This document shows, piece after piece, positions 1 through 35,874 of a stretch of 35,874 nucleotides of DNA. The stretch's first letter is position 1, and the number at the start of each line of letters is the position of its first letter. A program made the position numbers and the translations under genes. The stretch lies in the NCBI GenBank assembly GCA_903907865.1, contig CAIVPR010000184.1, positions 1-35,874 on the forward strand. Direction: 5' to 3'. Source of the stretch: an uncultured Acidobacteriia bacterium. GTDB taxonomy: Bacteria; Acidobacteriota; Terriglobia; Bryobacterales; Bryobacteraceae. The notes under the pieces are model-generated. The model searched no databases and had not been told where the DNA came from. It saw nothing but the letters and a program-made list of their open reading frames with translations.

Positions 1-1212
1 ATCCGCTACGCACGCCGCTACCACCGCGAGTTCCAACCCGTCGGCCACCTCGAAAAATCCCTCGTCAACGACATGGTCGCCGCCTCGTGGCGCCGCGACC
101 GCCTCGGCGTTCTTGAAGCCCGCCTCATCGACCACTCGTACAACACCATCCCAGCGCCCCTCCTGCCCCAACCCGACCCGGAGGCTCCGGCACCGCACCC
201 CGACCACAGCCCCGTCGCCTTCCGCAACGCCCTCGGCTACCGCGAACTGGTCGATACCTCGAAGGTCCTGCCGCAGCTATCACGGGATGCCGCCCGGCAC
301 AACCGCGACTTCCACAAGGCGCTGGCTACGCTCCTCCGCCTCCGCGCGACGCAACAGAAGAAGCACCCGGTGCCCGACCCTTCGGGAGACCATGACTACC
401 CCTTCTACCAAGGCAAGTACGACCGCCCCGTTATCCCCCCGCCCTCCGACCCGCCCGGGACATTTCCTGAAGACCTATTGGGTCTGTTTGGCTCTGTTTC
501 GACGCCTGACGGGGCCTCGAACCACACAGGTACGGAACCAGAACACCCAAAAGAATCAAATACTTGCGGCCCGGAGACTGCGACGGTCCACCAAAACGAA
601 ACCGGCACCCAGCCAGAAGCCGGGTGCCGGTCTCTACTCCATCCTGATCCGACTCTAGAAATTCAGCCGGAAAACCCACTCCAGAATCCGCCCGCCCGGA
701 TCGACAGTCCCGGACGAATCCCGGTAGGCCGCCGTGATCTGGCCGAACGCGCTGCCGACGTTGTTGTTCGGCTGGAAGTTGGTGATGTTGAAGCAGTTCA
801 GGCACTGGCCGCGGAACTCGAAGTTGACCCGCTCCGTGATCTTCGTTTGCTTGATCAGGCTGTAGTTGAAGAACCGCCACACCGGCAGAGTAATGAACGC
901 CCGGTAGCCCACTGTTCCCGCTGCAGCCGGTCCGATGTACTTGGAATTCGGATCCAGGTTCGCCGGGGTCAGTCCGCCCTGCGCAAACGCCGCCTTGGTG
1001 TTGTTGATCACGCTGTCCGGCAAGTACGTGATCAGGCCCACCCCGTTGGCCGCCGTGCTCTTGTAAATGCCCACCATCGACTGCAGATCCTTCGCCGTCA
1101 TGTTGTGCAGCACCACGCCGTCGCCGTTCTGGTTGAACGTCGCCAAGGAACTGAAGAAGTAGGGGATGCCGGACTGGATCCGCACATTGCCAGCGATCTG
1201 CCAGCCCCCTAA
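1..1212 (+). CDS. Hypothetical protein, 5' truncated by window edge
   Basis: The frame is open from base 1 and the true start lies outside the window. The first ~125 visible residues (RYARRYHREFQPVG, then VNDMVAASWRRDRLGVLEAR) resemble a hypothetical protein family common in Solibacter-like Acidobacteriota, with an arginine-rich helical body and a polar low-complexity tail (HPKESNTCGPETATVHQNE). That resemblance is from memory. Convincing coding character ends near base 630. The only in-frame stop is at 1210-1212, so the open frame runs antisense over about 560 bases of the neighbouring receptor gene. The native stop has probably been lost or frameshifted, and the tail after ~630 is unlikely to be meaningful. 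No function is known to me. Confidence 0.5.
   Translation: MRYARRYHREFQPVGHLEKSLVNDMVAASWRRDRLGVLEARLIDHSYNTIPAPLLPQPDPEAPAPHPDHSPVAFRNALGYRELVDTSKVLPQLSRDAARHNRDFHKALATLLRLRATQQKKHPVPDPSGDHDYPFYQGKYDRPVIPPPSDPPGTFPEDLLGLFGSVSTPDGASNHTGTEPEHPKESNTCGPETATVHQNETGTQPEAGCRSLLHPDPTLEIQPENPLQNPPARIDSPGRIPVGRRDLAERAADVVVRLEVGDVEAVQALAAELEVDPLRDLRLLDQAVVEEPPHRQSNERPVAHCSRCSRSDVLGIRIQVRRGQSALRKRRLGVVDHAVRQVRDQAHPVGRRALVNAHHRLQILRRHVVQHHAVAVLVERRQGTEEVGDAGLDPHIASDLPAP
591..631 (-). terminator. Rho-independent terminator of the 655-4500 receptor gene
   Basis: A perfect 10-bp inverted repeat, ACCGGCACCC / GGGTGCCGGT (601-610 and 622-631), has an 11-base loop. Read on the minus strand it is followed by TTCGTTTTGG, a U-rich tail. 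It lies 24 bases after the receptor stop codon. Confidence 0.75.
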
Positions 1213-4200
1213 CAGTCTCTGGGCGATCGGGTTGCTCACGGTACCCAGGAAGTGCTTGCCCGGTCCAACCGGCAGATCCAAGATCCCGTTCATCTTGAAT
1301 GCGTGCCGGATGTCGAAGCCCGACGGCAACCGGTCGATGCGGGTGTTCCGCAGCGTTGTCGGCTGCGAGCTGTCCACAGAACTCGCGGTCGCACCGTTCG
1401 CCAGCGACTTCGACCACACCCAGCTGCCCTGCAGCAGGAAGCCCTTGCTCAACCGGCGGCGCAGTTCCACCTGGCCCGAGTTGAAAGTCGAAGAGCCGCC
1501 GTTGTCGAGTACGAAGGAGCCCCCGCTCGAGACTGCCGGATTCACTTGGAAGAAGTTCGCTGGAACCGTCGGGACCGCCTTCTGCAGGTTGGCCATCCGT
1601 ACCGGGTTCGTGGCAATGGAGTTGGCCGAACTGCCGGCCTGGCCCAACTTCAAGTAGTTTGCCGTGGTGCTGTCGGTCGAGTTGCCGATGGCGTTCGCGA
1701 TGTACTTCAGGTCCTGTTGGCCCGGAAGTCCCGTGTTGCCAAAGTTGGTGGATTTCAGTGACGCCAGCGTATACAGGCCAGCCACCGTCGTCCCGTTGGC
1801 AATGGCGAGGTTGTTCGCGGCCGTCTTGAAGTCCGAGAGGAAGCCGTTCTCGACGATATTGACCTCATTCAAGTTGTACTGCCGCCATAGGTCGGTTCCG
1901 TGGTTGCCCGTGTAACGGAACTCGATCACTGTGTTCTTGTCGATTTCGCGTTGGAAGCCGATGTTCCAGCTCTGCACGTAGCCGAGCTTCAGTTTGGGGT
2001 CGAAATCGTTAAGGCTGGTCGTGGTAGCCGGGAGGATTGGATAGGTCGGACTCGACGGAAACGGGCGCGACGGTAGGGTGGAATCGCGGAACCAAGCCCC
2101 GCCCGCGGGACCGAAGTTCGCCGCGAAATTGGCCGGATCGACCGAGTTGTCGATGTTCAGTCCCTGGTTGGACCCGAGGATACTCGTGAAGACATTGGAG
2201 CCCTCCCGGACTACGTTCACGCCGTAGCCCACGCGGAAGACCGAGGCACCTTTGTGCGATCCGAGCAGCCATTTCAGTACCCCTTCCTGTCCCGGAGCCT
2301 GCCAGGCAATGCCGACGGCCGGAAGGAACCGGGCCGGGATTGCGTAACCCGCCGAACCCGGGATCTGGGTGTAGTTGGAGGCAGTGCCGCCGGTGGCACC
2401 GGGCTTGAATAGGTTGCCGATGCCGGACGTGCCCCAGAGACCTGCGTAGCCGACCACCGAGTACGTCCGGCTCAGGTTCTCGAACGGGAGTTGCTTTTCG
2501 TAGCGCATGCCCAGCGTCACGGTGAGGTCGGGCCGCACGTGGTAAACGTCCTGGAAGAACATGCCGTAGTCGCGGATCATGTCCCGGTCCACCGCGGGCG
2601 TCAGGGCGTATTTTCCGTCGGGCCCGAGGCTGACGCCGCGAGTGATCGAGGAGATCCGTCCCGTGAGGATCGCGTACAGGTTCGACGCGTTCGTCTGGTC
2701 GGTCGTCGAAATCCCGGGGAAGTTCGCCGGGACGAACATGTTGGTGGCACCGTTGAAGGCCGGGTCCAACGACGAAACGCCGAACGTGATTCCGGGAATG
2801 ATGCTGTTGGTGGTTCCCGGAGCCGATTGGAACAAATTCACCTGGGTGAAGTTGCCGCCGAAGCTGATCTGGTGGCTGCCGTGCGCCCAAGCCACGTTGT
2901 CGTTGATGTTCTTGGTGGGTGAATTGCGCCGCTGGGGGGTGGAGGTTGTAGTCACACCTGCCACATAGCCGCCCGCAAAGCTCGGATTGAAGCCCTTCCA
3001 TGTGGAGAAGAGGCCGCCGTTTACCGTGTCGCGGAACAGCACCGTGCCGCCGTCCAGTCCGCCACGGAACTCGTTGGTGATGCTCGGCGTGATCACCGAA
3101 CGCAGCGAAACGATGCCCACGAAGCGCACGCTGCGCTGGCCCGCGTTGAGGTCGCTGCCGAGCACAGTGCCCGTGCCCGCGTAGATCGGGACCACACTGT
3201 TCAGTCCGTCGGGGGCCGAGAAGTAGCTGTCGTAGTTGTAGGTAACCGAAAGCACGTGCTTGGACGAAATGTTGTAGTCCATCCGGTTGTTTGAGAAGTA
3301 GCGCCGGTCGAGACTGTGGGGCTGGTAGTTGTAGTCCTGCCGCGCATAGTCGTTGTTGCTGGCGACGCGCGATTTCAGGTTGCCCACGGAGACCAGTTTG
3401 TTGATCTGCTGCAGCGTCGCGCCGATGATCGGGTCCGGCGTCGTGGCGAACGGCCGGATCGTGCTGGCCAGCGAGCCGTTGGCCTTGGCCGCGACATCGT
3501 AGATGTTCACGGTGTGGACCACGCTGTCCGTGCCCTTGTAGGTGAAGTTGCCATTGATGGCGTCGGGCGTAAGCACCTGACGGGTGAAGTTGTAAGTGTT
3601 GGGCAGGCGGTACGTCTCCATGTTGGCGAAGAAGAACAACTTGTTCTTCTTAACCGGACCGCCGATGTGGCCGCCGAACTGGTTCAGGTTGATCACATCG
3701 CGGGGCTGGCCGTTGATCGTGTTGAAGTAATAGTTCGAGTTGAAGTACGTGTTGCGGTTTTGCGAGAAGACGCCGCCGTGGAAGGTGTTGGTGCCGGACC
3801 GGGTGACGAAGCGGATGTTGGCCGCGCCCTCGCCTCCTGACATCGCGTCCGTGGCGGATGTGCTGAGTGTGATCTCCTCCACCGCGTCGATCGGCGTGTA
3901 GATGTAGCTGAAGAACCCGTCGCTGCTCTTCAGCAGGTTGTCCTGGGTGTTCATGCCATCCACGGTCACGTTCAGCGCGCCCTTCGGCAGGCCGTTGATG
4001 GAGGAGCTACGGGGATTGGTGGGAGTCGAGACGCCCGGTTGCGTGACCATCAACTCGACGGCGTTGCGCGTGGCGAATGGAATCTCGGCCACCTGCTGGG
4101 CTTGGATTGTGCTGGCAAGGGTCGCCGACTCTGTCTGAAGGATATCCGCTCCGGCCTCGACGACGACGCTTTCCGTGGTGGCGCCGATTTCCAGTTTGAC

Positions 4201-4500
4201 GTTCACGGTGGACGGTACGCCGGCATTCACGACGATGTTTTCAATCGTGGCCTTCTTGAATCCGGTCTTGGCGATGACGACCCGGTAGGTGGCCGGAGGC
4301 AGGGCGGGCAGTGTCCATTCGCCCCGCTCACCGCTGGCCGCCTTGAGTTCCACGCCGACGGCGGTATTCGTTACGGTGACATCGGCACCCGGAATGACCG
4401 CGCCTTGCGGGTCGGTCACGGTGCCGGACATCGGGCTGGTGGCGCCTTGCGGGTACGCAAGCAGCGCGCACGCAGCCAAAAGGGTTAGGAGTTTCTTCAC
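655..4500 (-). CDS. TonB-dependent receptor-like outer-membrane protein (Oar-like, carboxypeptidase-regulatory domain)
   Basis: A 1281-residue protein predicted to sit in the outer membrane. It starts with GTG; GAGGGGGA lies 9 bases upstream as ribosome binding site. Residues 1-20 (KKLLTLLAACALLAYPQG) form a signal peptide. Residues ~25-106 are a carboxypeptidase-regulatory-like Ig fold (GTVTDPQGAVIPGADVTVTN). Residues ~110-240 resemble a TonB plug (VVVEAGADILQTES, INGLP, VDGMNTQDN). The rest is a long beta-barrel rich in aromatic strands, and the protein ends in Phe (EWVFRLNF), as outer-membrane barrels usually do. Acidobacteriota encode dozens of such Oar-like proteins, usually assigned to glycan or oligopeptide uptake. 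The substrate cannot be read from this sequence. A terminator follows at 591-631. Confidence 0.9.
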   Translation of the reverse strand: MKKLLTLLAACALLAYPQGATSPMSGTVTDPQGAVIPGADVTVTNTAVGVELKAASGERGEWTLPALPPATYRVVIAKTGFKKATIENIVVNAGVPSTVNVKLEIGATTESVVVEAGADILQTESATLASTIQAQQVAEIPFATRNAVELMVTQPGVSTPTNPRSSSINGLPKGALNVTVDGMNTQDNLLKSSDGFFSYIYTPIDAVEEITLSTSATDAMSGGEGAANIRFVTRSGTNTFHGGVFSQNRNTYFNSNYYFNTINGQPRDVINLNQFGGHIGGPVKKNKLFFFANMETYRLPNTYNFTRQVLTPDAINGNFTYKGTDSVVHTVNIYDVAAKANGSLASTIRPFATTPDPIIGATLQQINKLVSVGNLKSRVASNNDYARQDYNYQPHSLDRRYFSNNRMDYNISSKHVLSVTYNYDSYFSAPDGLNSVVPIYAGTGTVLGSDLNAGQRSVRFVGIVSLRSVITPSITNEFRGGLDGGTVLFRDTVNGGLFSTWKGFNPSFAGGYVAGVTTTSTPQRRNSPTKNINDNVAWAHGSHQISFGGNFTQVNLFQSAPGTTNSIIPGITFGVSSLDPAFNGATNMFVPANFPGISTTDQTNASNLYAILTGRISSITRGVSLGPDGKYALTPAVDRDMIRDYGMFFQDVYHVRPDLTVTLGMRYEKQLPFENLSRTYSVVGYAGLWGTSGIGNLFKPGATGGTASNYTQIPGSAGYAIPARFLPAVGIAWQAPGQEGVLKWLLGSHKGASVFRVGYGVNVVREGSNVFTSILGSNQGLNIDNSVDPANFAANFGPAGGAWFRDSTLPSRPFPSSPTYPILPATTTSLNDFDPKLKLGYVQSWNIGFQREIDKNTVIEFRYTGNHGTDLWRQYNLNEVNIVENGFLSDFKTAANNLAIANGTTVAGLYTLASLKSTNFGNTGLPGQQDLKYIANAIGNSTDSTTANYLKLGQAGSSANSIATNPVRMANLQKAVPTVPANFFQVNPAVSSGGSFVLDNGGSSTFNSGQVELRRRLSKGFLLQGSWVWSKSLANGATASSVDSSQPTTLRNTRIDRLPSGFDIRHAFKMNGILDLPVGPGKHFLGTVSNPIAQRLLGGWQIAGNVRIQSGIPYFFSSLATFNQNGDGVVLHNMTAKDLQSMVGIYKSTAANGVGLITYLPDSVINNTKAAFAQGGLTPANLDPNSKYIGPAAAGTVGYRAFITLPVWRFFNYSLIKQTKITERVNFEFRGQCLNCFNITNFQPNNNVGSAFGQITAAYRDSSGTVDPGGRILEWVFRLNF

Positions 4501-4649
4501 GTTTGGTAATCCCCCTCAGGAACGAGATGGGAACCAGATTAGCGCAATTGGAGGACGGAGTAAATGGTTTGGTGGATCGATTCTTTTGTGGCAGACTATA
4601 ACGAACATAGTGGCCAAACCGACTTTCACCGGGGTGAGGGCGGCCCACG

Positions 4650-5009
4650 CTATTTGGCGGTGGCTTCGGGGTGGAAATGCAGGTCCACCCGGTACAAACC
4701 CAAGTCGACGTGGACGGCATATTTCAATTGGACGCCAAGATGCCCGTCGGAATGGGACACGCGGATTTCCCCAAAATGCACAGGGACATTGTACTCTTGG
4801 ACCTTGGCCATGAGTAAATCGCGGACCCCGTTGTCGTCCGCCGTGTGTGCCGCGGGGGACTGGACTACCTCCCGGACCGTCCGGGAGAACCGCATGTTGT
4901 TGATGTACACCGGTGCCAAGGCCAGCAGCACCGCAACGAGGGAGCCCAACACGGCGAATCCAGAAACCGTGCGCCAGAGAGGCAGCCTGAGCGATTCCGC
5001 TGCGCTCAA
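4650..5009 (-). CDS. Small membrane-anchored hypothetical protein (DUF4845-like topology)
   Basis: The start chosen is TTG at 5009, which overlaps the stop of the upstream gene as TTGA and suggests translational coupling; this gives 119 residues. Upstream sequence in this frame is antisense-type, arginine-rich and not credible protein. After a short leader (SAAESLRLPLWR) there is one transmembrane segment (VSGFAVLGSLVAVLLALAPV), then a soluble domain with charged helix and strands ending VDLHFHPEATAK. Single TM plus small alpha/beta domain recalls DUF4845-type proteins, but this is a topology-level similarity only. It probably acts with the partner encoded just upstream (5006-5518). Function unknown. 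Confidence 0.6.
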   Translation of the reverse strand: MSAAESLRLPLWRTVSGFAVLGSLVAVLLALAPVYINNMRFSRTVREVVQSPAAHTADDNGVRDLLMAKVQEYNVPVHFGEIRVSHSDGHLGVQLKYAVHVDLGLYRVDLHFHPEATAK

Positions 5010-5518
5010 TGCCGCCCGTCCGGATTGTGATCGGAACCGGACTTGGCGGCGTCCGAAAGCGCGAAGAGCTCGGTCCAGATATCGCCCTGCTGGGTCCAAG
5101 CAGGCTCGACCTTGCCGGGGAATTGGAGTTCCTCGACCGACAGCCGTCCATGCCCGAAGGCGCAGATGTACTCCACGCTGGGGCGTCCCAGTTGCAGCAT
5201 CGTGCTCCAGGAACCCGACTCGACCGGCATCACCAAGGGGCGCAGGCAGGTCCGGCAGCGGTACTTCTGGTCCCAGAAGGCCAAGTAGAACAGTCCGTAG
5301 GAGAACAGGAACCAGACCATCACCAATGTGGAGTAACCAAGATCCCAGCAAAACTGGTCGCGGTTGATGTGGAACCACGGCGTCACGGGTTTCCAGAAGA
5401 GGTTTATGAAGGCGAGCACCGAAGAGGAGATGGCCGCGCCGGCCATCAGTTTGGCCAGCAGAAAGCCCCAATACGGGAACCGGGCCTTCACCCTTTGGAA
5501 CATCGATTCATCGGACAT
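5006..5518 (-). CDS. Hypothetical two-TM protein with a CxxC motif
   Basis: 170 residues from ATG at 5518; AGGGGGG lies 8 bases upstream, which favours this start over the GTG at 5524. Two hydrophobic segments are visible: WGFLLAKLMAGAAISSSVLAF and LGYSTLVMVWFLFSYGLFYLA. They are followed by a cytoplasmic-looking domain with CRTC and CAFGHG, whose cysteines and histidine could bind zinc. The stop codon is shared with the TTG start of the next gene, so the two are probably translated together. It is divergent from the receptor gene starting at 5634. I do not recognise the family. Confidence 0.65.
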   Translation of the reverse strand: MSDESMFQRVKARFPYWGFLLAKLMAGAAISSSVLAFINLFWKPVTPWFHINRDQFCWDLGYSTLVMVWFLFSYGLFYLAFWDQKYRCRTCLRPLVMPVESGSWSTMLQLGRPSVEYICAFGHGRLSVEELQFPGKVEPAWTQQGDIWTELFALSDAAKSGSDHNPDGRH

Positions 5519-5633
5519 TCTCACCGCCCCCCTATGTTCACTATACGCCGCGCGGTCCCGGATGGAGCCAGAAAAGTTTTGTCTCGTAGTTATCGTTTCA
5601 GGCCGGCTTCAGATGGGTGGCGGATAATGGGGG
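5519..5633. promoter_or_regulatory. Divergent intergenic region
   Basis: About 115 bases separate the starts of the leftward membrane-protein pair and the rightward receptor gene, so promoters for both should lie here. The AGGGGGG ribosome binding site of the leftward gene is at 5527-5533. I could not assign -10/-35 boxes with confidence. Confidence 0.4.
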
Positions 5634-8444
5634 TTGCGCAGCACACTCGTCGCCCTCACCCTTCTACTGCCCGTCGCCCTATCCGCCCAAACATCCACAC
5701 TCACGGGCCACGTAACCGACGATTCCGGTGCCGTGCTGCCCGGTGCGGTGGTTTCCCTGAGCGGCCCATCCGGCTTGCGGACCGCCAACGCTGACGGGGC
5801 GGGGGAGTATGTCTTCGCCGGCCTTGCCGCAGGGAACTACCGGGTCTCCGCCGCTGCCCCCCAGTTGGCCATGCCGGCGCCCTTGGCAGTGGTCCTGCGG
5901 GCGGGACCCAACGCGCTGGACCTCAGGCTCCGCGTCACCACGAACGCCCAGCAGGTCACCGTTACCGACAACGTCGGCCCGGCCCTCAGCACCGAGGCCT
6001 CGGCCAACGCCAGCGCCGTGGTCATGAAAGGCGACGACCTCGACGCCCTCTCCGACGACCCCGCAGACCTCCAGGCGGACCTCGAAGCCCTCGCCGGACC
6101 CGGTGCCGGACCCGACGGCCCGTCCATCTTCGTCGACGGCTTCTCCGGCGGCGAATTGCCCCCCAAGGAGTCGATCCGCGAGATCCGCATCAACTCCAAC
6201 CCGTTCTCGCCCGAGTACGACAAGATTGGCTTCGGCCGAATCGAGATCTTCACCAAGCCGGGGTCGGACAAGTACCACGCCTCCCTCGGCTACAACCTTG
6301 GTACCGACCGGTGGAACTCGCGCAACCCCTACTCCGCCAAGAAAGCCCCGTTCCTCCTCCAGGAGACCGAGAACACCCTGAGCGGGCCGCTGGGCAGGAA
6401 GGCCTCATTCACCATGGACTTGGAGCGCCAAGCGGTCAACAACGGCTCTATCACCAACGCCGTGACGCTGGACCCGGCCACCCTGACCGCCGTGCCGTTC
6501 TCCGGCTCCATCGTGACGCCGCAGCGCCGCTGGCTACTGGGTCCCCACGTCGACTACCAGTTGAGCCAGAACAACACGCTTTCGCTCCGCTACACCTTCT
6601 CGAACGCCGACGTGACCGGCGCCGGGATCGGCAGCTTCGACCTATCTTCCCGGGCCTACGCCTCCACCCACGGCCACCAGACGGCCCAGGTGATGGACAC
6701 CTATGTCCACGGAACCTTGGTCAATGAGACGCGCTTCCAGTACTTCCGAAGCACCAACAGCCAGACCGCCAACTCGGAGGCTCCCTCGATTCTGGTCTCG
6801 GGCTCGTTCAACGGTGGCGGGTCGCCAGTCGGCCACTCGTCCGACGTCCGGAACAACTACGAGCTCCAGAACTACACCACGATCCTCCACGGGGCCCACA
6901 ACTGGCGCTTCGGGACCCGCCTCCGCCGCACGGACGAGGACAGCGTTTCCCCGTCCAACTACAACGGCTCGTTCAGCTTCGCGGGCGGACTGGCCCCGAC
7001 CAATCTTGACGGCACCGGGCCCACGATCCAGATCTCGTCGATCGAGCAGTACCGGCGTACCATGCTCCTGATGCAGCAGGGGCTGCCGGCGGCGCGCATC
7101 CGTGCGCTCGGAGTCGGGGCCTCGCAGTTCTCGATAGCGGCAGGCACGCCCGCCATCACCGGCAGCCAGTTCGACGGCGGCCTGTTTGTTGGTGACGACT
7201 GGAAGGTCCGGCCCAATCTAACCATCAACATCGGGTTGCGTTACGAGTTCCAGACCAACATCAGCGACCACGGCGACGTCGCGCCGCGACTGGCCCTCGC
7301 ATGGGCACCGGGCTCCACGGCCCGGAAGCAAGGCAAGACCGTCATCCGCGGCGGCGTCGGCATCTTCTACGACCGCTTCATCCTCGGCAACACGCTGGCC
7401 GCCGAGCGGAACAACGGCATCATCCAGCAGCGCTACGTGGTAGCCAACCCGGACTTCTACCCGTCGATCCCGTCGTTGGCGTCTTTGGCCGCCAGCAAGA
7501 CCGTCCAGTCCATCCAGATGGTGGATGCCTCGGTGCGTGCCCCGTACTACATCCAGTCGGCGGCGTCGCTCGAGCGCCAACTGCCTCGCGATACGACGCT
7601 GGCAGTAACGTACACGAACTCGCACGGGCTCCATTTGGGTCGCTCGGAGTACCTCAGGGGAGCCCAAGGACCGATCTTCCTGATGACGACCTCGGGCCTC
7701 TACAACCAGAATCAGCTCTCGGCTACCCTGAACACCAAGTTCTCCCCGGCAGTGTCGCTTGTGAACAGCTACACCTGGTCGCGGGTGAGGAGCAACTCGG
7801 ACGGTCTTGGAACCTTCCCGGCCAACCCCTCCAACTTCGCCGGCGAATACGCGCCTGCCTCCAACGACGTCCGGCACCGCGTGACCTCCAACGGCACAAT
7901 CTTCCTGCGCTATGGCTTCCGGCTGAATCCGCTGTTGACACTGCAATCAGGCGCGCCGTTCAACATCACGACGGGGCAGGACTTCTACGGGACGACCCTC
8001 TACAACTCCCGGCCGGGGCTCGCCACGGATGCGACACGGGCAGGTGTCGTCAAGACCCCGTACGGCCTGCTCGACCCCAATCCGTTGCCCGGCGAAGCGA
8101 TCATTCCGCGCAACTACGGTCGCGGGCCGGGAATGGTGGGCTTCAACCTGAGGGTGGGGAAGAGTTGGGTCTTCGGGCCGGAGAAGGAAGGCTCGAAACC
8201 GCCCCACAAGGCGACCGGCATGCAGCTTCTGGAGCCGACGGACAACTCCCGCAAGTACAAGCTGACGGCGTCGATGTCGATCCGCAACATCCTGAACCAC
8301 AACAATCCAGGCCCGATCATCGGGAACATCGGGTCGCCGCTGTTCGGCCGGTCAAACACCGCGTTCGGAGGCGGCAACAACCAGGATTTCTCTGAGGCGG
8401 CAAACAACCGGCGCTTGGAACTGCAGCTCCGACTGGCGTTCTAG
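5634..8444 (+). CDS. TonB-dependent receptor-like outer-membrane protein (Oar-like)
   Basis: 936 residues from a TTG start at 5634, chosen because a signal peptide follows at once (RSTLVALTLLLPVALSAQ). No strong ribosome binding site is visible. Residues ~22-105 are a carboxypeptidase-regulatory-like domain (TLTGHVTDDSGAVLPGAVVS). Residues ~105-215 look like a plug (TVTDN, IFVDGFSGGELPPKESIREI). The remainder is a beta-barrel ending in Phe (LELQLRLAF). It is shorter than the 655-4500 paralogue and divergent from it. A role in outer-membrane uptake is inferred from the family; the substrate is unknown. The next gene converges with only 6 bases between the two stop codons. Confidence 0.88.
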   Translation: MRSTLVALTLLLPVALSAQTSTLTGHVTDDSGAVLPGAVVSLSGPSGLRTANADGAGEYVFAGLAAGNYRVSAAAPQLAMPAPLAVVLRAGPNALDLRLRVTTNAQQVTVTDNVGPALSTEASANASAVVMKGDDLDALSDDPADLQADLEALAGPGAGPDGPSIFVDGFSGGELPPKESIREIRINSNPFSPEYDKIGFGRIEIFTKPGSDKYHASLGYNLGTDRWNSRNPYSAKKAPFLLQETENTLSGPLGRKASFTMDLERQAVNNGSITNAVTLDPATLTAVPFSGSIVTPQRRWLLGPHVDYQLSQNNTLSLRYTFSNADVTGAGIGSFDLSSRAYASTHGHQTAQVMDTYVHGTLVNETRFQYFRSTNSQTANSEAPSILVSGSFNGGGSPVGHSSDVRNNYELQNYTTILHGAHNWRFGTRLRRTDEDSVSPSNYNGSFSFAGGLAPTNLDGTGPTIQISSIEQYRRTMLLMQQGLPAARIRALGVGASQFSIAAGTPAITGSQFDGGLFVGDDWKVRPNLTINIGLRYEFQTNISDHGDVAPRLALAWAPGSTARKQGKTVIRGGVGIFYDRFILGNTLAAERNNGIIQQRYVVANPDFYPSIPSLASLAASKTVQSIQMVDASVRAPYYIQSAASLERQLPRDTTLAVTYTNSHGLHLGRSEYLRGAQGPIFLMTTSGLYNQNQLSATLNTKFSPAVSLVNSYTWSRVRSNSDGLGTFPANPSNFAGEYAPASNDVRHRVTSNGTIFLRYGFRLNPLLTLQSGAPFNITTGQDFYGTTLYNSRPGLATDATRAGVVKTPYGLLDPNPLPGEAIIPRNYGRGPGMVGFNLRVGKSWVFGPEKEGSKPPHKATGMQLLEPTDNSRKYKLTASMSIRNILNHNNPGPIIGNIGSPLFGRSNTAFGGGNNQDFSEAANNRRLELQLRLAF

Positions 8445-8450
8445 GGACGA

Positions 8451-9081
8451 CTAGCGGGAGAGTTCCCGCAAGTCCGAAATCCAGAAGTCCGGTTCCCACT
8501 TCGCCATGTCGGCGTGGTTTCCGTAGCCGTAGGTGACTGCGCAGATCGCAACTCCTGCCTTGCGTCCGGCTTCCATGTCGGCGGCGGAATCGCCTATGAA
8601 CAGGACGTCTTCGGGTCGAGCACCCACCCCTGCCATGGAATGGAACAGGACATCGGGCTCGGGCTTGCACGGAAAACCGTCCGTGCCTTGGACATGGTCG
8701 AAAAATGGCAGCAGCTCGAACTGTTCCAGCACCGCGCGGGTGGTGGGCGTGCCCTTTGTGGTCGCGGTGGACTTCCGGCCGGGCAGCGCCTGCAGACCTT
8801 CCAGTGCTCCTTCGTACCGCCGTGTGGCTGCGTGGCCTCGTGCAAGATACAGGGTACGGTAGGTGGCGATCAGGCCGTCCAGTTGTGCGCGGTGGTAGTT
8901 GGGAAGAGTTTCTTGGAAGCAGACGTCCAAGTGGTAGCCGACAAATCTCTTGAGGTATTCGAAGGGCGGGGGAGTGGCCACATGCTGGGCCAAGGTATCG
9001 CTGATAGCGCCGCAGATGTCTACGGCGCTATCGAGCAGTGTTCCGTCCAGGTCGAAAAGATAGGCCTGGAACTTGGGAATA

Positions 9082-9089
<8 letters not shown>
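8451..9089 (-). CDS. HAD-superfamily phosphatase, phosphoglycolate phosphatase-like
   Basis: A HAD hydrolase with all four motifs: DLDGT (nucleophile Asp and acid Asp, residues 13-17 from the chosen start), a Thr motif II (TTKGTPTT), the motif III Lys in CKPEP, and GDSAADM for magnesium binding. The helical cap between motifs I and II fits Gph/PpaX-type enzymes, which hydrolyse small phosphate esters such as 2-phosphoglycolate. The start is odd: no ATG, GTG or TTG lies in frame upstream of motif I. The first TTG (8993) would remove the catalytic aspartates. Candidates are CTG at 9089, overlapping the ftsH stop by 8 bases (212 residues, used here), or ATT at 9080 (209 residues). The overlap suggests coupling to ftsH. 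Confidence 0.8.
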
Positions 9090-10995
<1,906 letters not shown>

Positions 10996-11086
10996 GATAC
11001 CTCCGCGCCAAACCCCGCCTGGCGCGATCCCTTTGCCGGAGCCCGAAAACAAGGGGCTCCTCTAATCCCATAGACGCGGAACCGTA

Positions 11087-12439
11087 CTATTTCGATTCCG
11101 TAACTTCCGGTTCCGGGTTTTCCACTACCCGGAAGCCGGTCCGCGCGTCCTTTGCCGCCGCGAATTCCCTTGCCACGCCGAACCGGCGGGTCCAAACGAT
11201 CCGGTCGCCTTGAACCAGTACCGGCCAAGTCCGCCGTTCCCATAACGGGACCCGGCCTTCCTGGAACAATGTCTTGATCTTGACCGCTGCCGAGGCCTCC
11301 AGCGGCCAGTACTGGTCGCCGGGTTGCCAATTGCGGACGGTTAGCCCGCCGACGAATTCGCCAGCAAGCGTGTTCCTGCAATCATTATATACGTTTGGTT
11401 CTGTAACCAGTTCGATTTGAAGGGACAAACCACGTTCGGGGAGGCGGACGGCACCGGGAACAGCCACGTCGGCCTCGAAATTCCGGGGCAGTTCGCCACC
11501 CCAGCCGGGCGTGTCGATCCGTAGCCAGTCGAAGGAGCGGAAGACGTCGAGGCCCGGAAGCTGGATGCGGCCGCTGCCTTCCTGGGCTGCCATCAGGGCG
11601 CGGACGGCCTCGACGTGGGCGAAGTCGATGCGCCGGAGGTCGCCCCGGACCATGGCGAAGGCGCGGCGGAGGAGTCGGCGCTGGATGGCTGTTGGGTGCT
11701 CGTTGAAGGGGCCGGTCTGCATCATAACCGCGTTCTGCGCGCGATGGAAGTGGATGGGGATGAGCCGGTCGATCTCGGCCTCCCAGTAGGCCTCCTCGTC
11801 CTGGGCCAGCGTCGCGGTGGAGGCCAGCGTTTCGGCGAGGTTCGGGTTGATGGCTTCGAGGCGTGGGATCAGGTCGAGCCGGAGTTGGTTACGGAGGAAG
11901 TCGGTGTCCTGGTTGGAGCGGTCTTCGCGCCACGGGATGCCTTGTTCGGTAAGTTGGGCGCGGATGTCGGCGCGGCGTAGGCCGATGAGCGGGCGGATGA
12001 TGCGGTTTTCGGTGACGGGGAGGATGCCGCGAAGCCCTGCGGTGCCGGAACCCCGGAGGAGGCGCGTGAGGACTGTTTCGGCCTGGTCGTCGAGGGTGTG
12101 GCCGGTTGCGACGGCATCAACCGTACCCGATGCGATCACCTGTTCGAAAAACGCGTACCGCGAGCGGCGGGCTTCCTGTTCGGTATTGCCTTCTGCGGGC
12201 GGAAGTAGGGCGACGTGGATCGGGAGGCCGAGGTCGGCGGCCAGTTGGCGGACGAAGGACTCGTCGGCGTCGGACTCCTCGCCCCGGAGCTTGTGGTTTA
12301 CGTGTAATGCCGCAGTTGCGAGCCCGAGATCCAGCAACGCGTGCAGAAGGAACACCGAGTCCGCCCCGCCGGAAACGGCCACTCCGATCCGGACCCCGAA
12401 ACGCGTCATTCGGTGCGCCGTAATCATTTCCGCGATCAT
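11087..12439 (-). CDS. tilS: tRNA(Ile)-lysidine synthetase TilS
   Basis: Converts C34 of the CAU-anticodon isoleucine tRNA to lysidine using lysine and ATP, which switches codon reading from AUG to AUA. 450 residues from ATG at 12439, with GGTGGAG just upstream. The PP-loop ATP pyrophosphatase signature SGGADS is at residues 23-28. LHVNHKLRGEESDADE and the ATGHTLDDQAET segment are also typical. The C-terminal half holds the substrate-binding and TilS C-terminal domains (LTVRNWQPGDQYWP, KIKTLFQEGRVPLWER). It probably shares a transcript with ftsH. Confidence 0.95.
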   Translation of the reverse strand: MIAEMITAHRMTRFGVRIGVAVSGGADSVFLLHALLDLGLATAALHVNHKLRGEESDADESFVRQLAADLGLPIHVALLPPAEGNTEQEARRSRYAFFEQVIASGTVDAVATGHTLDDQAETVLTRLLRGSGTAGLRGILPVTENRIIRPLIGLRRADIRAQLTEQGIPWREDRSNQDTDFLRNQLRLDLIPRLEAINPNLAETLASTATLAQDEEAYWEAEIDRLIPIHFHRAQNAVMMQTGPFNEHPTAIQRRLLRRAFAMVRGDLRRIDFAHVEAVRALMAAQEGSGRIQLPGLDVFRSFDWLRIDTPGWGGELPRNFEADVAVPGAVRLPERGLSLQIELVTEPNVYNDCRNTLAGEFVGGLTVRNWQPGDQYWPLEASAAVKIKTLFQEGRVPLWERRTWPVLVQGDRIVWTRRFGVAREFAAAKDARTGFRVVENPEPEVTESK

Positions 12440-12488
12440 TGTCGCTCCACCGATGCCGCCGGCCTAACCCTTGGGCCACGGAACGTCT

Positions 12489-12633
12489 TCTTGGCGGTCG
12501 TTGCGTGCCGTCCCTTTGCGATCTTGGCGCGAACCTCATTGCAGGATCTTCTCCTCCCGAAACAATCCGGTTGGAGGAGGATCCCGTTTCTCGCCAAGAT
12601 CGCAAAGTACGGGCACGCAAAGACCGCCAAGAT
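12489..12633. repeat. Long imperfect inverted repeat (hairpin element)
   Basis: Left arm 12489-12533 (TCTTGGCGGTCGTTGCGTGC...) and right arm 12588-12633 (...CACGCAAAGACCGCCAAGAT) match over about 45 bases with few mismatches. The inner part also pairs partly (GATCTTCTCCTCC against GGAGGAGGATC). The element could fold into a ~145-nt hairpin between the tilS start and the TR1 RNA region. No convincing gene is encoded; the small frames on both strands are by-products of the repeat. It resembles REP/MITE-like interspersed elements. Confidence 0.7.
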
Positions 12634-12776
12634 CATATCCTTCCATTCTAGGAACGGCTCGATACCCGGCTCCCGGGCTCGCTTACCATGCGGTCGCCCA
12701 CGGAACGGCGGGGACGGCGGAAGCGCTCTGCTTTCCCGGCCATCCGGACGTGAGGCAGTCGGCTTTTACAAGAACC

Positions 12777-13115
12777 ACAGGCTGTTCAGGCATGGACTCG
12801 TCAGAAATGGCGCTGCCGGCTGAGCTTCGCGCTGCCCCCAAGGACCGGGCACTACCACAAAACCGGCAGCCTGTTTTATGTTTGGCCCGCAAACTGCCTG
12901 CTGGCCGGGACCGGAACCCGGAAGCAAGAGCACTCTTCCGAAGACGGATTTCACTCCTGACTAGGGAACTCTGGCTTTGTCGCTGGCCTTCCGGCCATCC
13001 TGCATCCCCCACGCACCGAGCGCCGATGTTGTTGTTACGTTGCGCCGGCCCGTTCCTGTTGCGAACGGAGGCGCGGAGGTTCCTGGGATTGTTGTTCCAC
13101 GAACCGCCACGCAGC
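12777..13115 (-). ncRNA. Putative DGR template RNA carrying TR1 and a conserved 3' flank
   Basis: TR1 forms the 5' part of a presumed minus-strand non-coding transcript. Its 3' flank shares three blocks in the same order with the flank of TR2: plus-strand 12904-12924 against 35256-35276 (GCCGGGACCG.AACCCGGAAG, one mismatch in 21), 12874-12886 against 35207-35219 (TTTTATGTTTGGC / TTTTGTGTTTGGC), and a CTACCAC block. ACAGGCTG (12777-12784) pairs with CAGCCTGT (12867-12874), which would close a stem. In the studied Bordetella DGR, a structured RNA 3' of TR is needed with Avd and RT for cDNA synthesis; that role is inferred here. The ends are approximate. Confidence 0.6.
13005..13115 (-). repeat. 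DGR template repeat TR1
   Basis: A 111-base near-copy of the 3' end of the caspase/FGE gene (VR1, 13261-13370). In the sense strand it holds eight AAC codons plus AAT, CAA, AGG and ATC. All 16 substitutions against VR1 fall on template adenines (A to T, G or C), and none of the roughly 87 non-adenine positions is substituted. One extra C (GGCGCC against GGCGC) lies in the GC-rich 3' segment that corresponds to the initiation-of-mutagenic-homology end. A terminator separates TR1 from the target gene, so TR1 is not part of its reading frame. Confidence 0.95.
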
Positions 13116-13161
13116 TCTGGTTCCGTTCCACTCGCTCCAGTTTATACCAGTCCCGCCCCCA

Positions 13162-13189
13162 AAAAAATTCGACGGGGCATCGCCCCGTA
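13162..13189 (-). terminator. Rho-independent terminator of the caspase/FGE target gene
   Basis: The inverted repeat ACGGGGC-loop-GCCCCGT (13173-13189) is followed on the minus strand by CGAATTTTTTTGG. It sits 68 bases after the target-gene stop codon and before TR1, so target mRNA and template RNA are probably separate transcripts. Confidence 0.85.
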
Positions 13190-13256
13190 CCCCCTCGTCT
13201 GCCCAACCCCCGCATCGTTTGGAAAATGGAAACAGGGGAAAAGAAAAAAGGCTAAG

Positions 13257-15170
13257 CTATTCCCCCACGCACCGAGCGCCGACGTCGGCGTCACGTAGCG
13301 CCGGCCCGTACCCGAAGCGAACGGAGGCGCGGAGGAACCTGGGAAGGTTGAACCACGAACCGCCACGCAGCACCCGTTCGGTTCCCGAGTTCGGACCCTT
13401 CGGGTCCCTTACTTCCGTTCCCTTGTAATAGTCTTGACCATACCAATCCGCCGTCCACGACCAGACATTGCCCAACATGTCGAACAGGCCCCAAGCGTTG
13501 GGTAGCTTCGTGCCTACAGAATGCGGGCCGTTGCCGTTGTCTCGAAGCTTGGCCTGATACCCTTCCCACTTTCCATCTGTTGGAATCAGCTTGGTAGTGT
13601 CCACCCGTTCCTTTCCGCTGTTATCTCCGTACCATGCGATTGCGTCCAAGTCGCCATAGCGCGGTGCCGTGGAGCCCGCGCGGCCAGCGTATTCGTATTC
13701 AGCCTCGGTGGGAAGGCGGCCACCGCCAACTTTGCAGAACCCGTTCGCTTCATCCCAAGTCATCCCGATCAAGGGCTGCGATCCATCCTCCCAACCGGGA
13801 TTGTAATCGCGTTCTTTCCCGGCGACGGTCCATTTGGAACTCCAGGAAGGCACTTTGCCATAGACCTTCTTCCATGCCTCCACCGTGATCGGCGTTTCCG
13901 CCATCCAGAAGCCCCTGGTGATGGTCACGTCGCGTGCGGGCTTCTCGTCGTCCCAACATTCCGTGTCCCCCGCAGAGCAGCCCATGTGGAATCGGCCCGG
14001 CTGCAACCAGACATAGCGTTGGCCGTCCTTGGGGTTGATCTTGACATCGCCCTGCTTAGGGCCGGTCGAGCCGGGCTGCGATGAGGTTGTGGGCTGGCAG
14101 AGTTCCGCCATCCTGATCCGAGCCGCTGGCCCATAGGGTCCGGTTCCGTATTCGCTATAGAAGGCTTGTACGGCGGCGCAGCTGCGGGAGGCCTTGACGC
14201 TGTCCCAGATCGAGGCGGCATCCGGGGCTGATGGGACCGATGGGGCGACAATGGTGCCCGGAACGACGGCCAGCACCAGGTCGTCGGCATAGCCCTCGAT
14301 GACGGGAAACGGCACCTGGCGTTTGTCGTTGCCCTTGTCGCGGGCCACCTGCTGGGGCACGCGCTGTTTCACGTAGCGGACCAGCGAGGCCAGCGTCACC
14401 TCGCCCGTACGCGGATTGGCCGCCTTGCCGCGCATCGCCTCCTCGACAGCTGAAAGAAAGTAGCCGCGGTCGCTCGCGTTGTTTTCCCAGGCGCGATCCC
14501 CGACCGTGGTGGCGTAGAGAGTTGCAAACGCCTGCACGCCCTTGTTGCGGAGGTCGAAGCGGAAACCGTCGACGTAGCCCTGGGTGAGGGCGTTCTTGGT
14601 GTCGGGGTCCTTCCCGGCGGAGGGATCGTTGCGGCAGGCGTCCAACAGGATCACCACCTGGGCTATGCCGGCGGCTTGCAGCCGCTTCTGCAGCCAGTCG
14701 ACGCTGATGGAGGTCTGTTCGAGGTCGTCGAGGTCGTTGGTCAGCTGGGAGTCTTGCGCCAGGAGGAAGGGCCGGCGGCCGCGGTCGACGCCGTGGCCGG
14801 AGAACTGCACCAGCAGCAGGCCGTCCTTGGGAATCTGCTGGAGGATGCGGGAGAGCTGGGTGATGATGTTGGCGCGGATGGGACGCAAGTCGCGCACCTG
14901 GCCGGTGGCGAGCACGACGACCTTGTCTTCGGCGAAACCGGCGGCCTCGGTGAGGACCTTCTTCATGGCCTGCGCGTCGTTGGCGGCGCCGTGGAGCGGG
15001 TTGATGTCGCGCGAATCGTAGTCGTTGACGCCGATCAGGAGGGCCCAGCGCTTCTCCTTGGCGGGGAGGGTGTGGATGCGGTCGACGACGAGCCCCCGCT
15101 GGGCCACCAGGGCGGGCTGAAAAAGTGCGTTGGAGAGCAGCAGGGAGAGTGCGAGCGCGCGCTTCAGCAT
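13257..15170 (-). CDS. Secreted caspase-family protein with C-terminal FGE-sulfatase/C-type-lectin domain; DGR target
   Basis: 637 residues from ATG at 15170 (AGGA 7 bases upstream, then a signal peptide, LKRALALSLLLSNALFQP). Residues ~41-300 are a peptidase C14 (caspase/metacaspase) domain: RWALLIGVNDY, catalytic His126 in FSGHG and Cys179 in LLDACRND. A linker (~305-380) follows. Residues ~385-637 are a formylglycine-generating-enzyme-like domain (GRFHMGCSAGD, GGGRLPTEAEYEYAGRAG, LGNVWSWTADWYG), the C-type-lectin-like fold often used as a DGR variable protein. It ends LRGGSW...GARCVGE, with the variable residues between 607 and 630. The protein is probably exported and cleaves or signals on binding a ligand; that is inference. 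The reading frame is intact. Confidence 0.92.
   Translation of the reverse strand: MLKRALALSLLLSNALFQPALVAQRGLVVDRIHTLPAKEKRWALLIGVNDYDSRDINPLHGAANDAQAMKKVLTEAAGFAEDKVVVLATGQVRDLRPIRANIITQLSRILQQIPKDGLLLVQFSGHGVDRGRRPFLLAQDSQLTNDLDDLEQTSISVDWLQKRLQAAGIAQVVILLDACRNDPSAGKDPDTKNALTQGYVDGFRFDLRNKGVQAFATLYATTVGDRAWENNASDRGYFLSAVEEAMRGKAANPRTGEVTLASLVRYVKQRVPQQVARDKGNDKRQVPFPVIEGYADDLVLAVVPGTIVAPSVPSAPDAASIWDSVKASRSCAAVQAFYSEYGTGPYGPAARIRMAELCQPTTSSQPGSTGPKQGDVKINPKDGQRYVWLQPGRFHMGCSAGDTECWDDEKPARDVTITRGFWMAETPITVEAWKKVYGKVPSWSSKWTVAGKERDYNPGWEDGSQPLIGMTWDEANGFCKVGGGRLPTEAEYEYAGRAGSTAPRYGDLDAIAWYGDNSGKERVDTTKLIPTDGKWEGYQAKLRDNGNGPHSVGTKLPNAWGLFDMLGNVWSWTADWYGQDYYKGTEVRDPKGPNSGTERVLRGGSWFNLPRFLRASVRFGYGPALRDADVGARCVGE
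13261..13370 (-). repeat. DGR variable repeat VR1 (3' end of target gene)
   Basis: A 110-base region coding residues 601-637 of the target, aligned to TR1. Amino-acid differences (TR to VR): N607F, N609L, N612F, N619F, R620G, N621Y, Q625L, N627D, N628A, N629D and I630V, with N608 unchanged. The sequence 3' of residue 630 (GGCGCTCGGTGCGTGGGGGA in sense) matches TR1 apart from one indel and fits the mutagenic-homology segment. 5' of base 13370 the similarity fades with non-adenine differences, which sets the boundary. Confidence 0.95.
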
Positions 15171-15258
15171 CGGGAGTCCTACCATTGTAATGCTACGGGC
15201 GGGCTGTTTCTTACAGGAAAATTTGCCAACGTCCGGCGGATTCAAACGTATTCCCAAG

Positions 15259-16197
15259 GTGCGACTCCTGCCGATTCTTCCGATTCTATTCCTTGTACCA
15301 TTCTGCGTGGCCCAGGAGCCCGTTGCCATCAAGGTCGATGTCAGTTTGGTCAATGTCGCTTTCATCGTACGCGATGGCTCGGGCGCGTTGGCCGCGGGGT
15401 TGACCAAGGATGACATCGAGCTGTACTAGGACGGCGTACGCCAGGAGGTCAAATTCTTCGGACGATCCTCCGACCTGCCGTTGCGACTCGCGATCCTGAT
15501 GGATGTAAGCGGCAGCCAAGACAAGTTCATCAAGCAGCACAACCGCGACCTCCAGACGTTCGTCAAGAGCGCGATCCAGGAGCGCGACCGGGCGCTGGCC
15601 GTCTGTTTCGGCAACCACCTGCGGCTGGTGAGCGATCTCACCAACTCGTCGGAGGCGCTGATCGAAGGTGTCTCCCGCTTCGGCAAGGGCGACCGGCATT
15701 TCCCCGAACTCGATCCCGACGACACGCGCGAGGGCGGCACGGCGTTGTTCGATGCGGTCCACGCTGCCGTGACCGAAAAGCTCGGGCGGTCCGAGCCCGG
15801 TCGAAGGGCAATCTTGCTGTTCAGCGACGGCGAGGACAATTCAAGCGCCCACGACCTGCTGGAGGCCATAGGAGCCGCGCAAACCGCCGACGCCCCTATT
15901 TACACGGTGCGATACACGGAGCCGAGTCGGCATGGTCGGCTGACGGCGCGCAACCGGTATGGAATGACGGAGATGGACCGTTTGGCGCAGGAAACCGGTG
16001 GCGCGGCGTTTGATGCCTCGACCCAGAGTGTCGGGGAGTCCCTCAAGCGTGTGGCGGAGGAATTGCGATCCATCTACGATCTGGGCTATGTCAGCACCAA
16101 CCCCGCGCACGACGGGACGTTCCGCAAGGTGGCGATCCGCGTGAAGACGCCTGGGTATATGGCAAGGGCCAAGACGGGGTATTTTGCGTCCAAATAG
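15259..16197 (+). pseudogene. VWFA-related (Acidobacteria-type) protein interrupted by an in-frame amber codon
   Basis: The full frame is 312 residues from GTG at 15259, with signal peptide LLPILPILFLVPFCVAQ. The following segment (VSLVNVAFIVRDGSGALAAG, LTKDDIELY) runs into TAG at 15427-15429 and then resumes in the same frame with DGVRQEVKFFGR. Homologues usually have Glu or Gln here (IELYEDGVRQ), so a single base change explains the stop. The downstream part keeps the von Willebrand A metal site: DVSGS, the Thr in GGTALFDAV and FSDGEDN. The stop would leave a 56-residue secreted stub. It may be a pseudogene, an amber read-through or a sequencing error. Its stop codon directly abuts that of the convergent radical SAM gene. 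Confidence 0.75.
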
Positions 16198-17859
16198 CTA
16201 TACCGGCTGCAGTTCCTCTACAACCACGTCCGCTTCCAACGCCCGCACCGCCTGTTCCAAGTCCCCGGTCACTTCGCGTGCATACAGCAGGAAGTGCTGT
16301 GCTGTCATCAACACCGTCAGACCCATCCAGAGCTTGGTCTCGTCGTTGTGGTAGGTCTTGATGACCTTCCACAAGAAATTCCAGTACGCCGCCCGGTACT
16401 CCGACTTCACGCCCTGCACCCAGATCGACTTGGCCAGCACCCTCAGGTTGTAGGCCATCCCTGGGTTTGACGGTTTCTGGGTCGGCTTGGTGTGCCAGAC
16501 TTCCAACGACCGGAAGGCCCGGTCGAAGTACGACTTGGGCTCGTAAAGCCAAAACAGCAGTCTGCGGAGTCCGTCCAGCAGGACCGGCAGGGGCAGCGTG
16601 GTCTTGAAATTGGGCGCGCTGAAGTTCGTAATCGCCTGGCTGCCTTCGATCAGCCGCCCCTCGCGCTTCATCCGGTCGAAGAGCGCTGTGGTCGGCGGAG
16701 CTTGCAGCACCCCCGCCATAGCCCACGGGATCGACGTCTTTTCGATGAACTCCCGCTGTCGTTCGAAGATGGTCTCGTCATCGGAGTCGAAGCCGACGAT
16801 GAACCCCGCCAGTACCCAGAGGCCGGCGTTTTGGATGACGCGGACTTGGTCCACGTTGTCCTTGCGGAGGTTTTGGAACTTCTTCGATTCCTTCAATGCC
16901 CCGGACGACGGCGTCTCAATGCCGATGAAGACGTACATGAAGTTGGCGCGCACCATGGCGGCCAGGAGCTCCGGGCGGTCGGCAAGGTCGATGGACGCTT
17001 CCGTGTAGAAGGAAAACGGTTGGCCGTGCTTGGTCCCCCAAGCTTCGAGTGCGTTGGCCAGCTCCAAGGCGTGCTTGGAGTTGCCGATGAAATTGTCGTC
17101 GACGATGAAGACTTCGTTGTTCCAACCCAGCTCCAGGAGATAATCCAGTTCCCCGATGAGCTGCTCGGGCGACTTGAGGCGCGGCTTGCGCCCGTAAATG
17201 GTGATGATGTCGCAGAATTCGCACTGGAACGGGCAGCCGCGCGAGAACTGGACCGGCATGGAGGTGTACTGGTCGCGCTTCAGGAGGTCGAAGCGGGGCA
17301 TGGGGCCCTTCGTCATGTCGGGCTTGTCGTCGACGCGGTACAGGGCGTGGGCGGTCCCGTTTTCGAGCGCGTGCGCGATACCGGCAAAGACCTCCTCCGC
17401 CTCGCCCACCATCACGTGGTCGGCGTGCAAGGCCAAAACTTCGGGCTCGCTGCTGGCCCAAGGACCGCCGATGAAGGTGCGGGTGCCGAGGGCCCGTGCG
17501 CGATCAAGGATATCGAGCGTATCGGCCTTTTGGGCCATCATGGCGCTGACGAGGACCAGATCAGCCCCTCGGAGGTCGGCGTCGGTGACGTCCTCGAAGG
17601 CGTGGTCGAGCAGTCGCAGACTCCAAGTGGCGGGACAAAGGGCGGCCACCGTGATCAGGCCCAGGGGCGGCGTCATCGCGGATTCCGGGATCATTTGCAA
17701 CACCCCCTCGAAGCCCCAGAACGATGCCGGGAATTTCGGCCAGACCAACAGGACTTTCAGATTCGACCCGAGGGGAGGGAGGACGGCGCCACCCGACGTT
17801 TGCGGAAATGATGGAAGCACGGAGAGGGCGGAATGTGTTCCGCGCGGAGCCGATGGCAT
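16198..17859 (-). CDS. B12-binding-domain radical SAM protein (DUF4070-type)
   Basis: 553 residues from ATG at 17859 with GGAGAG about 10 bases upstream. An N-terminal Rossmann domain (KVLLVWPKFPASFW, PPLGLITVAAL) belongs to the cobalamin-binding group, but the classic DxHxxG histidine motif is not evident (LLDHAFED instead). The radical SAM cluster motif CxxxCxxC is at Cys209, Cys213 and Cys216 (SRGCPFQCEFCD). IGIETPSSGALKESKK and FIVGFDSDDETIFERQ are typical of the family that includes hopanoid methylases. The C-terminal ~150 residues look like DUF4070. The protein reductively cleaves S-adenosylmethionine to start radical chemistry; the substrate is unknown. Confidence 0.88.
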   Translation of the reverse strand: MPSAPRGTHSALSVLPSFPQTSGGAVLPPLGSNLKVLLVWPKFPASFWGFEGVLQMIPESAMTPPLGLITVAALCPATWSLRLLDHAFEDVTDADLRGADLVLVSAMMAQKADTLDILDRARALGTRTFIGGPWASSEPEVLALHADHVMVGEAEEVFAGIAHALENGTAHALYRVDDKPDMTKGPMPRFDLLKRDQYTSMPVQFSRGCPFQCEFCDIITIYGRKPRLKSPEQLIGELDYLLELGWNNEVFIVDDNFIGNSKHALELANALEAWGTKHGQPFSFYTEASIDLADRPELLAAMVRANFMYVFIGIETPSSGALKESKKFQNLRKDNVDQVRVIQNAGLWVLAGFIVGFDSDDETIFERQREFIEKTSIPWAMAGVLQAPPTTALFDRMKREGRLIEGSQAITNFSAPNFKTTLPLPVLLDGLRRLLFWLYEPKSYFDRAFRSLEVWHTKPTQKPSNPGMAYNLRVLAKSIWVQGVKSEYRAAYWNFLWKVIKTYHNDETKLWMGLTVLMTAQHFLLYAREVTGDLEQAVRALEADVVVEELQPV

Positions 17860-18036
17860 GTCGCTATTCTCTCCAAAAAACAGCCCGCGTGCCGAAGTTT
17901 CTTTGATGGGGTTCGGGCGCGTGGAAAAACGGGTTGGACAGGTCGCACGCGGCAGGGTCGCGGCGTCACTTTGGGGCCTTGAGTTGTGCCGGAGCCTGGC
18001 TAGTGGTCTTGTTGCTTGGCGGTTCGATGTGGTTCC

Positions 18037-18590
18037 ATGAGTACTGGACCACTTGAGCTGCTCGCGACCGGATCCAAGACTTTTCCGCTAAGGACACCCA
18101 TGAGCGTCTTTTCCTGGACCGGCGGGTTCCCCGAGTTCCTAGGGGCAGGTGCCCAGACCGTCACCATCACCTTTGCCATGCCAGCCCCGTGACGATCTCC
18201 GACGTGGTCTTCGGCGTGCAAAGCACTTCGAACTCAACCGGTCAAGTCACGTTGTCCGGCGGTACGGCCACTTTTGCGGACATCAATCTCTCGGACACAA
18301 TTGATTCCGCTTTTCTCACACACGGTGCCGCGCTCTACAATTCCACGACCGGTGCGGTCACCTCGGGCGGCCAGGATTACTCGATCATGTTGGGCAGCGA
18401 TTCCGCCAACACCATCACTTCCTTGAGCTACTACAACGGGGGCAGCAACGGTGGCGGCGACGGCTATACGGTGTTCGTCGGCTTGGTGCAGGGTACCGAG
18501 GTTCCCGAGCCTTCCACGGCGTTGATGTTCCTTGGCATCTCGGTCGTGCTGTTCGGTAGTCGCCGTTTTATCCAGACTTTCAAGGTCTAG
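18037..18590 (+). pseudogene. PEP-CTERM protein remnant, frameshifted and without signal peptide
   Basis: The second part (18189-18590) encodes 133 residues rich in Ser, Thr and Gly, ending in a PEP-CTERM sorting signal: VPEPSTALMFLGISVVLFGSRR with a basic tail. The preceding part lies in another frame (18037-18192, ...SWTGGFPEFLGAGAQTVTIT) and joins smoothly at 18189 (FAMPAP / VTISDVVFG) across a GTGA junction. This reads as one protein split by a one-base shift. No intact signal peptide precedes it; a hydrophobic stretch in yet another frame (WLVVLLLGG, ~17995) may be its decayed remnant. PEP-CTERM proteins are normally exported and sorted by exosortase; none is encoded in the window. Confidence 0.6.
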
Positions 18591-18624
18591 GTTCCATTGC
18601 CCAATCGGGGCGGGGCAGAGTTCC

Positions 18625-19398
18625 TTACGCTGCTCCGCCCAGGGCGTTGAAAAGCGCCCGGTAGTAGCGCAGGAATCGCTCCGGCTCCTTGGATTCCGCG
18701 CATTCGCAGAGGCAGTAGCGGTCATATCCGGCGCGCTTCATCAGGGTGAACAGCTCGCGCCACGGGTACGCTGAATTGGCCAGTTCGTTGATGTGGGCGT
18801 TGCGCAGGTAGGGCTTCAGCAGGTCGAAGCTCTTGGCGACCGAGTCGTCCACAATGTCCGTCGGATTCGAATTCCAGCACGCCCCGACATTGGGATGGTT
18901 GGCGGCGCGGAGGATCGCGGCGGCCAGCGGCGGGTTCTGGGTCTGTCCACCGTGGACCTCCATCCAGATCTCGACGCCGTAGCGCGACCCGTAGTCGCCC
19001 AGTTCGTGCAGCGATTCGCCGATCCCCTTGACCACCGCTTCGACCGGGACGTCCTTCGGAAGTCCGTTCGGACGCACCTTGACCGCGAGCGCCCCGGTGT
19101 CGTGGGCAAGTTCCACCCACTCCTTGCCGAGGTCGATGTTCTTGCGGCGGACGGCGGGGTCGGGTGACTGGAACTCGCAGGTGCTGCCGAAACTGAGTAG
19201 CCGGACGCGGCTGCGGGCGAAGCGCGCCTTCACTTCCTCGCGCCGTTCCTTCGAGATCGACGGCTCGATGCCGTGCTTGTGCTCCGTGCGGAGTTCGACG
19301 GCCTCGAAGCCCGTTGTTTCGAGGATCTTGATGATGCCTTCGAGGTCGAGGTCCTTCAGGACGTTGTAGGTTACGCAACCGAGGTGCATGCGGTCCAT
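18625..19398 (-). CDS. Sugar phosphate isomerase/epimerase-like TIM-barrel protein
   Basis: 257 residues from ATG at 19398 (DRMHLGCVTYNVLKD). The longer frame upstream is rejected because it adds only a basic, low-complexity leader. Features of the xylose-isomerase-like/AP endonuclease 2 family are visible: GFEAVELRTEHKHGIEP, the strand WMEVHGGQTQNPPLA with Glu and His metal ligands, NVGACWNSNPTD, AHINELA, and a C-terminal YCLCECAES strand with Glu. It probably binds a divalent metal and isomerises or epimerises a sugar; the exact reaction is not recognisable. No signal peptide remains with the chosen start. Confidence 0.8.
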   Translation of the reverse strand: MDRMHLGCVTYNVLKDLDLEGIIKILETTGFEAVELRTEHKHGIEPSISKERREEVKARFARSRVRLLSFGSTCEFQSPDPAVRRKNIDLGKEWVELAHDTGALAVKVRPNGLPKDVPVEAVVKGIGESLHELGDYGSRYGVEIWMEVHGGQTQNPPLAAAILRAANHPNVGACWNSNPTDIVDDSVAKSFDLLKPYLRNAHINELANSAYPWRELFTLMKRAGYDRYCLCECAESKEPERFLRYYRALFNALGGAA

Positions 19399-19470
19399 TC
19401 TATCCGTTTGGGGCTGTGCGCGGGGACTTCTTTTATCGTGGTTTTTTCGCGGCACAACTCGACAAACGTG

Positions 19471-19514
19471 GTACTAGATCGCTATCATGGTAGTACTTTG
19501 CAGCACAGTACTAG
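19471..19514. promoter_or_regulatory. Cluster of AGTACT/GTACTA palindromic motifs
   Basis: GTACTAG at 19471-19477 and 19508-19514 and TAGTACT at 19491-19497 share a GTAC core at 19471, 19493 and 19508. They lie just before the signal-peptide start of the 19519 gene and between two divergent genes. Such spaced palindromes look like operator half-sites for a dimeric repressor. No regulator is encoded next to them, so the assignment is tentative. Confidence 0.35.
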
Positions 19515-19518
19515 TTCG

Positions 19519-22068
19519 TTGGTCCGCATCGGAGGACTGCTCGTTTTTCTCTCGTTCCCCCTTCTGGCACAGAATTCCACCGCGATCCTCGCGGAAGAGA
19601 ACTTCGCCTACGCGTCGGGAGCTTTGAATGGTTTAAGTGTTGGCATCGGCTGGGCCGGTCCATGGCAGGTGCAGAACAGCAGTACCGCCGTTCCGGGCTA
19701 CAACGTTGCCAGCACGTCGGTGCCGACCGTCAGCGGTGTCGCCCAGTCCGGGGGCTATGCCGTCGGCGGCTTGAACTACCAGGATTCGGGGCGCAGCCTC
19801 GATACGTCGGTCACGGGGCCCTTCGCCTCGTTCCTCAGCAACAGTTTGATTGGCAAGGCCGCCACCTCGCTCTACATGAGCTTCGTGATGCGGCAGGACA
19901 AGGCCACCAACGACGAGATTTCCGTGACGCTGCACCAAGGCGGCGCGCCTGCGTGGAACGTCGTGTCGCCCGGCGTCGCCGTGGGGTATTTCGGCGGCTC
20001 CGGGACGCGCTACTGGGGACTCAAGCTGGACGGCGTCGTCCACGCTACCAAGCTTCCGGTCGTCACCGGACAGGCCGCCCTTCTGGGCGTGCGTATAGAC
20101 TACGCAGCAACAAACACGGTGTCGCTTTATGTCAACCCGTCGACGGGGTCGCTGCCGTCGCAGCCCTCGACTTCGGCCACCACGAAGAATGTGATCGGCT
20201 TCCGCAGTCTCTCCTACTACGGCGGATCGGCCAGCGGAGAGAGTTCGCTGGACGAGATCCGCTTCTCCGGGAGCTACTCCGGCTTGGCGTTGAACAAGGT
20301 TGCGCCTCCGGGTGCTCCGACCGAGCTGACGGCCACTCCGGGCAACACTCAGGTCTCGCTTGCATGGACCGCCGTTGCGGGCGCCACCGCTTACAAGATC
20401 TACCAGAGTTCCGGCGGTGCCGCACAACTGCAAGCCACTGTTTCGACCAACATGTTCACCGCTGGCGGCTTGGTGAACTCGGTCGGCTATACCTTCTATG
20501 TCGTGGCCGTGAATGCGACTGGTACCGGCCCGGTCTCGGCGAGCGTTTCCGCCACTCCCCGCGGCGTCGCTCCCACCCCGCACCCGGCGCTGGGCACGAA
20601 CCTCTCCGAATTGCGCGACTACAGCCGCTCCTGGCCCATGGTGGACGCCTTCAAGATGGCCCGTCCATGGATCTCGCAGATTTCGGGTGGAGCTTGGGGC
20701 ACCGGCCCGGCGTTGAACCTCGACGCCAACGGCTGGATCAAATCCCTCGCCGTGGGCCAATATGCCGAAACCATCATTTTCGATAACGGGCTGGATGACG
20801 TTGTCCACTACCCGACGGGCAACTATACGCTTCTCTACGACGGTACCGGCACCATCGCCTTCGACCTGAACTCGGCCAGCATCGTCAGCCAGACTCCCGG
20901 TCGGATGGTCGTGAGCGTCCCCGGTGCACAAACCGGGATCTTCCTGATGGTCACTGCGACCGATCCGGCGAACCCGATCCGCAACATCCGGTTCATCATG
21001 CCGGGTTTCGAGACCACCTATCAGACGCAGCCCTTCCACCCGCTGTTCCTTAGCCGCCTGCAGGGCTACAAGGCGCTACGCTTCATGGAATGGGGCAACA
21101 CCAACGGTTCGACGCTGCAGAACTGGACCGACCGTCCGCAGCCAGCCGACTACAGCTACGTGTGGCGCGGCGTGCCGCTCGACGTCATGATCCAACTCGC
21201 CAACGCCACCGGCCTGACTCCCTGGTTCAACGTTCCGGCGATGGCCACCAACGACTACGTGACGCAGATGGCTACCCTGGTCAAGGCCAACCTGAACCCC
21301 GGCCTCAAGTACTACGTCGAGTATTCGAACGAGACTTGGAACGGTGCCTTCTCGCAGAACGCCTACATGAAGACGCAGGGCCTGCAACTGGGCCTCAGCA
21401 CTGACCCGACTTTGGCCGTTGCCTACTACACGGCCTACCGGTCGACCCAGATCTTCCAGCTGTTCCGGAACGTGGTCGGCACGTCGGCACCGCTGGTGCG
21501 CGTGATCGCATCGCAAGCGGCGAATTCCTGGCTATCGGACCAGACCTTGGGCTTCCAGAACGCGTTCACCAATGCCGACGCGTTGGCGATCGCCCCCTAC
21601 TTCAATTGCACGGATACCACTCCGGGCGGCTTCGGCATGCTGGGAGATCCGGCGACCGCAGCTCTGGTGGACGCGATGAGCGTGGACCAGGTGATTGACA
21701 TCGAACTGCAGCACATCAACGGCTGCACGTTTTCGGCGATGACCTCGAACGCCGCCGTTGCGACCAAGTACGGTCTGCTGATGGTGGGATATGAGGGCGG
21801 CCAGTCTCTGGTGGGCTTCAACGGCGCGGAGAACGACGCCACGATGACTTCGCTGTTCAAGGCGGCAAACCGGAGCACCCGGATGAACGCGCTCTACACC
21901 CAATACCTGAATAACTGGGTGGCCGCAGGCGGGGATCTGCTGATCCACTTCAACGATGTTTCGGCGGAGACCAAGTACGGCAGCTGGGGCGCGTTGGAAT
22001 ATCAGGATCAAGACCCCGGGACCTCGCCGAAGTATCAGGCGCTGATGACTTTCGCCTCGGCCCATTAG
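19519..22068 (+). CDS. Large secreted protein with FN3 domain and glycoside-hydrolase-like C-terminal region
   Basis: 849 residues from TTG at 19519, chosen because a signal peptide follows (VRIGGLLVFLSFPLLAQ); TTG at 19495 is an alternative. Residues ~25-255 look like a LamG/concanavalin-type beta-sandwich (EENFAYASGALNGLSVGIGW, GLKLDGVVHATKLPV, SSLDEIRFSG). Residues ~263-348 are a fibronectin type III domain (APTELTATPGNTQVSLAW). The rest resembles the catalytic barrel of a cellulase-like glycoside hydrolase (PWFNVPAMATNDYV, KYYVEYSNETWNGAFSQN with a conserved Asn-Glu, VGYEGGQSLVG with a second Glu). It is probably an extracellular polysaccharide-binding or -degrading protein; the substrate is unknown. 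Confidence 0.75.
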   Translation: MVRIGGLLVFLSFPLLAQNSTAILAEENFAYASGALNGLSVGIGWAGPWQVQNSSTAVPGYNVASTSVPTVSGVAQSGGYAVGGLNYQDSGRSLDTSVTGPFASFLSNSLIGKAATSLYMSFVMRQDKATNDEISVTLHQGGAPAWNVVSPGVAVGYFGGSGTRYWGLKLDGVVHATKLPVVTGQAALLGVRIDYAATNTVSLYVNPSTGSLPSQPSTSATTKNVIGFRSLSYYGGSASGESSLDEIRFSGSYSGLALNKVAPPGAPTELTATPGNTQVSLAWTAVAGATAYKIYQSSGGAAQLQATVSTNMFTAGGLVNSVGYTFYVVAVNATGTGPVSASVSATPRGVAPTPHPALGTNLSELRDYSRSWPMVDAFKMARPWISQISGGAWGTGPALNLDANGWIKSLAVGQYAETIIFDNGLDDVVHYPTGNYTLLYDGTGTIAFDLNSASIVSQTPGRMVVSVPGAQTGIFLMVTATDPANPIRNIRFIMPGFETTYQTQPFHPLFLSRLQGYKALRFMEWGNTNGSTLQNWTDRPQPADYSYVWRGVPLDVMIQLANATGLTPWFNVPAMATNDYVTQMATLVKANLNPGLKYYVEYSNETWNGAFSQNAYMKTQGLQLGLSTDPTLAVAYYTAYRSTQIFQLFRNVVGTSAPLVRVIASQAANSWLSDQTLGFQNAFTNADALAIAPYFNCTDTTPGGFGMLGDPATAALVDAMSVDQVIDIELQHINGCTFSAMTSNAAVATKYGLLMVGYEGGQSLVGFNGAENDATMTSLFKAANRSTRMNALYTQYLNNWVAAGGDLLIHFNDVSAETKYGSWGALEYQDQDPGTSPKYQALMTFASAH

Positions 22069-22100
22069 ACGCAGTTTCCGGCGCGCTTTTTCTGTTTCAA

Positions 22101-22177
22101 GAACAAACGCTCCCTCGCGGTCGCGGCTCTGCCGAATCAGCTGTTTCCGAGCCACGACCGCAAGGGAGTGTTTGTTC
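22101..22177. repeat. Interspersed hairpin repeat, 29-base arms
   Basis: The left arm 22101-22129 (GAACAAACGCTCCCTCGCGG...) and right arm 22149-22177 match as inverted repeats at 26 of 29 positions around a 19-base loop. The arm recurs at 28951-28978. The element lies in the 210-base convergent gap between the glycoside-hydrolase-like gene and pncA. No T-run follows on either strand, so it is not a classic terminator. Confidence 0.75.
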
Positions 22178-22278
22178 GAACCATGCACGGGTGAGCGATG
22201 ACAAGACCCTGGCCTGCAGGGCTTTGTGCTCCGCTCGAGCGCTCAACTGGCGTTTCTAGGTTCAACAGAGCGTTATTG

Positions 22279-22860
22279 TTAGACCGTCACTTCCACTGAC
22301 GTCACGCACCGGCCGCCCTCTGCCAAGAACGCCTTGAGCACATCCAACCCCGCTGCCTCGTCCAAGGCTGCGGTGGCGTCCAGTACCAGCTTCACATTGC
22401 GGCCCCACTTCATCAACCCCATCACGGCACACTTCACGCAGTACTCGGTGAACGCTCCATAGACCACGCACTCGTCGATATCCAGTACGTCGAGGATATC
22501 CACGGCGTTGGGGTTGGTGAATAGGTCCAGGTCGTTCTTCTCCAGAATGATCTGCTTGGCCCCGCCGAGATCCAGTTCCACGGGCCGATTCGGCACCACG
22601 ATCTGCCTGTCCAGCAGCAACGACGTCGGCTTCCGCTGTCCCCAAGTTCCAGCCACGCAGTGCGGCGGCCATACTTTGAATTCCTCGGCGTCCTCCCCGT
22701 GCGAGCACATGGTCGAGATCAGCGGAATGCCATTCGCGCCCGCATAGCGGTTGAGCGCCACCACCGGCCCGATTAGCGTCTTCTCTGCTCCTTTGCCGTA
22801 GAGCGCGCCGGAGGGGTACAGGAAGTCGATCTGGGTATCAATATCGAAAAATGCTCTCAT
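22279..22860 (-). CDS. pncA: Isochorismatase-fold amidohydrolase, probable nicotinamidase
   Basis: Probably deamidates nicotinamide to nicotinate in NAD salvage. 193 residues from ATG at 22860 with an excellent GGAGG 6 bases upstream. The catalytic triad of the family is present: Asp8 (DTQIDF), Lys108 (LEKND) and Cys141 (GAFTEYCVKCA). WPPHCVAGTWGQ and the upstream His54 match the nicotinamidase metal/substrate segment rather than generic isochorismatases. The start overlaps the end of pncB by 23 bases. The pncB product uses nicotinate, the expected product of this enzyme, which supports the assignment. Confidence 0.8.
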   Translation of the reverse strand: MRAFFDIDTQIDFLYPSGALYGKGAEKTLIGPVVALNRYAGANGIPLISTMCSHGEDAEEFKVWPPHCVAGTWGQRKPTSLLLDRQIVVPNRPVELDLGGAKQIILEKNDLDLFTNPNAVDILDVLDIDECVVYGAFTEYCVKCAVMGLMKWGRNVKLVLDATAALDEAAGLDVLKAFLAEGGRCVTSVEVTV

Positions 22861-24196
22861 TCAATTCCTCCAGGGAGTGCGACAGCTCCATGCGGCGGCC
22901 CGGCTGCGGCCACGGCGAAAGATTGGCTTGGGCGCGTTGGCGGATTTCCTCGGCCGAGGGCAGGGAAGTGACCAGCCGTCCATTGACGATGTACGGCTTC
23001 AGCAGCGCCTCCGACCCGATCGCGCATTCGTCCTGCAGCGCGAGGAGGTCGAACTCCGTAAACCGGAACAACTGCTTGGCCCCCGCCAGCGTCTGCTTTT
23101 CGGGACTGTGCTTGGCCGTGAACCGGGTCTTGCCGTCGGATTCGATCTCCACCAGCTTGTAAATCGCTCCCATCGAAGGGGCGTCGCCGGAAACCGCCAG
23201 CTCGGTGCCGACGCCGAATGCATCAATCGGCGCGCCCGCCGCCACTAGTTCGGCGATCTTGTACTCGTCGAGGTCGCCACTGGCCATGATCTTGGCGGAT
23301 TCCAGCCCGGCGGCATCCAGAATTGCGCGCACTTCCCGCGACAACGACACGAAATCGCCGCTGTCGAGCCGCACACCCCAGAGCGGCTTGCCGAGATTGG
23401 CCGCGGTCCGTGCTCCCTCCAGGCAGTCGTAGGTGTCGAGCAACTGCACTGTACGGTCGCCCAGCAGCTGTTGCAGGGTGCGGAATGCCTCGGTTTCGGT
23501 CTCGAACGACATCACCCAGGAGTGGGCCGCCGTGCCCATCACCGGAATCCCGTAACGGAATCCTGCCAGCGTGTTGCTGGTGCCGACGCAGCCCCCGATA
23601 TAGGCCGCCCGCGCCCCTAGGACGCCGGCTTCGGGCGTGTGGGCCCGCCGGGTGCCGAACTCGACCACATCGCGTCCTTGTGCCGCGTGCGCCACCCGGG
23701 CAGCCTTCGAGGCCACCAGGGTTTCGAACGTCAACGCTGAAAGAAGGTAGGTCTCGGGAATCTGGCCTTCGCACAGCGGCGCGCGGATGTTGAGGATCGG
23801 CTGGCCTTCGTAAACGACCGTGCCTTCCGGGACCGCGAACATTGTGCCGGTAAATCGGAAATCGGCAAGGTAGTCCCAGAACCCGGCCGGGGCATTGCGG
23901 AAGTTCGGAAGACCGCGCAAGTACGCGATTTCCGCGGGCTCAAACTTCAGGTTCAGGAGGTAATCGATGGCCCGATGCAGTCCGGCGACCACCACGAAAT
24001 CCCGATTCCGCGGCAGCCGCCGGACTGTCAGTTCAAATGTTCCGACCTCTTGGTGTTTCCCCGCCGCGAAGTAGCCTGCGGCCATGGTCAATTCGTAGAG
24101 GTCGGTAAGGAGCGCAAGGGATTCCGGGCGCGGAACCTGTGTAACAGCGTTCCCCGTGCCATGTTCCGCGCCCGAAATCCAGTTCTTGCGCTCCAA
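22838..24196 (-). CDS. pncB: Nicotinate phosphoribosyltransferase
   Basis: Makes nicotinate mononucleotide from nicotinate and PRPP with ATP hydrolysis (Preiss-Handler NAD salvage). Family marks: LLTDLYELTMAAGYF near the N-terminus, FGTRRAHTPEAG, AHSWVMSF with the His region that is phosphorylated in this family, VRLDSGDFVSLS, and SGDLDEYKIAEL. About 452 residues if TTG at 24196 is used. A longer frame exists, but it overlaps the preceding gene and reads as basic shadow sequence. No clear ribosome binding site is seen for this start, so the exact N-terminus is uncertain. It lies 22 bases after the DUF4340 gene and overlaps pncA. Confidence 0.92.
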   Translation of the reverse strand: MERKNWISGAEHGTGNAVTQVPRPESLALLTDLYELTMAAGYFAAGKHQEVGTFELTVRRLPRNRDFVVVAGLHRAIDYLLNLKFEPAEIAYLRGLPNFRNAPAGFWDYLADFRFTGTMFAVPEGTVVYEGQPILNIRAPLCEGQIPETYLLSALTFETLVASKAARVAHAAQGRDVVEFGTRRAHTPEAGVLGARAAYIGGCVGTSNTLAGFRYGIPVMGTAAHSWVMSFETETEAFRTLQQLLGDRTVQLLDTYDCLEGARTAANLGKPLWGVRLDSGDFVSLSREVRAILDAAGLESAKIMASGDLDEYKIAELVAAGAPIDAFGVGTELAVSGDAPSMGAIYKLVEIESDGKTRFTAKHSPEKQTLAGAKQLFRFTEFDLLALQDECAIGSEALLKPYIVNGRLVTSLPSAEEIRQRAQANLSPWPQPGRRMELSHSLEELNESIFRY

Positions 24197-24218
24197 GGAT
24201 GGTTCGTTCAATTGTGCG

Positions 24219-25559
24219 CTACTTCTTCTTCTCCGGTGTCGCCGGTTTCGGGGCCACGTACGGCTTGATGCCCTGAATCGTCTTCTGCAGATCGTCGAAC
24301 GTCTTTCCGTCCAGCACGTATACTGCCGATTCGCCGTCACGCTGAGCGCTATACGAATCGCCGGCCTTGGAGACGGTCACCTTCTCGACCTTGTTCTTGT
24401 CGCCGGAAGTGACCACCAACGTAACCGCCGGGGTGCCGGACGCCTTGTCGCTGAACTTGGACGCCGCCAGATCCCGCAGTTTGTCGATCACCGACTGCAC
24501 GCTCGGTGCGTCCACCTGCCCCGAAGGCCCGGACCACTTCTCTGCCGACTTCTGGTACGCCTTGCCGTCGATCTCCACTTTGGTGGGGTCGCTGAAGCCG
24601 AAATCGAACAGCTTCTTGTTACGGAAGCTCTCGATGTCCTTGTCCTTCAACCCTTCGCCGAGGTCGCCTGAAAGCTTGTAGGTGCCCTCGACCACCGAAC
24701 TGCGAGCGTAGAACGTCTTATCCTTCGCTTGGCGGACGGTTATCGCCTGCGGCATGCCGTTGTCGCGCATCGAAATCGTGGCGATCGTCGCCCCGCCATC
24801 GAAATCCTTGGCAGCAGTCTTGGGGTCCCCATCGCCTGCCGGGGCCGCCAAATCCATCTTGGCTTCCTTCAGTTTGCGGACCAAATCGTCGACCTGCAGC
24901 GAGTCGGCCCGATACGGACCAGGCTTCACGATCTGCCATTCGTTCTGGGCGTTGCGCCCGAATTCGAACGGCGTGCCCTTGGTCGTGACCGTCACGCTGG
25001 TCAGTTTGTCCTGGTTGAACGTCAGCAGATGCTTCTCCCGAAGATCCGTGACGGTCTTTTCGAAACCGCTCTTCGACGCCGAAAGCACCGTGAACACCTT
25101 CGGGTTGCTGGCCAGCTTCACGTAGGCTGCAGTGCCGGTCGGGGTATCGGCACCGAATTGCAGCTTGTTGACTGTGCCGCCCTTGACCGTGACCTCGACC
25201 TCCATCGCCGGTTCCTTCAGCCCGAACGTGCCCAAGTCCGCCGGATTTTCGTCGATCAGCCTCTCGCCGTTGAATGTCGCCACCGTCGACACGAGCGACT
25301 TCACCGTGTCTTGGTCGGCGTCAAACGCCGTCGGCTCGGCGATCACCCACTTGTCCGCCTTTTTCGCAAGCCGGATCGCTTCGGAACCGGCCTTGGCGAT
25401 GCGAATTCCCTCGATCTGGTCCTCGCCCAAGGCGAGAATCTTCGGGCTGGCCGGCGTGGTGGTTTCAGGTTTGGACGGATGCTTGTCCGTCCACCACACC
25501 AGCCCGCCCAGAACGATCAGGACTCCGCATGCCACCAGAAGTCCGATTGGGTTCTTCAT
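24219..25559 (-). CDS. DUF4340 domain protein of a Gld-type ABC export system
   Basis: 446 residues from ATG at 25559, which overlaps the previous stop as TAATG, so translation is coupled. An N-terminal membrane anchor (LLVACGVLIVLGGLVWW) is followed by a long extracytoplasmic region of repeating beta segments (DQIEGIRIAKAGSEAIRLAK, KADKWVIAEP, LVSTVATFNGERLID, GTFGLKEPAMEVEV), the pattern of DUF4340. It ends in a Pro/Lys-rich tail. DUF4340 proteins commonly sit next to GldG-like and ABC-2 permease genes, as here. The role within the transporter is unknown. Confidence 0.85.
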   Translation of the reverse strand: MKNPIGLLVACGVLIVLGGLVWWTDKHPSKPETTTPASPKILALGEDQIEGIRIAKAGSEAIRLAKKADKWVIAEPTAFDADQDTVKSLVSTVATFNGERLIDENPADLGTFGLKEPAMEVEVTVKGGTVNKLQFGADTPTGTAAYVKLASNPKVFTVLSASKSGFEKTVTDLREKHLLTFNQDKLTSVTVTTKGTPFEFGRNAQNEWQIVKPGPYRADSLQVDDLVRKLKEAKMDLAAPAGDGDPKTAAKDFDGGATIATISMRDNGMPQAITVRQAKDKTFYARSSVVEGTYKLSGDLGEGLKDKDIESFRNKKLFDFGFSDPTKVEIDGKAYQKSAEKWSGPSGQVDAPSVQSVIDKLRDLAASKFSDKASGTPAVTLVVTSGDKNKVEKVTVSKAGDSYSAQRDGESAVYVLDGKTFDDLQKTIQGIKPYVAPKPATPEKKK

Positions 25560-26923
25560 TAACGCCTTCTCCACCAAACTTGCACACCCGACAGGATGAT
25601 GATCAGCGGGAAGCCGATCACGCTGCACCAGAACATGGTCTTCATCCCGACGCCCGTGATGTTGAGGCGCCGGTCTTCAGGATCCTTCGGGCGGATCGAA
25701 ATCAGGTCCTCGTCCGATGTCAGCCAGTTCATCGTGTTCAGCGCCAGATCCCGGTTGGCGATCGGGGCCGACAGCATCTGGTTGCCCATCCAGGCGGAAC
25801 TGCCGACGACCACCACGCGGCCGGCGGTCGGACCGGACCCGATGGTTGCCGCGGCGCCCATCACGAACGGACCCTTGGAGGCCTTTTCCAGATCCGACTC
25901 GCGGATCGGGGGCTTCGGGTTGGTCAGCGAATAGCTGGCATCACCGGTCGAGAAGAGCTTCTCCGCCGGGGCCTTCACTTCCAAGCTGCGCGACATGGGC
26001 ATCGCGCTCGCCACGTCCTGCATCACGCGGACGATCGGGTGCGATTCGTACGAGGCCACCAGTGGCGTCGTCTGGCCAAACAACCGGCTCATCGTGCTCA
26101 GGTCGAGCAGGATGTCGCCCTTCGGCGTAACGCCCCACTCGGCGGCCAAGGCGGCCAGAGCCGGGGTGTTGCCCATTTTGTCTTCCGGCAGGTCGAGCAC
26201 GGCGTCGAAATTCAGGATTGCCTTGCCGCCGCCCTTGACGAAGGCCCGCAAGGCGTCGATGGCAGGAGCGAGGTAGTCCACCTTCGGTCCGCCAACCACC
26301 ACGATGGTGCATTCCTTGGGAACTTCGGGCTTCTCCAGCAGCGAAATCTCCTGCGTCTTGTAGTTGTTCTTTTCGAGCGCTTCCTTGAGGGCCGAGTAGC
26401 CGTCGCGCGCCGTGTCCTTCAACTGGTGCTCGCCGGACCCGTGCACAAAGCACACGTTCCGCGACCCGGTCTTGATCACGCGGATCAGCGCGCCCGTCAA
26501 TTCCTCTTCGGTCAGCGCCTTGGCCGTTTCCTTCTTCGTGCCGCTGTCGATGATCACGTCGCCGATGTTGTGCATGCCCTCAAGCCGCGCGATATCGGGC
26601 TTCTTGTCGGGATCGACGTAGTTCACCACGAACTTCGTGGACAGGTTCCGATACCGGTCCAGCATGTCCTTGGCGCGCTCGAAGCCGTCTGACTTGTCGA
26701 AGTAGTAGACATTGACGTCCTTCGAGAGTCCGCCGACCACCTTCTTCGTCTGGTCCGAAAGCGTAAACCGCTTGTTCGCGGTCACGTCGACCGTCTTGTT
26801 GTGATCCTTCGCCAGCCAGTTGGCCACGAAAATGACCGCCAACACCACCAAAACATAGACCGCGACGTACGTGCCGTACTTGGTCTGTCGGGATTGCATG
26901 AAGCTTTGCTTATCGTTCGCCAT
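25559..26923 (-). CDS. GldG-like ABC transporter auxiliary protein
   Basis: 454 residues from ATG at 26923, sharing TAATG with the stop of the permease gene. One N-terminal TM (YVAVYVLVVLAVIFVANWLA) and one C-terminal TM (MFWCSVIGFPLIIILSGVQV) flank a large extracytoplasmic domain. DVTANKRFTLSDQTKKVV, DVNVYYFDK, VCFVHGSGEHQL and VVVGGPKVDYLAPAIDALR match the GldG / ABC-type uncharacterised-transport family. In Bacteroidetes, GldG works with GldA and GldF in gliding; here only the export-type ABC complex is implied. Confidence 0.85.
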   Translation of the reverse strand: MANDKQSFMQSRQTKYGTYVAVYVLVVLAVIFVANWLAKDHNKTVDVTANKRFTLSDQTKKVVGGLSKDVNVYYFDKSDGFERAKDMLDRYRNLSTKFVVNYVDPDKKPDIARLEGMHNIGDVIIDSGTKKETAKALTEEELTGALIRVIKTGSRNVCFVHGSGEHQLKDTARDGYSALKEALEKNNYKTQEISLLEKPEVPKECTIVVVGGPKVDYLAPAIDALRAFVKGGGKAILNFDAVLDLPEDKMGNTPALAALAAEWGVTPKGDILLDLSTMSRLFGQTTPLVASYESHPIVRVMQDVASAMPMSRSLEVKAPAEKLFSTGDASYSLTNPKPPIRESDLEKASKGPFVMGAAATIGSGPTAGRVVVVGSSAWMGNQMLSAPIANRDLALNTMNWLTSDEDLISIRPKDPEDRRLNITGVGMKTMFWCSVIGFPLIIILSGVQVWWRRR

Positions 26924-27690
26924 TAAGCCCTCCACCTCATGGATTCGAGCGACCGTGTGGTCAGGAATAGTCCGAGGAAGATCGCGGACAAGTAGAACAC
27001 CACGTCCTTGGTGTCGATAATGCCCTTCGAGAAAGGCTCGAAGTGCGTCAGGATCGAGCAGTACGCGATGACCTGCGCCCAGCCCGCCTCGTTGTACGAA
27101 CTAACCCAACTCAGGACCCAGAGCAGCAGGCAGATGGAGAAGGTCGCCGCGCCCGCGATGATCTGGTTCTTGGTGAGGGTGGAGATGAAGGTGCCGATGG
27201 AAAGGACGGTCGCGCCTTGCAACAGCAGTCCGAGGAAGCCCGTCAGCACCGGACGCCAGTCGGGGTTGCCCCAGATGAAGAGCAGCGCCACGTTCGCGGC
27301 GGCCATCAGCAGGACGCACATATACATGAAAACGGCGCCCATCCATTTGCCCAAGACAATCTCCCAGTCCTTGATCGGCGAGGTCATCAGCAGTTCGATG
27401 GTGCCCGAACGCTTCTCCTCCGCGAACAGGCGCATGGAGATCAGCGGGATCAGGAAGAGCCCGACCACGCTGGCGTTGCCAAACAGCGGCGCGATCACGT
27501 ACTCGTTGACCGACATCGGCCCGCCGCCGCCTTGCATCTGCGCCCGCATCCCGGCCATCACGAAGTAGGCCGAGGCGCTATAGAAAAAGTAGCCGAAGAT
27601 CAGCCCGAAAAGTCCCATCAGCAGGTACGCGATGGGCGACACGAAGTAGCTCTTGATTTCCTTGCTGCAAATCGTGAGTATGTTCCTCAT
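26923..27690 (-). CDS. ABC-2 type permease, GldF-like
   Basis: 255 residues with about six transmembrane segments (ISPIAYLLMGLFGLIFGYFF-type first segment, VVGLFLIPLISMRLFAEEKR, VFMYMCVLLMAAANVALLFI, AGAATFSICLLLWVLSWV, VVFYLSAIFLGLFLTTRSL). MRLFAEEKRSGTIELLMTSP is the typical ABC-2 cytoplasmic coupling segment. The ATG overlaps the ATPase stop as ATGA. It forms the membrane channel with the ATPase encoded just upstream. Confidence 0.92.
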   Translation of the reverse strand: MRNILTICSKEIKSYFVSPIAYLLMGLFGLIFGYFFYSASAYFVMAGMRAQMQGGGGPMSVNEYVIAPLFGNASVVGLFLIPLISMRLFAEEKRSGTIELLMTSPIKDWEIVLGKWMGAVFMYMCVLLMAAANVALLFIWGNPDWRPVLTGFLGLLLQGATVLSIGTFISTLTKNQIIAGAATFSICLLLWVLSWVSSYNEAGWAQVIAYCSILTHFEPFSKGIIDTKDVVFYLSAIFLGLFLTTRSLESMRWRA

Positions 27691-28673
27691 TGCGCGGCGG
27701 ACTCCCCTTCAGTTGTTGTCGCTTTGGCACCGGATTCGGCGCGTGTCAGGTCGAGGAAGATCTCCTCGAGCGAATCGCCGATGGTCTTCAGTTCCGTCAA
27801 GTTCCAGCCTGATTGGACAATGGCGCGCGCCAAGTCGGGCCGCAGCATGTCCTTTTCGCCTTCAAGGCCTTCGACCTCGAACGCCAGCAGGCCCTCGCGC
27901 GCGTCCCTCGACAGCACGCGGGCCACCCCCCGTACTTCCTCCAGCCGCTGCCGGACCGCCACCGCGTCACCGCCCGCAACCTCGATCGACACCGTCTCGG
28001 TCGACTTGCCCCGCTTGTGCAGGTTCGCCACCGAGTCCGACGCGATGATCTCGCCGTTGTTGATGATGATGACGTTGCTGCAGGAGGCCTCCACTTCCGA
28101 AAGGATGTGGGTGCTCAGGATGATGGTGTGGTCGCCGGAGAGGCTGGCGACCAGTTCGCGGACATGGAGCTGCTGTTCCGGATCGAGGCCCGAGGTGGGC
28201 TCGTCGAGGATCAGCACCGGAGGGTTGTGGATGATCGCCTGCGCGATGCCCACCCGCTGCCGGTAGCCCTTGGAGAGCTTGCCGATAATCTTGTGCTTGA
28301 CGTCCCCCAGCGCGGCGCGCTCGCACACCTCGTCGATGCGCTTGGCGATGTCGCCCTTGGGCATGTTCTTGAGTTTCGCGACGAACTCGAGGTATTCCGC
28401 CACCTCCATCTCCGGGTAGACCGGCGGGGTTTCGGGCAGGTAACCGATGTTCCGTTTCACGTCGAGCGGCTGCTCGAGGACATCGAAACCGGCTACGCTC
28501 GCCTTGCCCGCGGTCGGCGGGAGAAAGCAGGTCAGGACGCGCATCGTGGTCGTCTTCCCGGCACCGTTCTTGCCGAGGAACCCTACGATTTCGCCCTTGC
28601 CCACTTCGAAGGAGATGTTTTTGACCGCGACGTTGCGCGCGTATCGCTTGGTCAGACCTTCGACTTTGATCAT
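27687..28673 (-). CDS. ABC transporter ATP-binding protein, GldA-like
   Basis: 328 residues from ATG at 28673. Walker A GKNGAGKTT (34-42), signature LSKGYRQR, Walker B LILDEPTSGLDP and the switch His in ILSTHILSEVE are all present. The C-terminal ~90 residues form the extra domain usual in multidrug/gliding-type ATPases. It is the first gene of a leftward operon in which ATPase, permease, GldG-like and DUF4340 genes overlap by 1-4 bases, followed closely by pncB and pncA. No clear ribosome binding site is visible before the start. Confidence 0.95.
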   Translation of the reverse strand: MIKVEGLTKRYARNVAVKNISFEVGKGEIVGFLGKNGAGKTTTMRVLTCFLPPTAGKASVAGFDVLEQPLDVKRNIGYLPETPPVYPEMEVAEYLEFVAKLKNMPKGDIAKRIDEVCERAALGDVKHKIIGKLSKGYRQRVGIAQAIIHNPPVLILDEPTSGLDPEQQLHVRELVASLSGDHTIILSTHILSEVEASCSNVIIINNGEIIASDSVANLHKRGKSTETVSIEVAGGDAVAVRQRLEEVRGVARVLSRDAREGLLAFEVEGLEGEKDMLRPDLARAIVQSGWNLTELKTIGDSLEEIFLDLTRAESGAKATTTEGESAAQ

Positions 28674-29003
28674 ATGTTTGTTTTTGACGGATGTCTCCCG
28701 GGACGGTTACGTCCCGGCTTCAATCATGGGACGGTTACGCTCACGCGAAGCACGCCCCGGCGAAGATTATGATATCAACCACCCACGCGGTTCGACGCGG
28801 TCGCGGCCTTCATCCGTGACCGATGGAATGGTATCGCTCGGCTCCGCGAGGTTCACTGTCGCGGCCGGGCGGAAAAATCTGCCCCGTTCGGCCCCCGTGA
28901 AGTCGTATTCCCGCTTCATACCAGCAACGTTGGCCCTCCCTCGCGTGACCGAGCCGCGACCGCGAGGGAGCGTTTGTTTCGCCCTTATGTTCAACCCTTA
29001 TGT
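28674..29003. other. Intergenic region upstream of the ABC operon
   Basis: About 330 bases without a convincing gene. It should hold the promoter of the leftward ABC/NAD operon and the 3' untranslated end of the CDGSH gene. It contains the short repeat GGGACGGTTACG twice (28691-28702 and 28729-28740) and the interspersed hairpin at 28936-28979. Confidence 0.5.
28936..28979. repeat. Second copy of the GAGCCGCGACCGCGAGGG interspersed repeat
   Basis: 28951-28978 matches the arm of the 22101-22177 element over 28 bases (exact complement of the left arm). It also forms its own hairpin here: CTCCCTCGCG (28936-28945) with CGCGAGGGAG (28961-28970). Confidence 0.75.
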
Positions 29004-29237
29004 TTAGACCTTGGGTTTCGGCGCGGGGAGATCCCGTGCCACGACCTTGTCCTGAAAACCCTGCCGCGCGTGCGAACCGTCGCAGAACGGCTTGTTCTGC
29101 GAGAGCCCGCAACGGCAAAGGCCGATCACCGTCCGCCCTCCAAGCCCGAAGGCCTGACCCTGCGGATCGCAAATTTCGAAATCCCCTTCGACGCGGATGG
29201 ACCCGTCGTTGTTCACCGTGATTTTGGTAGCTGCCAT
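29004..29237 (-). CDS. CDGSH iron-sulfur domain protein
   Basis: 77 residues from ATG at 29237. The CDGSH signature C-x-C-x2-S-x3-P-x-C-D-G-S-H is complete (CRCGLSQNKPFCDGSH) and binds one 2Fe-2S cluster through three Cys and one His. The short N-terminal strands (ATKITVNNDGSIRVEGDFEI) and Pro/Lys tail fit the small stand-alone bacterial members, which are thought to act in electron transfer or iron/redox handling. No partner gene is adjacent; repeats flank it on the right. Confidence 0.92.
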   Translation of the reverse strand: MAATKITVNNDGSIRVEGDFEICDPQGQAFGLGGRTVIGLCRCGLSQNKPFCDGSHARQGFQDKVVARDLPAPKPKV

Positions 29238-29307
29238 GCGTCACGATTGTACCGTGCAACCCGGCGTCGCTCCCTTTTGTATTACCGGCCCGCAACTTCC
29301 GCCTCTG

Positions 29308-29376
29308 CTCCGTTGTGGGGCAGGATGGCATCCTGCGGCGGGGTCGCCGACACCGCCACGCGCCCTAGAGGCGCGT
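29308..29376. repeat. Interspersed GTTGTGGGGCAGG repeat, copy A
   Basis: CTCCGTTGTGGGGCAGGATGG followed by CATCCTGCGGCGGGGTCGCC and a CCACGCGCC..AGAGGCGCG hairpin. It is the first of five related copies (A-E) in the window. The 29238-29711 gap otherwise holds a second diverged block (about 29440-29560, TGTGGGGCGGGCAATGTTGC, then GTGCCGGACTTATCCA), parts of which recur near 32248 and 34962. I see no gene in the gap. Confidence 0.7.
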
Positions 29377-29711
29377 ATTTACTTCGACTCCACCCCGTTG
29401 TACTACCTGACCGCAACTTCTTTGCAGCTTGCAACGCTACCGACCGTGGGGCGGGCAATGTTGCCCGCGGCGGATTCTCGGTCGTAGACAAGTGCCGGAC
29501 TTATCCAAGCACAAGGTCGCCGAGCGTTTGCGCCACTGGTCAGGGCTTTCAGCCGCCTCATGCGCCACACGGCGCAGGTTGCTTGCACATGCTCTCGCCA
29601 ACCCCCCTTCATCACCCAAAATCCCCTGTAAGAAACTCCCCGCCTCCCTCATCTCTTCTCAGCACCCGTCCGCTCGCGATAAACTATCCCAAAGGGTTTC
29701 TGCAAATCGAC

Positions 29712-31793
29712 ATGCGCCGAACACTTCCCATCCGCATCGCCGCGTTGCCAATCGCGGTCGCTCTCACCCTCTCGACCGCCTCCGCCCAGACTCCGTCGCG
29801 CGCCAAGCGGGGCATGGAAGCCGTCGGCAGTGCCGACCCGCTGTCCGCCGCCGGTCCCAAACGCCGCGCGCTGGTCGTCGGCAACGACACCTATACCTAC
29901 CAGAAGCAACTGCGCAATGCCGTCAACGACGCCCGCGCCGTCTCCACCACCCTCCGCGAACTCGACTTCGTCGTCACCGAACTCGACGACGCCAACCTCA
30001 AGGACCTCAAAGCCGGCGTCCAGCGCTTCTTCGCTTCGATCCAGCCCGGCGACGTCGCCCTCTTCTTCTACTCCGGCCACGGCATCCAGATCAACAACGT
30101 CAACTACCTGCTCCCGGTGGATTTCAACGAGACCCTGGAAACGCAGGTCCAGTTCGCCGCCGAGCCCGCCCAGGCCATCCTCGACGGCATGGGCGAAAAG
30201 GGTGCCCGGCTCAGCCTGATGGTCCTCGACGCTTGCCGCAACAACCCGCTGGCCCGGGTCGGCAACGGCAAGTCCCTGCCCAAGGGCCTCGCCCAGATGC
30301 AATCGGCCGCAGGCACGTTCATCGCCTTCGCCACCGCGGCCGGTGCCACCGCCTCTGACCAGTCCGACGCCGCCAATGGCCTCTACACCACCCATTTCCT
30401 CAAGGTGCTGGAAAAGCCGGGCCTTTCGTACCTCGAGGTTTTCCGCCAGACCGGCGAGGCCGTGGCCGAGTCCTCCGGGCACCAGCAGATTCCCTGGATG
30501 TCCGGCGCGGTCGGGGGCGGAAACTTTGTCTTCCGTGAACCCGGTGTTCTGGACCGGCGTCTGGAGGCCGTCAACGCCGAGATCCGCCGCCTAAAAGACC
30601 AGCAGGCCGCCAAGGACGCCGAGGCTACCGCCAACCAGACAGCCGAGCAGCTGCGGCGGGCGGCGCTCGAAAGGAAGGTCCGCGAGGCCGAACTGGAGAG
30701 GCTGTCGAACGAGGCCCGGAACGTGGAGGCTGCGAAACTCCGGGCCGGTGAAATCGACGCCGAAGTGGGCAAGCTGGCCGATTCCGACCGCAAGCGCCAG
30801 CGAGACCTAGCCGACGCCGAGGAACAGGCGCGGAGGCTGCGCGAGCAAGTCCGCCAAGCCCCCAAAGTCAACACGCTGGACGAGGCGCACAAGCGGGTGG
30901 ACGCGCTGAACCGCCAACTGTCCGACGTCCGGGCGAAGGCCGTCGCGGACCGAAAGAAGGCGCTCGATGACCTCGAAGCCGCCTACCGCCCGCTCCGGGA
31001 GATGCTGGCGAAGGATCCCGTCCCCGACGAGTTCGGCGCTCCCGAGGGCAATGCCAAGGCGCTGGTCGACGCGCGCACCAAACGCCAGGATCACCAGACC
31101 AAGTTCGATGCCGCAAAACGACAGATCGAATCGCAATATGCCGCCAAGCTGGCGAACCGCCCGGAGACGGAGGAGATCCAACGGCTGTCCCGGCAGACGT
31201 TCACGGTGGTGGAACCGGCCAAGTGGGTCGGAGCCTATGACAACGTCAACCAACTGGTGACGGTGGAGTCAGGCGGAGCCACCTACTTTGTGCCAGTTCC
31301 GAGGGAGAATGCTCGGGAACTCGGGGCTATCCGCAATGACGCCACAATGCAATTCACCCGGACTTTCGACGGCGCGTTGGTGGCGAAGGTGAAGCCGGAA
31401 TTGGTGGGGCTGCGGGGGGAGATGTTTCCGGTTTCGGTCGCTCCAGATCCGCCAGGTGTTTGGACTGATCCGAAGACCCGTCTGATGTGGCCGAAGTCGG
31501 ATAACGTGGAATATTTAGCCCAAGACGCCGCGAGGAAATACTGTTCGTCCCTTGGGTTGGCGGGGTATCGGGATTGGCGGTTGCCCTCGATTGTGGAACT
31601 GAAATCGCTGTACGAGCCATCGTTTCGCAATGCCTCGCCTCCATTTCATACTAAGGGCGGGATCACGCTGAGTGATTGGTGGATGTGGGGTTCGGAGGCT
31701 GGCCTGGGCCTCGTCTTCGGCTCGGGCGAGTCCAACCAGCACCGCGACTTCTACTTCAATAGGGTGCTTTGCGTGCGTCCTGCCGGAGAATGA
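29712..31793 (+). CDS. Secreted caspase-family protein with coiled coil and DUF1566-like C-terminal domain
   Basis: 693 residues from ATG at 29712. Signal peptide RTLPIRIAALPIAVALTLST. Residues ~50-275 are a peptidase C14 domain: RRALVVGNDTYTYQKQLRNA, catalytic His123 in FYSGHG and Cys175 in VLDACRNNPL. Residues ~281-480 form a long Ala/Arg/Glu-rich coiled coil. After a middle domain (~490-575), residues ~580-693 match the DUF1566/Lcl C-terminal fold (GVWTDPKTRLMWPKSDN, GLAGYRDWRLPSIVELKSL, FYFNRVLCVRPAG), which is C-type-lectin-like. Its architecture parallels the DGR target at 13257-15170: secreted caspase plus lectin-like end. No template for it is visible here. Confidence 0.9.
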   Translation: MRRTLPIRIAALPIAVALTLSTASAQTPSRAKRGMEAVGSADPLSAAGPKRRALVVGNDTYTYQKQLRNAVNDARAVSTTLRELDFVVTELDDANLKDLKAGVQRFFASIQPGDVALFFYSGHGIQINNVNYLLPVDFNETLETQVQFAAEPAQAILDGMGEKGARLSLMVLDACRNNPLARVGNGKSLPKGLAQMQSAAGTFIAFATAAGATASDQSDAANGLYTTHFLKVLEKPGLSYLEVFRQTGEAVAESSGHQQIPWMSGAVGGGNFVFREPGVLDRRLEAVNAEIRRLKDQQAAKDAEATANQTAEQLRRAALERKVREAELERLSNEARNVEAAKLRAGEIDAEVGKLADSDRKRQRDLADAEEQARRLREQVRQAPKVNTLDEAHKRVDALNRQLSDVRAKAVADRKKALDDLEAAYRPLREMLAKDPVPDEFGAPEGNAKALVDARTKRQDHQTKFDAAKRQIESQYAAKLANRPETEEIQRLSRQTFTVVEPAKWVGAYDNVNQLVTVESGGATYFVPVPRENARELGAIRNDATMQFTRTFDGALVAKVKPELVGLRGEMFPVSVAPDPPGVWTDPKTRLMWPKSDNVEYLAQDAARKYCSSLGLAGYRDWRLPSIVELKSLYEPSFRNASPPFHTKGGITLSDWWMWGSEAGLGLVFGSGESNQHRDFYFNRVLCVRPAGE

Positions 31794-31879
31794 TCGGGTA
31801 TTTGGTTATTCGATTATTTGATTATTTAATGCCGTAAACCTTAGGAGCGTGGATAGCGCACGGTAGAGCGGGCCTTTGA

Positions 31880-31904
31880 GCGCGCCGGTCGCAGACCGGC
31901 GCGC
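31880..31904. repeat. Perfect 11-bp GC hairpin
   Basis: GCGCGCCGGTC and GACCGGCGCGC around the loop GCA. No U-run follows on either strand, so a terminator is unlikely; a repeat-element core or RNA stem is more plausible. Confidence 0.6.
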
Positions 31905-31923
31905 CCGCCAAACCCACCTCGGA

Positions 31924-32091
31924 TCAAGCGAATTCATCCCATCCGTCCGCGTCCCAAGACAACGGCTCGTCTCCGCCGGAAAACTCATCGTCTGCTGCCG
32001 GAACCGCCACGTAAGCTGGCGCATCGGTACCGACATCGGCCCTGGACGCCAAGAGTGGAATCATTTCGTCGGCGCTCAACCGTCGGATCAT
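31924..32091 (-). CDS. Possible small acidic protein, doubtful
   Basis: A 55-residue frame from ATG at 32091: IRRLSADEMIPLLASRAD at the start and an acidic end, FSGGDEPLSWDADGWDEFA. Its composition looks more protein-like than the shadow frames around it, but no family, ribosome binding site or neighbour supports it. It could be chance. Confidence 0.25.
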   Translation of the reverse strand: MIRRLSADEMIPLLASRADVGTDAPAYVAVPAADDEFSGGDEPLSWDADGWDEFA

Positions 32092-32196
32092 ACAACCGAA
32101 GGCTACCAAATCCCGCTACGAATAATTCGTGCCGCCCAGACCGCACTCCAACCTGACGTTGATTGCCGTTTCCGTTGTGGAGCAGTTTGCCTGTGC

Positions 32197-32329
32197 TCCG
32201 TTGTGGGGCAGGCTGGCAGCCTGCGGCGGGGTTTCCAGTCGCAGGCCTGTGCCGGACTTATCCAGGTAGTCTCTCACTTGTTAAATCGTCGCCACTGGTC
32301 AACACCGCCACGCGCCCCAAGGGCGCGCA
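32197..32329. repeat. Interspersed GTTGTGGGGCAGG repeat, copy B (extended)
   Basis: CTCCGTTGTGGGGCAGGCTGG, then CAGCCTGCGGCGGGG, GTGCCGGACTTATCCA, CGCCACTGGTCAA, and a hairpin CCACGCGCCCCAAGGGCGCGC. It joins motifs that are split in copy A and its diverged downstream block at 29440-29560. Confidence 0.65.
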
Positions 32330-32384
32330 CCTACCTGCGACTCCGCGACCCTGTCTGCGGCTCCCGATCGGCCAATGTCTGACT

Positions 32385-33104
32385 CTAGGCCTGTTCCGGA
32401 TCCACCACTGCTGCCTCCGTGGCTTGCTCTTCGTAGCTATCTTCGAGGTAGAAACTCGCATTTCGAACCGACGCCATGGGTAGCGTAAGAACAAAGTCTT
32501 CCAGAAACGCCTCGAATTCATTGTCGCTGAGATCGGCCGCCCTCTCCGCGTAATCCGCTTCGTACCGGTGCGTGCAAATGACCCGGAGGGTTTCTTTGTC
32601 CTGATACCCAGTCCGTGCAGGCAAGAGACGAAAGTACTTCTCTTTGACATTGAGCTCAGGCCACTCCTTTATCAGGCCCGAAACCCACGTCCGGTTGTCG
32701 AGGGACAACGACACTATGCGGTTCTCATCGAGAGCCTTCGACATGAATATCAACAGGTATCCGCCGGAGTTCTTCACTTCCTTGCGCCGACACTTTTCGT
32801 TGTCGAGCCAGATATTGCAGGTTTTGGCGGAAACGTATGCGAGCGGCACCGAGAGGAGAAATGTCCCGAAATAGGGCAGATCGACGATAGACGCCCAGTG
32901 CGGGCGAAGCATCCAAAAAACTGGAAACAGCTTGCTGAAACACACCACGAGCCTCGAGACGATGAGCAGTACAAGCCCGGCCAAGGACGATTCGAAGAGC
33001 AACGGGTAACCGTCCAAAAGGCGCGTCCTGAATCGGAAGAGATGGCAGGTTCTGACAAACACAAAGCCCGCCAGGAGTGCCAGGATAAGCAGGTTGCTTG
33101 GCAT
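32385..33104 (-). CDS. Hypothetical membrane protein
   Basis: 239 residues from ATG at 33104 (PSNLLILALLAGFVF). The N-terminal half has about three hydrophobic segments (LLILALLAGFVFVR, LAGLVLLIVSRLVVCFSKLF, YFGTFLLSVPLAYVSA). The C-terminal half is soluble and charged (KALDENRIVSLSLDNRTWVS, ENRIVSLSLDNRTWVSGLIK, CTHRYEADYAERAADLSDNE), ending in an acidic tail. It starts 19 bases after the upstream small gene, so the two are probably one transcript. I do not recognise the family. Confidence 0.6.
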   Translation of the reverse strand: MPSNLLILALLAGFVFVRTCHLFRFRTRLLDGYPLLFESSLAGLVLLIVSRLVVCFSKLFPVFWMLRPHWASIVDLPYFGTFLLSVPLAYVSAKTCNIWLDNEKCRRKEVKNSGGYLLIFMSKALDENRIVSLSLDNRTWVSGLIKEWPELNVKEKYFRLLPARTGYQDKETLRVICTHRYEADYAERAADLSDNEFEAFLEDFVLTLPMASVRNASFYLEDSYEEQATEAAVVDPEQA

Positions 33105-33123
33105 GAACTCGGCGCTGGCCGCT

Positions 33124-33354
33124 CTAGGCCTTCGAAGTGTGACGATTCGTGCGGACCACAACAGCCCCCGGAATCACTTGCTTCCGCATCCGTTCCAGCC
33201 GGTCCATAACGCCCTTGGACTTGACGAGCTTTCCGAGATCCTCAACCACAAGCGAACCATTATCGGCCATCTTGTAGAAACGTTCCTGGTCGCCGCTGCC
33301 GAACCGCACCTGGACGTCAGGATTGTCGGAGAGCTTCTTGGACAAGTTTGCCAC
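33124..33354 (-). CDS. Small hypothetical protein
   Basis: 76 residues from GTG at 33354 with AGGGG just upstream (ANLSKKLSDNPDVQVRFGSG). A compact, charged sequence (DQERFYKMADNGSLVVEDLG, VMDRLERMRKQVIPGAVVVR) with no membrane segment. It probably heads a two-gene transcript with the membrane protein downstream. Function unknown; a regulator or partner of that protein is possible but unsupported. Confidence 0.55.
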   Translation of the reverse strand: MANLSKKLSDNPDVQVRFGSGDQERFYKMADNGSLVVEDLGKLVKSKGVMDRLERMRKQVIPGAVVVRTNRHTSKA

Positions 33355-33441
33355 TTGCCCCTAGGATACTGCTTTTGGTCGCGGGACGCAAGGACGGTCA
33401 ATATCGATTCGGGTGCCCACCCTTGTATCGGACATCTTCCT

Positions 33442-33531
33442 TTCCGTTGTGGGGCAGAGTGGCACCCAGGCGTGGCACCCTGCGCGGAGGTCGCCGACCT
33501 CCCCACGCGCCAAAAGGCGCGCCCTCGACCG
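33442..33531. repeat. Interspersed GTTGTGGGGCAGG repeat, copy C
   Basis: TTCCGTTGTGGGGCAGAGTGG, then CCCTGCGCGGAGGTCGCCGA with CCTCCCCACGCGCCAAAAGG. The inner palindrome GAGGTCGCCGACCTC and the GCGCC-AAAA-GGCGC stem are well preserved. It lies just before the RT pseudogene. Confidence 0.75.
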
Positions 33532-33583
33532 CAACATCTGCCCCCATCCACCATCCTGTGCCCCCACCCCCCATCCTGAATCA

Positions 33584-34508
33584 ATGCAACGCACCCCCAA
33601 CCTCTGGCCGACCCTCGCCTCATGGCCCAACCTCGCCCTCGCCCTCCACCGCGCCGCCCTCGGCAAACGCCGCCGGCCCGACGTCGCCACCTTCCTCCTC
33701 GACTGGGAACCCCGCCTCGTCGTCCTGGCCCGCGAACTGGAATCCGGCGACTACCGGCCCGGCCCCTACCGCACCTTCATCGTCCGCGACCCCAAAATGC
33801 GCAAGATCTCCGCCGCCCCCTTCCGCGACCGCGTCGTCCACCACGCCCTCACCCAGGTTCTCGAACCCGTGTTCGAACCACGCTTCGTACGCGAATCCCA
33901 CGCCTGCCGGGTCGGGTTCGGCACCCACACCGCGCTCAACGCCGCCGCCCGCGGGTCGCACGACTACCCCTACGTGCTCCAGTGCGACATTCGCAAATAC
34001 TTCCCGTCCATCGACCACCGGATCCTGAATCAGCAACTCGAACGGGGCGTCAAATGCGCCCGCACCCTGGATCTGGCGGCGAAAATCATCGACGGCTCGA
34101 ACCCGCAGGACGGCCCCGACTTCCTGTTTCCCGGCGACGATCTGTTCACGCCCTGCGAACGCCGTCGCGGTCTCCCCCTCGGCAACCAGACGTCCCAATT
34201 CTTTGCCAACCTACCTGGAAACCCTGCGCCTCCGGCTGCACGACGGCAAGAGCCGCACCTATCCCTGCGCCGACGGCTTCAGCTTCCTCGGCTGGCGGCT
34301 CTTTCCCGACCACAGGCGTCTGGTTCGCGGGAACGTGGTGCGCTTCAACCGGAGGATGAACGCCATGGTCCGCGACTACAGGGCGGGCGAACTCGACCTG
34401 AAGTCCGTGGTGGAGCGTCTGAAGGCTTGGGCCGCCCACGCCAGCCACGGAGACACCTGGCACCTCCGCGAGCGCATCTTCGACCGCCACCCCCTCACCG
34501 CCCCCTAA
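33584..34508 (+). pseudogene. DGR-type reverse transcriptase with the catalytic YxDD region deleted
   Basis: From ATG at 33584 the first frame keeps RT blocks 1-4: ISAAPFRDRVVHHALTQVLE, RESHACRVGFGTHTALN, YVLQCDIRKYFPSIDHRIL (first catalytic Asp), and RGLPLGNQTSQFFAN. The LGNxTSQ form replaces the usual QGxxxSP and marks DGR reverse transcriptases. At about 34208 the sequence jumps, one frame over, to YLETLRLRLHDGKSRTYP, then FSFLGWRLFPDHRRLVRGNV and AWAAHASHGDTWHLRERIF, the normal DGR RT C-terminus. Roughly 40-50 residues that should carry YxDD are absent, and the join is out of frame. Such a protein could not polymerise. Confidence 0.88.
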
Positions 34509-34537
34509 CTCCTGTCTTACATGGCCGGCCCCTCCCC

Positions 34538-34903
34538 CTACCGCAAACTCCTCCGCCAAGCCCCGGCCATCCGCCCAATTGCCTCCAGACTCGTCGCGGC
34601 AAACTCCGGGGCGCGCTCCTTCAACAAACCCAGGTCCGTCGCCGTCCGCAGCAGGATCCGCAGCATGTTAACCGCGTCCACTGCCCGGTCCAAATGCGCC
34701 CTCTTGTCCCGGCTCCACGAAGCCGCATAGAGCGCCTCCAACGCATCCAGCGACCGGGCAAGAATGCGGTCGCCCACACTCGCTCGGAACGACCGTGGAA
34801 ACCGCTCCACCTTGCGAATCAGCCACAAATTGAAGTCATACGCCCGCTGCACCACAACGGCGTTCTCCCCCTGCGCACTAGCGCTGGCATTTGGTTCAGG
34901 CAT
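34538..34903 (-). CDS. avd: Avd-like four-helix-bundle protein (DGR accessory)
   Basis: 121 residues from ATG at 34903 with AGGA 5 bases upstream. Helical throughout: VVQRAYDFNLWLIRKVERFP, RSFRASVGDRILARSLDALE, KRAHLDRAVDAVNMLRILLR, FAATSLEAIGRMAGAWRRS. The FPRSFRxxxGDR segment and the IGRMxGxWRR end are typical of Avd/S23-type four-helix bundles. In DGRs, Avd forms a basic barrel that binds the RT and template RNA and is needed for mutagenic cDNA synthesis. It is intact but lies convergent to the broken RT, an unusual arrangement, and downstream of TR2 on its own strand. Confidence 0.88.
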   Translation of the reverse strand: MPEPNASASAQGENAVVVQRAYDFNLWLIRKVERFPRSFRASVGDRILARSLDALEALYAASWSRDKRAHLDRAVDAVNMLRILLRTATDLGLLKERAPEFAATSLEAIGRMAGAWRRSLR

Positions 34904-35021
34904 CTGGTTCCTGTGTATTACCTGAAGCAACTTCTTCGCAGCTTCTGCCGATTCTGACTGTGGGGCGGCCAATATTGGCCGCGGCGGGCTTTCAGCCAGC
35001 CGTAACCGGAAAGCTCGCTGC

Positions 35022-35101
35022 TGCCGTTGTGGGGCAGGGTGGCTCCCAGGATGGCATCCTGCGCGGAGGTTGCCAACCTCCGCACGCGCCAAAAGGCGCG
35101 G
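35022..35101. repeat. Interspersed GTTGTGGGGCAGG repeat, copy D
   Basis: TGCCGTTGTGGGGCAGGGTGG, then GCATCCTGCGCGGAGGTTGC and CACGCGCCAAAAGGCGCG. It lies between avd and the TR2 RNA. A diverged block just to the left (34917-35000) resembles 29402-29470. Confidence 0.75.
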
Positions 35102-35145
35102 GATTGTTTGCGAATCCGCACGCGGCGTAAGTTGGCGGAGTGCCC

Positions 35146-35495
35146 CAAAAATCTCCCGCTCCGTCAGGCTTCGAGCCTTGCAGCCCTACCACGGGACGGA
35201 GCGGCTTTTTGTGTTTGGCGCCGCAATCCGCGATCCGAAAACCACGACCTGCTTCGCCGGGACCGAAACCCGGAAGCGGAAAGGCACACCCGGGCGGGTC
35301 TTTGAGGGCCGCCGGCCCTGGCCTGTCATCCCGTTGCCCAGCGCACGGAGTGCGCCATTTCTTGAGAGCAGCGGGCTGGTCCGTATCCCCGGCACACCGA
35401 AACCCGTTGTTCTGGTTCCGGTTCGACGGCTGGTTCCTGTTACGCCTGGACGCGCGCGCATTCGACGCATCGTTGTTCCAGGATCCGCCGCGGAG
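35146..35495 (-). ncRNA. Putative DGR template RNA carrying TR2, with terminator-like 3' hairpin
   Basis: The region 3' of TR2 on the minus strand repeats the conserved blocks seen after TR1 (35256-35276, 35207-35219 and CTACCAC near 35186). It ends in a stem of CCGCTCCGTC (35156-35165) and GACGGAGCGG (35195-35204) enclosing a smaller AGGCT/AGCCT stem. On the minus strand GAGATTTTTGG follows, so it looks like an intrinsic terminator. This defines a transcript of roughly 350 nt. The 5' end is not known. Confidence 0.65.
35386..35495 (-). repeat. Orphan DGR template repeat TR2
   Basis: Sense translation reads [19 protein letters not shown] and then RNQPSNRNQNNGFRCAGD, with eight AAC codons. 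This is the hallmark adenine-rich template of FGE/C-type-lectin DGR targets. It is 110 bases, the same length as VR1. An in-frame TGA lies a few codons upstream (S-L-R-G-G is preceded by a stop), so it is not the end of a gene. No matching variable repeat occurs in the window; TR1 and VR1 are related but clearly different. Confidence 0.85.
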
Positions 35496-35650
35496 CGATC
35501 AGGCTTCGTTCCACTTTCATCACTCTACCACCCATGGGTTGCAGGCCGCGCTTGTTGTGATGCAGTTTGCGCCGATTCGTGGCGCACGCACTCTTGCGTG
35601 CCGCGTCGACAATCCTGTCGACGCCTGTTCTTCGTTTGGTTGCGGCTCCG

Positions 35651-35721
35651 CGTCCGTTGTGGGACAGGATGGCATCCTGCGCGGAGGTCGCCGACCTCCC
35701 CACGCGCCCAAAAGGCGCGCA
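35651..35721. repeat. Interspersed GTTGTGGGGCAGG repeat, copy E
   Basis: CGTCCGTTGTGGGACAGGATGG, then CATCCTGCGCGGAGGTCGCC, GACCTCCCCACGCGCC and the GCGCC-CAAAA-GGCGC stem. It abuts the group II intron 3' end (35735), so it may be the intron's insertion context. Confidence 0.75.
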
Positions 35722-35734
35722 CCTGCCCCTCAAA

Positions 35735-35874
35735 ATCGGCATAGGGGGGACGGTCGCCCGTCCGCCCCTGCCACACCACCGGACATGCGGGTCCGCATCC
35801 GGCGGTTCGGTGGGTTTAGCCATACTTGGGGTCCAATCTCGGAAGCCCCAGCGAGTCGAATGCGGCGTTGGGGA
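35735..35874 (-). mobile_element. 3' end of a group II intron (domains V and VI), running off the right edge
   Basis: On the minus strand 35806-35775 folds as a domain V hairpin: ACCGCCGGA-TGCG-GACC-CGCA, a 2-base TG bulge, then TCCGGTGGT. Next comes a domain VI-like stem (GGCAGGGG..GACGG-GCGA-CCGTC..CCCC-TA-TGCC) with an unpaired A 8 bases from the end. The element finishes GCCGAT at 35735, matching the AY 3' end of group II introns. An open frame ending just before (stop at 35816) fits an intron-encoded protein. Confidence 0.7.
35816..35874 (-). CDS. C-terminal fragment of a probable group II intron-encoded protein
   Basis: The last ~19 codons before a TAA at 35816-35818 read PNAAFDSLGLPRLDPKYG. 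The stop lies 10 bases before the domain V hairpin, the expected place for the end of a reverse transcriptase/maturase encoded in domain IV. The fragment is too short to identify by itself; the assignment rests on position. Confidence 0.45.
   Translation of the reverse strand, partial: PNAAFDSLGLPRLDPKYG

Follow-up and report, generated by a model that had tools for sequence, protein, structure and literature searches.

A template and variable repeat pair with adenine-specific differences at a caspase-like gene of an uncultured Acidobacteriia bacterium: probable parts of a scattered diversity-generating retroelement

Can a gene be diversified by a retroelement whose reverse transcriptase (RT) is not at hand? 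This question is raised by contig C184 of the genome G000 (7.5 Mb, 186 contigs, 98.3% complete). The stretch of 35,874 nt analysed here is termed the window. In it, the final codons of a caspase-like gene recur downstream, and the two copies differ at adenines. Adenine-confined differences between a template repeat (TR) and a variable repeat (VR) are a criterion of diversity-generating retroelements (DGRs). A second criterion of a complete DGR is a DGR-clade RT encoded with the TR.

The repeat pair and its target gene

The features around the pair are:
13005..13129, minus strand (the sense strand): template repeat TRw, from the ungapped repeat alignment and a codon check
13261..13385, minus strand: variable repeat VRw, the final codons of the target gene, from the repeat alignment and substitution counts
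13257..15170, minus strand: target gene, 637 aa if the ATG at 15170, the probable start, is used; the longest ORF is 13257-15416, 719 aa
12805..13004, minus strand: 3' flank of TRw, 93.5% identical (172/184 aligned nt) to the flank of a paralogous template, TR70, on contig C70
12678..12793, minus strand: relic of an avd gene, about the first 39 codons, frame broken, matching avd of C70
13161..13188, minus strand: GC hairpin of 7 bp (13172-13188) with a T run behind it on this strand, terminator-like from the sequence, between VRw and TRw
15.26-16.2 kb: VWA gene, divergent to the target (TIGR03436 acidobact_VWFA, 164.7 bits)

TRw and VRw constitute a 125-nt ungapped direct repeat with an offset of 256 and 84% identity, the strongest repeat in the region. 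The initial annotation had paired 13261-13370 with 13005-13115 end to end. The end-to-end alignment stands, but 13115 pairs with 13371 instead of 13370, and the repeat extends to 13129/13385. In the core (13005-13115, 111 nt, minus strand) the template has 24 A and 87 non-A positions. Substituted are 16/24 A (A>T 9, A>G 5, A>C 2) and 0/87 non-A, exactly the 16 changes at template adenines which had been counted before. Counted across all 125 nt, the copies differ at 20 positions, namely 18 of the 30 template adenines and two other bases (p 5.5e-12); from repeat position 12 onward 18/26 A and 0/88 non-A are changed (hypergeometric p = 3.9e-15). The earlier judgement that ordinary divergence is an unlikely cause is borne out.

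A tabulation by template base, as had been proposed, yields changes at A only in the core and two non-A changes outside of it, G>C at position 6 and C>G at position 11. Both are located at the 5' edge, where the extension up to 13129/13385 adds two A changes and these two non-A changes. The same two differences exist between TR70 and its variable repeat VR70, hence they look like a 5' edge outside the reach of retrohoming. When the row is set to 13004-13114, i.e., one base past the repeat end, one non-A difference appears. The boundary at 13005/13261 is sharp and the end is invariant. In DGRs the IMH/IMH* pair marks the 3' end of conversion; a difference between IMH and IMH* was not seen at this boundary.

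A sliding comparison of TRw against the whole window on both strands gave 1.0 (self), 0.84 (VRw), one copy at 0.64 and otherwise values of at most 0.44. The 0.64 copy is likely the second template TR2w described below. TRw is spanned by an 84-aa ORF and is otherwise outside any recognised gene. The 12805-13004 flank possibly belongs to the template RNA. The predicted fold of TRw RNA plus flank is not unusual (z -1.5; 9/100 shuffles are equally or more stable), and neither Rfam at gathering score across the whole window nor ARAGORN returned a match.

Of 14 changed codons 13 are non-synonymous, and mutation of an adenine to a stop is impossible in all 41 TRw codons. The eleven changed residues reported at 607-630 are confirmed when counted from the ATG at 15170; in the 719-aa ORF they are residues 689-712.

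By eye, the target N-terminus is hydrophobic and signal-peptide-like. A caspase domain follows (PF00656, E 2.9e-22), and the C-terminus is an FGE-sulfatase/C-type-lectin (CLec) domain (PF03781, E 2.1e-46) covering residues 467-717 of the ORF, with VRw as its last stretch. The translation contains SGHG and DACRN, which we take to be motifs of a caspase-like protein. Among PDB sequence matches of the target the Treponema denticola variable protein 2y3c is third (E 9.2e-19); the match spans residues 168-256 and includes the VR. A structure model (mean pLDDT 62; 46-85 in blocks of ten in the VR part) matches FGE structures in Foldseek. There, 2y3c is at rank 32 (E 7.7e-9) with an rmsd near 10 Å, which in a model of modest confidence gives little information on single residues. 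A contig scan with the target found 12 loci, every one distant (best segment at most 40%).

A formylglycine-generating enzyme (FGE) needs its active-site cysteines. The Cys-bearing stretch of 6muj/2q17 is RGGSYLCHDSYC; the aligned target stretch, RGGSWFNLPRF, is within the VR and has no cysteine. Judged from this loop, an enzyme role of the target is therefore unlikely. The caspase-like protein probably acts as both sensor and effector within a conflict (defence) system, and the varied residues would form its ligand face.

Templates, variable repeats and relatives

A second DGR remnant is positioned toward the far end of the window:
35386..35500, minus strand: second template repeat TR2w (RGGSWNNDASNARASRRNRNQPSNRNQNNGFRCAGD), with matching VRs on contigs C117 and C28
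34538..34912, minus strand: avd-like accessory gene (NF033474 DivGenRetAVD, E 5.1e-20, 71.7 bits, cut-off 80; PF22296 bAvd, 50.9 bits, cut-off 40)
33578..34502, plus strand: broken DGR-type RT, whose two pieces, in different frames, align to residues 8-217 and 263-358 in the RT of a relative
35735..35807, minus strand: stretch resembling domain V of a group II intron, close to the contig end (35.9 bits, under the Rfam gathering score of 40)

TR2w was absent from the finding in the initial annotation. Avd is a common, not a universal, DGR accessory protein; compared with PDB sequences, the Avd of the window gave a single match at chance level (E 0.11). The 141 nt around the domain V-like stretch recur at 99-100% on contigs C74 and C119.

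Altogether four templates in three families were found in G000: TRw and TR70 (family 1), TR2w (family 2) and TR174 on contig C174 (family 3). The 27 FGE loci (PF03781) of the genome, some of which are templates, were scored against all four. Changed positions are:
family 1 against TRw: VRw 18/30 A, 2/95 non-A; VR53 (contig C53) 16/30 A, 8/95 non-A
family 1 against TR70: VR70 20/31 A, 4/94 non-A
family 2 against TR2w: C117 17/26 A, 0/89 non-A; C28 17/25 A, 6/87 non-A
family 3 against TR174: C158 19/27 A, 0/84 non-A; C143 17/27 A, 1/88 non-A; another copy on C143, split into two pieces with a slight overlap, 10/13 A, 0/46 non-A and 11/15 A, 0/37 non-A

In every family one VR or more agrees with its template at all non-A positions of the core; VR53, VR70 and the C28 repeat are not clean. 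The lectin ends are attached to diverse partners: caspase in the window target and twice on C117, trypsin plus NACHT on C158 and C143. One caspase-FGE ORF on C117 is cut by the contig end exactly at the expected VR start. The C53 target has, by eye, a TIR-like part with an internal stop codon, and Pfam recognises only FGE in its open part. On C28 a cytochrome match is slightly under the cut-off. The C70 target has no firm N-terminal domain (CarboxypepD_reg is under the cut-off) and adjoins genes for an AAA ATPase and a TIR-iSTAND protein.

The two family 1 templates differ at seven sites. VRw has the TRw letter at 7/7, VR70 the TR70 letter at 6/7; the seventh is a TR70 adenine which is changed. 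Each VR fits its adjoining template, thus information has apparently passed from template to neighbouring VR since the pairs parted. For these pairs the RT would act in trans, or it was lost very lately, or the pairs arrived already apart.

Relatives carry fuller DGRs. The window TR-VR stretch has matches in 15/101 genomes including G000, some over 35-60 nt only, and an RT relative at E ≤1e-20 is present in 11/61 genomes, again including G000. The best TRw match outside G000 is on contig C358 of G055 (80% over 115 nt of TR). Among 19 distinct loci of relatives, seven have the order VR-Avd-RT-TR on one strand (G005, G006, G015, G021, G023, G048, G055). G055:C358 has VR-TR-Avd-RT, all on one strand; G016 has Avd-RT on one strand with the TR and VRs on the opposite one; the remainder have other orders or are incomplete. 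Not every RT of the relatives is intact: the YxDD motif pattern is present in 13/14 (none in L087), and L078 and L089 have an inner TAG. Viral contigs contain 21 loci with RT relatives, the best at 48% identity.

Adenine bias is evident in 15/15 computed TR/VR pairs, the window pair and 14 from nine relatives (p 9.4e-17 to 5.1e-5); the number of non-A changes in a pair ranges from 0 to 13. The relatives' pairs were picked by hand from the layouts. The set covers 15/17 selected pairs, without L084 and TR2w-C117 (the latter is scored in the list above), and leaves out the second VR of L121 and any pairs of L081, L082, L087 and L090. L126 and L083 are nearly the same locus, and their tests do not count as independent.

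The initial annotation had asked for a comparison of the VR among reads or related strains, with the TR constant. Such a pattern is observed at another locus, shared by G015 and G018 of the same genus at 98.7% identity (33 differing sites in 2617 nt): 0/111 positions differ in the TR and 17/111 in the VR, all 17 at template adenines. The two are different species and G018 is 7% contaminated; the likeness of the locus possibly reflects transfer or a mis-binned contig. A near-identical copy of the window locus is absent from the 101 genomes searched, and variation of VRw itself was not seen there.

Reverse transcriptase genes and the origin of the pair

No RT adjoins TRw; only the avd relic is found, followed by tilS (profile match) and an ftsH-like gene (by eye). 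The window RT is 20 kb away. Its two matching stretches abut with a frame change at the join, and about 45 middle residues including YxDD are gone. Its DGR character is apparent from PDB sequence matches (8ub7, which we take to be the Bordetella phage DGR RT, 3.5e-28 versus 2.9e-13 for a group II RT). The naming of the locus as a DGR thus holds for the template/variable pair; a complete element it is not, since no RT is beside it, the window RT is broken and parts are spread over several contigs. The pair is accordingly classed as DGR parts. Adenine-specific changes, a CLec/FGE target, the avd relic, the presence of DGR-type RT genes in G000 and the bias in 14/14 of the relatives' pairs support this call.

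PF00078 has seven matches in G000. With the DGR RT piece as query three places emerge at E ≤1e-20, on C158, C184 (the window) and C179, and none is a single open frame: the window gene has its deletion, the C179 gene is frameshifted and the third, of family 3, is split between C158 and C174 by a group II intron. The C158 RT matches 8ub7 best (listed as 'Reverse transcriptase', E 9e-41 versus 2.6e-19 for a group II RT); in NCBIfam no DGR RT model matched, and the best one, group II RT/maturase, reached 104 bits against a cut-off of 300. Its frame reaches YVDD and then enters intron domains D1-D4 (RF01999, 70.9 bits). C174 begins with domains V-VI (RF00029, 60.6 bits), continues with the C-terminal RT part and then TR174. 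When the exons are joined after GACT and before TCCTAC, ...ARYVDDFLLFANS... reads in frame without a stop. From this fit of exons and intron C158 would adjoin C174.

The intron ends recur, the 5' end on C26 and the 3' end on C175, i.e., there are at least two copies, which would explain the contig breaks at the intron. The second copy is preceded by TTTGTCGACGACT, compared with TATGTGGATGACT in the RT gene. This context could be a hint of homing at YxDD-like codons; there is only a short frame upstream of that copy, and a second split RT is not supported for that reason. Exact overlaps of ≥15 nt among 14 contig ends were found neither for C70-C179 nor for C158-C174; there is a shared 141-nt end of C174/C175 only. 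C70 would adjoin C179, and perhaps the C179 gene, now frameshifted, is the family 1 RT, a guess based on contig ends and the G055 layout.

The window locus has the appearance of a VR-TR-Avd-RT cassette copy that is truncated at its 3' end. With avd decayed and the RT gone, an RT comes, or came, from elsewhere in the genome. The DGR-type RT genes found elsewhere in G000 are split or frameshifted, and the intron-split one would read through if spliced. The absence of a working RT at the locus combined with a VR equal to its TR at non-A sites (0/87 in the core of VRw, 0/89 for C117 against TR2w) is what a trans-supplied incomplete locus of the Thiohalocapsa PB-PSB1 kind displays. Most probably, and we hold this with considerable confidence, TRw and VRw are the template/target half of a DGR whose RT is supplied by another locus, or was until recently. 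Points against it are the lack of a single open frame among the DGR-type RT genes found, the VRs that are not clean, the missing match to a DGR RT model and the unremarkable TRw RNA fold. RNA covering TRw plus the conserved flank on its 3' side would be reverse transcribed by a DGR RT together with Avd. Random bases would enter at template adenines and the cDNA would replace VRw; about a dozen residues of the CLec (FGE-like) domain would be rewritten. G000 as a whole is best read as carrying a DGR network with several targets, the parts of which are dispersed.

Alternatively, the pair may be a fossil, written by a DGR since dead in this lineage with VRw frozen ever since, which overlaps with the 'until recently' branch above. 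Such a fate is possible, though we rather doubt it. A 98% complete assembly lacking any single open DGR RT frame, the avd relic next to TRw and the stop codon within the TIR-like part of the C53 target all agree with it. Yet 0/88 non-A changes in VRw from position 12 on leave little time for drift, as do the counts for C117, C158 and the two C143 copies tabulated above (at most one non-A change). Moreover, one RT would be whole if its intron splices, and the C179 frameshift and the intron split are close to contig ends, where assembly faults are likelier.

An ordinary cis-acting DGR whose RT is missing from the assembly only is quite improbable. The DGRs of relatives are compact and several contigs end in repeats or at an expected VR start, as it would predict. 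TRw, however, is interior to its contig, which continues with the avd relic in the avd-RT place, tilS and the ftsH-like gene; the RT is therefore absent there, not unassembled, and the cis reading was rejected. A plain duplication of the FGE C-terminus with later positive selection or drift, for which the plentiful FGE matches (27 PF03781, some of them templates) offer material, is refuted by strand- and base-specificity, with 18/20 differences on 30 adenines of one strand in one copy. The template outside recognised genes and the bias in all computed pairs also speak against it.

If the RT indeed acts from elsewhere, hypermutation in G000 might be gated by RNA splicing of the intron-split RT, which would serve several templates in trans including the two of the window. 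The sole RT with a potentially whole frame has its intron directly after the catalytic YVDD codons. We consider this reading unlikely. Beyond the repeat the TR174 flank did not match that of TRw, and TRw RNA might therefore go unrecognised by the intron-bearing RT, a point against the favoured reading above. If splicing does gate the RT, diversification of conflict-type sensors would depend on a mobile ribozyme. The intron-split RT is the unusual part of the system and would open splicing control of hypermutation to a direct test. Among the papers listed in literature searches no report of a group II intron inside a DGR RT was found, which is no proof of absence.

Comparison with known systems

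The DGR of Bordetella phage BPP-1 is a compact cis cassette which diversifies a phage tail protein. It shares with G000 an RT with Avd, TR/VR, adenine mutagenesis and a CLec target; in G000, a bacterial genome, such parts are dispersed, and the window target is caspase-like. The T. denticola variable protein 1 (2y3c), a match of the target in sequence and fold, is not known to have a caspase domain. G000 is a clean case of DGR parts come apart: a template is kept with its target, the RT is lost and more templates and targets reside on other contigs, and the lectin ends are joined to modules of the caspase, trypsin-NACHT and TIR-like types. In genomes of this sort it can be examined whether many templates share a single RT.

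A similar organisation is known from Thiohalocapsa PB-PSB1. Several DGR loci, incomplete loci and remote targets are described in one genome, and trans use is judged by a perfect non-A match (Dore et al., 2024; PMC10907252). CLec ends are present on CHAT-TIR and STAND/NACHT proteins with trypsin- or caspase-like genes nearby, and MITE-like repeats degrade redundant DGR parts (PMC10907252). G000 is alike in scattered loci, incomplete loci, remote CLec targets and conflict partner domains. In PB-PSB1 metagenome reads show diversification at 8/9 loci (PMC10907252), whereas the analysis of G000 used the assembly. The word 'intron' is absent from the main text of that paper.

The DGR-linked VMAP ternary conflict systems have FGE/FGS as the diversified module, with the TR sometimes elsewhere in the genome; those described are cyanobacterial and gammaproteobacterial and mostly vWA-FGS fusions (Kaur et al., 2020; PMC7159879). 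The FGE/FGS module is shared with G000, where the C70 target is beside the AAA ATPase and TIR-iSTAND genes; the window target, in contrast, is a caspase-FGE fusion with a divergent VWA gene. A large survey states that its own approach would miss VRs which do not adjoin an RT (PMC8144416). Dispersed, trans-acting DGRs on CLec-ended conflict proteins have thus already been described (PMC10907252; PMC7159879), and the window pair is a further case.

Further features of the window

The following features were recognized in the window, the first two close to the decayed start of avd and to the caspase-FGE target gene, the others further along:

12489-12632: inverted repeat of 45 nt, arms 87% complementary and separated by 54 nt
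15260-16197: VWA gene, match to TIGR03436 (acidobact_VWFA)
28974-31793: second caspase-domain protein, C-terminal domain Lcl_C (PF07603)
29305-29375, 32197-32320, 33467-33541, 34960-35100 and 35570-35722: short dispersed repeats, MITE-like by eye

The inverted repeat is located between tilS and the avd relic. The VWA gene is oriented divergently to the target gene and carries one in-frame stop close to its start.

Repeats at the second DGR remnant

The MITE-like repeats are dense near the second DGR remnant, and copies exist on other contigs as well. The end of the window (35735-35874) resembles domain V of a group II intron. This repeat forms the terminus of the contig, and a 141-nt stretch here recurs on contigs C74 and C119 with 99-100% identity.

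Loci on other contigs

The target gene of VR53, a variable repeat on contig C53 (locus L020, 6836-8400), has an internal stop codon in its TIR-like N-terminus. On C156 (L016) an RT-like ORF adjoins a Cas1-like ORF, both identified, beyond PF00078, by eye; two weak CRISPR repeat matches (RF01323) score below gathering. A group II intron is positioned immediately 3' of the YVDD codons in a DGR reverse transcriptase (C158:1-138 and C174:1-171; L014, L046/L118). Judged from the sequence, the RT exons on these two contigs would be in frame if joined.
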